From: Pseudomonadota bacterium
GTDB lineage: Bacteria > Pseudomonadota > Alphaproteobacteria > Acetobacterales > Acetobacteraceae
Assembly (NCBI GenBank): GCA_021805565.1
Contig: JAJZFA010000054.1
Span: forward strand, 92,411 to 156,410
Direction of reading: 5' to 3'
Length of the DNA stretch: 64,000 nt
The position numbers and the translations under genes are program-made. Below the pieces are notes generated by a model. That model worked only from the letters and a program-made list of their open reading frames with translations, ran no database searches and had not been told where the DNA came from. Positions 1 to 64,000 of the stretch are shown piece by piece (within the stretch, counting starts at the first letter, position 1; each line of letters starts with the position of its first letter).

Positions 1-451
1 GACTGATCCCCAGTGCTTCCGACAGCGCGGTGGCGGATAGACGGGTCAGGTGCAGCACTTCGGCCAAATGCGGCTTCACCAGAGCGAAATCCGCCTCGCC
101 GCGCGCGACCCGCCAGATTTTTTCGCAGTTGGAATTTGCCTTCGCCCGCGCCTCGACCAAATCCGCCGGCAGTGCTTTTGCCCGTTTATAGGCGTGGCGC
201 ATCAGTCCGAGATTGGCGGATTCCCAGGCGCCGGAGGCTTCGGCGGCGGCAAGGTCCGCCTCGGTTTCTGGCGCGATCAGGTTCCGGTGCCCCAATAACG
301 CCAGCACCGCGAGTTGATCGCCGCGGGCCTGTCCGCCACCCGGCGGCATGATGGCGGCGGCGTCCCATCCCAGCATGGACGCACATTCGCCAATCGTGGC
401 GACAAGCCGGAAACGATCGACCAGACGGTCGTAGGCGAGATGGTTAGTCAT
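1..451 (-). CDS. Carboxypeptidase Taq (M32 metallocarboxypeptidase), N-terminal part, truncated by window start
   Basis: Manual reverse translation gives MTNHLAYDRLVDRFRLVATIGECASMLGWDAAAIMPPGGGQARGDQLAVLALLGHRNL..., matching the M32 N-terminal pattern (LGWDxxxxMPPGG..RxxQLAxL). The ATG overlaps the SURF1 stop (ATGA). Confidence 0.85.
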   Translation of the reverse strand, partial: MTNHLAYDRLVDRFRLVATIGECASMLGWDAAAIMPPGGGQARGDQLAVLALLGHRNLIAPETEADLAAAEASGAWESANLGLMRHAYKRAKALPADLVEARAKANSNCEKIWRVARGEADFALVKPHLAEVLHLTRLSATALSEALGIS

Positions 452-1155
452 GACCTCACGGTCTTCCGAACCCAGGTGCCGAAGATGACGAGCAGAACGA
501 CGGCCAGACCATACCACGTCACCACATAAGACAAGTGATTGTTGGGCGGGCGCGGCAGTTGCCGGGCCGGGTCCGGAAACAGGCCGGGTTCGGACGGTCC
601 GACTGCCACCAGAATAAACGGTTCCAGGTTGGACAGCCCCAAAGCCCGGCCGATCGCCGCCGGATCGAGCGTATAGAATCGCCGGTCCGCCACGTCGTCG
701 GCCGGGCTGAACCAGTGCGGCCCCTCGGCCGGCCGGACGTAGCCCGTCACGATCTGGCGGCCGGCCGGTTCATCCAGCGCGGCGACCCGCTTTTCCGGAA
801 CCCAACCCCGAAGCACCAGCATGTCGGGTGCCCCGTCGCGTTCAAGGGGAACGATCTGTCCATAGCCCATCGCGGCTCCGCCCGGCATATCGCGGACGTC
901 ATCGCCAAAACGGGCCTCCAGATCGAATCGAAAACGGCCGGCGACGGCGATTTTGGTGAATGGCGGGGGCACCGCTACCACAGGACCCGGCGGCAATGCG
1001 ATCGGTGGCGAGGCCTCGGCGGTGGCGATGCGTGCCAGGATAGCCTCTTTCCAGTGCAGGCGGCGCACCTGCCACGTTCCCAGTGCGATCAGAACCGCCA
1101 GCATCGCGACGGTACTGATCGCCGGGACGATAAAGCGCCGATACCCCGATGTCAC
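448..1155 (-). CDS. SURF1 family cytochrome oxidase biogenesis protein
   Basis: ORF with N-terminal TM, LGTWQVRRLHWKE and C-terminal NNHLSYVVTWYGLA motifs; located in the cox cluster. Confidence 0.93.
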   Translation of the reverse strand: MTSGYRRFIVPAISTVAMLAVLIALGTWQVRRLHWKEAILARIATAEASPPIALPPGPVVAVPPPFTKIAVAGRFRFDLEARFGDDVRDMPGGAAMGYGQIVPLERDGAPDMLVLRGWVPEKRVAALDEPAGRQIVTGYVRPAEGPHWFSPADDVADRRFYTLDPAAIGRALGLSNLEPFILVAVGPSEPGLFPDPARQLPRPPNNHLSYVVTWYGLAVVLLVIFGTWVRKTVRS

Positions 1156-1511
1156 ACGCCCATCTCATTGGCTCGGTGGCGGAACTGAGCGGCTACCAGC
1201 GCGGCTTTCATCGGGCGCATGAGCAGGATGGCAAGCGGTATGGTTATCGCCGGCCAAAGGACCGCATGCACCCATAACGGTGGCGAAAACCGGAATTCCA
1301 CCCAGAAGGCCATTGCGACGACAAATGCGCCCAACACCATGATCAGGATCACCGCCCCCGCGTCCCCGGTGTCGGATTGCCCAAAACTCAGCCCGCACAC
1401 AGGACACGCGGGCCGCAATGTCAGCAGACACGTAAATAACCGGCCCTTGCCGCATTGCGGGCAGCGGCACAGCAACGCCGCCCGAAGAATGGAGATTTGC
1501 GGTTCGGCCAC
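1152..1511 (-). CDS. DUF983 family protein (GTG start)
   Basis: LLCRCPQCGKGRLF...CPVCGLSFG zinc-ribbon-like cysteines plus two TM segments; sits between coxIII and SURF1. Confidence 0.85.
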   Translation of the reverse strand: MAEPQISILRAALLCRCPQCGKGRLFTCLLTLRPACPVCGLSFGQSDTGDAGAVILIMVLGAFVVAMAFWVEFRFSPPLWVHAVLWPAITIPLAILLMRPMKAALVAAQFRHRANEMGV

Positions 1512-1522
1512 CGGGGACAAGG

Positions 1523-2371
1523 TTACTCCGCCGCGATCTGGCCGGCGCCGTACCAGTAAATGCAGATGAACAGGAACAGCCACACCACATCGACGAAATG
1601 CCAGTACCAGGCTGCGGCCTCGAAGCCGAAATGACGCTGCGGCGTGAACTGGCCGGCGCGCGCCCGGAACCAGCAAACGGTCAGGAACAAGGTGCCCACA
1701 ATGACATGGAATCCGTGAAATCCGGTTGCCAGGAAAAACACCGACGAATAAACGCCGCCGCCATTGAAGGCGAACGGGGCGTGGGAATATTCGATGGCCT
1801 GGCACGCCGTGAAACTAAGACCGAGCAGAATGGTGAGGCCAAGTCCGCGCACGAGACCCTTACGGTCCCCTTCCAGCAAACAGTGATGCGCCCAGGTCAC
1901 CGTCGTGCCCGACAGCAGCAGGATCATCGTATTCAGCAGCGGCAGATGGAACGGATCGAACGTATGGACGTTGGACGGTGGCCACACGGTCTGGCCGTTT
2001 CCCTGCGTGTCCGGGAAAATCAGGAAATTGAAGTAGGACCAGAAAAAGCCGACGAAGAACATCACCTCGCTGGCGATGAACAGCGTCATGCCATAGCGAA
2101 GCCCGAGTTGCACGATGGCGCTGTGCGCACCGGGAATGCGGGATTCCCGCACGACGTCGCGCCACCAGAAGAACATGGTCGTCAGCACGGTCAGGGCACC
2201 CAGGACGAGAACGACATAATTCCCGAAATGCGCGGCCAGGACGATGCCGAATACCGTCAGGAACCCGCCCAGGGACCCAAGGATCGGCCACGGGCTTGGA
2301 TCGGGAAGATGGTAAGGGTGCTTCAGGCCGGAACTTGTCAGAACCGGTCCACCGTGCGCGTCGCTGCTCAT
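1523..2371 (-). CDS. ctaE: Cytochrome c oxidase subunit III
   Basis: HPYHLPDPSPWPILGS..., GLRYGMTLFIASEVMFFVGFFWSYF, GFHGFHVIVGT, WYWHFVDVVWLFLF. Confidence 0.97.
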   Translation of the reverse strand: MSSDAHGGPVLTSSGLKHPYHLPDPSPWPILGSLGGFLTVFGIVLAAHFGNYVVLVLGALTVLTTMFFWWRDVVRESRIPGAHSAIVQLGLRYGMTLFIASEVMFFVGFFWSYFNFLIFPDTQGNGQTVWPPSNVHTFDPFHLPLLNTMILLLSGTTVTWAHHCLLEGDRKGLVRGLGLTILLGLSFTACQAIEYSHAPFAFNGGGVYSSVFFLATGFHGFHVIVGTLFLTVCWFRARAGQFTPQRHFGFEAAAWYWHFVDVVWLFLFICIYWYGAGQIAAE

Positions 2372-2478
2372 GCCATACCCATATCGTCACCGCCGGGGAA
2401 AACCGCCCGGCCCGGTTGCCGCATAATCGCGTAATCCGCACCTAGTTCAAGTGGCCGGTACCGACTTCCGTCCGGCAC

Positions 2479-3099
2479 TCAATTCGCTTTTGCCTTTTCC
2501 GTGGCGTCCGCCGCCGACATGGGACCGACATGCGGCCCCGCCTTCGCCAGCGCGCCGGATTTCGCCGCGTCGTCCAGCGACTGGAAAAATGTGTAGGACA
2601 GAGTGATGACCTTCACGTCCGCCGTGTTCGGATCGGTGCGAATCGCTGGATCGACCCAGAAGCTGACCGGAAATTCCATTTTCTGCCCGGCCGATAATGT
2701 CTGTTTGTTGAAGCAGAAGCAGGCGGTCTTGTGAAAATATTTTCCAACCTTTTCCGGCGTCACATTGTACAGCGCCATACCGGTCACCGGCCGGTCCGCC
2801 AGGTTGGCGGCATGGTAGAACGCCACCTGTTCATCCCCCAGATTCAGTGTGACCTCGCGCTGGTCGGGGGCAAAGGACCATGGCAGTCCAGGGTTGGTGT
2901 CCGCGTTGAAGCGGACGCGAATCGGCTGTCCGCTCGATCCGGGTGCGGCCAAGGGTCCTATATTCGGTGTACCGCCGTAACCTGTGGCGGCGCAGAACAT
3001 CCGGTATAACGGAATGGCGGCAAACGACATCCCCACCATGCCCGCGATAATCGTGACCATGACGGACCCGAGGATCGCGTTGCGCCGGCCGGCTGACAT
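2479..3099 (-). CDS. ctaG: Cytochrome c oxidase assembly protein CtaG/Cox11
   Basis: PLYRMFCAATGYGGT, CFCFNKQTL copper-binding motif, VKVITLSYTFF. Confidence 0.97.
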   Translation of the reverse strand: MSAGRRNAILGSVMVTIIAGMVGMSFAAIPLYRMFCAATGYGGTPNIGPLAAPGSSGQPIRVRFNADTNPGLPWSFAPDQREVTLNLGDEQVAFYHAANLADRPVTGMALYNVTPEKVGKYFHKTACFCFNKQTLSAGQKMEFPVSFWVDPAIRTDPNTADVKVITLSYTFFQSLDDAAKSGALAKAGPHVGPMSAADATEKAKAN

Positions 3100-3249
3100 T
3101 TAGAAATGCGCCATTTTAACGATGGTGATCGCGTAAAACAGACCGCACAGCGCCAACAAGACGATCAGTATTGCCCAGCTACGCCCACGGCGTCGTCGTG
3201 CGGAATCGGCGCCGATCGGTTCGGCCGGCGGGAGGGGTGGGGGAGCCAT
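3100..3249 (-). CDS. Small single-TM protein (CoxF-like position between ctaB and ctaG)
   Basis: Manual translation MAPPPLPPAEPIGADSARRRRGRSWAILIVLLALCGLFYAITIVKMAHF*; not in the supplied ORF list because it is short. Confidence 0.8.
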   Translation of the reverse strand: MAPPPLPPAEPIGADSARRRRGRSWAILIVLLALCGLFYAITIVKMAHF

Positions 3250-3252
3250 CGG

Positions 3253-4194
3253 CTAACTTACCCAACGATCGACAGCCAGCGCACCAAACAACGCGAACAG
3301 ATACCAGATCGAGTATTTAAAGGCAGCCTTGGCCGGTACATCGTTTGTCAGGCTGTTCCCCTGGGTGTCTTGCCGGTCGGCGATCACGCGGTACGCTCGC
3401 CACAAGAATGCCGCGCCCAATACGGTCGCCACCGATCCGTACAGCCACCCGCTGAAACCCAAAAAGTACGGCACAAGCGTCAACGGCACCAAAACAATCG
3501 TGTAGAGCAGTATTTGCCGGCGGGTTTCCCTGGCGCCGGCCACCACCGGCAACATCGGCACGTTGGCGCGCCGGTAATCGTCGTTCGCCCACAGTGCCAG
3601 CGACCAAAAATGCGGCGGCGTCCAGATGAACACAATACCGAACAAAATCAACGGAATAAGATCGACCGATCCGGTCACCGCCGCCCAGCCGATTACCGGC
3701 GGAAACGCGCCGGCCGCGCCGCCGATAACGATGTTCTGCGGTGTGCGGCGCTTAAGCCACATGGTATAAACGAACACGTAAAAACAGATCGACAGTGCCA
3801 GGATCAGCGCCGCCGGAATATTGACGGCCAGCCCCATGATCAGGACCGAACCGGCACCCAGCGTTATTCCGAACCCCAGTGCGGGGCCAGGCTGGATGCG
3901 CCCTGCCGGGATTGGACGGTTGCGGGTCCGCCGCATGATCGCGTCGATATCGCGGTCATACCACATATTGATCGCACCGCACGCGCCGGCCGCGACCGTG
4001 ATGCACACGATTGCGGTAAAACCGAGTACGAGATTCAAATGCCCTGGCGCCACCAGCAACCCGATCAGGCCGGTGAAAACCACCAGCGTCAGCACGCGCG
4101 GTTTCAGCAGCGCAATCCAGTCGCGGTAATCCGCTTCCGTCGCCGACGAGGGCGATAGACCGCCCTTGTCAGCATCGATCGCCGATGGAGTCAT
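3253..4194 (-). CDS. ctaB: Protoheme IX farnesyltransferase (heme O synthase)
   Basis: UbiA-type NMWYDRDIDAIMRRTRNRPIP motif, YTMWLKRRTPQNIVIGGAAGAFPPVIGW. Confidence 0.97.
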   Translation of the reverse strand: MTPSAIDADKGGLSPSSATEADYRDWIALLKPRVLTLVVFTGLIGLLVAPGHLNLVLGFTAIVCITVAAGACGAINMWYDRDIDAIMRRTRNRPIPAGRIQPGPALGFGITLGAGSVLIMGLAVNIPAALILALSICFYVFVYTMWLKRRTPQNIVIGGAAGAFPPVIGWAAVTGSVDLIPLILFGIVFIWTPPHFWSLALWANDDYRRANVPMLPVVAGARETRRQILLYTIVLVPLTLVPYFLGFSGWLYGSVATVLGAAFLWRAYRVIADRQDTQGNSLTNDVPAKAAFKYSIWYLFALFGALAVDRWVS

Positions 4195-4207
4195 GTTACT
4201 CGCTACC

Positions 4208-5818
4208 CTAGGTTATCCGGGGCATTTCCAGATAGGTGTGGTACGCCGGGGGTGACGTCTGGGTCCATTCCAGGGTGGTCGCGCCCTCCCCCCAGTAATT
4301 ATCCGCTACATGCGCTTTCGATGTGAAGGTGCGGTAGCAGACATAGAAGAACACCAGAAGCGCGGCACCGCCCATATACGCACCCAAGGACGATACGTAG
4401 TTCCAGCCGGCGAACGCCGCCGGGTAGTCGGGATAGCGCCGCGGCATGCCGGACAGTCCAAGGAAATGCTGCGGGAAGAAGGTCAGGTTGACGCCGACGA
4501 AGGTCAGCCAAAAATGCACCTTGCCCCAGAACTCCGGATACTGATGCCCCGACATTTTGCCGATCCAGTAGTAGAAGCCGCAAAAGATCGAGAACACCGC
4601 ACCGAGGGACAACACATAATGGAAGTGGGCGACCACGTAATAGGTGTTGTGCAAGACCTCATCGAGGCCGGCGTTAGCCAGCACAACACCGGTCACGCCA
4701 CCGACGGTGAAAAGGAAGATCATGCCGATCGCCCACAACATCGGCGTATTGAGTTCGATCGAGCCGCCCCACATCGTCGCGATCCAGGAAAAGATCTTGA
4801 TGCCGGTCGGCACGGCGATAACCAGCGTCGCGGCCATAAAGTAGGCGCGCGTATCGACATCGATGCCGGATATGAACATGTGGTGAGCCCACACGACGAA
4901 CCCGACAACGCCGATAGCGATCATGGCATACACCATGCCGAGATAGCCGAAGATCGGTTTCCGGCTGAACGTCGATACCACGTGGCTAACGATCCCGAAG
5001 CCCGGCAGGATCATGATGTACACTTCCGGGTGGCCGAAGAACCAAAACAGGTGCTGAAACAACACCGGATCGCCGCCGCCGGCGGGGTCGAAGAAAGACG
5101 TGCCGAAATTACGGTCGCAAATTAGCATAGTGATCGCCCCGGCAAGCACGGGCACGGCCAACAACAACAGGAAAGCGGTGACCAGTTCCGACCACACAAA
5201 CAGCGGCATCTTGTGCAGCGTCATGCCGGGCGCGCGCATGTTGAAAATCGTGACAATGAAATTCAGTGCACCCAATAGCGAACTCGCGCCGGCAAGATGC
5301 AACGCGAACAATGTGCAATCCATGCCCATGCCCGGTTCGTAAATCGCGTTGGACAGCGGCGGATACAGCGTCCAGCCGGACCCGGATTCACCCATCAGCA
5401 AGCCAATGCAGATCAGCACGAACGCCGGCGGCAGCAGCCAGAAGCTGATATTGTTCAACCGCGGAAACGCCATATCCGGCGCGCCGATCATCAGCGGGAT
5501 GAACCAGTTACCGAAGCCTCCGATCAAGGCGGGCATGACCGAGAAGAAGATCATCAACAACCCGTGGCTGGTGATGATCGTGTTCCACTCCTGCCCTTCG
5601 GTCACGATGTGGTTGTTCGGAAACTGCAACTGCGCGCGCATGATTTCGGACAGCAGGCCACCGAGGGTTCCCCCGACCGCCGCGAAGATCAGGTAGAGGG
5701 TCCCGATATCCTTATGGTTGGTGCTGAAAAGCCAGCGCGCCACGAAACCGGGTTTATGATCGTGCGCGTGGTCGTCCCCATGGCCGTGGGAGTGCGTATC
5801 GGAAATCGCAGCCATCAT
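4208..5818 (-). CDS. ctaD: Cytochrome c oxidase subunit I
   Basis: [52 protein letters not shown]; start set at [12 protein letters not shown]. Confidence 0.97.
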
Positions 5819-5874
5819 ATCTCTCCACTGATGTGCCGGCCGGCCGGCTGGCACCCGTTCGCGCTAATACAATC

Positions 5875-5995
5875 CTTAGGGCATGCCCGGCAATTATCGC
5901 CTGGAATTGGGGTGTCGCGCATACCCTAAGCCGAGTTTTGAGAGGGCAGCTTCGTCGTCATTCCGACGCATCTATCGCCGATCCCGTCTTTAGCC
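5875..5995 (+). repeat. Copy A of a dispersed two-hairpin intergenic repeat (more diverged)
   Basis: CTTAGGGCATGCCCGGCAATTATCGCC...GGTGTCGCGCATACCCTAAG...GGGCAGCTTCGTCGTCATTCCGACGCATCTATCGCC...TTTAGCC aligns with the copy at 11817. Confidence 0.75.
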
Positions 5996-5999
5996 AAAT

Positions 6000-6854
6000 T
6001 CATTTGGATGCGATCCTGGGAAGCACAGCCGCCGAAGCGGATTTTTTCGTCTCAGCGACCCATGCCTTGAAGTCGGCATCGGAAACCGCGCGCACGGCGA
6101 TCGGCATACGGCTGTGGTCCTGGCCGCAGATCTGATTGCATTCGCCATAGAATGTGCCGATCTGGTCGGCCTCCATCCAGGTTTCGATGGTCCGGCCAGG
6201 GATCGCATAACGCTGCACACCGAATGCCGGGATAAAGAAACTGTGGATCACATCGGAACTGGTCGTCAGAATACGGATCTTCTTGTTGACCGGAATGACG
6301 AGTTGATTATCGACGGTCAGCAAGCGGGGCTGACCCGGTTTTAAATCCTCATCGTGAACATAACGGCTTTCGACGTCCAGATTGCCTTGATCGGGATAGC
6401 TGTATTCCCAGTACCATTGATGACCGGTGACTTTGATCGTCATGTCGGGGTTCGGCGTCCGGTCCTGATAATAGATCAGCCGGAAAGACGGGATCGCGAT
6501 CACGACCAGGATCAGGACCGGAAGTACTGTCCAGGCTACCTCCAGAATCGCGTTATGGCTGGTTTGGGCCGGTACGGGGTTGCGCTTGGCATTATAGCGA
6601 TACATCACCCAGGCCAGCAGAACGGCGACCAGCAGGGTGATAACAGTGATGATGAACAGCACCAGATCGTGCAGCGCGACGATTCGATTTTTGATCGGCC
6701 CGTAGGCCTGCTGCATGCCCATTTCCCAGGGCTTTGGGCCACCGACCACACCCTGCGCCCACACCGCTGGCGCCGCCGACAGATAAAACACAAACCCGGC
6801 CAGGACCGCCAGAAGCCACTTTACCATCCGCATCGATTGACTACCCCAACTCAC
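6000..6854 (-). CDS. ctaC: Cytochrome c oxidase subunit II
   Basis: HQWYWEYSYPD, DVIHSFFIPAFGVQRYAIPGR, GECNQICGQDHSRMPI CuA site. Confidence 0.97.
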   Translation of the reverse strand: MSWGSQSMRMVKWLLAVLAGFVFYLSAAPAVWAQGVVGGPKPWEMGMQQAYGPIKNRIVALHDLVLFIITVITLLVAVLLAWVMYRYNAKRNPVPAQTSHNAILEVAWTVLPVLILVVIAIPSFRLIYYQDRTPNPDMTIKVTGHQWYWEYSYPDQGNLDVESRYVHDEDLKPGQPRLLTVDNQLVIPVNKKIRILTTSSDVIHSFFIPAFGVQRYAIPGRTIETWMEADQIGTFYGECNQICGQDHSRMPIAVRAVSDADFKAWVAETKKSASAAVLPRIASK

Positions 6855-6930
6855 TCGCAGGTCACGTATCGACGGCCTGAACGCAATACCGCCTGTCTGT
6901 CAGTGCGCCTACCGGACACGGCGGACAAGA

Positions 6931-7749
6931 TCAAGATGCGCGGGACCGGCTGTTCAGGTTTTCCGTTTGTCCGGCCTGCGACACGCCAGCCCGGTCGCCC
7001 GGGTCAGCGGCCGGAACGCGCAGTCTGACCAATGTGAACAGTCCAAAACGCGATACGAACTCGGTTTCGATCCGGGACAGGTCGTCGGCGGAAAAAATCG
7101 CGTCCATGGCAAAGTCCGGATGCCAGCCCAGTGCGCGAGACGCGGGCGCCAAGGCCCGTTCCAGCCACCAGCGCGGCCCCTTCGCCGCGGCAAAATGATT
7201 GATCAGCAAAATATCCCCGCCCGGCCGCACCACCCGCCGGAGCTCGGTCAGCAGCCGCCTGGGGTTCGGCACCACGGATGCAACAAACATCGCGACGGCG
7301 ATGTCGAAAGATGAATCCGCGAACGATGTCGCTTCAGCATCCATCTCGTGCAGTGCCTGTACATTCGTCAAACCATCCGCGCGGGTGCGCTCACGCGCCT
7401 TGCGCAGCATTTCTTTCGACAGATCGATACCGGTAACGCGCTTGTCGGCATGATAGTGCGGCAACGCGAGACCCGTGCCGACACCGACTTCCAGCACATC
7501 CTTTCCAGGCAGCCGGTTGACCAACGCGGTGGCACGCAGCCGTCCCCTGGACGAAATTCGGCCGAACGCAGTGTCGTAAATTCCCGCCCACCGCCGGTAA
7601 GCCTCGAGAATCGAAGCCTGGTCCAGCGCGGCGACAGGCACAAACCGGCCAGCGTCCGCGGACGCATTCGGTTTCCGGAGAGTTTGATTCATCCGCCCCC
7701 AGGCACCTCTGGCTACCGCCCAATCATGTGGACGTCTCGCGCGAAACAT
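6931..7749 (-). CDS. Class I SAM methyltransferase, phosphatidylethanolamine N-methyltransferase (PmtA)-like
   Basis: VLEVGVGTGLALPHY, VTGIDLSKEMLRKARER, DSSFDIAVAMFVASVVPNP, RPGGDILLINHF; exact start uncertain. Confidence 0.8.
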   Translation of the reverse strand: MFRARRPHDWAVARGAWGRMNQTLRKPNASADAGRFVPVAALDQASILEAYRRWAGIYDTAFGRISSRGRLRATALVNRLPGKDVLEVGVGTGLALPHYHADKRVTGIDLSKEMLRKARERTRADGLTNVQALHEMDAEATSFADSSFDIAVAMFVASVVPNPRRLLTELRRVVRPGGDILLINHFAAAKGPRWWLERALAPASRALGWHPDFAMDAIFSADDLSRIETEFVSRFGLFTLVRLRVPAADPGDRAGVSQAGQTENLNSRSRAS

Positions 7750-7840
7750 AATCGCACGGTTGTAATACAGGCCTTAAATGACGACGCCGGGTAGCGCAAG
7801 CCAACATCGGCGCGGATGCGCCAGACCCGGCGAATCACAA

Positions 7841-8086
7841 TCAGTGCGTGGCGGAAGGCTCACGATTCGCAGCCGACGCCTGCGCACCAGGACCCGCCAG
7901 AGATCCACCGGGTTTCGATGCGCTCTCTTCCATCGATGCATCGTCGGGTTCCGCCATATTTTTCTTGAACGACTTGATACCTTTGGCAAAGTCACCCATC
8001 AGGCCGCTGATCTTGTTGCCGCCACCGAACAGAACAAGGATCACGGCCAGCACGACCAACCAATGCCAGATGCTGAAGCTTCCCAT
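7841..8086 (-). CDS. tatA: Sec-independent protein translocase TatA
   Basis: [42 protein letters not shown]. Confidence 0.95.
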
Positions 8087-8226
8087 ACGACCTCCTAAAT
8101 CCCCGACCGGATGCGCGCGTTTTCCAGGACCCCGTTATTCGTCAACCTGCCCCAGGCCCAGGGAAAAATATACATTCCGATTCCCCGCCTGACATGGCGC
8201 GAGTCGTCAGGCGATGCAAGCACCGT

Positions 8227-8688
8227 TTACGGCATCGGTCGGCCCGCCCGATGATAAGGATGACCCAGTGCGATGGTCTGTGCGCGGTAAAGTTGTTCAA
8301 TCAGCATCGCACGCACCAGGAAATGCGGCCAGGTCATCGTGCCCATCGACAGCACGAAATCCGCCCTGGCGATAACCGCATGATCCAAACCTTCCGCGCC
8401 GCCGATCAGGAAACACACCGGACGCGACAAGGCGGCCCAGCGGGCGAGCCGGTCGGCGAATGCCGCGCTGTCCAGCGCCTGACCACCCATATCCAGAGGT
8501 ACGGCGAAGGCGTCCCGCGGCAGGGCGGCCAACAGGGCGATGCCCTCTTGACGCTTTACCACAGGCGCCGAACCGCGTGCCTCCGGCAACTCGGCGATCG
8601 TCAGGCGCGGGCGCAGCCGCAGGGCATACCGATCGATCAGTTCGGCCTCCGGGCCACCGCGCAACCGTCCGATCGCAAACAGATTCAT
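8227..8688 (-). CDS. rlmH: 23S rRNA (pseudouridine1915-N3)-methyltransferase RlmH
   Basis: ARGSA..., FLIGGAEGLDHAV, MTWPHFLVRAMLIEQLYRA...HPYHRAGRP. Confidence 0.95.
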   Translation of the reverse strand: MNLFAIGRLRGGPEAELIDRYALRLRPRLTIAELPEARGSAPVVKRQEGIALLAALPRDAFAVPLDMGGQALDSAAFADRLARWAALSRPVCFLIGGAEGLDHAVIARADFVLSMGTMTWPHFLVRAMLIEQLYRAQTIALGHPYHRAGRPMP

Positions 8689-8840
8689 CGTCCGGACCCC
8701 TTCCGGCTAACGGCCGACGCTGCACCGAGGACTTGCCCGGCCATTTTGGTTTCGGATAGCGACGTCAGGCCTGCCATTAAGCCCTTGTTTGCGCGGACAG
8801 CTCTATCGGCCTGCAACCGCACTTGTTATCGATACCGCCG

Positions 8841-9806
8841 TTAGCCGCCCCGTGGCGCCGCCGCCCGCCGCAGCCGGTCGTTGATCGCCAATCCCAGGCC
8901 GGCATCCGGAACCGGCATCGCCGCGATCCGCACCGCCCCCAAACGAGCAGCTTCCGAATCGAGCCAGCGCAACCCCTCGAACAGCCGCCCGGCCGCTTCG
9001 GCCGTATCGCCCGAGGCGCTGAGTTGAAAGACGCACCGAGCGCCGGCCAGCACGCCGCCGAAGGCTAATAGTGCCTCGTTGTCAGCCACCGCCGTTGCAT
9101 GCAGTCTTACCGGCAAAGCCGGCGCATAATGCGATGCCAACATGCCCGGCGACCGCATGACAGACTCGTCGCCTGGCAACCGAACCGGTCCAAGACACGC
9201 TTCCAGATTCTCCCGCGAGACCCCGCCCGGCCGCAACAGAACCGGCTCCGCACCGCTCAGGTCCAACACGGTGGATTCAACCCCGACCCGGCACGCGCCG
9301 CTATCCAGAACGGCGGCGATCCGGCCATCCAGCCCATCCAGCACATGCCTGACGGATGTCGGGCTGACCTGCCCGGACCGGTTGGCGGACGGCGCCGCGA
9401 CCGGCCGGGCGGCCGCGACCAGCAGGGCCGTCGCGGACGGATGGGCGGGCACCCGGACCGCCAGCGTGCCGAGTCCCGCGCCGGTCGCAAGCGTTACCGC
9501 ACAATCGGTCCGGCGCGGCAGCACCAAGGTCAGCGGCCCCGGCCAGAATGCCTCCGCCACCCGTTCCGCGCGCGGATTCGACACCACATCGCGAAATACC
9601 CGATCCGCCGAGGGATAATGACAAATCAGCGGATTAAGCGCCGGCCGGCCCTTGGCGGCGAATATCGCGGCCACCGCATCGGCATTCGTCGCATCGCCGC
9701 CCAGTCCGTAAACCGTCTCCGTCCCGAAAGCGACCAGCGCGCCCTGCCGCAGCAGGGCCGCCGCCTGTGCCACGCCAGCCTTGTCCGCGCTTAAAATCTG
9801 GGTCAT
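8841..9806 (-). CDS. L-threonylcarbamoyladenylate synthase (Sua5/TsaC family)
   Basis: GTETVYGLGGDATN, KGRPALNPLICHY, APSANRSGQVSPTS, SPGMLASHYAP Sua5 C-terminal linker; start at MTQILSADKAG. Confidence 0.95.
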   Translation of the reverse strand: MTQILSADKAGVAQAAALLRQGALVAFGTETVYGLGGDATNADAVAAIFAAKGRPALNPLICHYPSADRVFRDVVSNPRAERVAEAFWPGPLTLVLPRRTDCAVTLATGAGLGTLAVRVPAHPSATALLVAAARPVAAPSANRSGQVSPTSVRHVLDGLDGRIAAVLDSGACRVGVESTVLDLSGAEPVLLRPGGVSRENLEACLGPVRLPGDESVMRSPGMLASHYAPALPVRLHATAVADNEALLAFGGVLAGARCVFQLSASGDTAEAAGRLFEGLRWLDSEAARLGAVRIAAMPVPDAGLGLAINDRLRRAAAPRGG

Positions 9807-9897
9807 GCAGCAAATCAATAGCCATTCCGCATAACCATGGCAAAGGCCGCCCAGGCTGGATAAGCTGGGCAGCCGGCCCACCGGAGACGTCACATCC

Positions 9898-11379
9898 ATG
9901 CTCGATATCGCGTTCGCCAAACCCGCCTTGCCGAAAACCGGCGCGCTGGTGCTGTTGATTCATGAGGGCGAGAAACCTTCGGGCCTGTGGGCGCAGCTCG
10001 ACGACTCCACCGGCGGCGCCATCGCCCGCGCCTTCGCGGTTGCCGATTTCACCGGGGTAAAAGGCAAAACCTGTGCGATCCTGGCACCCGGCGCGGGCAT
10101 CGGCCGTGTGCTGGCCATCGGGTTGGGCAAGCCGGCCGAAACAACCCGGACAATCCTGCAAGAAGCCGGCGGCACCATCGTCGCCGGGTTGCCGCGCGAG
10201 ACCGCCGCCACCGTGACAGCCAGCGCCCTGACCGCCCAACAGGCCGCCGACGTCGCATTCGGCGCCGTGCTGCGCAGCTACCGCTTCGGCCGCTACCGCA
10301 CCAGGGAAAAGCCGGAAGACCTGCCAAAACTGGCCAAGATAACGATTCAAACAGCGGAAATTCCTAAGGCCAAAGCAGCCTGGGAACCTCTGGACGCGAC
10401 CGCGAAAGGGGTGTTCCTGACCCGTGACCTGGTCAGCGAGCCGCCAAACGTCCTGGATCCGCCGGAAATGGCGGAGCGGTGCCGCAAACTGTCGGAACTC
10501 GGGCTGAAAGTCGAAATCCTCGGCCCCCGGGAAATGTCCAAACTCGGCTTCGGTGCTCTGCTCGGTGTGTCCCAGGGCAGCGTGAAAGAGCCGCGCATGG
10601 TCGTCATGCACTGGAACGGCGCCAACGGTAACGGGCGGAAATCAAAAGAAAAACCGGTCGTGTTCGTCGGCAAGGGCGTCACCTTCGACACCGGCGGAAT
10701 CAGCATCAAAGGCGCCGCCGGGATGGAGGACATGAAGTGGGACATGGCCGGCGCCGGCACGGTGATCGGTCTGATGGCCACGCTGGCGGGGCGCAAGGCG
10801 AAAGTCGATGCCATCGGCCTGGTCGGGCTGGTGGAAAATATGCCGTCTGGATCCGCCCAACGGCCCGGCGACGTGGTCACCAGCTATTCCGGCCAGACCA
10901 TCGAAGTGATCAACACCGACGCCGAGGGGCGCCTGGTCCTGGCGGACGTGTTGTGGTACGCGCAGCAGAAATACGATCCCAAATTCATGGTCGATCTGGC
11001 GACCTTGACGGGCGCCATCATCGTCGGCCTTGGGCATGAATTCGCCGGACTGTTCAGCAACGACGATTCGTTGTCGCAAAAACTGACGGCGGCCGGTCAG
11101 GCCACCGGGGAACGGGTCTGGCGCATGCCGCTGGACGAAGCCTTCGACAAGCAAATCCGCTCCGACATCGCCGACATGAAAAATGTCGGCGGCCGGCCCG
11201 GCGGTTCGATCACCGCCGCGCAGTTCATTCAGCGCTTCGTCAACGGCAAGCCATGGGCGCATCTGGATATCGCCGGCATGGCCTGGAGCACGAAAGACGC
11301 CGCCATCGTCCCGAAAGGCGCCACCGCGTTCGGCGTGCGCCTGTTGGACCGGCTGGTCGCCGATCACTTCGAAGGCTGA
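9898..11379 (+). CDS. pepA: Leucyl aminopeptidase
   Basis: VGKGVTFDTGGISIKGAAGMEDMKWDMAGAG, NTDAEGRLVLADVL (NTDAEGRL signature). Confidence 0.97.
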   Translation: MLDIAFAKPALPKTGALVLLIHEGEKPSGLWAQLDDSTGGAIARAFAVADFTGVKGKTCAILAPGAGIGRVLAIGLGKPAETTRTILQEAGGTIVAGLPRETAATVTASALTAQQAADVAFGAVLRSYRFGRYRTREKPEDLPKLAKITIQTAEIPKAKAAWEPLDATAKGVFLTRDLVSEPPNVLDPPEMAERCRKLSELGLKVEILGPREMSKLGFGALLGVSQGSVKEPRMVVMHWNGANGNGRKSKEKPVVFVGKGVTFDTGGISIKGAAGMEDMKWDMAGAGTVIGLMATLAGRKAKVDAIGLVGLVENMPSGSAQRPGDVVTSYSGQTIEVINTDAEGRLVLADVLWYAQQKYDPKFMVDLATLTGAIIVGLGHEFAGLFSNDDSLSQKLTAAGQATGERVWRMPLDEAFDKQIRSDIADMKNVGGRPGGSITAAQFIQRFVNGKPWAHLDIAGMAWSTKDAAIVPKGATAFGVRLLDRLVADHFEG

Positions 11380-11380
11380 T

Positions 11381-11821
11381 ATGGCCGCGGCCGGGTTTTA
11401 TCACCTGACCCGGTCGCCGCTACAGCAGGCGTTGCCGCGGCTTCTCGCCCGCACGCTGGAATCCGGCCAGCGCGCGTTGATTCTGGGAACCAGTCAGCCG
11501 GCCCTGGACGCACTGAGCACCGCGTTGTGGGCCCAGCGCGTCTGGCTGCCGCACGGGTCGGCGGCGGACGGCGATCCGGACCTGCAACCGATATGGCTGA
11601 CGACCGAGGCAGAACCGGTCAACGGTGCCCGCTATTTGTTTCTGGTCGATGGTGCCGAAACCGGTCGCCTGGGCGAATTCGACCGTGCCTTCGACCTGTT
11701 CGACGGCAACACCGCCACCGCCCTCGCCGCCGCTCGGTTACGATGGCGTGCGGCAAAAGAGGCCGGTCATACCCTGACCTATTGGCAGCAGACTGAAAGC
11801 GGCTGGCGGAAAAACGCTTAG
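11381..11821 (+). CDS. holC: DNA polymerase III subunit chi
   Basis: MAAAGFYHLTRSPLQQALPRLLARTLESGQRALIL..., position directly after pepA; family-typical layout. Confidence 0.88.
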   Translation: MAAAGFYHLTRSPLQQALPRLLARTLESGQRALILGTSQPALDALSTALWAQRVWLPHGSAADGDPDLQPIWLTTEAEPVNGARYLFLVDGAETGRLGEFDRAFDLFDGNTATALAAARLRWRAAKEAGHTLTYWQQTESGWRKNA

Positions 11822-11938
11822 GCCATGCCCAACAATTATCGCTTCGGATTGCGGTGTCGGGCATGCCCTAAGCTCATGTTTTGCAAGGCAACTTTGCTGG
11901 CGTGCTGACGCACTTATTTGCCAGCGTTGCCTTAGGCC
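11817..11938 (+). repeat. Copy B of the dispersed two-hairpin intergenic repeat
   Basis: CTTAGGCCATGCCCAACA...TGTCGGGCATGCCCTAAG (hairpin 1) then AAGGCAACTTTGCTGGC...GCCAGCGTTGCCTTAG (hairpin 2); overlaps the holC stop codon. Confidence 0.85.
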
Positions 11939-11995
11939 GATGATCCGGCGGGCAGCGCGATCGACACGCCTACACGCAGTTTGCCGGCAGCAGGC

Positions 11996-12928
11996 TTAGC
12001 GCCTTTTGCTCGCGGGCTTGGTATTCAACCACCATTTCACCGGCTCCGGCGCGACAGCCGCCGGTTCGGCCTGGCGCCCGCGCCGCACCGCGACGTCTGC
12101 TTCAGCCGCGACGGGATGCCGGTAGGCCGGTTCGGCCGGCCGCCGCGACGCCGGTGTTTCCTCGGAGAAGGACCTTAGAAGCATTTCAGCCGCTTCCCCC
12201 GCGGCTTCCGCGTGACGCAACGCCTTCTCGGCGGACTTGCGGAGATGACGCTCCTCGGCAAGCTGGTCCTGGAAAGTTTGCGCGCGATGTTCGGCGGCCT
12301 GCGCCTGCTCCGACGCCTCCCGCAGTTGTTCGGCGAGCGTTCCGGCGCCGGCACGAAGCTGGGCCGTTGCCTCGCGTTCGCGGTTCAATGCGTCCAATGC
12401 CTCATTTTTAGCGAGTTCGGCGTGGCCGATCTTGGTTTGCAGATCGTGCGCAACCGCCTGTATGTCCGCCAATGACCGTTCGGCCTTATCGCGTGCGGCG
12501 GTTTCGGCGGCCAGGGCGGCTTCGGTTCGTTGCAGCCGGCTGCTGGTCGGGCCTTGCGGGGATGCAGCACCGCGATGAGCGGGGGCTTCATGCGCCTGAT
12601 CGCGGCGCAGCACTGTCACCGGGATATCGCCGTCCTGGACGAATCGGCGCCGGTGCAAGCCGCCATTGAACCGGTCCCCCATGCGCAGCTGTTGATCCGC
12701 CCGGTCGGTGTCCGGGCGCTGGCGTTGCGATTCGCCAAGCAGGCCAAGTGCTTTTCGCATTTGCGATTCGGCTTGGTCCCCAGGGCCGGACTCCTCCGGT
12801 CTCGATCCGCTGGCCGTCCCGGAATTTGTCGCTCGGGAGAATGGATCGTGCGGCGTGTCGCTGGCCGCATGATCGAGTCGTGGTTTCAAAATCTCAGACA
12901 ATTCCATCACCTGGACGATAGGGGGCAA
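11996..12928 (-). CDS. Hypothetical coiled-coil protein ending in EPVKWWLNTKPASKRR
   Basis: Long heptad-like A/E/K/R-rich region (SRLQRTEAALAAETAARDKAERSLADIQAVAHDLQTKIGHAELAKNEALDAL...). Confidence 0.7.
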   Translation of the reverse strand: MPPIVQVMELSEILKPRLDHAASDTPHDPFSRATNSGTASGSRPEESGPGDQAESQMRKALGLLGESQRQRPDTDRADQQLRMGDRFNGGLHRRRFVQDGDIPVTVLRRDQAHEAPAHRGAASPQGPTSSRLQRTEAALAAETAARDKAERSLADIQAVAHDLQTKIGHAELAKNEALDALNREREATAQLRAGAGTLAEQLREASEQAQAAEHRAQTFQDQLAEERHLRKSAEKALRHAEAAGEAAEMLLRSFSEETPASRRPAEPAYRHPVAAEADVAVRRGRQAEPAAVAPEPVKWWLNTKPASKRR

Positions 12929-12976
12929 TCAAGGGATCGTTACACAAAGCCTGACGATCGACCGAAATCCGGTCCA

Positions 12977-13001
12977 GCCATACGGCGATTCGCCGTATGG
13001 C
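12977..13001. promoter_or_regulatory. Perfect inverted repeat GCCATACGGC-GATTC-GCCGTATGGC upstream of the coiled-coil gene
   Basis: 10-bp arms, 5-nt spacer, no following T-run; operator or hairpin. Confidence 0.5.
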
Positions 13002-13272
13002 CCATCGATCGGGCTGTGTTCACCTGGATGTCGCGCCAGAAGCCATTGTGTAACCATTGGTTCAATTGAGCGGGACAACAACGATAAAAATACATTTATT
13101 CCGCGTTCATCGGCCCGGTATGCACCGAACACCTGCCTTATTTAGGCGTTGCTATCAACAATAGCAAGTGATGCATTGATTTAGGCCTTAGCCGGTTCGC
13201 GAGACAGGGGTAGCATCCTGATAGACCCGATGCGCCGCCGGTCAGGTGGCACGGAAACCGGCGAAGGATTGC

Positions 13273-13650
13273 ATGGCGATGATCATGGATACGGCGAGCA
13301 TTGTGGCGGTTATCGACGACGACGCCGATGTAGGCGACGTAATCGGCGGCCTGCTCGAAACAATGGGGTATCAGGTCGAGACCTACAGATCGGGAATGGA
13401 TTTTCTGTCTGGCGCGCGATTGGCCACGCTGGCCTGCCTGGTGGTCGATCAAAACATGCCCAAGATGACAGGGCTGGAAATGATCGAAACCCTTTCGACA
13501 CGGGGCGTCAGTATTCCCGCACTATTGATCACCGGAAATCAAGATGCGGAGATCGAACGCAAGGCCAACAGTCTCGGCGTTATGACCGTCTTGGAAAAGC
13601 CCATGTCGCATCATGAACTCTTGCGATTTGTTTCACTTTCTGCCGGCTGA
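13273..13650 (+). CDS. Single-domain response regulator (receiver, FixJ-like)
   Basis: VAVIDDDADVGDVIGGLLETMGYQVETYRSG, LVVDQNMPKMTGLEMI, LEKPM. Confidence 0.9.
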   Translation: MAMIMDTASIVAVIDDDADVGDVIGGLLETMGYQVETYRSGMDFLSGARLATLACLVVDQNMPKMTGLEMIETLSTRGVSIPALLITGNQDAEIERKANSLGVMTVLEKPMSHHELLRFVSLSAG

Positions 13651-13724
13651 CCGCAGGGCGGACCCCAAATTTTTCGCTGCCTCGGCTCTTTCGTAGCCGG
13701 GGCCGACAGCCCCCGGCCGGCCTG

Positions 13725-15587
13725 TCAGGACGCCGCTTCCAGTTCTTCCTCGGCCATTAGCCATGCCGCCTCGACCACCGCGGCTTCCTTGGCAATGGCA
13801 CCCAGCCGCGCATTGGCATCCGTTATATCGGCCGTCCGGCCCGGCGCATACAGGGCTGGGTCAGCCAGTTTGGCCTCGATCCGCACCCGTTCGGCGGCCA
13901 GAACCGCGAGGCGCTTTTCCGCGTCCTGGGCCTTCTTGCGAATCGGGGCCAGGGCCAAACGCGCCTCCGCGCGCTCCCGCCGGTCGTCCTTGCGGGTGAC
14001 GGCACCGGCCTTGACCGCGGGCCGGGCGCGTTCGGTCAACAACGCGCGATAGTCGTCCAGATCGCCATCGAACGGCTTGACGGTGCCGTCGCCAACCAGC
14101 CACAGCCGGTCGGCCACCAGTTCGACCAAATTCGGGTCGTGGGTGATCAGCAGCACCGCGCCCTGAAAGTCCGCCAGCGCCTTGACCAGGGCATCGCGGG
14201 CGTCGATGTCCAGATGATTGGTCGGCTCATCCAGGATCAGCAGTTGCGGCGCGTCCCGCGTTGCCAGCGCCAGCAGCAAGCGAGCCTTTTCCCCACCCGA
14301 AAGGTTGGCGACCGGCGTTTCCGCGCGATCCGCATCCAGCCCGAACCGGGCGAGTTGCCCCCGCAATTTTGCGGGCACCGCGTTCGGCAGGACACGCGCC
14401 ATGTGGTCGATCGGGTTTTCGCCGGCCACCAGTTCATCGGTCTGGTGCTGCGCGAAATACCCCACTTTCAGCCTGGGACCGCGGCGGACTTCGCCCGACA
14501 AGGGCGCCAGCCGCCCGGCCAGCAGCTTGGCCAGCGTCGATTTGCCGTTGCCGTTGGCGCCCAGCAGCGCGATCCGGTCGTCCATATCGACCGCCAGCGA
14601 CACGTTGCGCAGAACGGTGGCGGTGCCGTAGCCGATATCCGCACGGTCGAGCACCAGGATCGGCGGCGCCATCCGCGCGGGTTCGGGGAAGTCGAAGCGC
14701 GTCGGCGCGTCTTCGATCACCGATTCGATTCGCGGCAGACGCTCCAGCGCCTTGATCCGCGCCTGGGCCTGACGGGCTTTCGACGCTTTATAGCGAAACC
14801 GGTCGATGAAAGACTGAATATGCGCCCGCTCCACCGCCACCCGTTCCGCCGCGCGAGTCTGTTGCATCGCCCGTTCGGTGCGGATACGGACAAATTCGTC
14901 GAACCCGCCGGGGGTGAGCGAAATCTTGCCTTTGTCGAGATGGGCGATCGCCTCGACCGCGCGGTCCAGCAAGCCGCGATCGTGCGACACCACCAGGGCC
15001 GCGCCGGGAAACCGCGCCAGCCAGGTTTCCAGCCACATCGTCGCTTCAAGGTCGAGGTGATTGGTCGGCTCGTCCAGCAGCAACAGATCGGGATTAGCGA
15101 ACAAAGCGGTTGCCAACGCGACGCGCATCCGCCAGCCGCCGGAAAATTCGGCGACCGGCCGGCTCTGCGCCGCCTCATCGAACCCCAGGCCCGCCAGGAT
15201 GGTCGCCGCCCGGGCCGGGGCCGAATCGGCACCGATGGTCACCAGCCGGTCATGCACCTCGGCCAGGCGAAGCGGTCCGGCGGCCTGCGCTTCGGCCAGC
15301 AGGGCCAGCCGTTCCGGATCGCCTTGCAACACCGTGTCCAACAACGACGCCGGACCCTCCGGCGCTTCCTGACGCACCGTGGCCATGCGTGCGCGCGATG
15401 AAAGCCGGATGTCGCCGCCGTCGATGGCGATTTCGCCGGCGATGGCCCGCAGCAGGGTGGATTTACCGGCGCCGTTGCGGCCGACCAGCCCGATTCGCCG
15501 GCCGGGATCGATCGTCAGGCTTGCCTCGTTCAGCAGGGTGCGGCCGCCCATGCGGATGACGGCGCCGGAAATAACCAACAGGGACAT
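13725..15587 (-). CDS. ABC-F family ATP-binding cassette protein
   Basis: Two Walker A (GRNGAGKSTLL, GANGNGKSTLA), two signature motifs (FSGGWRMRVAL, LSGGEKARLLLAL), linker between, no TMs. Confidence 0.96.
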   Translation of the reverse strand: MSLLVISGAVIRMGGRTLLNEASLTIDPGRRIGLVGRNGAGKSTLLRAIAGEIAIDGGDIRLSSRARMATVRQEAPEGPASLLDTVLQGDPERLALLAEAQAAGPLRLAEVHDRLVTIGADSAPARAATILAGLGFDEAAQSRPVAEFSGGWRMRVALATALFANPDLLLLDEPTNHLDLEATMWLETWLARFPGAALVVSHDRGLLDRAVEAIAHLDKGKISLTPGGFDEFVRIRTERAMQQTRAAERVAVERAHIQSFIDRFRYKASKARQAQARIKALERLPRIESVIEDAPTRFDFPEPARMAPPILVLDRADIGYGTATVLRNVSLAVDMDDRIALLGANGNGKSTLAKLLAGRLAPLSGEVRRGPRLKVGYFAQHQTDELVAGENPIDHMARVLPNAVPAKLRGQLARFGLDADRAETPVANLSGGEKARLLLALATRDAPQLLILDEPTNHLDIDARDALVKALADFQGAVLLITHDPNLVELVADRLWLVGDGTVKPFDGDLDDYRALLTERARPAVKAGAVTRKDDRRERAEARLALAPIRKKAQDAEKRLAVLAAERVRIEAKLADPALYAPGRTADITDANARLGAIAKEAAVVEAAWLMAEEELEAAS

Positions 15588-15792
15588 AGGCGGGGTTTAG
15601 CGCCGGGCGAGGCCGTTAGGAAGCACCGGTTGCTCTGCCCGGCCGAGCGGGCAGGATGTGCGGTCTGGTTCGGGACTCACCGCGGCCCCGTCGCCCCGCG
15701 GAACCGGGCGCCCACCCGCGATGAACCCTGGCCGGCCGTCGCGGCCTTACATAATTATCCGATAAGAATAAAATTATCGCTATTTCCGCAGC

Positions 15793-16734
15793 CTATCCAA
15801 GGAAACGTTTGGCTCGATGATACAGCATATAGGCCCATTTTTGCTCCGAGAAGTGCCGCGGCAACGCAGCTTGCTCTAGTTGCCAACGCGACTTGACCTC
15901 AGCAGGCAAATTAGCCGCGAGCAGCATTGTCCCGTCTCGCTCGAACGTCATATAGCCCTGATCAAAAAGATGATCGATGTGCGGCGAGAGCATCAGTCCA
16001 TTATTTCCGTCTAGCCGTTCAGAGTCGTTTGAATCCTTCCATGGCTTGATGTGGCTCGCGCGAAGATGCTTGGGCGCCGCGATCCCTGTCACGCGACAGC
16101 TTTGCTCCTCGCGGAGCACCTCGATTCGAAATTTACCTTGCCCGCATCGCGCGGCTATCAATTGTTCCTTTTCTGTCGGGGATAGGTCAGACCGCGCGAT
16201 CAGTGCCTGTATGTCCTGATCCAGGATATTCGTGCCGGTATCGTATTTAATTAGAGGTTCGAACCGTGGCTCCGAACACAAGGTAGCCAGCGAAATTCCA
16301 AATGTCTCCCAACACAGTTTCTCCAGGTTGGGTAATTCGTCCCTTATTTCATTGTAAGATGATTGGTACGCATGCTCACGTCCATTTTTGTGAATCTTGC
16401 ACGCTTCAGCCTCGATCATCGAATCCAACCTGATGAACGGCTCCGCATCCAGAGAACATGCGTTAGCAAATCTTATTGGATACTCCGGCTTTCCTTTCCT
16501 GTTCGTTTTCGGATCTCCGTCCCACATTTGACCAAACCCGATGATTCCTTTGCTTCCCGTTTTGCCAACGCGCAGAAGAACAACCTGTTCTCCGGGCTTC
16601 GATCCTTTTATTAACTGCCACTCGGTTAGAATAAAGCCACCCCCTTGCTGACGGGCGTTCTGAAGATCGTTTTCCCACCGCTTCGCATCCATTCCCGCAG
16701 CGGGATTACCGATAGGCATATACGTTCTGACCAT
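15793..16734 (-). CDS. HNH endonuclease domain protein (HNH_2-type) with a possible N-terminal EVE/PUA-like module
   Basis: C-terminal CRVTGIAAPKHLRASHIKPWKDSNDSERLDGNNGLMLSPHIDHLFDQGYMTFERDG; N-terminal WENDLQNARQQGGGF...VLLRVGKTGSKGIIGFGQMW; visibly lower GC than flanks. Confidence 0.85.
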   Translation of the reverse strand: MVRTYMPIGNPAAGMDAKRWENDLQNARQQGGGFILTEWQLIKGSKPGEQVVLLRVGKTGSKGIIGFGQMWDGDPKTNRKGKPEYPIRFANACSLDAEPFIRLDSMIEAEACKIHKNGREHAYQSSYNEIRDELPNLEKLCWETFGISLATLCSEPRFEPLIKYDTGTNILDQDIQALIARSDLSPTEKEQLIAARCGQGKFRIEVLREEQSCRVTGIAAPKHLRASHIKPWKDSNDSERLDGNNGLMLSPHIDHLFDQGYMTFERDGTMLLAANLPAEVKSRWQLEQAALPRHFSEQKWAYMLYHRAKRFLG

Positions 16735-16801
16735 ACGCGAACGTTGCTCCTTATCCAGCTTTCACTCAATTTTTCCCACAACGGAGGGGAGTCCGGTCTC
16801 A

Positions 16802-18688
16802 CTACTCAGCCAACAACACCCGCAACTCATCCAGTGCGGCCGGATCCTCGATCGTCGGGGGCACCGGCGCATCCTCGCCATCGGCGATCTTGCGGATACT
16901 GCCGCGTAGGATTTTGCCTGACCGGGTCTTGGGCAGCCGCGCGACAACCCTGGCGTCCCTGAACGCCGCCACCGGGCCAATACGGTCCCGCACCAGCGCG
17001 ACCAGTTCGGCCGCGATGTCCGCTTCCGGCCGGTTCACCCCGGCTTTCAGCACCACGAACCCCATCGGAGTCTGGCCCTTCAGGTCGTCGCGGGCGCCGA
17101 TAACGGCGCATTCGGCGACATCGGGATGCGACGCCAGCACTTCCTCCATCGATCCGGTGGACAAACGATGGCCGGCGACATTAATGATGTCGTCGGTGCG
17201 CCCCATGACCCAGACATCGCCATCGGCATCCACCAGTCCGGCATCGCCCGTGCGGTACCAGCCGGGAAAATCGGCAAGGTAAGACCGCCGGTAATTGGCG
17301 TCGTCCTGCCACAGCGTCGGCCCGCATCCGGGCGGCAACGGCAGGCGCAGCGACAGATTGCCCGTTGTGCCAGCCGGCAGGACCTGCCCCGAATCGTCCA
17401 GCGCGTGCAGATCGTATCCGGGGCACGGGCGTCCGCCCGATCCGGGTTTGAACGGAAACAACCCGAACTGGCGGAATCCGGCGGTGATCGGCCAGCCCGT
17501 CTCGGTCTGCCACCAGTGATCCACCACCGGCTTGCCCAGCAATTCATGCGCCCAGATGCCGGTGGGCGGGTCGCAGCGTTCGCCGGCCAGATACAGCGCG
17601 TCCAGCGACGAAAGGTCGTGCGCCTTGGTCAGCTTACCTTCGGGGTCCTGTTGCTTGATGGCGCGCATCGCGGTCGGGGCGGTGAACAGCACCTTCACCT
17701 TGTGCTGTGAGATCACCCGCCAGAACGCGCCCGCATCGGGGGTACCGACCGGTTTGCCCTCATACATCACCGACGTACAGCCGCGCAGCAGGGGCGCATA
17801 CACGATGTAACTATGACCGACGACCCAGCCCACATCCGACGCGGTCCACCAGACATCGCCGGCATCCAGGCCGTAGATCATCTTCATGGAGTTCCAAAGC
17901 ACCACCGCGTGGCCGCCATTGTCGCGCACCACGCCCTTGGGTTTGCCAGTGGTGCCGGACGTGTAGAGCACATACAGCGGATCGGTCGCCAACACCGATA
18001 CGCAGCCATGCGGTGCGGCGGCATCCACCGCGGCGACGAAGTCATGGTCGCGACCCGGCGTCATCGGCGCTTCCGCCTGCGGCCGTTGCAGAATCAGGCA
18101 CGCATCGGGCTTGTGCGGCGACATCGCGATGGCGGCGTCCAGCAGCGGTTTGTATCGGATGACCCGGTTCGGCTCCAGGCCGCACGACGCCGAAATAATC
18201 ACCTTGGGCCGAGCATCGGCGATCCGCACCGACAGTTCCGCCGCCGCGAAGCCACCGAACACGACGGAATGCACCGCGCCAAGGCGGGCGGTGGCAAGCA
18301 TGGCGATGGCGGCTTCGGGCACCATGGGCATGTAAATGACGACGCGGTCGCCTTTCGCCACGCCCAGGGCAGCCAGGGCGCCGGCCAGTTTTTCAGTACG
18401 GGCCAGCAGATCGCGATAGGTGAAGGCGGTGACGGTGCCGGTCATCGGGCTGTCATGGATCAGCGCCGCCTGCTCGCCCCGGCCGGCCTGGACGTGGCGA
18501 TCGAGGCAATTATAGCAGGTATTCAGTGCGCCGCCCGCGAACCACTGGCCGAACGCGCCCATTGTGGGGTCGAAAATCCGCTCCCACGGCGTGGTCCAGC
18601 TAATGCCCGCGGCCTCGGCGGCCCAGTACGCAGCAGGGTCGCGCTTCCAGGCGCCATAGGCGTCCGCGTAGGCCGGGGCGGTGGTCAT
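16802..18688 (-). CDS. prpE: Propionyl-CoA synthetase-like acyl-CoA synthetase
   Basis: LNTCYNCLDRHV, LYTSGTTGKPKGVVRDNGGHAV, WWQTETGWPI, RTDDIINVAGHRLSTG, KTRSGKILRG. Confidence 0.93.
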   Translation of the reverse strand: MTTAPAYADAYGAWKRDPAAYWAAEAAGISWTTPWERIFDPTMGAFGQWFAGGALNTCYNCLDRHVQAGRGEQAALIHDSPMTGTVTAFTYRDLLARTEKLAGALAALGVAKGDRVVIYMPMVPEAAIAMLATARLGAVHSVVFGGFAAAELSVRIADARPKVIISASCGLEPNRVIRYKPLLDAAIAMSPHKPDACLILQRPQAEAPMTPGRDHDFVAAVDAAAPHGCVSVLATDPLYVLYTSGTTGKPKGVVRDNGGHAVVLWNSMKMIYGLDAGDVWWTASDVGWVVGHSYIVYAPLLRGCTSVMYEGKPVGTPDAGAFWRVISQHKVKVLFTAPTAMRAIKQQDPEGKLTKAHDLSSLDALYLAGERCDPPTGIWAHELLGKPVVDHWWQTETGWPITAGFRQFGLFPFKPGSGGRPCPGYDLHALDDSGQVLPAGTTGNLSLRLPLPPGCGPTLWQDDANYRRSYLADFPGWYRTGDAGLVDADGDVWVMGRTDDIINVAGHRLSTGSMEEVLASHPDVAECAVIGARDDLKGQTPMGFVVLKAGVNRPEADIAAELVALVRDRIGPVAAFRDARVVARLPKTRSGKILRGSIRKIADGEDAPVPPTIEDPAALDELRVLLAE

Positions 18689-18805
18689 GGCTACGTTTCT
18701 CCCTGTCTGATCGATGCGGTTGTCAGGCCGGATCGTTCGCCGGTCAAGCCGGGCTTGCACGGGCGCGCGGCTGGTGCTTTGTGCGGTTTTGAAACGGAGG
18801 ATCAC

Positions 18806-19570
18806 ATGATGGACATCAACGGTCTGGCGGCGCTGGTTACCGGCGGCGGTTCGGGGCTGGGCGCCGCGACGGCGGCCCATCTGGCGGCGCTGGGCTGCCG
18901 CGTGGCGGTGGCCGACATCAACCGCTCGGCGGCCGAGGCGCAGGCGACCAAAATCGGCGGCATCGGATTGGAATGCGATGTCGCGGACGCCGCGTCCGGG
19001 GAAGCCGCATTTGCCGCCGCGCGCGCCGCGAACGGGCCGGTGCGGATTCTGGTGAATTGCGCCGGGATCGGCGTGGCGGGACGGATCGCCGGGCGCGACG
19101 GCCCGTTGCGCCTTGACGCATTCGAGCGGGTGATCCGGGTCAACCTGATCGGCACGTTCAACATGCTGCGACTCGCGGCGGCGGAGATGACCGCGGCCGA
19201 ACCGCTGGACGAGGACGAACGCGGGGTGATCGTGAACACCGCCTCGATCGCGGCGTATGACGGACAGATCGGCCAGCCGGCCTACGCCGCGTCCAAAGGC
19301 GGCGTGGTCAGCCTGACGCTGCCCGCCGCACGGGAACTGGCCAGGGCCGGTATCCGGGTGATGACGATCGCGCCGGGGCTGTTCCATACGCCGATGGTCG
19401 ATGGACTGCCGCCAGACATCCAGGCCAGCCTGGGCGCCGGCATCCCCTTCCCGCCCCGCCTGGGCCACCCGTCCGAATATGCCGCGCTGGTGGAACATAT
19501 CGTGCGCAATCGGTTCCTGAACGGCGAGGTCATCCGCCTGGACGGGGCCCTGCGCATGCCGCCGCGATAA
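18806..19570 (+). CDS. SDR family oxidoreductase (3-hydroxyacyl-CoA dehydrogenase type-2-like)
   Basis: LVTGGGSGLGAATAAHLA, NCAGIG, NTASIAAYDGQIGQPAYAASKGGV, TIAPGLFHTPM. Confidence 0.93.
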   Translation: MMDINGLAALVTGGGSGLGAATAAHLAALGCRVAVADINRSAAEAQATKIGGIGLECDVADAASGEAAFAAARAANGPVRILVNCAGIGVAGRIAGRDGPLRLDAFERVIRVNLIGTFNMLRLAAAEMTAAEPLDEDERGVIVNTASIAAYDGQIGQPAYAASKGGVVSLTLPAARELARAGIRVMTIAPGLFHTPMVDGLPPDIQASLGAGIPFPPRLGHPSEYAALVEHIVRNRFLNGEVIRLDGALRMPPR

Positions 19571-19669
19571 TCCGCGACATCGCGATGGCCGCCCGAGCGG
19601 GGACATGCCGGCGATGGACCCGAAGGTCCGAAGCGGCTATCAGGTGCGGCCTTTCCCGCCCGAAGGCCA

Positions 19670-22270
19670 TTGTCCCGCATGTTGATCCGCCTGCTCGTCC
19701 GTCTGGCTGAATTCAGCCGCCGCCATGCGTTGCCCGTCGTGGCGGGCGGTGTGCTGCTGGCGGTGTTCGCCGCCTGGGTTGCGTCCAACCATCTGGGGGT
19801 CAGCACCGACACCGACCTGTTGTTCAAGACGTCCCTGCCCTGGCGCCAGCGCGCCGTCGCCATGGACCGCGATTTTCCACAGTTTCAGAATCTTCTCGTC
19901 GCCGTCGTGGACGCGCGCATCCCGGAGGAAGCCGCCGCCACCGCCGCGGAACTGGCGTCCAGGCTGTCGGCCGATCCGGCCCGGTTTCAGTCCGTCCGGC
20001 GCCCCGACTCCAACCCGTTCTTCGATAAGGAAGGCCTGCTGTTTCTGCAGCCTCGGCAACTGTCGGACCTGATGGACCGGACGATCGATGCCCAGCCGTT
20101 CCTGGGCCAGCTTGTCGCCGACCCGTCCGCGCGCGGCCTGTTCGCGGCGCTATCCCTTCTCGGCATGGGCGTCACCCATGGCGATGCCGACCTGACACCG
20201 TTTCTGGCGCCCATCGGCGGCTTTCACCGAGCCCTGGCGGACGCCCTGGCCGGCCATCCGCAACCATTGTCGTGGCAAAGCCTGCTGGGCGGCGGCGTCG
20301 GCGATCTGGCCGGACCGTACCGCTTCGTCCTTGCCCAGCCGCACCAGGATTTCGGCGCGCTGGAACCGGGCGGCGCGGCCACGGCGGCGATGCGGGCCAT
20401 CATCGCGGATCTGCCGTACGTGCGATCCGGAGATGCGCATGTCCGGATCACCGGATCCGTCGCGTTGGCCGATGAGGAGTTCGCGACCGTGGCCCAGGGC
20501 GCGGTCAAGGGCCTGATCGGTAGCCTGATCCTGATTACGCTGTGGCTGTTCCTGGCCGTCCGCACCTGGCGCCTGATCGTGCCGGTGCTGATGACACTGG
20601 TGCTGGGGCTGATGCTGACCGTGCTGTTCGCCACCCTGGCGATCGGCACGCTGAACCTGGTTTCCGTCGGGTTCGGCGTGTTGTTTGTCGGCATCGCGGT
20701 GGATTTCGCCATCCAGTTTTCGGTACGCTACCGGGAATTCCGCTTCGAAACCGGCGATCCCGTGGCCGCGATGACGCAAACCGCCCGCCGGGTGGGGTTA
20801 CAGATCATGATCGCCGCACTCGCCACCGCCGCCGGCTTTCTGGCGTTCGTGCCCACGGCCTTTTCCGGCGTGGCGGAACTCGGCCTGATCGCCGGGGCCG
20901 GCATGATCATGGCGTTTCTCTGCACACTGGGCTTCCTGCCGGCGGCGATCGTCCTGTTTCGCCCCGGCGGCGAGGCGGCCGAAGTCGGGTTCGCCTTCGC
21001 GGCCGCGATCGATCCGGCGATCGTGCGCCGCCGCCGGGCGATCCTGGCGGGATTCGCCGTCCTGGCCGTGGCCGCTGTCGCTGTCTCGCCCTGGCTGGTG
21101 TTCGATTCGGACCCGCTGGACACCAAGAACCCACATACCGAGGCGATGCGCACGCTGCGCGACCTGATCGATAATCCCCTGACAAACCCGTACACGATCG
21201 ACGTGCTGGCCCCGGATGCCGCGGCCGCCGCGACACTGGCCACCCTGTTGGAGACTCTGCCAACAGTGTCCGGCGCGATAAGCATCGATAGCTTTGTCCC
21301 GAACGATCAACCGCAAAAACTGGCGGTCATCGCCGATGCCAACACCATCCTGGCGCCCACCCTGGCACCGCACGGCATCGCCGCACCGGTCACGCCGGCC
21401 CAGATCCGGATGGCAGCGAAGGTCGCCCTGGCGCAAATCGACCCAGCCCTGGCAAAATTGCCGAAAGATCATCCGCTGGCGTTGATCGCGGACGATTTAC
21501 ACCGAATGCAGGCGGCGCCCGACGATGTGCTGATGGCAGCCAATGCCGCGCTGACGCGCTTCCTGCCGGCGGAGTTGGCGCAACTGCGGTTGGCATTGCA
21601 GGCAGAGCCGGTCACATTAGCGTCAATCCCGCCGTCGATGGCCCGCGACTGGGTGCTGCCGGACGGACAGGCGCGCGTCCAGGTCAACCCCAAACCCGAT
21701 GCGCAAACCCCGCGAGGATTGAAACGATTTGTGCGCCAGGTTTCCGCAGTCGCGCCCAACGCCGGCGGCTCGGCGGTGACGATCGCGGCGACGGCGGACA
21801 CCATCACCGGCGCGTTCCGCGACGCGGCGATCTATGCCGTGCTCGCGATCGCACTTATCTTGTTTGGGCTGCTGCGGCGTTTGCTGGATACCGTCCTGGT
21901 GCTGGCGCCGCTGTTTTTGTCGGCACTTTTGACGTTGCTGATCGCTGTGCTGCTGCCCTTGCCGCTGAATTTCGCCAACATCATCGCGCTGCCCCTGCTG
22001 CTTGGTGTCGGCGTATCGTTCAATATTTATTTCGTAATGAACTGGCGGGCCGGGCAGCAAAACCCGCTCGGCAGCGCGACCGCGCGGGCGATCGTGTTTT
22101 CCGCGCTGACCACGGGCACGGCATTCGGATCGCTGGCGCTGTCGGACCATCCAGGGACCGCAAGCATGGGAAAACTGCTGCTGATCAGCCTGGGCTGCAC
22201 ATTGCTGGCAAGCCTTGTGTTCATTCCCGCCCTGCTGGCGAGCCTGACGCCGCCGCGCGACCGGATGTGA
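19670..22270 (+). CDS. hpnN: RND/MMPL transporter, hopanoid-associated HpnN-like
   Basis: TDTDLLFKTSLPWRQRAVAMDRDFPQF..., large periplasmic loop, two 5-TM sterol-sensing-like blocks; TTG at 19670 or ATG at 19679. Confidence 0.85.
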   Translation: MSRMLIRLLVRLAEFSRRHALPVVAGGVLLAVFAAWVASNHLGVSTDTDLLFKTSLPWRQRAVAMDRDFPQFQNLLVAVVDARIPEEAAATAAELASRLSADPARFQSVRRPDSNPFFDKEGLLFLQPRQLSDLMDRTIDAQPFLGQLVADPSARGLFAALSLLGMGVTHGDADLTPFLAPIGGFHRALADALAGHPQPLSWQSLLGGGVGDLAGPYRFVLAQPHQDFGALEPGGAATAAMRAIIADLPYVRSGDAHVRITGSVALADEEFATVAQGAVKGLIGSLILITLWLFLAVRTWRLIVPVLMTLVLGLMLTVLFATLAIGTLNLVSVGFGVLFVGIAVDFAIQFSVRYREFRFETGDPVAAMTQTARRVGLQIMIAALATAAGFLAFVPTAFSGVAELGLIAGAGMIMAFLCTLGFLPAAIVLFRPGGEAAEVGFAFAAAIDPAIVRRRRAILAGFAVLAVAAVAVSPWLVFDSDPLDTKNPHTEAMRTLRDLIDNPLTNPYTIDVLAPDAAAAATLATLLETLPTVSGAISIDSFVPNDQPQKLAVIADANTILAPTLAPHGIAAPVTPAQIRMAAKVALAQIDPALAKLPKDHPLALIADDLHRMQAAPDDVLMAANAALTRFLPAELAQLRLALQAEPVTLASIPPSMARDWVLPDGQARVQVNPKPDAQTPRGLKRFVRQVSAVAPNAGGSAVTIAATADTITGAFRDAAIYAVLAIALILFGLLRRLLDTVLVLAPLFLSALLTLLIAVLLPLPLNFANIIALPLLLGVGVSFNIYFVMNWRAGQQNPLGSATARAIVFSALTTGTAFGSLALSDHPGTASMGKLLLISLGCTLLASLVFIPALLASLTPPRDRM

Positions 22271-22282
22271 GAAGATGCGTCG

Positions 22283-22756
22283 ATGAAATGGAAAATGCCG
22301 GCTGTGCTTTCACTGGTGTTTCTAACCGCCCAGGGCCATCCGCCAGGCGCGTCCGGGCCCAACGGGCTTCCTCCGGGCGGGATGCCGCCCAATGCGTATC
22401 CTCCCGGCGGGTTTCCGCGTAACGGATATCCACCGCCCGGATATCCGCGAAATGGGTATCCACCAAACGCATACCCGCCCTGGACGTATCCACCTGGGGC
22501 ATATCCACCGGCTGGGTACCCGTCCGAGGCGTACCCGAACCAGCCGTTTCCCGGAGTGCCCTATCCGCCCGAACAGCCTTACCCAGGCCCCCCGCCCGGC
22601 CCGGTCGCGCCAATGCCGGACTCCGGCCCGGCCAGCGGTCATCGCGACTTACTGGAAAGCGGGTCGTCATTACACGGCGAACCCGGCGATGCCCTCAGCG
22701 GCGATCGGGTTCCCGACCTGTTGTGGCCGCCAGACGAACCGCAGCCGCAACAATAA
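22283..22756 (+). CDS. Putative secreted Pro/Gly/Tyr-rich repeat protein
   Basis: N-terminal signal-like MKWKMPAVLSLVFLTAQG then NAYPPGGFPRNGYPPPGYPRNGYPPNAYPPWTYPPGAYPPAGYPSEAYP repeats; alternate-strand ORFs overlap, so modest confidence. Confidence 0.6.
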   Translation: MKWKMPAVLSLVFLTAQGHPPGASGPNGLPPGGMPPNAYPPGGFPRNGYPPPGYPRNGYPPNAYPPWTYPPGAYPPAGYPSEAYPNQPFPGVPYPPEQPYPGPPPGPVAPMPDSGPASGHRDLLESGSSLHGEPGDALSGDRVPDLLWPPDEPQPQQ

Positions 22757-22854
22757 CTTTTGCGATGTGCACAATCAATTGACGCCGGCGATCATTCCAC
22801 AAGCCGCCTGGAACGACCACCTGAACGGCGTGTCTTTCCGGAAGGATCCCTTAC

Positions 22855-23004
22855 ATGCGCAAACTATTGCTCGTCGCGCTTCTGCCGCTGGGCCTCGGCG
22901 GCTGCCTTAGCTACACCGGTTCGCCGCCACCCGCGCAAACAACCGTCGTCGCCCCACCGGGATCGACGGTGACGTGCTCCAACGGCATGTCTGGACCTTG
23001 TTAA
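22855..23004 (+). CDS. Small lipoprotein
   Basis: MRKLLLVALLPLGLGGCLSYTGSPPPAQTTVVAPPGSTVTCSNGMSGPC*; lipobox LGGC; manual translation. Confidence 0.75.
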   Translation: MRKLLLVALLPLGLGGCLSYTGSPPPAQTTVVAPPGSTVTCSNGMSGPC

Positions 23005-23033
23005 GCGGGTAGCCTCGCCGGGCTCCTGGCGCT

Positions 23034-24008
23034 TTATCGAGGCGCCCGGCGGGCTTCCCATGACTCGGTAAGCAGGCACAGAATTTCGAACAGTACCGAC
23101 GCACCGTTGAACGCGGTGATCGATCCCACGTCGAACGGCGGCGAAACCTCCACCAGATCGCCGCCGACAAAATCGATGCCGCGCAACGCCCGCAGCAGGC
23201 GCAGCGCCTGCAATACGGAAATACCGCCGGCTTCCGGCGTGCCGGTACCCGGTGCCTGGCTGGGGTCCAGGCTGTCGATATCGAACGTCAGATACACGGG
23301 GCCGTCGCCAACCACGCGGCGGGCTTCTTCGGCGGCGTAGCGCCAACCCTTGTCGTCGAATTCCTCCATCGGCAGCACGCGCATGCCGCTGCGCTGGCTG
23401 AACCCCCACAAATCCGGATCGTTTGTCGTGCCGCGGATGCCGATCTGGATCACCCGCTTAGGATCGAGCAAACCTTCCTCCACCGCTCGGCGGAACGGCG
23501 CGCCATGGTGAAAGCGGGACCCCATGTAATCGTCGCCCGTGTCGCAATGGGCATCGATATGGATCATCCCCACCGGCCCCTTGGCCGCGACCGCGCGCAA
23601 GATAGGCAGGCTGATGGCATGGTCGCCGCCGACCGATAACGGAACCACGCCGGCTGCAACCAGCGTGCGGTAAAAATCCTCGATCTCCTTCAGCGCGCCC
23701 TGGAGTTCGTACGGCCGCTCGATCCAGCAATCGCCAAGATCGCGGACGCGGGCGGTCGCGAACGGCGCCACCCCGGTCACCGCGTTGATCCGGCGCAGCA
23801 TTGTGGATTGTTCGCGCACCGCCCGCGGGCCGTGTCGCGTGCCGGACCGGTTGGTCACCCCACCGTCGAACGGAACGCCGACGATGGCGATATCGGTGTC
23901 GTCTAACTGTTGCGAGGCCGGAGTCCGGAAGAACGTGGCGATACCGGTATAGCGCGGATGCGCCTGCGGGTCCTGGAAGTCCTGATACGTCGCGGGTTGC
24001 TTGATCAT
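23034..24008 (-). CDS. Agmatinase/ureohydrolase family protein
   Basis: VGGDHAISLPILRAV, HIDAHCDTGDDYMGSRFHHGAPFRRA, TFDIDSLDPSQAPGTGTPEAGG. Confidence 0.93.
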   Translation of the reverse strand: MIKQPATYQDFQDPQAHPRYTGIATFFRTPASQQLDDTDIAIVGVPFDGGVTNRSGTRHGPRAVREQSTMLRRINAVTGVAPFATARVRDLGDCWIERPYELQGALKEIEDFYRTLVAAGVVPLSVGGDHAISLPILRAVAAKGPVGMIHIDAHCDTGDDYMGSRFHHGAPFRRAVEEGLLDPKRVIQIGIRGTTNDPDLWGFSQRSGMRVLPMEEFDDKGWRYAAEEARRVVGDGPVYLTFDIDSLDPSQAPGTGTPEAGGISVLQALRLLRALRGIDFVGGDLVEVSPPFDVGSITAFNGASVLFEILCLLTESWEARRAPR

Positions 24009-24081
24009 CGGTTTCGCTCTCTCGCTGCCGGCGTTGTAAGGAATGACGGTTCATCCGGCCCCATTGTTCAAGGTGTTTTCG

Positions 24082-24933
24082 ATGTCGCCGCAAGATTTGA
24101 ATCTGGACGCCTATCTGGCCCGCGTCGGTTTAAAGGCCACTGCCGGACCATCCGCCGCCCTGCTGCGGGCGGTAGTCGCCCGGCATACCGACACGATCCC
24201 GTTCGAAAATCTCGACATCGTCCTCGGACGGCCGATCCGGCTGGACCTGGGGTCGATCCAGGCAAAGCTGGTCGATTGCCAGCGCGGCGGATACTGCTTC
24301 GAACAGAACACGTTGTTGGGAGCGGCACTTCAGGCGCTGGGGTTTTCCGTGGTCAGCCTGATGGCGCGCGTGATTCGCGGCGCGTCGGCGGACGCGATCA
24401 TGCCGCTGACCCACATGCTGCTGCGAGTCGATCTGCCGGAAGGCGCCTTTCTGACCGACGCCGGTTTCGGCAATCTGACACCCACCGCGCCGCTGGCGAT
24501 GGACCGGCCCGAGGCGCAGGCGACAGACCATGAAAAGTACAGGCTGCAACCGTTGGACGGCGAAACCCTGCTTCAGGTCAGGCTGGGAACCGCATGGGAA
24601 AACGTCTATCGCTTTTCCGGACGGCCATCGCACCCGATCGACCACGAAGTCGGCAACTGGTACACATCGACAAAACCGGATGGCCTGTTCACCGCCAACG
24701 TTATCGCCGCGCGTCCCGGGACAAAAGTCCGCAAGACATTGTTCAACACCCTGGTAACGATTCGCGACCTCGATAACCGGCCGGAACGGCTGGCGATAGA
24801 TTCCGGAACGACGCTGGCCAGCGCGTTGCGGGACCATTTTGGAATCGTGCTGGATGCCGACGAACGCGCGACGGTCTATGCGGCGACGCAACGCTTTGGC
24901 AACCGGCCGGGCACAGATTTCCGCCTGGACTGA
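24082..24933 (+). CDS. nat: Arylamine N-acetyltransferase
   Basis: IPFENLDIVLGRPIRLD, RGGYCFEQNTLLGAAL (catalytic Cys), THMLLRV, LTDAGFGN. Confidence 0.95.
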   Translation: MSPQDLNLDAYLARVGLKATAGPSAALLRAVVARHTDTIPFENLDIVLGRPIRLDLGSIQAKLVDCQRGGYCFEQNTLLGAALQALGFSVVSLMARVIRGASADAIMPLTHMLLRVDLPEGAFLTDAGFGNLTPTAPLAMDRPEAQATDHEKYRLQPLDGETLLQVRLGTAWENVYRFSGRPSHPIDHEVGNWYTSTKPDGLFTANVIAARPGTKVRKTLFNTLVTIRDLDNRPERLAIDSGTTLASALRDHFGIVLDADERATVYAATQRFGNRPGTDFRLD

Positions 24934-25000
24934 CCGTGCGCCCCTTCCCTTTTGTTCCGATCGTCCGGCATGCTGGCGTCCGGACAGGCGGGGTACGGCA

Positions 25001-26542
25001 ATGAACGACGTGGTGGAAACAGCATCGGGCAAAGTGCGCGGAACGGCGGTGGATCGCGTTCTGGTCTTCAAATCCATCCCGTATGCCGCCGATACGGCGG
25101 GCGCGAACCGATTTCTGCCGCCCCAGCCCCCGGTATCCTGGACCGGCATTCGCGACTGTCCGGACTTTACAGGCAAAGCGCCGCAGGCCGGATTACGGCC
25201 GCCGACCCGGCCGGAACTGGAGGATTTTTCCGGCGCGGCCGATCCATCGCCTGAAACCGAGGATTGCCTGACCGTCAATGTCTGGACTCCGGATCGCGAG
25301 ACCGGCGCGAAACGGCCCGTGATGGTGTGGTTCCACGGCGGCGCGTTCGCCTACGGCAACGCGAATTCGCCGCGCACAACCGGATCCCGCCTCGCCGCCC
25401 GGAACGATGTGGTGGTGGTTACGGTCAATCACCGGCTGAACATTTTCGGCCATCTCGATCTATCCGCCGTGGGAGGTGAGGCATTCCGCCATTCCGGCAA
25501 TGCCGGCACGCTGGATATGGTCGCGGCGCTGGAATGGGTACGCGACAATATCGCCGCGTTCGGCGGAGATTCCGGCAATGTAACGATCTTCGGTGAATCC
25601 GGCGGGGGCGCGAAAGTCAGCACTTTGCTGTCGATGCCGCGGGCGAAGGGTTTGTTTCACCGGGCGATCGTCCAAAGCGGCGCGGCGGTACGGCTGCGGA
25701 CACGGGAACGGGCGCTCGCGTTGACCGAATGCGTGCTGCGGCATCTCGGCGCGACAGCGGATACGATCCAGTCCGTTCCTGTTGCCGATCTTCTCGCCGC
25801 AATCGCCCCAGCCGAAGACGCGCTCGGACGCCCGCCGCTGCCATTGTTCGATCGTTACCCGTTCGGCCCGGTCGTGGATGGCGACGTGTTGCCGGCTCAA
25901 CCCTTCGATCCGGTGGCATCGGATATTTGCGCGGACGTTCCGTTGTTGATCGGCGACATGCGGCACGAAACGGCCAATTTCCTGGCGGTTGTCGATTCCG
26001 TCTGGGACCGGACGCTGACCGCGACCGGAATGCGGCAGCGTATCGAGGCGATCGCCGGCGAGCATACCGGTCGCGTCGTGGACTTGTATGAACGGTTGTA
26101 TCCCGGCCTGAACCCGGCCGAACGACTGATCGCGGCGACGACCGATTGCAATTTCCGGATCAGATCGCTGGTGCTGGCGCAACGCCGAACGGCGCTGAAT
26201 CGGGGGCCGGTGTGGATGTATTCCTTCGAATGGGAAACGCCGGTGCTGGGTGGCCGGTTGAAGGCGCCGCACGCGATGGATGTGCCTTTTGTTTTCAATA
26301 CCCTGGATCTAACTAACGCGACCGGCGGCGACCCCGGCGCACAAGCGCTCGCGGACACGATGTCGTCCGTGTGGGCCGCGTTCGCCCGGAACGGCCGGCC
26401 GGATCATCCGTCGATTCCGGCATGGCCGGCCTATGACAATGCCGTCAGGGCAACACTCGTCCTGGACAAGACATGCCGGATAGAAAACGATCCGCGCGGC
26501 GAGGAACGCCGGCTGTGGCAACACATAACAGGCACCGAATAA
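25001..26542 (+). CDS. Type-B carboxylesterase family protein
   Basis: ASGKVRG...VLVFKSIPYA, EDCLTVNVWTP, WFHGGAFAYGN, IFGESGGGAKVSTLL. Confidence 0.95.
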   Translation: MNDVVETASGKVRGTAVDRVLVFKSIPYAADTAGANRFLPPQPPVSWTGIRDCPDFTGKAPQAGLRPPTRPELEDFSGAADPSPETEDCLTVNVWTPDRETGAKRPVMVWFHGGAFAYGNANSPRTTGSRLAARNDVVVVTVNHRLNIFGHLDLSAVGGEAFRHSGNAGTLDMVAALEWVRDNIAAFGGDSGNVTIFGESGGGAKVSTLLSMPRAKGLFHRAIVQSGAAVRLRTRERALALTECVLRHLGATADTIQSVPVADLLAAIAPAEDALGRPPLPLFDRYPFGPVVDGDVLPAQPFDPVASDICADVPLLIGDMRHETANFLAVVDSVWDRTLTATGMRQRIEAIAGEHTGRVVDLYERLYPGLNPAERLIAATTDCNFRIRSLVLAQRRTALNRGPVWMYSFEWETPVLGGRLKAPHAMDVPFVFNTLDLTNATGGDPGAQALADTMSSVWAAFARNGRPDHPSIPAWPAYDNAVRATLVLDKTCRIENDPRGEERRLWQHITGTE

Positions 26543-26555
26543 GGGGAAGCGATCC

Positions 26556-27560
26556 ATGCACGTTCAAACCGTTACCGGCCCGATCGGGCTCGATCAGCTC
26601 GGCCGCACCTTGATGCACGAGCATCTGTTCATTGCGTTTCCGGGTGCCGAATTCGATCCGTCCGCGATGTTCGACCGCGCCGCTTTCGTAACGGAGGCGG
26701 TGCGCCGCCTGAAACAGTTGCGGATCGAACACGGGGTGCGGACGTTCGTCGATCCCTGTCCGATCGAACTCGGGCGCGATGTCGCGCTGATGCGGGAAAT
26801 CGCGGAGAAGTCCGAAATGCACGTTGTCTGCACCACCGGGTTTTACTTCGAGGAAATGGGCCTGCCGGTTTATTGGCGGGCGCGGACGGTGGAGGAAATC
26901 GCCGGGCTTTATATCCGCGAAATCACCTATGGAATCGGCAAGACCGGCATCAAGGCGGGGGCGATCAAGGTCGCCACCGGGGCGCCGGCGATCACCGGAC
27001 TGGAACACAAATTCCTGGAAGCGGCGTGCCTGGCGCAACACGCGACCGGCGTCCCTATCATTACGCATACGCAAGACGGGTGTGCCGGGCCGGAACAGCA
27101 AGCGGCATTCGCCAAGGGCGGCGTGCCGGCACATCGTTGCCTGATCGGCCATTGTTGCGGCAACGCCGACCCGGCGTATCACCGGCGTGTTGTCGATGGC
27201 GGTTCGTATATCGGCTTCGATCGCATCGGATTGTTACGGTTTCAGCCGGATGAAATACGCGCCGATAACCTTGTAAGGCTCGCGCAAAGTGGCCATCGCG
27301 CGCAGATTATGATGAGCCAGGACCGGCATTGCGGCTGGCTTGGCAAATATGCCCGCCAAATCGGCCCACAAGAACAAGCGCGGATCGATCGTTTGCGCAC
27401 CGAAGGCCAATGGCCACCGCATTACACCTATCTGTTCACCGATTTCATCCCGATGCTGAAAGCGCGCGGCCTGCCGGAGGCGGAGATTTACTCGATCCTC
27501 GACGATAATCCGCGTCGTTTCTTCGCCGGCGAGCCGTTGCCGCCCGCGCGCGGACACTGA
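26556..27560 (+). CDS. Phosphotriesterase-family metal-dependent hydrolase
   Basis: [12 protein letters not shown] (HxH), GAIKVATG (bridging Lys), [28 protein letters not shown]. Confidence 0.9.
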
Positions 27561-27564
27561 CGCG

Positions 27565-29166
27565 ATGGAAGCCGATTATATCGTCGTCGGGGCCGGGTCA
27601 GCCGGTTGCGTCGTCGCCGCGCGTCTCAGCGAAACCGGCGCGAGCGTCATCTTGCTGGAAGCCGGGCCGAAGGACTCGCTGGTCTGGATTCACATCCCCG
27701 CGGGCATATTGAAGCTGCTATATCATCCCGTGGTAAACTGGAATTACAGCGCGGATGGCGGTCCCGGCACCAACGGCCGGCCCATCCATTGGCCGCGCGG
27801 CAAGACGCTGGGCGGATCGAGTTCGATCAACGGCATGCTGTATGTCCGCGGCAATCCGGCGGATTTCGACGGCTGGGCGCAAATGGGCTGCCGTGGTTGG
27901 AGTTTCGACGATGTTCTGCCGTATTTCCGCAAATCGGAGGACTATAAGCAAGGCACGGATGCCGAATACCGGGGCACCAGCGGCCCGCTGAAAGTGGAGG
28001 ACTACCGCACCGTTCTGCCGCTGACCCACCGCTTTGTCGAGGCCGCGCAACAGGCCGGATACAAATTCAGCAAAGACCTGAACGGGCGCGAACAAGAGGG
28101 CGTGGGCTACTCGCAAATGACCCGCAAGGGGCGGTGGCGCGGATCGACCGCGCAAACCTTCCTGAAGGAAGCGCGAACCCGTCCGAATTTGCGCGTGGAA
28201 ACCGAGGCGCTGGCAACAAAGCTATTGTTCGAGGGCACGCGCTGCACCGGGGTCGCGTTCCGTCAGCGCGGTCAAACGATCGAGGCGCGGGCGCACAAGG
28301 AGGTTGTCCTGTGCGGCGGCGCGGTCAATTCGCCGCATCTATTGCAGATTTCGGGCATTGGACCCGCCGCCCATCTGCAATCGATCGGCGTCGATGTGGT
28401 TCACGATCTGCCCGGCGTCGGCGGTAATCTGCAAGATCATTACGTTGCCAGGGTCTCGCACCGGGTGAAGGGATCGATCTCGATCAACAAGTTGGCGCGC
28501 GGCCCCCGGATGCTGCGGGAAGCGGTGCGCTTCGCCGTCGAAGGCCGCGGCGCTTTGACGTTCGGCGTAACGTCCGCGCAGGTGTTCTGTCGTTCGGCGC
28601 CGCACAAGGCCAGCCCCGATCTACAGCTTCTGTTCACCCCGGCAAGTTACGACCCCAGCCGGTTCGGAGCGCTGGAGAATGAGGATGGCATGACGGTCGC
28701 GGTATGCCCGGTGCGGCCGGACAGCCGGGGCACTATCATGGCCGCCAGCGCCGATGCCACCGAAAAGCCGGTCATTACGCCGAACTATCTATCCGATCCG
28801 GCGGACTTCCAGGTTATGAAAGCCGGAATCGGATTCACCCGAGCGATTTTCGCCGCGCCGGCGATTGCGGCGCATAGCGTGGTGGAAACATTGCCCGGCT
28901 CGGATATCGTTACCGACGACGGGTTGCTGGGCTACGCGAGGCAATACGGCACAACGATCTATCATCCTGTCGGCACCTGCCGGATGGGCGACGGGCCGTC
29001 GGCTGTGGTGGACTCGCGGTTGCGGGTGCATGGACTGACAGGTTTGCGGGTGGTCGATGCTTCGGTGATGCCGACCCTGACCACCGGCAACACCAACGCC
29101 CCGACGATCATGATCGGCGAGAAGGGGGCTGCGATGATCCGGGAGGATTTGGCAGCGGGCGAGTAA
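27565..29166 (+). CDS. GMC family FAD oxidoreductase
   Basis: [81 protein letters not shown]. Confidence 0.96.
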
Positions 29167-29175
29167 GCCGGACGC

Positions 29176-29952
29176 TCAGGCTTCGGTTCCGAGATACGCC
29201 TTGATCACTTCGGGATTTGTCCGCACGTCTTCCGGGCGGCCATCCGCGATTTTTTGGCCGAAATTCACCACGACGACGCGATCCGACACCGACATCACAA
29301 GGCTCATGTGGTGTTCGACCAGCAAGACGGTGACGCCCTGCACGTCGCGCACGCGGCGGATCTGGCCTTCCAGGGTATGCACCTCTTCGTGGTTCAGGCC
29401 GGCCGCTGGCTCATCCAGCAGCAGCAGTTTGGGTTCCGCCGCAAGCGCGCGTGCCAGTTCGACGCGTTTGCGGATGGGGAACGGCAACCCGGCGGCGATG
29501 CGATGGGTGAATTCGTTCAGATTCATGAACTCGATCAGTTCCATCGCCTTTTCGCGAACCGCGGCTTCTTCCCGGCCGACGGATGGCAGGCGCAGGGCAT
29601 TTTCCGCGAATCCCGCGCTGGTGCGGCTATGGCGCCCGACCATCACGTTCTGCAAGACCGTCAGGCGGTCGAACAAGGCGACATTCTGGAAGGTGCGGCC
29701 GATGCCCAGCCGCGAAATCCGGTGCCGGGGCACCGACAGGATGGATTGGCCCTCGAACATAATTTCGCCGGACCCAGGCTGGTACAGCCGGCTCAGGCAG
29801 TTGAACAGCGTGGTTTTGCCCGCGCCATTAGGGCCGATCAGTCCGGCGATCTGGCCCTTCGCGACATCGAAACCAACGGCATTGAGCGCGACCACGCCGC
29901 CGAAGCGAAGGGTTACGTCCCGGACGGATAAAAGCGGCGCGTTCTCAGACAT
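29176..29952 (-). CDS. livG: Branched-chain amino acid-type ABC transporter ATP-binding protein (LivG-like)
   Basis: [55 protein letters not shown]. Confidence 0.93.
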
Positions 29953-30226
29953 TGTGTCGGTACATCCCCCAGCGCGACAGGGCCGAACCGCTAGGCCGGT
30001 TCTTAACCCCTGTCCTGCGCTACACTGCGCAAAGAGGCGGTCGCGCGCAAGCACCCTGATGGGCATATCGGGGCCGGATCGATCGGCTTTCGTTGGCCTG
30101 TGATCTGGTGGACGGTGGCGGCGTTGCCGGTTGCGGACCGGGGCGCGATGTGGCCCGCGTCCCTACCGAGTCGTGTTGCCTTCGCAAAGACCGCCACCCC
30201 TGAACACTGTCACCCCAAGCGACCCC

Positions 30227-30895
30227 CTACTGATACCGCTCACCATGCAAATCCACCCGGTCGATCGCATCCGCCGGCGGGACCTCCCCAATCAACCGGT
30301 AATGCGAGGCATGCCGCGTCCTGTAAGAAACCGTCGCCCTGTCCAAAAAACCCAACCGAACACCTGCCCGCTTCATATGCCCCCACACATGCTGGTCCAT
30401 CACGGCCGCCACATCCTGGCCGTACAGCACCCACGCGATCAGGTGATGGAACGCCGGCTTCATCACCAGCAGGCAACTCGTGTCGATATAGGGCCGCCCA
30501 TTCACCGTCGGGCATTTCGCCATGAAAGACCCGTCCGGCCGGTGCAGCGTGCGCGCGGACGAGCACGCATCCAACCGATTGTCCTGGGCAAACCGCGACA
30601 ACCCCTCCAGATGGTCCGGCTGAAACCAGTTATCGGCATCCAGGAACGCAATCGCCTCCGCCCCTTGATCGATCGCGTTGTAACAACCGATCAGCCGCGG
30701 CGTATTGCCGTAATCCTTATAGTTGCGCTGCAACAGGATATGCGTCCCCTGGAACGCCTCGATCTGCACCGGCGCCGATCCATCGCACACCAGGATGTGG
30801 TGGGCCGGGACCGTCTGGCCGTGGACGCTCGCATGACCCTGGCGAATCCAGGACTCCTCCGTCTCGAAATACGGCGTGACGACGCAGATTTTCAT
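30227..30895 (-). CDS. Glycosyltransferase family 2-like protein
   Basis: MKICVVTPYFETEESWIRQGHASVHGQTVPAHHILVCDGS..., AIAFLDADNWFQPDHLE. Confidence 0.88.
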   Translation of the reverse strand: MKICVVTPYFETEESWIRQGHASVHGQTVPAHHILVCDGSAPVQIEAFQGTHILLQRNYKDYGNTPRLIGCYNAIDQGAEAIAFLDADNWFQPDHLEGLSRFAQDNRLDACSSARTLHRPDGSFMAKCPTVNGRPYIDTSCLLVMKPAFHHLIAWVLYGQDVAAVMDQHVWGHMKRAGVRLGFLDRATVSYRTRHASHYRLIGEVPPADAIDRVDLHGERYQ

Positions 30896-30979
30896 TCCCG
30901 GCTGCTCTCAACGATGGCATGGCGTGTGTTGGCGCACCCGTATAAGCATGGCTCGCTCCTCGGGGAACGCGAATCGCCA

Positions 30980-31492
30980 ATGATCAGACTGCTGGGTATC
31001 GATCCGGGCCTGCGCTTTACCGGCTGGGGCCTGATCGATGTCGATGGCAACCGGCTGAAGCACGTGGCCGATGGCGTGATCGCCACCGATAACACGCTCC
31101 CGGTTCCCGCTCGGCTGAAAATCCTGCACGACGCGCTGATGGCGCTGCTGACTTTGCACCGGCCGGCCGAGGCCGCCGTCGAGGAAACTTATGTCAACCG
31201 CAACGGTTCGGCGACGCTGAAACTTGGCTATGCGCGCGGCGTCGCGTTGCTGACGCCTGCGCTGGCCGGGGTTCCAGTCACCGAATATGCCGCCAAGACG
31301 GTGAAGCTGGCGGTGGTCGGCACAGGCGGCGCCGAGAAGGAGCAGGTGGCGATGATGGTGCGCCGGCTGTTGCCCGGCGCCACGCTGCGCCGGACCGACG
31401 CGTCGGATGCGCTGGCGGTGGCGATCTGCCACGCGCATCACCGGTCGTCGCGGCTGGCATGGTCGGCCGCCAAGGCGACGGCGGGGTATTAG
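30980..31492 (+). CDS. ruvC: Crossover junction endodeoxyribonuclease RuvC
   Basis: LLGIDPGLRFTGWGLI, AAVEETYVNRNGSATLKLGYARGVAL, DASDALAVAICHAHH. Confidence 0.97.
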   Translation: MIRLLGIDPGLRFTGWGLIDVDGNRLKHVADGVIATDNTLPVPARLKILHDALMALLTLHRPAEAAVEETYVNRNGSATLKLGYARGVALLTPALAGVPVTEYAAKTVKLAVVGTGGAEKEQVAMMVRRLLPGATLRRTDASDALAVAICHAHHRSSRLAWSAAKATAGY

Positions 31493-31974
31493 CCTAGCGC
31501 TTCAGCCAGGAGTTCCAGCGCTTTGACGCCGAATGCGCGCATGTTCGCGATGCGGTCAGGACTGCCGGTTTCCAGGGTGATCGCCTTGGAAAAGCCTGGC
31601 CCGCACACCGCGATGCAGGTATGGCCCGCCTTGTCGCCGTAGCGGTTGCCCGCCGGACCGGTAGCGCCCGTTTCACCCAATCCCCAGGTCGCCCTAAGCC
31701 GGACGCGCACGGTTTCTGCCAGAAGCAGCGCGTAAGGTTCGGTGGAGGCACGCTCGATCGGCGCCGGCAGCGGATTTGATATCTCCAGGAACGCCTTGCG
31801 CGCATAGGCGGTATAGATCACGCTGCCGCCCCGGAAATACGCCGAAGCGCCACCGATCGACAATAACGCGGCGGACAGCAGCCCGCCGGTGGAGGATTCG
31901 GCGATGCCGATCGTCTCGCCGCGTTCTTTCAGGCGGGCGCCGATTGTCTCGGCCAGGGGCAGCAGGGCGTCCAT
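31489..31974 (-). CDS. pncC: CinA C-terminal family, nicotinamide-nucleotide amidohydrolase (PncC)
   Basis: GETIGIAESSTGGLLSAALLSIGGASAYFRGGSVIYT, GETGATGPAGNRYGDKAGHTCIAV. Confidence 0.93.
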   Translation of the reverse strand: MDALLPLAETIGARLKERGETIGIAESSTGGLLSAALLSIGGASAYFRGGSVIYTAYARKAFLEISNPLPAPIERASTEPYALLLAETVRVRLRATWGLGETGATGPAGNRYGDKAGHTCIAVCGPGFSKAITLETGSPDRIANMRAFGVKALELLAEALG

Positions 31975-32085
31975 CGTCGGTGTCCTTCGTTGGATGGCGA
32001 GATACTTACCCGTGGCGGTGCGCGTGTCCATGTCCTGGACCGTTTGGGCATGGCAAGCCCCTGCCCCGGCATGCGACAAGCACGC

Positions 32086-33039
32086 ATGGCGGACGATCGT
32101 ATCGACAGCGATAGCGTACCCATCACCGCGGAACTGACCGCGGTGATCGTTGCCGTGACCGGCGGCCAGCCGCGTGTGCTGACCATCGAGCACGGCGAGG
32201 CGCTGCCGTCGGGACCGTTCGAACCGGGCCACCGGTCGCTTCAGGCTGGATTGCGGGCCTGGGTGGAAACGCAGACGCATCATCCGCTGGGGTATGTCGA
32301 ACAACTCTATACGTTTGCCGACCAGGACCGAAAGCAGGGTGCCGCCGGCCGGGTCGTCTCGGTCAGCTATCTGGGTCTGACGCGGGAAGCGCCCGTCGTC
32401 GCGGGCTGGGATGCGGCATGGCAACCATGGTACCGGTTCTTCCCGTGGGAAGATACCAGGGGACCCGATGCCGGCCTGGTGGAAGCGGTGCTGGCACCCG
32501 CGCTGCTGGACTGGGCCGATACCGCGAACGATTCGATCGTCAAACTCGACCGCCAGCGGCGCATCGCCATCGACTTCGGCCTGCCCGGCCATGGGTGGAA
32601 CGAAGACCTGGTACTTCAACGATACGAATTGCTATGGGAGGCGGGGCTTACGGCCGAGGGCCGCGTCAGCGTCGGCGGGTGGACCGGAACGTCCGCCTGT
32701 TCGCCGGGCACGCCGATGCGCCACGACCACCGCCGGATCCTCGCCACCGGAATCGCTCGGTTGAGGGCAAAAATCAAGTACCGGCCTGTGGTTTTCGAAC
32801 TGATGCCACCGGCGTTCACGTTGCTTCAACTGCAACGCGCGGTCGAGGCGCTGGGCGGCCGGCCGCTGCACAAGCAGAATTTTCGGCGCCTGATCGATCA
32901 ACAGGATCTGGTGGAGGAAACCGGCGACATTACGACGGAAACCGGTGGCCGGCCGGCCAAACTGTTCCGCTTCCGGCGAGAAGTGCTCGCCGAACGCGAG
33001 GTCGCCGGGACGAAACTGCCCCTGGTGCGAGCCGTTTAG
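32086..33039 (+). CDS. NUDIX + winged-helix protein, NrtR-like NAD metabolism regulator (start could be 32050)
   Basis: N-terminal Nudix-fold region with degenerate Nudix box (GHRSLQAGLRAWVETQTHHPLGYVEQLYTF), C-terminal wHTH FTLLQLQRAVEALGGRPLHKQNFRRLIDQQDLVEETG...GRPAKLFRF. Confidence 0.85.
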   Translation: MADDRIDSDSVPITAELTAVIVAVTGGQPRVLTIEHGEALPSGPFEPGHRSLQAGLRAWVETQTHHPLGYVEQLYTFADQDRKQGAAGRVVSVSYLGLTREAPVVAGWDAAWQPWYRFFPWEDTRGPDAGLVEAVLAPALLDWADTANDSIVKLDRQRRIAIDFGLPGHGWNEDLVLQRYELLWEAGLTAEGRVSVGGWTGTSACSPGTPMRHDHRRILATGIARLRAKIKYRPVVFELMPPAFTLLQLQRAVEALGGRPLHKQNFRRLIDQQDLVEETGDITTETGGRPAKLFRFRREVLAEREVAGTKLPLVRAV

Positions 33040-33125
33040 GGTACCGCCCGTCCGCCGAAAAGCATTTGACAAGGGGCGACCGCGTGGCGGAGCTTTCGGT
33101 GGCCACAAGACGTTAGGAAACGCCC

Positions 33126-33566
33126 ATGCAGCCGCCTCTGAGCCGAGCCTTGTTGGGGTTTATCGCCGCTGGACTTTCGGTGCTGATTTTTCATCAGGCG
33201 ATGTGGGAAGCGTTGCATCTTCTGGCTCTGCCTGGGATGGGCATGCCGTCGGCGTATCCCACCGATCCGATCCCGCCGCTCGGCGTGCCGCGGATCGCCA
33301 ATCTGTGTTTTTGGGGCGGGCTGTATGGTATCGTCTTCGGCTTGGTACTGCCGCGGCTGACCGCGCCGGCCTGGGTGTGCGGCCTTGGACTGGGCATCAT
33401 CGCCGCCCTGGTGGGGCTTTTGGTCGTGCCGGCGATCAAGGGCCTGCCGGTGGGTGCCGGCTGGCCGCTGGGTTGGGTGCGGTCATTCCTGATCAATGGA
33501 TTCTGGGGACTCGGCACCGGCCTGATCCTGCCGTTGTTGCTACAGCGGCGCCGGCATCCGGTCTAA
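33126..33566 (+). CDS. CbtA-like integral membrane protein
   Basis: Several hydrophobic helices; MQPPLSRALLGFIAAGLSVLIFHQAMWEALHLL; adjacent to a COG0523 GTPase. Confidence 0.6.
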   Translation: MQPPLSRALLGFIAAGLSVLIFHQAMWEALHLLALPGMGMPSAYPTDPIPPLGVPRIANLCFWGGLYGIVFGLVLPRLTAPAWVCGLGLGIIAALVGLLVVPAIKGLPVGAGWPLGWVRSFLINGFWGLGTGLILPLLLQRRRHPV

Positions 33567-33648
33567 TCCGAGGGCGACCGGCGAGGCTGTTCCGGCGGTG
33601 CGGCGTCTGCTATTGGCGTCCTCCAGACAGTTTCAGGAGCCGTTCATC

Positions 33649-34623
33649 ATGGCCGCGATTACGACACAGGTACCGGTGACGGTCCTTACCGGCTACCTCG
33701 GCGCCGGCAAGACCACCCTGCTCAACCGCATCCTAACCGAAAACCATGGCCGCAAATACGCCGTTGTAATCAACGAGTTCGGCGAACTTGGCGTCGATAA
33801 CGACCTTGTCGTGGACAGCGATGAGGAAGTGTTCGAGATGAACAACGGCTGCATCTGCTGCACCGTGCGCGGCGACCTGATCCGCATCGTCGGCGGCCTG
33901 ATGAAGCGGCGGGACACGTTCGACGGCATTATTATCGAGACCACTGGGCTCGCCAACCCGGCTCCGGTCGCGCAAACGTTTTTCGTCGATGACACCGTGA
34001 AGGCAAAAACCCGGCTGGACGCCATTGTTACCGTGGTCGATGCCAAGAACCTGCCGGCCCGCCTGGCCGACAGCCATGAGGCCGCCGACCAGATCGCCTT
34101 CGCCGACACGATCGTGTTGAACAAAACCGATTTGGTGACACCGGCCGAACTGGACGCGGTGGAAGCCACCATCCGCGGCATCAATCGCTTCGCCATCATC
34201 CACCGCACCCAGCGGGCGGAACTGCCGATCGCCCAGATCATGGACCGGGGCGCGTTCGATCTGTCCCGCATCCTGGAATTGCACCCCGATTTTCTCGATG
34301 GCGACGACGATCACACCCACAACGACGACGTGTCGTCCATGAGTTTCGAGGTCGAAAAGCCGATCGATCCAGAGAAATTCAACGCCTGGATCGGTGTCCT
34401 GCTACAGGACAAGGGCGCCGATCTGCTGCGGACCAAGGGTATCCTGCACTATGCGAACGACGACCGCCGCTTTGCCTTCCAGGCGGTGCATATGATTGCC
34501 GACGGCGGCTTCATCGGCCCCGCGAAAACCGGCGACACGACAACCAGCCGGTTGGTGTTCATCGGCCGCAACCTGAACCGCCCGCAACTGCGGCGCGGGT
34601 TCGAAAGCTGCGCGGCGGATTGA
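33649..34623 (+). CDS. COG0523/CobW-family metal chaperone GTPase
   Basis: PVTVLTGYLGAGKTTLLNRIL, NNGCICCTVRGDL (CxCC), ETTGLANPAPV, NKTDLV, HTHNDD metal-binding stretch. Confidence 0.95.
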   Translation: MAAITTQVPVTVLTGYLGAGKTTLLNRILTENHGRKYAVVINEFGELGVDNDLVVDSDEEVFEMNNGCICCTVRGDLIRIVGGLMKRRDTFDGIIIETTGLANPAPVAQTFFVDDTVKAKTRLDAIVTVVDAKNLPARLADSHEAADQIAFADTIVLNKTDLVTPAELDAVEATIRGINRFAIIHRTQRAELPIAQIMDRGAFDLSRILELHPDFLDGDDDHTHNDDVSSMSFEVEKPIDPEKFNAWIGVLLQDKGADLLRTKGILHYANDDRRFAFQAVHMIADGGFIGPAKTGDTTTSRLVFIGRNLNRPQLRRGFESCAAD

Positions 34624-34668
34624 CGCCAATCGATCTCGTAGCTACATTATGGTAGTACAACTTAGTCG

Positions 34669-34971
34669 ATGATTGTGCCTGAATGGCGCTGTGATCCTTT
34701 GAAAGACCGCCTGAACCGCCGGCGGCACAACGGACTATCGTCGGCCGACGGGGTGGCGGCCTTGATGGACCCTCTGGCGATTTCGAAGCCGGACCCTCAT
34801 CCGGATGGCGATCGTTGGCAATTGGTGGGATCGGCCGCTGGCATAGTTACCCTCTTTGTCGTTTACACCGAATCGCCGGACATATCCGATGAACCGGGAA
34901 CCGGCCGTATCGTCAGTGTAAGGAATGCCTCACCGCGCGAAAGAAGGGCATATGAAAATGGCGACTTTTAA
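34669..34971 (+). CDS. brnT: BrnT family toxin
   Basis: WRCDPLKDRLNRRRHNGLSSADGVAALMDPLAISKPDPHPDGDRWQLVGSAAG...VVYTESP...RIVSVRNASPRERRAYENGDF. Confidence 0.85.
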   Translation: MIVPEWRCDPLKDRLNRRRHNGLSSADGVAALMDPLAISKPDPHPDGDRWQLVGSAAGIVTLFVVYTESPDISDEPGTGRIVSVRNASPRERRAYENGDF

Positions 34972-35275
34972 ACCTCGGGCGATGACCCCGGAGGAACTAG
35001 ACCCAGCATCGCTGGACCGGCTGCGAGCCGCGGCAAAACTGCCGGATGACCATGTCGATCTTTCCGACCCGGATGCACCGGAGGTCGTGGACTGGACCGG
35101 GGCGGTTCGCGGGCGTTTCTACAGGCCTGTCAAAAAGCTCAAAAGCCTGCGCATCGATGCGGATGTCCTCGCCTTCTTCGAGGCGCAAGGGCCAGGTTAT
35201 CAGACCCGCATCAATAACGTCCTGCGCGATTGCATGCTCCGGGAGCTGCGCCGCACGTCAGCCGAACGGACTTAG
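34952..35275 (+). CDS. brnA: BrnA family antitoxin
   Basis: C-terminal RHH-like RIDADVLAFFEAQGPGYQTRINNVLRDCMLRELRR; overlaps brnT by about 20 nt. Confidence 0.9.
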   Translation: MKMATFKPRAMTPEELDPASLDRLRAAAKLPDDHVDLSDPDAPEVVDWTGAVRGRFYRPVKKLKSLRIDADVLAFFEAQGPGYQTRINNVLRDCMLRELRRTSAERT

Positions 35276-35279
35276 CGGC

Positions 35280-36326
35280 ATGAGCCAATCCGCCGAAGCC
35301 GACTTCTTCTTGAAATCCCGCGGCGTCTCGCGCGGCCTCGACGCATACGTCGTCGCCGCCCGCTTCTCCCGCGATGGCCGCCGCGCCGCGTTCGCACTTG
35401 GCGACGGTTCTGTCCGGCTGGTCGCGACGGCCGCCCCTGACGACTGGTCCTCCATCGCTGTCCATGACGGTGCCATCCTGGATTTCGCCGTCGATCCATC
35501 GGGCGGTGGCTTCATTTCCGGCGGCGACGACGGCAAGCTGAACCGCATCGCCGCCAGCGGCGCCGTATCCAATGCCGGCACCTTCGGCACGAAATGGGTC
35601 GAACACGTCGCCACCCATGCGCTGGACAGCGGCAAGGGCCTGATCGCCGCCAGTGCCGGCAAGCTGATAAAGCTATACGATCAGTCCGGCCAGTTGCTGA
35701 AGGAACTGACCCACCCGTCCACTGTCACCGGCCTGTCATTCGATGGCAAAGGCAAGCGAATTGGCGCGTCCCACTACAATGGCGCCTCGATATGGTTTGT
35801 GGCCGCGAAGACCGACAGTCCCCGCAAGCTGGAATGGAAAGGCAGCCACACCGGCATCGCGATCCACCCGGATGGCGACGCGGTGGTGACCGCGATGCAG
35901 GAAAACGCCCTGCACGGCTGGAAACTGCCCAACGGCGAACATATGCGCATGAGCGGTTATCCGGCCAAAACCGACAGCCTGTCCTTCAACCGCAACGGCA
36001 AATGGCTCGCCAGCAGCGGCGCCGACGCCATGGTGCTATGGCCGTTCTTTGGCGGCGGCCCAATGGGTAAGGCGCCGATCGAACTTGCTGGCGGCGACGG
36101 CATCATCTGCACGCGAGTCGCATGCAACCCAAAGCAGGACATTGTCGCCGGCGGATTCACCGATGGGCTGGTGGTGGTGGCGCAAATCGACTCGTCGCGC
36201 ATTCTGCCGATCGTTCCCCCCGACCATGGGCCGGTTAGCGCGCTGGCCTGGAGTCCGGACGGAACACATCTGGCGGTGGGCACCGAAACCGGCTTTGCCG
36301 CCCTGATCGATTTTGCCAGTCATTAA
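35280..36326 (+). CDS. WD40 repeat protein
   Basis: VVAARFSRDGRRAAFALGDGSVRLV..., HPSTVTGLSFDGKGKRI, GPVSALAWSPDGTHLAVGTETGFAALIDF. Confidence 0.92.
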   Translation: MSQSAEADFFLKSRGVSRGLDAYVVAARFSRDGRRAAFALGDGSVRLVATAAPDDWSSIAVHDGAILDFAVDPSGGGFISGGDDGKLNRIAASGAVSNAGTFGTKWVEHVATHALDSGKGLIAASAGKLIKLYDQSGQLLKELTHPSTVTGLSFDGKGKRIGASHYNGASIWFVAAKTDSPRKLEWKGSHTGIAIHPDGDAVVTAMQENALHGWKLPNGEHMRMSGYPAKTDSLSFNRNGKWLASSGADAMVLWPFFGGGPMGKAPIELAGGDGIICTRVACNPKQDIVAGGFTDGLVVVAQIDSSRILPIVPPDHGPVSALAWSPDGTHLAVGTETGFAALIDFASH

Positions 36327-36331
36327 CGGGG

Positions 36332-36823
36332 ATGGAGCGTCCGTTCTCGATCCGCGCCGCCACTGCCGGCGACATGGGGTCGATCGCCGCGTTGTTCCGC
36401 ACCTATGCACGTGGGATCGGGGTGGATTTGTCTTACCAAGGATTCGAACAGGAACTGGCCTCTCTGCCCGGCGCCTATGCGCCCCCTCTCGGCGCGTTAT
36501 TCATCGCCGTTTCGGCCACCGAAGCCCCAATTGGCTGCGTCGCGGTTCGGCCGTTCGGCGAACCCGGCGTGTGCGAAATGAAGCGCCTGCATACGTTGCC
36601 GGACTCCCGTGGTGCCGGCATCGGCTCCGCGCTTGCCGCCGCGGCGATCGAGGCCGCGACCCAGGCTGGATTTGCGACAATGCTGCTCGACACGCTGCCC
36701 AGCATGACCGCGGCGCTGACCGTGTACCGCCGGCTTGGGTTCGAAGTCACGTCGGCCTATTACGATTCGCCCCTGCCGGATACGATTTTCATGCGAAAGG
36801 CGCTGCGCCGCTCCGGCACCTGA
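36332..36823 (+). CDS. GNAT family N-acetyltransferase
   Basis: FSIRAATAGDMGSIAALFRTYA, CEMKRLHTLPDSRGAGIGSALAAAAIEAA, LYDT-like LLDTLPSMTAALTVYRRLGF. Confidence 0.93.
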   Translation: MERPFSIRAATAGDMGSIAALFRTYARGIGVDLSYQGFEQELASLPGAYAPPLGALFIAVSATEAPIGCVAVRPFGEPGVCEMKRLHTLPDSRGAGIGSALAAAAIEAATQAGFATMLLDTLPSMTAALTVYRRLGFEVTSAYYDSPLPDTIFMRKALRRSGT

Positions 36824-36833
36824 ACGCAAATAA

Positions 36834-37970
36834 TCAATTGGGCAAACCAACCGTCCACGCGTCGTAGCCGTACACCCAGTCCGCATCGTGCGGCTGTTTC
36901 AGCCAGGTATTTTGCGCCGAGGTCTGCTGGATGCGGCTGGTGCGCGGTTTGCGCGCGGCTTCGTAGCGCAGCAGCGCGGCATGCAGCCCGTCGCGGTCAA
37001 CGCCGTCCAGGCAGCGCGACAAAATGGCACCGTCCTCAATGGACGTGGATGCCCCCTGCGCCATGTACGGCGTCATCGGATGGCAGGCATCCCCGAGCAG
37101 AGCGACGTTGCCTTCGACCCATTTCGGTAGTGGATCGCGCTCCACCAGCGCCCATTTATGCACATCGGGGCACGCCGCCAAAATGGCCCGGACCCGCGGA
37201 TGAAATGTGTCGTAGGCGGCGCGCAAGGCGGCGAGATCGCCCTTCGCGGACCATGATTCAATGTCGAAATCCGGTTCCGGCGTGCTGGTGACGAAATACA
37301 GTTCGTCCCGCCTGGGGTTGACGAAATAGCTGACGATATGGCGATCCGGCCCCCACCATTTGACGCACGGATCGGGCCGCATGGCGCCCAGCCGTTCGGT
37401 TGGAAACACGGTGCGGTAGGCGACCCGCCCGGTAAAGCGCGGCTGTTCCTTGCCCAGCATGACTTCGCGCACGACCGAATGCACGCCGTCGGCACCGATG
37501 ACGGCATCGGCGACCTGGGTCTCGCCGTTGGCAAAGGTCATGCGGACGGTGCCGTCCGGCGCTTGATCCAGACCGGTGAGCGTGTGGTTCAGGCTGATGG
37601 CACCGGGCGGTATCAGGTCAGCCAGCATGGCATGCAGATCGCCCCGATGCATGAGGAAATACGGCACGCCGTGCCGGTCCAGGACAGACTGCCCAAGCGG
37701 CAGCGAGTTGGTCAGGTTTCCGGTGTCGTAGTCGCGCGAATCGTTGGTTTCGGGCTGGAACGCCTGGGCCAGCAACTTGTCCTTCAAGCCCAGCGCATAC
37801 AACACCCTGATCGAGTTCGGCGCCTGCTGAATGCCGGCCCCAAGCCGGGTAAAGCCCCGCGCCTGCTCAAAAATATGGGCGTCGATGCCGATCCGGCGCA
37901 AGCAGGCGGCAGCGGTCAGGCCACCTATACCGGCACCGATGATCGCGATGCGGGGTTTTTGTTGGATCAT
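36834..37970 (-). CDS. FAD-dependent aromatic monooxygenase (6-hydroxynicotinate 3-monooxygenase/NicC-like)
   Basis: IAIIGAGIGGLTAAACLRRIGIDAHIFEQA, ADAVIGADGVHSVVRE, NVALLGDACHPMTPYMAQGASTSIEDG. Confidence 0.88.
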   Translation of the reverse strand: MIQQKPRIAIIGAGIGGLTAAACLRRIGIDAHIFEQARGFTRLGAGIQQAPNSIRVLYALGLKDKLLAQAFQPETNDSRDYDTGNLTNSLPLGQSVLDRHGVPYFLMHRGDLHAMLADLIPPGAISLNHTLTGLDQAPDGTVRMTFANGETQVADAVIGADGVHSVVREVMLGKEQPRFTGRVAYRTVFPTERLGAMRPDPCVKWWGPDRHIVSYFVNPRRDELYFVTSTPEPDFDIESWSAKGDLAALRAAYDTFHPRVRAILAACPDVHKWALVERDPLPKWVEGNVALLGDACHPMTPYMAQGASTSIEDGAILSRCLDGVDRDGLHAALLRYEAARKPRTSRIQQTSAQNTWLKQPHDADWVYGYDAWTVGLPN

Positions 37971-38030
37971 CGGTATCCTCCGTGGGACTGCGATTTGCCG
38001 GGTTGCGCGGCCATCGCCAGGAAGGCGGCA

Positions 38031-38828
38031 TTATGGCGCGGCGTTCAACTCAGCCAGAACACCCATATAGGCATCGGGCGGAATCGTCACCGCGCCGTGA
38101 AACGGCGAACTCAGCCCAACGATCAGAAGCAGCACCAGCAGGCCGGATGCAACCAGCGCCGCTGTCATCAGCAGGTGCAACCCCGGAGCGGGTGCGCCCA
38201 AAACGAAACTGAATGCGGCCATCAATGCACCGCCAGACAGCAGAACCACCCAGACCAGATTGGGAATAGTCCCATGGGTCGCCAGTCGCCGGTCGCGGCG
38301 TTCGGTCGCGATATCGCTCAACCCCTGGATCAGAAACGCCTGGATGTTCGCCTGTCCCAGATCGGCCGGGATCATCGAGAACACCGTACGATCGAGGTGC
38401 AGCAACAGCGGCTCGGCGGCCGGAAGCGTGCGGCCGGCGATTTGCGCGGGCCATTCGACATCGACGATGTGAGCCAGATAGGCTTTCAAATCGGCGCGCA
38501 TCGCTGTCCCGGCCGGTTCTGGGATGCCATGGCTTGCCTGGTAAATATTGCCGATCAGGTCCGCCTCGTGGCGGGCCAGTGCTTCGGCCGCGCTGTATTG
38601 TTCCCACGCCGCCGTCGCCATGAATGCCAGCAGCACCGCGTAGGTGGTACCGATCACCGCGAAAATCGCGCTTCCCAGCACGGTATGGTCGCGCCGCAGG
38701 CTGGCCGGCACGATTCGCTGCACCAGGATTTGCAAGACCAGCGCGCCGATAATACCGGCTGCGAGAATAAAAGCGCCCGATTGCCAGATCGGGTGCATCG
38801 TGGCGGCCATCGACATCATGATGTACAC
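38031..38828 (-). CDS. DUF4239-like (bestrophin-like domain) membrane protein
   Basis: FAVIGTTYAVLLAFMATAAWEQYSAAEALARHEADLIGNIYQ..., four hydrophobic segments. Confidence 0.75.
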   Translation of the reverse strand: MYIMMSMAATMHPIWQSGAFILAAGIIGALVLQILVQRIVPASLRRDHTVLGSAIFAVIGTTYAVLLAFMATAAWEQYSAAEALARHEADLIGNIYQASHGIPEPAGTAMRADLKAYLAHIVDVEWPAQIAGRTLPAAEPLLLHLDRTVFSMIPADLGQANIQAFLIQGLSDIATERRDRRLATHGTIPNLVWVVLLSGGALMAAFSFVLGAPAPGLHLLMTAALVASGLLVLLLIVGLSSPFHGAVTIPPDAYMGVLAELNAAP

Positions 38829-39012
38829 TTCCCCGAGCCTGGAGCGGCGGAAGCCGTTGCCGAGGCGGCCATGCTAGGGTGGCCGACCAGCGTGCGGCAA
38901 TACCGGACAGACTTGCGACGCCGGCTTTCTTCGCGTGGCTGGATGCCCGGATGGAATCGACTGGGCCGGACGGATGCTGGTGTGCCGGCAAGCGGCTTCC
39001 CTTTCGCCCGCG

Positions 39013-39468
39013 ATGCGATCAGACTGCGCCCCCATGGACAGCCAGCGGCGCATGCACGGAAGCTGCGTATCAAGGGACGGCCACGCGGTACTCGTGACCG
39101 GTCCTCCTGGATCGGGAAAGTCCGACCTTGTGTTAAGGCTGCTTTCGCGCGGATTCGAACTGGTCGCTGACGACCGGGTCGATATCGACGGCGGTTTCGC
39201 TTCCTGCCCCGCGCCGCTGGCCGGCCTGCTGGAAGCGCGTGGGCTTGGCATTGTGCGCCTACCATACCGGACACGGGCCAAACTCGCATTGATCGTCGAA
39301 CTTGATGCACAGCCAGATCGTATGCCCATGCCGCGGCAGCACCCGGAGCTGCTTTTGCCGGTCGTGCGGATCGATGCCGCCGCGGCATCCGCCCCCGACC
39401 GGCTTATTCTGGCGCTGGACTGTGCGCTCGGGCGGGTCACCCAGATCGCCGGAGCGTTCGCCGCATGA
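39013..39468 (+). CDS. hprK: HPr kinase/phosphorylase (short alphaproteobacterial type)
   Basis: HGSCVSRDGHAVLVTGPPGSGKSDLVLRLLSRGFELVADDRVDI; next to rapZ and PTS genes; start may be 39034. Confidence 0.92.
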   Translation: MRSDCAPMDSQRRMHGSCVSRDGHAVLVTGPPGSGKSDLVLRLLSRGFELVADDRVDIDGGFASCPAPLAGLLEARGLGIVRLPYRTRAKLALIVELDAQPDRMPMPRQHPELLLPVVRIDAAAASAPDRLILALDCALGRVTQIAGAFAA

Positions 39469-40448
39469 GCAGCCTGTCCGTCGTCATCGTCAGCGGTTTG
39501 TCCGGTGGCGGCAAGGCGTCGATTCTGCGCGCGCTGGAAGATTCGGGGTATGAGGCGGTGGACAATCCGCCGCTGACGTCCCTGGAGGATATGATCGCCC
39601 GCGGCGACCGACGGCTGGCGGTGGGGATCGACGCCCGGACCCGTGGCTTCGACGCCGCCGCCGTGCTGGAGACGATCGCTCGTCTGCGTTCGGCGCCCGG
39701 CCCCCTGGTTCAATTGGTGTTTGCCAGGGCGGACGAAAGCACGCTGCTCCGCCGCTACACCGAAACCCGCCGTCGCCATCCGCTTGCCCCGCAAGGCGTG
39801 GTCGCCGACGGTATCGCGGCTGAAATCGCGCTGACCGAACCGCTGCGCCAAAACGCCGATCTGGTGGTCGATACCACGGGACTGACCGTCGCCAACCTGC
39901 GACGGCTGATCGAGCGGCATTTCGGGGCCGGCGCCGGTCAGGCGCAACTGGCCGTTTCGCTGGTGTCATTTGCCTATCCGAAGGGCCTGCCGCCGGAAGC
40001 AGATCTGGTATTCGATGCACGCTTCCTGCGAAACCCGTACTACGATCCCATATTGCGCTCACGGACGGGGATCGATGCCGAAGTTGCCGCCTATGTCGAA
40101 GCCGACCCCGACTTCGGGAATTTTTTTTCGCTGATGACCGGATTGGTCGAACTTCTCTTGCCGCGGTTTCTGCAAGAGGGCAAAAGATACGCAACGATCA
40201 CGATTGGGTGTACTGGTGGCCACCATAGATCCGTGCATCTTATTGAAAAATTGGCGAATCATCTCACTGGATGCGCCGGTTCCCTCCCAACCGCGAAGTT
40301 TGTCAACGCCGGTTGGCGGGTATTCGTCACCCACCGGGAACTGATGCGGGACGGGACGACGGACGCTTTTATGATGGACCGCCCGGTTGCGCGCCGGGAC
40401 GAATCCGAATTAGACAAGGGTGCGCTGGGTTTGTCGGTTCAGGCGTAG
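39465..40448 (+). CDS. rapZ: RNase adapter protein RapZ (YvcJ family)
   Basis: VIVSGLSGGGKASILRALEDSGYEAVDNPPL, FDARFLRNPYYDP, TIGCTGGHHRSVHLIEKLA. Confidence 0.96.
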   Translation: MSSLSVVIVSGLSGGGKASILRALEDSGYEAVDNPPLTSLEDMIARGDRRLAVGIDARTRGFDAAAVLETIARLRSAPGPLVQLVFARADESTLLRRYTETRRRHPLAPQGVVADGIAAEIALTEPLRQNADLVVDTTGLTVANLRRLIERHFGAGAGQAQLAVSLVSFAYPKGLPPEADLVFDARFLRNPYYDPILRSRTGIDAEVAAYVEADPDFGNFFSLMTGLVELLLPRFLQEGKRYATITIGCTGGHHRSVHLIEKLANHLTGCAGSLPTAKFVNAGWRVFVTHRELMRDGTTDAFMMDRPVARRDESELDKGALGLSVQA

Positions 40449-40531
40449 GAGGCCTGATACAGCACGATGGTCACATCGAACGTCTTTGGATTGGTAAGCC
40501 CGCTCATGATCTGGGACACCGCGGTTCGCTC

Positions 40532-40963
40532 ATGATCGGTATGATCCTGGTCACGCATGGCCATCTGGCGGACGAACTTCGTTCCGCGATGGAGCATGTG
40601 GTCGGCTCCCAGCGCAATGTCGATACGGTCTGCATCGGACCGGAGGACGACATGGAAAACCGCCGGGCCGAGATCGAAGCCTGTATCGGGCGGTGCGATA
40701 CCGGCGACGGTGTCGTGCTGCTGACCGATATGTTTGGCGGAACTCCCTGCAATCTTGCCATCTCGATGATGGAAAAAAAGGGTGTGGAAGTCATCGCGGG
40801 CGTCAATCTGCCGATGCTCGTCAAACTCGCCAAGGTTCGCTCCAACCAGCCGCTGGCCGATGCCGTCACCTGTGCCGAGGATGCCGGTCGCAAATACATC
40901 GCCGCCGCGTCGCACATCCTGCATGGCTGCAAGACGAACGGATCCAGCGGATCCTGTGAATGA
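40532..40963 (+). CDS. PTS EIIA (mannose-family) protein
   Basis: MIGMILVTHGHLADELRSAMEHVVG (active His), LLTDMFGGTPCNLAI. Confidence 0.93.
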   Translation: MIGMILVTHGHLADELRSAMEHVVGSQRNVDTVCIGPEDDMENRRAEIEACIGRCDTGDGVVLLTDMFGGTPCNLAISMMEKKGVEVIAGVNLPMLVKLAKVRSNQPLADAVTCAEDAGRKYIAAASHILHGCKTNGSSGSCE

Positions 40964-41259
40964 CCGACGCGCCCCCATCGGGTGAGCCGGTTCTGTCGCG
41001 AGTCGTGACCATCTGCAACAAACGCGGCCTGCATGCCCGCGCCGCCGCGCGCTTCGTCACCATGGCGGAGCAATATGGCGCCTCGGTCGATGTGCTGAAG
41101 GACGGACAGGTGATTTCGGCCCGATCGATCATGGGCCTGATGATGCTGGGCGCCGCACGCGGGGCCGATATCGAGTTGCGTGCCGAAGGCTGGGATGCCA
41201 AGGAAGCGTTGGACGCTCTGGCAGCCCTGGTCGAGGCCGGCTTCCATGAACAGGATTGA
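40960..41259 (+). CDS. Phosphocarrier protein HPr
   Basis: NKRGLHARAAARFV active site, SARSIMGLMMLGAARG. Confidence 0.95.
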   Translation: MTDAPPSGEPVLSRVVTICNKRGLHARAAARFVTMAEQYGASVDVLKDGQVISARSIMGLMMLGAARGADIELRAEGWDAKEALDALAALVEAGFHEQD

Positions 41260-41284
41260 GCCACCGCCGCAGCAACACCAGCGA

Positions 41285-43102
41285 ATGGCCCAATCCGCCC
41301 TCGCTGCCCCCGATGCACGCCCCGAACGATCCTTCCATGGGTTGGCCGTATCGGCCGGTGTGGCGATCGGCCCGGTATTCGGCACCACCGAACCGGAAGC
41401 GGTTATCGCCCGCCACAAAATTCAGGCATCCGATATCGGCGCCGAAAGCGGCCGGCTGGAAGCGGCGATTGTCCAGTCGCGCAAGCAACTGGCGAAACTT
41501 CGCGCGAAACTGGCGCTGTTGCCGGAAGAAAGCCAGTCGCAGATCGCCCCGCTGATCGATGCGTACATCCAGATGCTGGGTCCGTCGCGTCTGCTGCGGG
41601 GTGTGCGCGCAAGAATCGCGGAAACTCTGCTGTCCGCCGAAACCGCCGTTCTGACCGAGGCCGCGGCGATCGCGGCAGCCATCATGGCCCAGGCGGAACC
41701 CGGCTTGCCAGCCGAGGACCGGGCCGGACTGCAACGACGCGCCGATGAAATCGGGGAAATCGGCCGCCGGCTGGTGCGCAACCTGACCCGCTCGCCGTTC
41801 CGCAGCTTCGCCGGCCTGCCGGAAGGATCGATCCTGGTCGCTGAAAGTCTTCGCCCGGCCGACGCCGCGCTGCTTGACCCGTCGCGCCTTGCCGGCGTGG
41901 TGACGGACGAGGGCGGCGCGGACGGGCATACCGCCGTGATGCTGCGTGCCCTTGGCGTCCCCGCGGTCCTTGGCGCTACCGGACTGGCGCATGCAATGCA
42001 GCCGGGCGACATCGCCGTGGTGGACGGCAGTGCCGGGACGGTCACGCTGAACCCGTCCGCCACGACGATGACCGCCGCCAAACGCTCGGTAACCGCCTTC
42101 GCGCGGGAACGGCAGCGATACGCCAAGCTGCGCCGGCTTCCCGCCGTGACGATGGATGGCGAACCGGTGGAGTTGCAGGCCAACCTCGAATTGCCCGTCG
42201 AACTGCCGCTGATCGTGCAATCCGGCGCCGTGGGGATCGGTCTGCTGCGAACCGAGTTCCTGTTCATGAACCGGGAAACCGTGCCCGATGAGGCCACTCA
42301 GGCCGAGAGCTATCGTACCATCGTCGAGGCGATGAACGGCGATCCCGTCACCATCCGCGTCCTGGACTGGGGCGGCGAGAAGGAAATCGAGGCACTGACG
42401 CTGGCCGGCGTTGTGCCGGAAATCGCCGATACCAATCCGGCGCTGGGACTGCGCGGTATCAGGCTGCTGCTGCGCTGCCCAGACCTGCTGGAAACACAGT
42501 TATCGGCGATTTTGCGCGCGTCCATGAGCGGCCCGGTGCGCGTGCTGCTTCCCATGGTCACCACCGTCGGCGAGGTTCGCGCGGCCCGCGAGATCTACGA
42601 ACGGGTGGCGAGGCGATTACGCCGCCGCGGCGAGCGCATCCCCGAAAAGTTGCCGCCGATGGGGATCATGATCGAAACCCCCGGCGCGGCGTTGTCGGCC
42701 GATGCGCTGGCGCTGGAAGCAGATTTTTTCGCGATCGGGACCAACGACCTGACCGCCTATACCCTGGCGGTGGACCGGGCGGAAAGCGACGTGGCGGCGC
42801 TGTACGATCCGATGCATCCGGCTGTTCTGCGGCTGGTGCAGTTCGCGGCCGAGGCCGCGCTGCGCATGCGGATGCCGGTGTCGATCTGCGGCGAACTGGC
42901 CGCCGCCCCGCGGCTGACTCCGCTGCTCCTCGGACTGGGGATCCGGTCGCTCAGCATGAATGCTTCGGCGGTGCCGAGGGTAAAGCAAATGGTCCGGTCC
43001 GTGCAGATCGATGCCTGTGTACGCTTCGCCCGCAGGGTGATGGAACAAGGCGATGCGGATCGGATCCGGGCGCTGGTGGACGGGTTCGGAAAGGACGTAT
43101 GA
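41285..43102 (+). CDS. Phosphoenolpyruvate-protein phosphotransferase (PTS enzyme I)
   Basis: GGADGHTAVMLRALGVPAVLG active His, GIGLLRTEFLFMNR, LPMVTTVGEVRAAREI, FAIGTNDLTAYTLAVDR; alternative start 41246. Confidence 0.96.
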   Translation: MAQSALAAPDARPERSFHGLAVSAGVAIGPVFGTTEPEAVIARHKIQASDIGAESGRLEAAIVQSRKQLAKLRAKLALLPEESQSQIAPLIDAYIQMLGPSRLLRGVRARIAETLLSAETAVLTEAAAIAAAIMAQAEPGLPAEDRAGLQRRADEIGEIGRRLVRNLTRSPFRSFAGLPEGSILVAESLRPADAALLDPSRLAGVVTDEGGADGHTAVMLRALGVPAVLGATGLAHAMQPGDIAVVDGSAGTVTLNPSATTMTAAKRSVTAFARERQRYAKLRRLPAVTMDGEPVELQANLELPVELPLIVQSGAVGIGLLRTEFLFMNRETVPDEATQAESYRTIVEAMNGDPVTIRVLDWGGEKEIEALTLAGVVPEIADTNPALGLRGIRLLLRCPDLLETQLSAILRASMSGPVRVLLPMVTTVGEVRAAREIYERVARRLRRRGERIPEKLPPMGIMIETPGAALSADALALEADFFAIGTNDLTAYTLAVDRAESDVAALYDPMHPAVLRLVQFAAEAALRMRMPVSICGELAAAPRLTPLLLGLGIRSLSMNASAVPRVKQMVRSVQIDACVRFARRVMEQGDADRIRALVDGFGKDV

Positions 43103-43244
43103 GTCCTGCGACCCGGCTGGGCATGGCTTGTATCGCAGGTATGCCAATACGATAAGACAACGACATGACCGCCGGCCGACAACGCGTTGACCAACCCCGC
43201 TCCGTAGCCGCCGAAACCCACCCGCACCCAGCCGAACGCAATCG

Positions 43245-44207
43245 CTATCCTTCCCCCGGCAGTGCAATCGCCGGCCGCCGCCCGCCCCCTGGCCGATAGC
43301 GACGCAGATAGGGCGGCACCACCAGCTCCACCGGCGTCGGTGCGATTCCCAGAGCGGCCAGGCCGGCCGCGCCGGCCGTCACGACATTATCGTGCGATAG
43401 CAGCAAAAGCTGATCCGGCGTCAGCGGCTTGCCAGGAACGTATTGCAGCACCGCCGCCTGCAACCGCGCAATTCCCATGGGGATGTCGAGCAGCTTTTTG
43501 TGCCGGTGCGTTGTCTCCAGGATGAACGCCAGCAGTTCGCGGAACGTCCAGACGCGCGGGCCGCCAAGTTCGAACGTCATGCCTTGCGTCGCGGCCGAGG
43601 CCAGCGCGGCCATCGTCGCGTCGGCGACATCGCCAACGAACACCGGCTGCATTTTGGTATCGCCGGCAATGACCGGCATGAACGGCGCCAGCCGCGCGAT
43701 CCCCGCGAACCGATTGAAGAACTTGTCCTCCATGCCGAACACCAGCGACGGCCGCAGGATCGTGGCGCCCGCAAAGGCGGCCCGTACCGCCTGTTCCGCG
43801 TTGCCTTTAGTCGCGGCATAGCGGCTGGGGCTGTCCGGATCGGCCCCGATGGCGGAAACCTGAATCAACCGGCCGACACCGGCTGCGGCGGACAGGCGGG
43901 CGATGCGCGCGGCGCCCTCGGCGTGGATGGCCTGAAACGACGCCGCGCGGCTTTCGGTCAGCAGCCCGACCAGATTGATCGCCACGGCCGCACCTTCGAC
44001 CGCGCGCTGTACCGTCGCCTCATTGGTAACCGAGGCATACAGAGGCACCACCTGCCCCACTGCCCCCATCGGTTTCAGAAACAGCGCGCCCGCGGGGTCG
44101 CGGGTTGGAATACGCACGATATAGCCCTGCTGCGCCAGCCGTTTGACCACGTAGCGCCCGATAAACCCGGTACCGCCAAAAACCGCCGCGACGCGCCGCG
44201 TTGCCAT
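43245..44207 (-). CDS. Complex I NDUFA9-like NAD(P)-binding (atypical SDR) protein
   Basis: RRVAAVFGGTGFIGRYVVKRLAQQGYIVRIPTRDP, GAAVAINLVGLL, ATKGNAEQAVRAAFAGATILRPSLVFG. Confidence 0.92.
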   Translation of the reverse strand: MATRRVAAVFGGTGFIGRYVVKRLAQQGYIVRIPTRDPAGALFLKPMGAVGQVVPLYASVTNEATVQRAVEGAAVAINLVGLLTESRAASFQAIHAEGAARIARLSAAAGVGRLIQVSAIGADPDSPSRYAATKGNAEQAVRAAFAGATILRPSLVFGMEDKFFNRFAGIARLAPFMPVIAGDTKMQPVFVGDVADATMAALASAATQGMTFELGGPRVWTFRELLAFILETTHRHKKLLDIPMGIARLQAAVLQYVPGKPLTPDQLLLLSHDNVVTAGAAGLAALGIAPTPVELVVPPYLRRYRPGGGRRPAIALPGEG

Positions 44208-44401
44208 CTGCTACCTCCTGTATCCGCCTGGGTCTGATACGCCGCGCGGGCGGCTGCCTCAAGCCGCGCCGCCATTTTATCGTGCGCCGCGATCGTTTGC
44301 GCCGTCAGGCAAATTATTATGTGCCGGAGGTTGACGCGGGCCGGCGCGGGGGCTACATCGCGACCCCTGCCGATGTTCGCGGCTCTCGCGGACGGACGGT
44401 T

Positions 44402-44488
44402 GCCCTGGTGGCGGAATTGGTAGACGCGCAGGTTTCAGGTACCTGTGGCCGCAAGGTCGTGGAAGTTCGAGTCTTCTCCTGGGCACCA
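44402..44488 (+). tRNA. tRNA-Leu (anticodon CAG), CCA encoded
   Basis: GCCCTGGTGGCGGAATTGGTAGACGCGCAGGTTTCAGGTACCTGTGGCCGCAAGGTCGTGGAAGTTCGAGTCTTCTCCTGGGCACCA; anticodon stem CAGGT/ACCTG, loop TTCAGGT, T-loop TTCGAGT, variable arm of class II. Confidence 0.95.
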
Positions 44489-44498
44489 ATACAACACA

Positions 44499-45152
44499 AT
44501 GAGTATTACGCAGTTCATGCCAAACGGCACGATCCACCTCTACCGGAACGATTTGCCGGATGTCCTGTCCCTGGGCCCGGTCGTTGCCGTCGATACCGAG
44601 ACAATGGGCCTGAATCCGCACCGCGACCGGCTGTGTCTGGTGCAGATGTCGGGAGGCGACGGCCACGTCCATCTTGTCCAGTTGATCCCAACCGAACACG
44701 GCGGGCGCGGCTTCGATTGTCCGAACCTCAAACGGCTCATGAGCGATCCAAATGTGGTGAAGCTCATGCATTTCGGCCGGTTCGACGTGGCGGCGATGCA
44801 GCATTACCTGGATATCGAGGTTGCCCCGGTGAAATGCACCAAGATCGCGGCGAGGCTGGTTCGCACCTTCACCGACCGGCACGGCCTGAAAGACCTCTGC
44901 AAGGAATTGCTCGGTGTCGAGTTGTCCAAGCAACAACAGTCCTCCGACTGGGGCGCCATCGACCTGACGCCGGAGCAACTGGCGTACGCAGCGTCGGACG
45001 TGCTGCACCTGCATGCGCTTTGGGCAAAACTGGAAGCGATCCTGATTCGCGAAAACCGCCTGGCTCTGGCGGAGTCCTGCTTTGCATTCCTTCCCACGCG
45101 GGCCCGTCTCGATCTGCTGGGATACGACACGCCGGACCTGTTCGCGCATTGA
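44499..45152 (+). CDS. rnd: Ribonuclease D
   Basis: VVAVDTETMGLNPHRDRLCLVQ (DEDD exonuclease), KLMHFGRFDVAAMQHY, SDWGAIDLTPEQLAYAASDVLHL. Confidence 0.95.
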   Translation: MSITQFMPNGTIHLYRNDLPDVLSLGPVVAVDTETMGLNPHRDRLCLVQMSGGDGHVHLVQLIPTEHGGRGFDCPNLKRLMSDPNVVKLMHFGRFDVAAMQHYLDIEVAPVKCTKIAARLVRTFTDRHGLKDLCKELLGVELSKQQQSSDWGAIDLTPEQLAYAASDVLHLHALWAKLEAILIRENRLALAESCFAFLPTRARLDLLGYDTPDLFAH

Positions 45153-45253
45153 TGAAATTGCGTGCAGGTTAGGCGATAGCCAAACCCGCCAGCGTTCGGT
45201 TCGGGTATCGGCTTCGCCCGGTTAATCCGTATTAAGCACGACAGGAGGCCGAA

Positions 45254-46198
45254 ATGGTTCCAGTTTCAAAAATCGTCGCCCAGGCTTTAGTTGCCTGCCT
45301 TTTCGCGGTTGCCGCGCAGGCGGCGACCTTGGAAGTCGGCGCCAACAAGGAATACAAAGCGCCGTCGGCCGCCATTGCCGCCGCCCACGATGGCGACCAT
45401 GTGGATATCCAGCCCGGCGAATACTTCGACTGCGCCTTCGTAAAGCCGAACAGGCTGACGATCGAAGGCCTGGGCGACCCGGCTAAAATCGTTTTGACCG
45501 ACAAGATGTGCGGCGGCAAGGCGCTGCTTGTCGTCGAGGGCAGCGACATCGTCGTACGCAACCTGACGCTGACCCGTGCCCGTGTGCCGGACGCAAACGG
45601 CGGGGGCATTCGCGCCGAGGGACATAACCTGACGATCGAGGGCGTGCGTTTCGTCAACAATGAGACGGGAATCCTGACCACCGACGGCGTCGGCACGTTG
45701 ATCGTCCGCGACAGCCTGTTCGATAATAACGGCAGTTGCGATCAGTCCTGCGCGCACGGCATCTATACGGGCCATATCGACCTGCTGCGGGTCGAGCGGA
45801 CAAAATTCACCAATACCCGCCACGCACATCATATCAAATCTCGCGCCCAGCGGACCGAGGTTATCGGATCCTCCATCGTGGACGGCCCCGAGGGCACCGC
45901 CAGCTATGAAATCGAAGTTCCCAACGGGGGGTCTATCCTGATCCGCGACAACACCATCGAAAAGGGCCCGAAAGCAGAAAATCATAGTGCAGCCATCATG
46001 ATCGGTGCCGAGGGCGTCACCCAGCCGAGCCCCGAGATACTGGTGGAAAATAATCGCTTCCGGAACGATGGAAATTTCGAGACTTATTTCGTTTACAATC
46101 TAACCGCGACCGGGGCGATGCTGCGCGGAAATCAGTTCGTGGGCGCGGTCAAACCGCTACACGGCGATGGTCAGGTCATCCCCGCCACCGCCAGATAA
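45254..46198 (+). CDS. Secreted right-handed parallel beta-helix repeat protein
   Basis: Signal peptide (ALVACLFAVAAQA-A), repeated LTIEGVRFVNNETGI / LIVRDSLFDNN / LLRVERTKF coils; RBS AGGAGG upstream. Confidence 0.85.
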   Translation: MVPVSKIVAQALVACLFAVAAQAATLEVGANKEYKAPSAAIAAAHDGDHVDIQPGEYFDCAFVKPNRLTIEGLGDPAKIVLTDKMCGGKALLVVEGSDIVVRNLTLTRARVPDANGGGIRAEGHNLTIEGVRFVNNETGILTTDGVGTLIVRDSLFDNNGSCDQSCAHGIYTGHIDLLRVERTKFTNTRHAHHIKSRAQRTEVIGSSIVDGPEGTASYEIEVPNGGSILIRDNTIEKGPKAENHSAAIMIGAEGVTQPSPEILVENNRFRNDGNFETYFVYNLTATGAMLRGNQFVGAVKPLHGDGQVIPATAR

Positions 46199-48135
46199 TG
46201 CCGGTGCGGCCGACATCCTTTGGCGGATTGGTTGCCGCGGCACTGCTGCTGATCGTACCCTCCCGCTTGCCGGCCGCCGATACCGGACAGGTTCCGGCGC
46301 TGCCCCAGTCTGTCGTCGGCGCTGCCCCCGGCCCGTGGGACACTTACCAACTTATAATGTGGCAGACCCGGACCGAGGCCCAAATGGCCGGCCTGAAGCA
46401 GTTGGGGTTCACCGGAACCAAGCTGATGGCCAGCGGCGGGCATATCGATCCCGCGGCCTTGCGGATGGCGACCGGCTCCGGACTGCCATGGTATCTGGAA
46501 AACATCGCGACCGATTTTCTCTCGCCGTATCATCGCTATACGCCCGGCAAGCCGGTCACATGGCTGTTCGACGCCGCCAAGGCCCGCCGCCACGACAATC
46601 CAGCGGATAACAGCGTATTCCTGCGCGAACCCGGCCTGTCCGATTCCGCCTGGCGGGACGCGATCAATCTTCGGCTGACCGGCATGGTGCGTGCGCAATC
46701 CCAGTATCGCCCGCTGTTCTATAACCTCGCCGACGAAGCGGGCATCGGCGATCTCGCCAGCGCCTGGGACGCCGACATTGCCCCAACGTCGCTCGATGGC
46801 ATGCGAAACTGGCTTCGTACGCAGTATCCCAGCCTGACCGCCCTCAACCAGGAATGGAGCACCGGTTTCGGCCGTTGGGACGACGTGGTTCCGGAACTGA
46901 CCGACGCCGCAATGGCCCGCCACGACGACAACTACGCGGCCTGGGCGGATTTCAAGGCCTGGATGGACGTGGCCTTCGCCACCGCCGTCAGCCACGCCAC
47001 CGATACCGTGCATGCGGCCGACCGCGCCGCGTTTGCAGGCTTGGAAGGCGGCCAGGTGCCGGGTTGGGGCGGCTACGACTATGGCCTGCTGGCCCCAGCC
47101 GTGGATGTCATGGAAATCTACGACTTTGGAAACGCCCAGGATCTTGCTCGCGCGTTCAATCCCAGCCTGCGAATCCTGCGCACAAGCGCCGGCACCGGTT
47201 CGCGCGAGACTTTTGCGGCGTGGCATCATCTTCTACACGGCGGACGCGGCACGATTGTCTGGGACGAGAATCAAGACGTGACCGGTCCCGACGGAACGCC
47301 CGGCCCGCGCGGGCGAGAGATCGCCGCCCTTACCGCCGGACTGCGGCAGGCGGCATCGGTACTGTTCGATTGCTTGCCGTCGCGCGACCCTGTCGCCTTA
47401 CTCTATTCGCAGGCGAGTTTCCGCACCCGTTGGATGCTCGATCATCGCGTGCTCGGTCCGGCCTGGTCCAACCGCGACGCCGAACGCGAATACGAGGATA
47501 ACGCCTGGCGGGCCTCTCGCCGCCAGACCTTGCGGCGCCTGAGCGAAATCGGGGTGGAGCCCTACATCCTGACCTCCGCAATGGTCGAAGGCGGCGCCCT
47601 TCGTACGAATGGCTTGCGCGTACTGATCCTGCCGCAAGCGATTGCAATGTCCACGGCGGAAGGCGCCGCCATCGCCGATTTCGCGGCGCACGGAGGCACC
47701 GTATTAACCGATACGGCCCCCGGCCTGTTCGACCAACACAGCCGCCGCCGGACGGAACCGCTGCTGGCCGGAGTGGCAAAGCTAGAGCCGTTTCTGTGGC
47801 CCGACGGGACTCCGTCCGCCCCGGAGAACCTCGATCCCCTGGCCGAGGCTCTCCGGCAGGCCGGCGCTCCGCCACGCCTGACCCTGTCCGGCCCGGACGG
47901 CGCGACAGCATCCGGCGTTGACGTCCAATGGTTCGCCCATGGCGACATCGGGATTTTAACGCTGCAAGCGCAGACGCCCTGGGGCAGCGCGACCGATTTC
48001 GATCTGCATTTGTCCCAGCCGGCACTTGTTCACGACCTTCGCCATCCGGGCCCGCCGCAACGCACCGACCGGATGGCCGTGCATCTCGACGGCATCGAAC
48101 CGACGCTTTTGATGCTGGAGCCGGACCACCGCTAA
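46198..48135 (+). CDS. Secreted beta-galactosidase/GH42-like glycoside hydrolase candidate
   Basis: Signal-like N-terminus; YNLADEAGI, NWLRTQYPSLTALNQEWSTGFGRWDDV, trimerisation-like LRVLILPQAIAMSTAEGAAIADFAAHGGTVLTDTAPGLFD; ATG overlaps upstream stop. Confidence 0.75.
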   Translation: MPVRPTSFGGLVAAALLLIVPSRLPAADTGQVPALPQSVVGAAPGPWDTYQLIMWQTRTEAQMAGLKQLGFTGTKLMASGGHIDPAALRMATGSGLPWYLENIATDFLSPYHRYTPGKPVTWLFDAAKARRHDNPADNSVFLREPGLSDSAWRDAINLRLTGMVRAQSQYRPLFYNLADEAGIGDLASAWDADIAPTSLDGMRNWLRTQYPSLTALNQEWSTGFGRWDDVVPELTDAAMARHDDNYAAWADFKAWMDVAFATAVSHATDTVHAADRAAFAGLEGGQVPGWGGYDYGLLAPAVDVMEIYDFGNAQDLARAFNPSLRILRTSAGTGSRETFAAWHHLLHGGRGTIVWDENQDVTGPDGTPGPRGREIAALTAGLRQAASVLFDCLPSRDPVALLYSQASFRTRWMLDHRVLGPAWSNRDAEREYEDNAWRASRRQTLRRLSEIGVEPYILTSAMVEGGALRTNGLRVLILPQAIAMSTAEGAAIADFAAHGGTVLTDTAPGLFDQHSRRRTEPLLAGVAKLEPFLWPDGTPSAPENLDPLAEALRQAGAPPRLTLSGPDGATASGVDVQWFAHGDIGILTLQAQTPWGSATDFDLHLSQPALVHDLRHPGPPQRTDRMAVHLDGIEPTLLMLEPDHR

Positions 48136-48262
48136 ACCGCGCTTTGGCCCGGTTCGCCACGATCGCGATTTTGCCGTAACTCTTCGATAACAGTCGGCGG
48201 TTGACCCGGTGCGGCGGGACGGCCCATAGAAACTCCGCGCGAAAAACGGAAGACCCGTCATT

Positions 48263-49255
48263 TTGAGTCATTCAATCACCCAGCCGGATACCGATAGCGC
48301 CGATCTTCAGGTCGCGCGGAACGTGTTGAACACGGAAGCCGCCGGCCTGTTGGCGCTCGCCGCCAGCCTGGGGGGCCGCTTCGGCCAGGCAATCGACCGG
48401 CTTGCATCTGCAACCGGTCGCGTTGTCGTGTCCGGCATGGGCAAATCCGGCCATGTCGGCCGCAAAATCGCCGCGACCCTGGCGTCCACCGGTGCGCCGG
48501 CATTGTTTGTCCATCCGGCCGAGGCGTCGCATGGCGACCTGGGCATGATCGTGGCGGGCGACGTCGTGCTGGCGTTGTCCAATTCGGGCGAAACGGCGGA
48601 ACTCGCCGACCTTGTCGCCCATACCCGTCGATTCGGCCTGCCGCTCATTGCCATTACCGCCCAACCGGACTCGGCTCTGGCGCGGGCGGCTGACGTCGCT
48701 TTAATCTTGCCGAAAGCCGCCGAAGCCTGTCCGATGGGCCTGGCCCCCACCACATCCACCACCATGCAACTCGCGTTGGGCGACGCCATCGCCGTCGCGC
48801 TCCTCACCCGCCGCGGTTTTACAGCCGCCGACTTCCGCCAGTTCCATCCTGGCGGTCGGCTGGGTGCGCGCCTGCGCCGGGTGCGGGAAGTCATGCATGC
48901 GGGCACTGAAATGCCGCTCGCAAGCCCCGATACGCCGATGGCGACCGCTCTGGTACGTATGACCGAAAAGCGATTCGGCTGCCTTGGTGTCGTCGATGGT
49001 AATGGCGTGCTTTGCGGCATCGTCACCGATGGCGACCTGCGACGCGCCATGGGGCCGGACCTGTTGTCGCGCAGGACGGGCGACATCATGACCGCCTCGC
49101 CCCGCACGATCGGCCCCGACGCGCTGGCGGCGGAGGCATTGCACGCAATGAATGCCAGCGAACGCCCCGTCACCACATTATTCGTGGTCGATCCGGCTGG
49201 CCGGCCGCTGGGAATTCTGCATGTTCACGATCTGCTGCGGGCGGGTCTGGCATGA
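48263..49255 (+). CDS. kdsD: Arabinose-5-phosphate isomerase (KpsF/GutQ family; SIS + CBS)
   Basis: VVSGMGKSGHVGRKIAATLASTGAPALFVHPAEASHGDLGMI, LALSNSGETAEL, CBS pair at C-terminus. Confidence 0.96.
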   Translation: MSHSITQPDTDSADLQVARNVLNTEAAGLLALAASLGGRFGQAIDRLASATGRVVVSGMGKSGHVGRKIAATLASTGAPALFVHPAEASHGDLGMIVAGDVVLALSNSGETAELADLVAHTRRFGLPLIAITAQPDSALARAADVALILPKAAEACPMGLAPTTSTTMQLALGDAIAVALLTRRGFTAADFRQFHPGGRLGARLRRVREVMHAGTEMPLASPDTPMATALVRMTEKRFGCLGVVDGNGVLCGIVTDGDLRRAMGPDLLSRRTGDIMTASPRTIGPDALAAEALHAMNASERPVTTLFVVDPAGRPLGILHVHDLLRAGLA

Positions 49256-49265
49256 TTGTATCGTC

Positions 49266-49952
49266 ATGAGCGGCCGGCCGCTGCCATCCAACGCCGTGCA
49301 ATCGCCCGGAAACGACAGTTATCTGCTGACCGGGACCGGTACGCGCGATCGCATGGCGCCGGCGCCAGGACGAATCGCGCGCAGGCGGCTGATGATTACC
49401 GTCACCAAATGGCTGCTGCCGGTCGCCGCGATGGCATTGCTGGCGTCGATCGCACTGTGGCCGGAAATCCAGGATGCCGCGACCAAGGCACGCCTGAAGT
49501 TGAACCGCATTACCGCGGAGGTGGACGGCGGCAAACTGCTCGATGCCCGGTATAACGGCGTCGATGAGAGAGGCCGTCCTTACACCGTTACCGCCGCCAC
49601 CGCGTGGCAGATCGATCCCGAACGTGTCGGCCTGACGCTGCCCAAGGGCGACATCACGCTGGAGAACGGAACCTGGCTGCTGCTGACGGCGAAGACCGGC
49701 ACGTTCATGCAGCATCTGAACCAGCTCGATCTGCTGAAGGACGTGACGCTGTATCGCGACGACGGCACCACGATGCATACCGAAAGCGCTTCGATCGACG
49801 TGAAGGCCGGCGCCGCCGCGGGGTCAGAACCGGTGCATGTGGAAGGTCCGTTCGGCGTTCTGGATGCGCAGGGCTTCACTGTCATGGATAAAGGCACCGC
49901 GATGGATTTCCCCGGCCCCGCCCATCTGGTGCTGAACGGAACCAGCCATTGA
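49266..49952 (+). CDS. lptC: LPS export ABC transporter periplasmic protein LptC
   Basis: Single N-terminal TM, YNGVDERGRPYTVTAATAWQ..., synteny kdsD-lptC-lptA-lptB. Confidence 0.9.
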   Translation: MSGRPLPSNAVQSPGNDSYLLTGTGTRDRMAPAPGRIARRRLMITVTKWLLPVAAMALLASIALWPEIQDAATKARLKLNRITAEVDGGKLLDARYNGVDERGRPYTVTAATAWQIDPERVGLTLPKGDITLENGTWLLLTAKTGTFMQHLNQLDLLKDVTLYRDDGTTMHTESASIDVKAGAAAGSEPVHVEGPFGVLDAQGFTVMDKGTAMDFPGPAHLVLNGTSH

Positions 49953-50959
49953 CACCTGTTTTTGCCGCGCTTGCGTCGATCGGTCTGGCCCTAGCGCTTT
50001 GGCCGGCACCCGCCAGGGCGCAGCAACTCGATATGATGCATGGCGGCCCGATCGACATCACAGCCCGAGACGGCATGGAATGGCGCCAAAATGAGCAGGA
50101 AGTCATCGCCCGCGGCGACGCAAGGGCGATTCGCGGCACTGTTACCGTCACGGCCGATAAACTGACCGCCTGGTACCGTAAGAAAGCCACGACAGGGTCG
50201 GCACCGGCCGCACCGGCTTCTGGTTTGGCCGGCGATTCATCAACCGATGGCAGCGAAATCTATCGCCTCCAGGCCGACGGCAATGTCCATATCTTTACCG
50301 CCACCGACCGGGCCCAGGGCGACAAGGCAACCTACGACCTGGATCAGGGCGTGCTGGTTCTGACCGGGCACGACCTGAAACTGACCACGCCGAACGATAC
50401 GATCACCGCCCGGGACGATCTGGAATACTGGCCGCAGCCGCACATGGCGGTCGCACGCGGAAACGCGATCGTCGTCACCAGCGATGCCAAACGGGTCGCC
50501 GCGGACACGCTGGTTGCCTACACGACGGACAATCCGCCGCCGGCCGCCGACCCCAAGGCGGCGCCACCGCCTGTCATAGCGAAAGCGACGGCAGCGCCGA
50601 ACGACGATCCGCTGGCCGCATCGGGAAAGCTGGACCGGGTAGAGGCATTCGGAAACGTGTCCATCCGAACCCCGACCGATACGATCACCGGGGACCGGGG
50701 GGTTTATGTGACCGGTACTGGCATGGCTCGTTTGGTCGGTATCGTTCGGATCACCCGTGGCCAAAACCAGTTGAATGGCGCCGAGGCGGACGTGAATATG
50801 AAAACCGGCATCGCCACTCTGGTCGCTCAGAAATCCGGCCGCGTACATGGTCTGGTGGTGCCCAACGATGACAGTACAAAGGCACCCGGGACTACGCCGC
50901 CTGGCGAACCGCCCGCCGCGGCAAAATCGGCGCCCGCATCGTCGGGGCAGAAACCATGA
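49949..50959 (+). CDS. lptA: LptA/OstA family protein
   Basis: Signal peptide; GPIDITARDGMEWRQNEQEVIARGDARAIRGTVTVTADKLTAWYR; TTG start overlapping lptC stop. Confidence 0.9.
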   Translation: MTPVFAALASIGLALALWPAPARAQQLDMMHGGPIDITARDGMEWRQNEQEVIARGDARAIRGTVTVTADKLTAWYRKKATTGSAPAAPASGLAGDSSTDGSEIYRLQADGNVHIFTATDRAQGDKATYDLDQGVLVLTGHDLKLTTPNDTITARDDLEYWPQPHMAVARGNAIVVTSDAKRVAADTLVAYTTDNPPPAADPKAAPPPVIAKATAAPNDDPLAASGKLDRVEAFGNVSIRTPTDTITGDRGVYVTGTGMARLVGIVRITRGQNQLNGAEADVNMKTGIATLVAQKSGRVHGLVVPNDDSTKAPGTTPPGEPPAAAKSAPASSGQKP

Positions 50960-51747
50960 CGATTGCCGGGGATAACGAAGCCCCTAAAGGCGCGCCCAAT
51001 GCGACGTTCAAGCTCGTTCCGGGCAGCGCCGGTCTGACCGCGCGCGCCGTGGGCAAGACTTACAAAGGACGGCCGGTCGTGCGCAACGTCTCGGTCACGC
51101 TCCACCGGGGCGAAGCCGTCGGCATGCTCGGTCCTAACGGCGCCGGGAAGACCACCACATTCTATATGATCGTCGGACTGGTGAAGCCCGATACGGGATC
51201 GATCAGCCTGGATGGCGCCGACATCACTCGCCTGCCGATGTACCGCCGCGCCCGGCTGGGTATCGGCTATCTGCCACAAGAGGCGAGCGTGTTCCGCGGC
51301 CTGAATGTCGAACAGAACATCATGGCGGCGCTGGAAGTGATCGAGCCGGATGGCGCCAGCCGCGAGCGGATGCTGGATGAATTGCTGGCCGAATTCGGCA
51401 TCGGCCACTTGCGCCGTACACCGGCACTGGCGCTGTCCGGCGGGGAGCGTCGGCGGGTGGAAATCGCGCGCGCCCTGGCAACCCAGCCATCGTACATACT
51501 GCTCGATGAGCCGCTGGCCGGCATCGATCCGATCGCCGTCGGAGAAATCCGCGATCTGGTGAAGCATCTTAAGGATCGCGGCATCGGCGTGCTGATCACC
51601 GACCACAACGTGCGGGAAACTCTGGATATTATCGACCGTGCTTACATCATGCACGATGGGCAGGTGCTGATGGAGGGAAAGCCGAGCGAAGTGGTGGCCC
51701 ACGAGGGGGTGCGCAGGGTCTATTTAGGCGAGAAATTCAGTATGTAG
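50956..51747 (+). CDS. lptB: LPS export ABC transporter ATP-binding protein LptB
   Basis: [76 protein letters not shown]. Confidence 0.97.
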   Translation: MTIAGDNEAPKGAPNATFKLVPGSAGLTARAVGKTYKGRPVVRNVSVTLHRGEAVGMLGPNGAGKTTTFYMIVGLVKPDTGSISLDGADITRLPMYRRARLGIGYLPQEASVFRGLNVEQNIMAALEVIEPDGASRERMLDELLAEFGIGHLRRTPALALSGGERRRVEIARALATQPSYILLDEPLAGIDPIAVGEIRDLVKHLKDRGIGVLITDHNVRETLDIIDRAYIMHDGQVLMEGKPSEVVAHEGVRRVYLGEKFSM

Positions 51748-51855
51748 CTTTATTAACCCATTCTGGCTGACATGCCCGCCCGTGTTTGCACGTTTTTTGC
51801 ATGCACTATGACGGAAATTAATTGACCGAACCGGGAATGACGGGATAATCCCGGC

Positions 51856-53358
51856 ATGGCGATTGCTCCCCGTCTCGACTTACGCCAAAGCCAGACCCTG
51901 GTCATGACGCCGCAATTGCGGCAGGCCATTAAGCTTTTGCAATTTTCCAATATCGAAGTGAATTCCTTCGTCGAGGAGGAGATCGAGCGTAACCCGCTGC
52001 TGGAACGCGACGAGTCCCCCGAACCTCCGGTGGGCGAACGGGCCGCGTTGGACCAGTTAGAACCGCGCACCGCGTCCATCATGGATACCGCCGACGCCGC
52101 GCGATCCGGCGTGCTGCCTGACGAGGGCGCCGCGCCGCTGGATGCGGAACATGCCGAAACCTACGATCCAGGCGGAGCAAGCGATGGCGTGCCGCTTGGT
52201 GGGCGGATGGATGGCAGCGGCGGCAGCCATGGCTTTGACAGCGACGATCGCGGCATCGACGATTTCGCGGGGGAGAAACGCTCCCTGCGCGATCACCTGG
52301 GGGAGCAGTTACGGCTGAATTTCCCCGACCCGGTCAACCGGATGATCGGGGCACACCTTATCGCCTTGCTCAGTCCCGCCGGGCGGCTGACGGCAGAACC
52401 TTTGGCCATCGCTCAGGCGATGAGCCTGACGCTCGACCGTGTCGAATCGGTTCGCACCGAGATGATGCGCTTCGATCCGGTCGGGTTGTTCGCGCGCGAC
52501 CTTAGCGAATGCCTGGCGGCACAACTGGCGGAGCGCAACCGGCTCGATCCGGCGATGCAGATATTGCTGAGCAATCTTGGCCTGCTGGCCAACCGCGAAA
52601 ATCGCCGCCTGATGATACTGTGCGGCGTCGATGCGGAAGACCTGACCGATATGATAGCCGAAATCCGGGCGCTGGACCCCAAGCCAGGCGCGACATGGGA
52701 CACGACGCCCGCCCAGATGGTGGTACCGGACCTGCTGATGCGGCATTTGCCCGACGATAGCTGGATTATCGAACTCAACCCTGAAACGATGCCACGGGTA
52801 CTGGTTAACGAACGATTTTACGCCAAGGTCGCGCCTTACGTAAAAAAAGACGAAAAAAATTTTCTGACCGAACGCCTTGCCAACGCGAACTGGTTGGCTC
52901 GGTCGTTACAGCAAAGGGCACAAACGATCCTGAAAGTGGCGGTGGAAATAATGCGCCAACAGGACGGTTTCCTGCGTCAGGGCGTGGCCTTCTTGCGGCC
53001 GCTTATCCTCCGCGATATCGCGGAGGCAGTGGAACTGCACGAAAGTACGGTCAGCCGCGTGACGTCGAACAAGTATATCGCAACGCCGCGCGGGACGTTC
53101 GAACTGAAGTATTTCTTCACCACGGCGATCCACGGCACCGACGGCGGCGAATCGCATAGTGCCGAGGCAGTACGCCACCGTATCAGGGGCATGATCGACG
53201 CGGAACCGCCTGCCGATATTCTGTCGGACGACGCGATCGTTAAGGTGCTACGCGAGGAAGGCGTCGATATCGCCCGCCGGACGGTGGCGAAGTACCGGGA
53301 GGCAATGCGGATTCCGAACTCGGTTCAGCGGCGGCGGGACAAAGCGGTTCCCGCATAG
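51856..53358 (+). CDS. rpoN: RNA polymerase sigma-54 factor
   Basis: LDLRQSQTLVMTPQLRQAIKLLQFSNIEV, VSRVTSNKYIATPRGTFELKYFF, RpoN box ARRTVAKYREAMRIPNSVQRR. Confidence 0.98.
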   Translation: MAIAPRLDLRQSQTLVMTPQLRQAIKLLQFSNIEVNSFVEEEIERNPLLERDESPEPPVGERAALDQLEPRTASIMDTADAARSGVLPDEGAAPLDAEHAETYDPGGASDGVPLGGRMDGSGGSHGFDSDDRGIDDFAGEKRSLRDHLGEQLRLNFPDPVNRMIGAHLIALLSPAGRLTAEPLAIAQAMSLTLDRVESVRTEMMRFDPVGLFARDLSECLAAQLAERNRLDPAMQILLSNLGLLANRENRRLMILCGVDAEDLTDMIAEIRALDPKPGATWDTTPAQMVVPDLLMRHLPDDSWIIELNPETMPRVLVNERFYAKVAPYVKKDEKNFLTERLANANWLARSLQQRAQTILKVAVEIMRQQDGFLRQGVAFLRPLILRDIAEAVELHESTVSRVTSNKYIATPRGTFELKYFFTTAIHGTDGGESHSAEAVRHRIRGMIDAEPPADILSDDAIVKVLREEGVDIARRTVAKYREAMRIPNSVQRRRDKAVPA

Positions 53359-53376
53359 GCGATCCGAGCGGCAAGC

Positions 53377-54564
53377 CTAACGGTTCGCGGCCGAACCGGT
53401 CCAGACTTCCCGGTAAAGGCGCACGATCTCGTCCGCGGAAGGTACGCGCGGATTATTGGCCGGGCTGCCCGACGCCAGGGCCTGTTCGGCCATCAGCGTC
53501 ATTTTCCCGTTCCACGCCGCTTCATCGATTCCGTATTCCGCCGGGGTGGGAACCGACAGATCTTTGTTCAATGCCTCCAATCCGGTAATCAGTCTGACAA
53601 CCGCGTTCGCATCGCCTTCGTCCGGCGCGGCGAAGCCGATCCGGCGAGCGGCCTCGGCATAGCGGCGTTCGGCGCCAGGGACAGAAAAACGGGTGATAGC
53701 CGGCAGCAGCATCGCGTTGGACAGTCCGTGCGGGACGTGGAAATGCGCCCCGATCGGCCGCGACATGCCATGCACGAGTGCGACCGAACTGTTGGAAAAT
53801 GCCAGCCCTGCCTCGGTCGCGCCCAGCATCATCGCCTCCCGCGCCGCGGCGTTCCGCGGTTCGGCGTAGGCCGTTCGGATATTGGCGCCGATCAGGGCCA
53901 TCGCCGATAGCGCCAGCGCATCGGAAATCGGATTAGCCCGTTTGGAGACATACGCCTCCAGCGCATGGGTCAGGCTATCGACGCCGGTATCGGCCGTGGT
54001 GCGGGGTGGAACGGAGAAGGTCAGTTCGTAATCTACCAACGCCGCCAGCGGCAGGGCACCCAATCCGGCGATCAGCATTTTTTCGTCGCGTTCGGTATCG
54101 GTAATGACCGTGAAGCGGGTGCATTCGCTGCCGGTACCGGCAGTGGTGGGAATGGCGATGACCGGCAGTTCCCCCCTGTCGGCGGCGAACGGCGCCTTGT
54201 AGTCGCGCATCCTGCCGCCGCCGGCCGCCAAAATCGCCATCGCCTTCGCGGTATCGATGGGGGATCCGCCGCCAAACCCGATCAGACAATCGTAGTCACC
54301 TGCTTTCAACACGGCGACCCCGGCCTCGATCACGGTATCGGTCGGGTCTGGAACGGTGGCGCTGAAGACTACGGCGGCCATACCGGCCGCGTCCAACGGA
54401 TCGAGGCAATGACGGACATGGCCCGAACCCACCATGAAAGGGTCGGTGACCACCAGCGGCCGGGACAGGCCGAACTTCGCCAGCACGCCGGCGATCTGCC
54501 GGACGGCCCCAGCCGACACCATCAACAGACGAGGGGACGCGAAATTCATGTCGATGGCAGCCAT
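53377..54564 (-). CDS. Iron-containing alcohol dehydrogenase
   Basis: FGGGSPIDTAKAMAIL, IPTTAGTGSECTRFTVI, GVDSLTHALEAYVS, ALVHGMSRPIGAHFHVPHGLSNAMLLP. Confidence 0.95.
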   Translation of the reverse strand: MAAIDMNFASPRLLMVSAGAVRQIAGVLAKFGLSRPLVVTDPFMVGSGHVRHCLDPLDAAGMAAVVFSATVPDPTDTVIEAGVAVLKAGDYDCLIGFGGGSPIDTAKAMAILAAGGGRMRDYKAPFAADRGELPVIAIPTTAGTGSECTRFTVITDTERDEKMLIAGLGALPLAALVDYELTFSVPPRTTADTGVDSLTHALEAYVSKRANPISDALALSAMALIGANIRTAYAEPRNAAAREAMMLGATEAGLAFSNSSVALVHGMSRPIGAHFHVPHGLSNAMLLPAITRFSVPGAERRYAEAARRIGFAAPDEGDANAVVRLITGLEALNKDLSVPTPAEYGIDEAAWNGKMTLMAEQALASGSPANNPRVPSADEIVRLYREVWTGSAANR

Positions 54565-54747
54565 GGTGTGTCCTCGCGCTTCATCCAAATAATATAGCCC
54601 GGGCAACGGTCGGCGTCACGTCCTCGCTTTTGTGGACAAGCCGTTACGATTCGTCGCATAAGCCTTCTGTTCGGGCGATGGGGCCAGCAAGAGCGCCGCA
54701 CAACGCACAACCCGACCGCGAAGGTGTCTGGTACCGGGGAGAGAACG

Positions 54748-55029
54748 ATGGATAATTTACAACATGTCTTGACAACCTTGCTGCGAATGTCGATTGAAAT
54801 TGGGAATATTTTACTCGATATGCTTGTCGCGAGCGAAGAGTGGGCGCACGACCGGCTAAGCCAGTTGGGTCTGTCAGCCAATGTTCAGACCGTTACCATG
54901 ACCACGGTGACGCTGGTCCTGATATTGTTTGCGCTACGCCTTTTCGGCGGGCTGATCCGTTTTATCGTGGTCGTGGCGTTGCTGCTGGTCGCCATTCACA
55001 TTCTGTTGCCCATACTTCCGCACTCGTAA
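54748..55029 (+). CDS. Small membrane protein of unknown function
   Basis: MDNLQHVLTTLLRMSIEIGNILLDMLVASEEWAHDRLSQ... followed by two hydrophobic segments. Confidence 0.6.
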   Translation: MDNLQHVLTTLLRMSIEIGNILLDMLVASEEWAHDRLSQLGLSANVQTVTMTTVTLVLILFALRLFGGLIRFIVVVALLLVAIHILLPILPHS

Positions 55030-55162
55030 GGCAGCACCGGCGATTGGAGCAGCCTCGGTCATAAGCGCCTCAGAACGCCGATAAAGCTTCCCGCTCAGGC
55101 TGTAGTTCCGGGCATGCCCGACGCCGCTATCCGACACGAATTATGTCGGGCGTGCCCATAAG
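55026..55162 (-). repeat. Copy C of the dispersed two-hairpin intergenic repeat (reverse orientation)
   Basis: Reverse complement CTTATGGGCACGCCCGACATAATTCGTGTCGGATAGCGGCGTCGGGCATGCCC...GGGAAGCTTTATCGGCGTTCTGAGGCGCTTAT...GCCGGTGCTGCCTTACGAG aligns along its length with the copy at 11817. Confidence 0.75.
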
Positions 55163-55168
55163 TCACCG

Positions 55169-58100
55169 TCACGACCAGGTCAGTCTGGTGCCGGATGCAC
55201 CGTCGCTCGTCAGGTGGAATGAACCGGACGCAGCGGTGTTGGCGAACGAAAATCCCATTGCCGCGATATGGGAGCCGTCGGTGACGGTCAGCATGCCGGC
55301 GGAATAATGCGCGGTCGCGGCGGCGGGATTCATATCGATGAAGTCGATTTGGTCGGAGCTTGCGAAGTCCAGGATCGAACTGCCATTCAGATATGCGGTA
55401 TAATCCCTGAAATCGATCCCCGAAAATGTCCCCGCGCTCATGACGTCGCTGCCGCCTTCGCCGCTGATGGTCTGGCCGTTCGCGGTCGCGGTAAGGTGGT
55501 CGGACCCGACCGTGCCCTGGATCATGCTCATTTGCGGCGGCCCGGCCTGCAAAGACTGTAATGTAATGACGGCGGTATTGCCGTTTGGCGCAGTGTCCAG
55601 ATGGAACGCGTTGGCGCCGCCATACGCGCCGGCAAGGTGGAGTACACCCACCGTCGCGGTGCCGTCGCTTAGAGTCAGTGTCGCGGCATTGCCGCCGGTT
55701 TGATTATAGGTCATGACAGTGATGGTCTGGTCTAGTTGAATTTGGTCGCCGGTAGCGAAACCGGTAATCGTGGCGGAGGGGATCGCTGCCAGGATCAATG
55801 TTGCGTCGGGCCCAGCGAACTGAATCGCCGCACTATCGGCCACGCCAAGCCCCAGCGTGCTGTTTTCGGCGAGCACCAACGAGCCGCTACCGCCAATGGT
55901 GGGTGTAGCGGTTGCGTAGGGGTCGCTTTCCGCTGTTCCGTTCATGTCGATAAACAGCGTGCCGCCGCCGCTGACCCACAGCGCGCCGTTGGAAACCACG
56001 CTGCCGTAAATTTGGCCGCTGAACTCGGCCGGGGCACCCGCCCCGATGCTGACGGTTCCGGCGACGGCGGGGGCGGCGCCGCCGATTTGCAATGTGGAGT
56101 TGGCATCGACCGCGAGTATGTCGCCGGCGCTGTCGCCGATCAGCCCTCCGGCTCGCACCGCACTGCCGCTCAGGACCAGCATGGAGCCGCCATACAGGAA
56201 GGCGTAGCCTGGGAAGGTCATCGAACTGCCACCGCCCAGTTCCATTCTGCCGAACACCTCTCCGGACCCGGCGGCGGTTACCACGGCGCCGGCTTGCAAT
56301 GCCAGATCGGCCGCCGGGCCGCTGCCGGTGGACACATGCACCGACGCGGCGACGTTAACCTGACCGGTTAGCATGACATTGCCAGTCACTGTCAGGTCCA
56401 CCGCCGCACCGTTGCCGGTAACCGTGGTGTATTGTCCGGCGACAGTGCTGCCCGCGATGCTAACGACATCGCCACCGCCCGGCACCGTCGCCGTGGCCGC
56501 GCCGGCCCAATTCGCGGCGGTGGTCCAGCTTCCGCCACCCATGGCCGTCCAGGCGTAGGTCTGGCCGTTCGTTCCGGCCGGGGCGGCCGCGCCGGCCGGG
56601 GCGGGCGAGGCTTGCAGCGAAATGGTGGCGACCCCGGTTCCCGGCGCGACATCGACCTGAAACACGCTGCCCGCGAAATTCCCGTCAAATGTCAGCGTAC
56701 CCACGGCGGTCCCGCCATCGGTCAGCGTCAGCGTGCCCGCGGTGCTGCTGGTCTGCGCGAAACTGGCGCCGGTCACGTTGGCATCGATCGCGATGGTGTC
56801 GCCGGCAATGAAACCGGAGATGATACCCGTCCGCGGGGTATTCCTCAGTTCCAGATGCTCCACGGCATAGGCAACGCCGTTCACGAGGTAATCCCGGAAG
56901 TCGATCGCGGCGGTATCCGCTGCGTTCAGGATCAGATAGCCATACCCGCCCAACGCGCCGATGACGATCGTGCCGGTCCCGCCAACCGATCCGATCGTGC
57001 CGCCGAACCCTTCGATTGTGCCGGAATAGACCAGCAGACTGCCGTTGACGACAACATTGGCCTCGATCGCCGCCGCACCTTGCAGCGTTACCGACTGGCC
57101 GTAATCGATTGCCAGCGTGCCTTGCGCCGCGGTCCCCGCGCTGCCGAATTCGACGCTGGATGTCCCGTCCACCGAAACCGCACCGGTAATCGTGCTGGCC
57201 CCGCCGGTCACCCTTACGGCGCTGTCGGTACCGACCGCCAGAGTCCCGGAAATGAACGTGCCGCTGCCCGATCCGGCAACCGTCAGCAGACTGTTGCTGG
57301 CAACACGCAGCAGCGAGGCGACGTTCAGGCTGCCGGCACTGAGATCGGCGCCGCTGAACAGCGCCACGTCGGCCGACGGGGTGCCATACTCGCTGACGGA
57401 AAACAGGCCCGCGACCGACATTGTCCACATCAAGATCGTGTTGGCGGAACCCGAGATGGACAGCGATGCCGCGGCAGCGGGGCCGGCGATAATCTGCGGT
57501 GTCCACGCGCCGGTATTGTCGGCGATGGTCACGGCGTTACTGGCACCGGGCGCGGCGGCCGGGGTAGCGCCCGCGGTGGTGTCGATCCAGTCGGCCGCGT
57601 TGTTCCAGTTGCCGCCTCCCGCATTGGTCCAGCTGTAACTGTCGCTGCTGCCGCTGACCGCGCTGCCGGGGCCGGCAACCGGCGTCGAGGCGTAGGTAAT
57701 GGCACTGGAAAGGCCGCCGTCCGTTGGCTGCACCTGAAACTGCGTGCCGACATAAGTGCCCGACAGCGCAAGCATGCCAACCGTGGTGCCGCCTTCCAGC
57801 AGCGCCAGCCGCCCGCTGCCGCCGAACGGGGTGTAGATCAGTTTGGTCACGATCAGCCCGGTGCTAATAACATCGCCGGCCGCGAAACCCGAGATAACGC
57901 CGGTCGGCATCGTCGTACCGAACGTCAGCATTTCCGTCGTGCCGCCACTGGCCGGCGATGTGAATTGCACCGGAACACTGTCCGATCCGGCGATAGCAAG
58001 GCTGCCGCCGCTGGTCAGATCGATCTGGCCGCCGCCAGTAACCGATGACATCACCCCACCAAAGGGCGCAACCGTCAGCATGCCGGATACCGACAACGTG

Positions 58101-60166
58101 CCGTTCACCACGACGTTGCCGTTGACCGTTCCGGCCAGTCCGGCCGTCACCCCGCTGGCGATCGTCAAGGCACCCGACGTGACGGCGCCGCCCGGCCCGA
58201 ACACGATCGACGACGTTGAATCCACGCCAATGACGGACGACGCGGTTCCGCCGCCAAGGACCGAACCGAACGTCGCCGAACCGCCTCCTGTTGCCAGCAG
58301 CGCGCCCCCGCTACCGGAGAACAGCACGCCGCCGGCGCCGGTCAGCGTGCTGCCGCCGCCAATCTCGATCAGGCCGCCGACGCTGGCCGAACCGGCCAGT
58401 ATCAGGGCGGCGCCCGCGTCCAAGGCGAGCGTCCCCGTTTGGGTCAACGACCCGCTGACACCGGCCAGCCCGCTGCCCACGTTCAGGCTTCCCCACTGCA
58501 GCACATCGCCGCTGGTTGTCACGCTGGCGGCGAAACCGTTGCCGGTAAGATCGGTGTAGGCCCCTGCCCCGCCGGCGATGGCGACTGCATTGCCATAACT
58601 GGGTGCCAGCGCGGCGATGGTGCCGGTGGTCAGATCCTGCCATTGGGATGCAGCGGCATAGCTGCCGCCCACCGTGCCGCCGAAAACGTAAGAATCCGTG
58701 TTCGCGGCGAAATACGTCACCGCCGTGCCGCCCGACCCATCGGCCGCGGCGGTAAAAAACCCAGGTGCAAGGCCGTTTGCGAAAAACAAACCGATCGTGG
58801 CGGTGTGCGTGCCGTCGGTCGCCATCAACACGGGGGATGCGCCCGGTGTGTACGACACCGATGCGGCCGCGGGGTTCATGTCCGTCAGATCGATCGTATC
58901 GGACGCGGCGAAGGACACGATCGTGCTGCCGTTCAGGTTGGCGCTGGTATCCTTGAAGTCGATCCCGGTAAAGCCACCCGAACCCAGTGTATCGTTTCCG
59001 CCCAGGCCCGTCAGCGTCTGATTGTTCGCGGTCGCGGTCAGCACGTCGGAACCGGCGGTACCCAGAACAATGCTTGGCTGAACGGGCGGAGAGCCGATGG
59101 TTTGCAAGCTGACGAACGCATCGCCCGCTGTGCCCAGATTCAGATGGAACAGGGTGCCGGCATAGTTTCCGGCAATGGCAAGCGTGCCCGCCGGTCTTCC
59201 GCCTTTGGTGAATGTCAGCGTCCCAACGCTTGCGGCGGTCTGGCTATAGGACAGGCCCGTTGCCAAGTAAGTGCCATTGCCGGATAGATCGATGACGTCA
59301 CCCGCCACGAAGCCTGTAATCGTGCCGCTTGGCAATATGTTCGCCACCAGCGTGCCAGCCGGCCCGCCAAACTGGATCGCGGCACTGTCTGCGACACCCA
59401 GCGTCAGAACGCTGCCCTCGCTGAGTGTCAAAGTACCCGCGCCCGCAATCCGCGAGGCCACACCGAAGGGGTCGCCAACGTCGATTGACAGGGTGCCCTG
59501 CGCCTGGACGCCCAGCACGCCGTTGACGATCAGGTTGCCATAGACGGCGCCGGTTATAGCCGCCGCGGCACCTTGATCGATCGTGATCGCGCCGGTAGCC
59601 GATCCGCCCGCGTGGCCGACCTCGACCGAGGAATTTCCGTCCACCGCGATGATGCTGGGGGCAAGGCCAAAGCCCATGTCGATACCGTTGGCGATCAGGC
59701 CGCCAACCTGGAGGGCGCTTCCGTCGATGGCGGTCAGAAAGCCTGCCGTCACGCTGGCAAGCCCGCTGACTGCAATGGTACTACCGCCACCTGCCTGCAT
59801 AGACGCGCCGTTGCCGATGTTCAGGCTGGCGGCGCTCAGGCTGGCACCGCCGTCGAGATTGAGATCGCCCGCCGCGCCCAGCGTAACGGTACCGCCGATA
59901 TCGATCGCGCCCCACAGCAGCACGTCGTTGCTCAGCGACAACTGCGCGGCCGCGCCGGCACCCACGATATTGGTGAAATTTCCGTTGATGCCTCCGGCGA
60001 TGGTGACCGCATTGCCTGCCCCGGGCGCGCTGCCGGCGACAAGGCCCGCCGTGATATCCAGCCAATTTGGCGCCGAATTCCACGAGCCGCCGTATTGATT
60101 CGTCCACCCATAGGCGTCTGCACCGAGCGATTGGACTTGAATGGAACTGGTTTGTTGAAAGGTCAT
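55169..60166 (-). CDS. Very large repetitive surface/secreted protein with four GGGSWxxAxNW modules and two copies of an RTX-like C-terminal module
   Basis: ORF of about 1665 aa from MTFQQTSSIQ; repeats YGWTNQYGGSWNSAPNWLD, YVFGGTVGGSYAAASQWQD, YSWTNAGGGNWNNAADWID, YAWTAMGGGSWTTAANWAG; G/S/T/A-rich low-complexity. Confidence 0.9.
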   Translation of the reverse strand: MTFQQTSSIQVQSLGADAYGWTNQYGGSWNSAPNWLDITAGLVAGSAPGAGNAVTIAGGINGNFTNIVGAGAAAQLSLSNDVLLWGAIDIGGTVTLGAAGDLNLDGGASLSAASLNIGNGASMQAGGGSTIAVSGLASVTAGFLTAIDGSALQVGGLIANGIDMGFGLAPSIIAVDGNSSVEVGHAGGSATGAITIDQGAAAAITGAVYGNLIVNGVLGVQAQGTLSIDVGDPFGVASRIAGAGTLTLSEGSVLTLGVADSAAIQFGGPAGTLVANILPSGTITGFVAGDVIDLSGNGTYLATGLSYSQTAASVGTLTFTKGGRPAGTLAIAGNYAGTLFHLNLGTAGDAFVSLQTIGSPPVQPSIVLGTAGSDVLTATANNQTLTGLGGNDTLGSGGFTGIDFKDTSANLNGSTIVSFAASDTIDLTDMNPAAASVSYTPGASPVLMATDGTHTATIGLFFANGLAPGFFTAAADGSGGTAVTYFAANTDSYVFGGTVGGSYAAASQWQDLTTGTIAALAPSYGNAVAIAGGAGAYTDLTGNGFAASVTTSGDVLQWGSLNVGSGLAGVSGSLTQTGTLALDAGAALILAGSASVGGLIEIGGGSTLTGAGGVLFSGSGGALLATGGGSATFGSVLGGGTASSVIGVDSTSSIVFGPGGAVTSGALTIASGVTAGLAGTVNGNVVVNGTLSVSGMLTVAPFGGVMSSVTGGGQIDLTSGGSLAIAGSDSVPVQFTSPASGGTTEMLTFGTTMPTGVISGFAAGDVISTGLIVTKLIYTPFGGSGRLALLEGGTTVGMLALSGTYVGTQFQVQPTDGGLSSAITYASTPVAGPGSAVSGSSDSYSWTNAGGGNWNNAADWIDTTAGATPAAAPGASNAVTIADNTGAWTPQIIAGPAAAASLSISGSANTILMWTMSVAGLFSVSEYGTPSADVALFSGADLSAGSLNVASLLRVASNSLLTVAGSGSGTFISGTLAVGTDSAVRVTGGASTITGAVSVDGTSSVEFGSAGTAAQGTLAIDYGQSVTLQGAAAIEANVVVNGSLLVYSGTIEGFGGTIGSVGGTGTIVIGALGGYGYLILNAADTAAIDFRDYLVNGVAYAVEHLELRNTPRTGIISGFIAGDTIAIDANVTGASFAQTSSTAGTLTLTDGGTAVGTLTFDGNFAGSVFQVDVAPGTGVATISLQASPAPAGAAAPAGTNGQTYAWTAMGGGSWTTAANWAGAATATVPGGGDVVSIAGSTVAGQYTTVTGNGAAVDLTVTGNVMLTGQVNVAASVHVSTGSGPAADLALQAGAVVTAAGSGEVFGRMELGGGSSMTFPGYAFLYGGSMLVLSGSAVRAGGLIGDSAGDILAVDANSTLQIGGAAPAVAGTVSIGAGAPAEFSGQIYGSVVSNGALWVSGGGTLFIDMNGTAESDPYATATPTIGGSGSLVLAENSTLGLGVADSAAIQFAGPDATLILAAIPSATITGFATGDQIQLDQTITVMTYNQTGGNAATLTLSDGTATVGVLHLAGAYGGANAFHLDTAPNGNTAVITLQSLQAGPPQMSMIQGTVGSDHLTATANGQTISGEGGSDVMSAGTFSGIDFRDYTAYLNGSSILDFASSDQIDFIDMNPAAATAHYSAGMLTVTDGSHIAAMGFSFANTAASGSFHLTSDGASGTRLTWS

Positions 60167-60634
60167 TTGATTGCTCACACCTGCCGGTTGGCGGTTTGTG
60201 CGAATAAATTGTATCGTAACGGGCTGGACCGGATGGCTGGACGCACCATCCATCGAAAGCCGGGCGGCGCGATCAGGACCGTGTTGGCAAAGCGGGTTAC
60301 CCCATCACAAACGAATGCGGCTTTTTGCCAGCGGGAACGGACGGACTGTCAGTCGCCAGAAATAACGCAATCCGAAAGTACAATCCCGACAGCGCATGTG
60401 CAAATTCGCAAACCTGCTTGATTTTGTCAAACTCGTTTTAGTTAAATATTAATAAATAAATTATACAATATTCACGCAATAATATTCAGGGAAACTGCCC
60501 GGAACGTCCGCACATCGCTCGTCCGAGGCGCCGGAAAATAAGCATTCACCGCGAATCGCGAATGCCATTATAATCGTAACAACGGCCTTCCCCTGGCGAC
60601 CCAGGGCCGGCGATGCGACCCTCGGAGCGTTCAG

Positions 60635-63487
60635 ATGACCGGCCTGACCATCACCAGCAACACGACCAACGGTTATCTCCTCGGCCCAACGACGCTTAAT
60701 CCAATCACCGTCGCATCTGGCGTGACCATTACGGACACCAATTTCCCCGCGCTCGCCAGCAGTCTTGCAACCAACTGGACGATCGTGAACGCCGGCACCC
60801 TGCTGGCAAGCGGCAAAAATATCATTAGCGACGGCATCGCGTTGCTCGGGGCCGCCGTCAGTTCGATCGCGAACCTGCAAGCCGGTTCGGTCACGGGGTA
60901 TTACGCCGGAATTTCGGTCGCAAGTCGCGGTTCGATCACCAATCAAGGTGTCATCGCCACCACCGGAACCAGCGGCGCCGGTTTCCAATATATCAATAAT
61001 CTCTTCACCGCGACGTCCGCCGGCATCCTGCTCGGCAGCGGTCAGGTCAGCAATGCGGCGCACGGGCTGATCTCGAGCTACTGGGAAGGGATAGCCATTG
61101 GCGGGGCGGGGTCAGTGGTTAACGCCGGAACGATTCGGGCGACGGGCACCGCCAACGGATTCGGCGTTGTGCTGACAGCCGGTGGCAGCATCGTAAATGT
61201 TCAGGGCGGCTCGATCGCGGGCGCAAAAGACGGTGTTCTGGCATTCGGTCCGTCTGCCACGCTGACTAATCAAGGCTCCATTTCCGGCAACCTGGTCGGT
61301 GTCGGACTGGAGTCCGGGGGCATGCTCACCAATGCGGCTGGGGCGGAAATTTTTGGCGTCAACACCGGCGTACGGTCGTTTGGTGCGAACGCCGCGAGCG
61401 TAACCAACGCCGCCGGCGGTACCCTCGCCGGCGGAAGCTACGGCTTTTTTGCCGAACCGGGGGGCACCGCCACGCTGACGAATGCGGGGCTGCTGTCCGG
61501 ACAGTCGGGGGCCGGGGCCGTGCTGCTCGATCCCGGCAGACTGGACAATATCCTGGGCGGCACGATCGTCGGCGGCATCTTTGGCATCTACATCGGCGGG
61601 ACATCCGCCGCAGCCGTAACGAACGCGGGCAGCGTCGGCGGTTACAGGTTCGGCGTGCAGGTCAATGGAACACCCGGCACGGTGGTCAACTCAGGGCATA
61701 TCGCGGACACCCAGACGCTCGCCGGAGCCGGGGTGCAGTTGGTCGCCGGCGGGCTGGTGACCAATAACGCGGGCGGCACCATCGCATCGCAATGGATGGG
61801 CGTACAGATTGGCACCGGAACGTCCAGCGTCGGCGGCACGGTCGTCAACCAGGGCACAATCCACGCCGCCGACACCCTTGGCGATGGCGCCGGGGTATGG
61901 ATTCACGGCCCCGGTGCCATCGTCAACGGATCAGGCGGCATAATCAGCGGCGGCGCATTCGGCGTCGTGGCCTATTACCAGACGACCGTGGTAAATCAGG
62001 GCACGATTTTTGGAACCGGATTTGCCTTCGACGCCGTCCATTCCGGCTTTGCCAATCGCGTCATCGACACATCCACGGGCGTCTTCATCGGCACCGTGGC
62101 CGGCGGCAACTCGCTTGGGTCGGCCATTTACAGCACGCTGGAACTGGCCAGCGGATCCTCGGTTGGCACCATCGCCAACATCGGCAGCTTTACCGGTTTC
62201 GGCCGGATCGCCCTGGATAACGGCGCAACCTGGTCGGTCGGCGGATCCATGGCGGCCGGCGAAACCCTGGCATTCGGCGGGCCGAACGCCACACTGATCC
62301 TGGCAAGCCCATCGGCCGCGGCCTCCACGATCGCCGGTTTCGTTGCCACCGATACCATCGTGCTCGCCGGTGTCGCGGACGTTACCGGCCTGGCGTTCAA
62401 CGGCAATACGCTGACGATCGCGGAAAGCACCGGCCCAGGCCTGACGCTGACCTTTGCCGCGCCGTTGGCACTGACCCGCACGGTGACGAACGGATCGACC
62501 GACATTTCCGTCGTCCCCTGCTTTCTGCCCGGCACACACATCCTGACCAGCCAGGGCGAAGTGCCGGTGGAGAAGCTGCGCATCGGCGACACGATCGTCA
62601 CCGCCGGCGGCGACCGGCGGCGTCTGTGCTGGATCGGCCACGGCCGGACTCTCGCCGCGCGCGGCCGGCGTTCGGCGGCCACACCCGTTATCGTGCGCAA
62701 GGGCGCCCTGGCCGCCAACGTGCCTGCCCGAGACCTGCGCATCACCAAGGGTCACTCACTTTACCTCGATGGCGTGTTAATTCCGGTGGAATTCCTGGTG
62801 AACCATCGGTCCATTTTATGGGACGACCGGGCGCAGGACGTAACCGTGTACCATCTGGAACTGGACGCGCACGACATCCTGGTCGCCGACGGCGCGCATG
62901 CGGAAAGTTACCGCGACGACGGCAACCGCTGGCTGTTCCAGAACACCAACGAAGGCTGGTCCGGGACACCGCAACCGCCCTGCGCGCCGGTCCTGACCGG
63001 CGGCGCCCAGGTCGATGCGATCTGGCGGCGCATCCTGGACCGGGCGGGCCCGCGTCCAGGATTGCCGCTGACGGACGATCCGGACCTGCACCTTCTGGCC
63101 GGCGGTGCACGGATCGACGCCGCCAAACGCCAGGGTTCGGTCTATGTCTTCAGCCTGCACGCCCCGCCGGCCGGGCTGCACATCGTCTCACGCGACGCCG
63201 TCCCGGCCGAACTCGGGCTGGCCCGCGACGCGCGGCCGCTCGGTGTCGCCCTGCGCCAAATCGCGATCCGGCAAGGCACGCGATTCACGGTCCTGCAGGC
63301 CGCCGACACCCGCCTGACCGACGGCTTCCACGGCTACGAAGCGGCCGAAGATCTGCGCTGGACCGATGGAGACGCGACGCTGCCCAGCGAACTATTCGCC
63401 CGCTTCGCCGGTGAAATGGAGGTGGTACTGCATCTCGCCGGAACCACCCGGTACCGGGAGGATGGGCCGGCTTCGGCGATGGCCTGA
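60635..63487 (+). CDS. Beta-helix repeat protein with Hint (Hedgehog/intein, Hint_2-type) domain and C-terminal extension
   Basis: Repeats ITNQGVIATTG / VVNAGTIRATG / LTNQGSISGN; Hint block VVPCFLPGTHILTSQGEVPVEKLRIGDTIVTAGGDRRRLCWIGHGR...DLRITKGHSLYLDGVLIPVEFLVN. Confidence 0.93.
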   Translation: MTGLTITSNTTNGYLLGPTTLNPITVASGVTITDTNFPALASSLATNWTIVNAGTLLASGKNIISDGIALLGAAVSSIANLQAGSVTGYYAGISVASRGSITNQGVIATTGTSGAGFQYINNLFTATSAGILLGSGQVSNAAHGLISSYWEGIAIGGAGSVVNAGTIRATGTANGFGVVLTAGGSIVNVQGGSIAGAKDGVLAFGPSATLTNQGSISGNLVGVGLESGGMLTNAAGAEIFGVNTGVRSFGANAASVTNAAGGTLAGGSYGFFAEPGGTATLTNAGLLSGQSGAGAVLLDPGRLDNILGGTIVGGIFGIYIGGTSAAAVTNAGSVGGYRFGVQVNGTPGTVVNSGHIADTQTLAGAGVQLVAGGLVTNNAGGTIASQWMGVQIGTGTSSVGGTVVNQGTIHAADTLGDGAGVWIHGPGAIVNGSGGIISGGAFGVVAYYQTTVVNQGTIFGTGFAFDAVHSGFANRVIDTSTGVFIGTVAGGNSLGSAIYSTLELASGSSVGTIANIGSFTGFGRIALDNGATWSVGGSMAAGETLAFGGPNATLILASPSAAASTIAGFVATDTIVLAGVADVTGLAFNGNTLTIAESTGPGLTLTFAAPLALTRTVTNGSTDISVVPCFLPGTHILTSQGEVPVEKLRIGDTIVTAGGDRRRLCWIGHGRTLAARGRRSAATPVIVRKGALAANVPARDLRITKGHSLYLDGVLIPVEFLVNHRSILWDDRAQDVTVYHLELDAHDILVADGAHAESYRDDGNRWLFQNTNEGWSGTPQPPCAPVLTGGAQVDAIWRRILDRAGPRPGLPLTDDPDLHLLAGGARIDAAKRQGSVYVFSLHAPPAGLHIVSRDAVPAELGLARDARPLGVALRQIAIRQGTRFTVLQAADTRLTDGFHGYEAAEDLRWTDGDATLPSELFARFAGEMEVVLHLAGTTRYREDGPASAMA

Positions 63488-63640
63488 CCGCGGCCGGCGC
63501 CTGCCGAAAGGCTGACGCAGGGCCAGAGCGGCGAAAGCAGCGAGGCCGAGGATGCCGCTTTCGAACAAAAAATCCAAATACTGACCGACGATACGCCACG
63601 ACACGTGGCAGTCGCCAGGCCGGCAACGGAATCGGCTTCA

Positions 63641-63741
63641 ATAAGTGCGTCAGCACGCCAGTAAGGTTGCCCTGCAAAACATGGCCTTAGGGCTTGCTCG
63701 GCACTGCCGATTGTAGCGGTTGTTGCCGGGCATCGCCTAAG
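63641..63741 (-). repeat. Copy D of the dispersed two-hairpin intergenic repeat (reverse orientation; may extend to about 63620)
   Basis: Reverse complement CTTAGGCGATGCCCGGCAACAACCGCTACAATCGGCAGTGCCGAGCAAGCCCTAAGGCCATGTTTTGCAGGGCAACCTTACTGGCGTGCTGACGCACTTAT; the last part is nearly identical to the copy at 11817. Confidence 0.85.
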
Positions 63742-64000
63742 TTACCCACCCAGTCGGCTCGCTGATCGGCGCCATCCACTTCGAACCGCATGGCCAGGAA
63801 CCGACGAAGCGCCACGGCCGCGTCCAGCGGAACGCAGTAAAACCGGCCGCCCCGATGACCGTGCTGAAATACGCCATCGCCACCCGTACCCCAGGCAAAG
63901 CCACGCCAGCCTGGACCGGGCAGGCGGTACCGACGCACAACATTTCGCGCGGCGGCGCGGCTGCCCTGTCCGGTAGCGGTACATCCGGGTAAGGGCAGCA

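Follow-up and report, generated by a model that had tools for sequence, protein, structure and literature searches.

We found that a ~110-bp non-coding, intergenic repeat of an Acetobacteraceae genus is mobile: the TNA triplets at its two ends match, and a precise duplication of TAA can be read against an uninterrupted paralogue. The repeat is very probably a non-autonomous, MITE-like element of a CIR-type branch, mobilised in trans, perhaps by a candidate transposase of the IS5 family. In the mechanism that we propose, an element made of two palindromic arms and a short linker would insert at (C)TNA(G) with duplication of the three bases TNA, a small number of master lineages giving rise to bursts of new copies. 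The hairpin arms would change jointly between masters, and decay in inserted copies would be one-sided. An IS5-family DDE transposase, with IS1031/IS427-type sites, would work on the element in trans, and the paired arms would matter mainly for the mobility that it drives.

The repeat was recognised in a 64-kb stretch of the host draft genome, the whole of which is called the window here (Table 1). A preliminary description had reported four copies in it (A to D). All four are present where it placed them and can be aligned with one another, as pairwise Smith-Waterman scores ranged from 19 to 60 against null means of 8.5-9.9 and none of 500 shuffles scored as high. The count itself was one too low, because a fifth, older copy (E) is also present, whose alignment with copy D taken alone is near chance. 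Copies A, C, D and E have decayed or are members of other subfamilies, and D lacks a complete second hairpin. When folding was compared with shuffled sequence, only copy B did better (z = -4.6, against 0.3 for A, -1.4 for C and -1.3 for D). Copy D adjoins a gene for a 950-aa protein with a Hint_2 domain (60635-63487), and a 1694-aa open reading frame without a Pfam match occupies 55169-60253 on the minus strand.

Table 1. Copies of the repeat in the window, parts of copy B, and the gene that it abuts
Feature	Position	Strand	Remarks
Copy B, element proper, subfamily I	11821..11931	+	bounded by two TTA duplicates
Left TTA target-site duplicate, copy B	11818..11820	+	
Right TTA target-site duplicate, copy B	11932..11934	+	
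Hairpin 1, copy B	11817..11872	+	arms CTTAGG.CATGCCC / GGGCATG.CCTAAG
Linker CTCATGTTTTGCAA, copy B	11873..11886	+	corresponds to TTTGTTTT in distant relatives
Hairpin 2, copy B	11887..11931	+	GGCAAC.GCTGGC / GCCAGC.GTTGCC, inner GTGCTGACGCAC
Copy A, older subfamily III	5875..5995	+	in the gap separating COX2 (6000-6854, -) and COX1 (4208-5854, -)
Copy E, old, decayed	8725..8846	+	meets the 3' end of Sua5 (8841-9920, -)
Copy C, old, divergent	55026..55162	-	
Copy D, resembling subfamily II, with an incomplete right hairpin	63641..63741	-	near the contig end
holC (DNA polymerase III chi subunit)	11381..11821	+	stop codon made across the left junction with copy B

The family extends far beyond the window. 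A blastn search with copy B returned ~43 places, 83-98% identical to the query, in the 4.49-Mb draft genome of the host, and a covariance model (R1) trained on 26 copies gave at least 147 matches in the host genome. A family limited to four copies is therefore not borne out, and the many further copies support the MITE-type family that had been put forward as one possibility. In an unbiased sample of 446 kb (contigs C58 and C45, which include the window and were chosen without regard to the repeat), ~28 copies scored at least 25 bits, compared with none in five replicates shuffled by a first-order Markov model; extrapolation from this density gives ~280 copies genome-wide. An element copy lies within about 300 bases of a contig end in 14 of the 64 contigs of the draft (C1, C2, C4, C5, C6, C10, C22, C27, C45, C48, C54, C55, C58 and C60), which probably means that the assembly was interrupted by the repeat.

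Three subfamilies were distinguished, namely I with GGCCATGCCC arms, II with GGAATTGCCC arms, and III with GGGCAGCTTTATCGGC within hairpin 2. Recognisable copies occur in 12 of the 33 genomes of the host's genus, at 1 to more than 100 per genome with some of the matches weak, and pattern matches were found in the named Acetobacteraceae metagenome records JANXTL01, CAIRCM01 and CANJLW01. The arm sequence is specific to the species (GGCCATGCCC in the host, GGCCCTGTCC in G028, GGGCCTGTTC in G015 and TGCTTGTTC in G021), and the complementary arm is always present. Outside the genus, the exact own-type pattern had no match in named genomes, and a relaxed pattern matched Acetobacteraceae genomes only; no member of the family was found in viral contigs and plasmids. 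Tandem copies also occur, with the joint GCCTTAGGCC common to neighbours. Units consisting of hairpin 2 only, bounded by CTAAG, stand in tandem in the host genome (C60 and C16), and a lone unit of this kind with CTAAG on both sides lies in a relative (L152; CANJLW01, about 4767-4899). Given these tandem copies and partial units, the two arms may move or duplicate separately.

We then analysed the ends of the copies. The TNA triplets matched at both ends in 45 of 52 copies (33 TTA/TTA, 10 TAA/TAA and 2 TGA/TGA; 7 mismatched), a number reached in none of 100,000 permutations, the maximum of which was 40; a first count had given 34 of 38. Outside the triplet, C and G were preferred, so that the full target reads CTNAG. 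The one empty site found lies in a duplicated gene of the same genome. Its uninterrupted paralogue on contig C30 reads GACTAACCGCATGCCC, while the sequence at the filled site (C58:275968) is GAC-TAA-element-TAA-CCGCATGCCC; the TAA that was duplicated serves this gene as its stop codon. A 229-aa gene without a Pfam match (L022:815-1504, L215, L216 and L217) has near-identical copies on C58, C43, C30 and C18 and many weaker relatives across the genus, and looks multicopy or mobile-associated.

Stop codons recur at the junctions of the element. The TAG stop of holC (11819-11821) consists of the TA of the left duplicate and the first base, G, of copy B; element-free holC genes in at least 15 relatives (16 loci listed) end at the same residue with TGA, TAA or TAG. 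A gene stop codon stands at a junction in 33 of 99 copies, against 17-21% expected from non-coding TNA or CTNAG sites (p = 0.005 to 6e-5), a comparison that is indicative only since it relies on a home-made gene finder. A stop codon survives the insertion for two reasons: both TAA and TGA fit TNA, and TTA followed by the first G of the element supplies TAG. Insertions on or beside a stop codon are consequently tolerated and persist, and selection for harmless insertions suffices to account for the enrichment. We do not claim active targeting of stop codons, as they are enriched only 1.6-2 fold relative to TNA or CTNAG sites that lie outside genes.

To characterise the hairpins, we compared base pairs across lineages and within young copies. 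Among 30 cross-species sequences, 14 of 30 pairs had changed on both sides; such changes filled 93 cells, where column shuffles gave 34.8 and slid controls no more than 16. Compensatory change between lineages is thus strong in both hairpins, in favour of the element family suggested by the preliminary description. Stem substitutions in young copies of subfamily I comprised 20 that break a pair, 7 that keep a wobble and none that is compensated. This looks more like decay than like a role as RNA where the copy has landed, and the mobile RNA-level regulator that had also been suggested found no support in it. Subfamily II contains 9 compensated pairs, which may be polymorphisms of source copies or compensation in place. 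Young copies carry substitutions at 2.1% in stems versus 6.1% in loops, a difference that could alternatively reflect selection on the structure in place. With the stem and loop rates and the compensation in subfamily II as caveats, we read this as a structure that is needed in mobile source copies and decays once inserted.

These data bear on the strongest competing explanation, in which the repeat is a functional RNA (a terminator, an mRNA 3' stabiliser, an RNase site or a methylation-linked regulator) kept at each place for the benefit of the host. Such a role would fit the strong covariation, the lower variation in stems than in loops, the many copies that directly adjoin gene 3' ends (the same 33 of 99) and the partial match of distant members to a Brucella small-RNA model. 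However, pairs are broken without compensation in young copies, the copies form species-specific bursts with precise target duplication, and some lie between divergent genes, while a stop-codon enrichment of at most about two-fold is expected if gene-sparing insertions survive. We therefore consider a host-maintained RNA unlikely and retain the reading of a transposase-mobilised element.

Two other modes of spread fare worse. An element copied through RNA by reverse transcription, helped by a retron or group II intron, might be suspected from the two stable hairpins and a structure conserved by covariation, but it is very improbable, given that a short duplication of fixed length, inside a target that is palindromic (CTNAG), indicates a DDE transposase and that many copies are full-length. 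The BIME/REP elements to which the preliminary description had likened the repeat, moved by a RAYT (TnpA-REP) Y1 transposase, are still harder to credit: the repeat is palindromic, intergenic and of high copy number, but the sole Y1_Tnp gene of the genome looks IS200-type, is unlinked, has no copies on its flanks and is missing from all five other carriers, and the element has a 3-bp target duplication, which Y1 transposition is not known to make.

We next consider the enzyme. The preliminary description had noted that the window contains no matching transposase; this holds, and none that matches at both ends was found in the genome either. We searched the host genome and five carriers with the transposase families PF01609 and PF13586 and an IS1031-like protein, and checked the ends of the candidates for inverted repeats beside TNA or TA. 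This search yielded partial resemblances only and no autonomous insertion sequence matching both ends of the element, whose own termini form short, imperfect inverted repeats (GGC.A.GC). Within the IS5 family, target sites are TNA in the IS1031 type and YTAR in the IS427 type. On the basis of these target sites, the layout of the open reading frames and Pfam matches, we take two insertion sequences to be IS1031-like and IS427-like, respectively. The IS1031-like one, with a TTA duplication, occurs in the relative G028. The IS427-like one lies in the host genome (L051:930-1918, contig C8) and has the ends TA-GGGCCTGT; its end agrees with the left ends of the element at 8 of 8 positions in G015, 7 of 8 in G028 and 7 of 8 in G007, and its repeat agrees with the right end at 3 of 8. 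The TTA duplication, the IS427-like ends and the YTAR contexts of distant members of the repeat, YTAR being also the target of Brucella IS711 (below), make the IS5 family the best candidate. Since none of the transposases found matches both ends and the right end agrees at only 3 of 8 positions, we regard action of an IS5-family DDE transposase in trans on the element ends as plausible, if slightly short of probable.

We further extended the analysis to more distant relatives. A second model (R2) gave weak matches in five other Acetobacteraceae genera, and these share the order hairpin, CTCTAG, TTTGTTTT linker, hairpin, CTCTAG; a blastn search with one such locus found Komagataeibacter and Shinella plasmids. 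In the superfamily alignment, both-sided changes affected 25 of 27 pairs and amounted to 100 cells, where shuffling gave 30.0 and sliding at most 23, and a joint model matched in 33 of 289 alphaproteobacterial genomes from many families. Distant members lie in CTAG or TTAA contexts, that is, YTAR. GANTC is present in most of the 24 distant loci listed and in 10 of 125 copies in the host genome; in the sister species G028, G015 and G021, the loop of hairpin 1 carries GAATC, which is a GANTC site. The Rfam model BASRCI27 (Brucella sRNA CI27) matched distant superfamily loci below its gathering score, at best with 52.9 bits (E 1e-8). The models BASRCI27 and BASRCI408, both Brucella small RNAs, match the superfamily members L285, L275, L276, L272, L265 and L278, and those RNAs may accordingly be copies of dispersed repeats.

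Several known repeat classes resemble the element, and CIR, Bru-RS and RIME were compared by their descriptions. CIR, the CcrM-associated intergenic repeat of Caulobacter, has as its hallmark GANTC, the CcrM site, and is described as ~110 bp long, intergenic, with two arms joined by a linker and TA termini, in many alphaproteobacteria (Chen and Shapiro 2003; as presented in PMC2229807); a 2008 review states that its target duplication is unknown and that its movement needs more information (PMC2229807). The element likewise is ~110 bp long and intergenic with two long hairpins and a linker, but GANTC is rare in the host copies, the arm sequences differ, and the duplication is TNA rather than TA, with an empty site. 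As far as their descriptions go, Bru-RS1 and Bru-RS2 are palindromic intergenic repeats of 103-106 bp in Brucella (Halling and Bricker 1994; PMC2266754, PMC10800456). Brucella IS711 duplicates the TA of YTAR and has a reported preference for the palindromic Bru-RS as a target (PMC2266754). The element is a similar palindromic alphaproteobacterial repeat of ~110 bp in intergenic regions, but an Rfam search with the window copies, the Brucella small-RNA models included, returned no match. The rhizobial intergenic repeat RIME (Rhizobium-specific intergenic mosaic element) is outlined as conserved in sequence and secondary structure (Osteras 1995; PMC2573895), and the Shinella (Rhizobiaceae) loci show a hairpin-TTGTTTTT-hairpin anatomy. 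ERIC, RUP and Correia elements are short, non-autonomous and intergenic, duplicate their target and are presumed to be moved in trans by insertion sequences (PMC2229807, PMC10969869). The element shares these features, whereas theirs is one end-to-end stem with TA-type ends, in place of two arms, a linker and a TNA duplication. On architecture and on the alphaproteobacterium-wide model, the element is best read as a divergent, fast-evolving branch of the CIR/Bru-RS/RIME type that was amplified recently. More tentatively, and with some doubt, these repeats might all be IS5-mobilised MITEs whose common form uses YTAR/TA, the Acetobacteraceae branch having switched to TNA (IS1031-type).

The class of repeat is thus known, and what is new is the target duplication, the empty site, the use of TNA instead of TA, and the tolerance at stop codons. 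Two-arm intergenic repeats span many alphaproteobacterial genomes, and the movement of CIR is still little understood (PMC2229807). A young, abundant and species-specific family offers direct evidence of insertion and a system for finding the enzyme. For the draft genome, many contig breaks are probably due to the repeat. The family also provides an example of a selfish element that occupies stop codons without breaking genes. If the proposal is true, the switch to TNA would allow gene-sparing insertion at stop codons and hence hundreds of copies.
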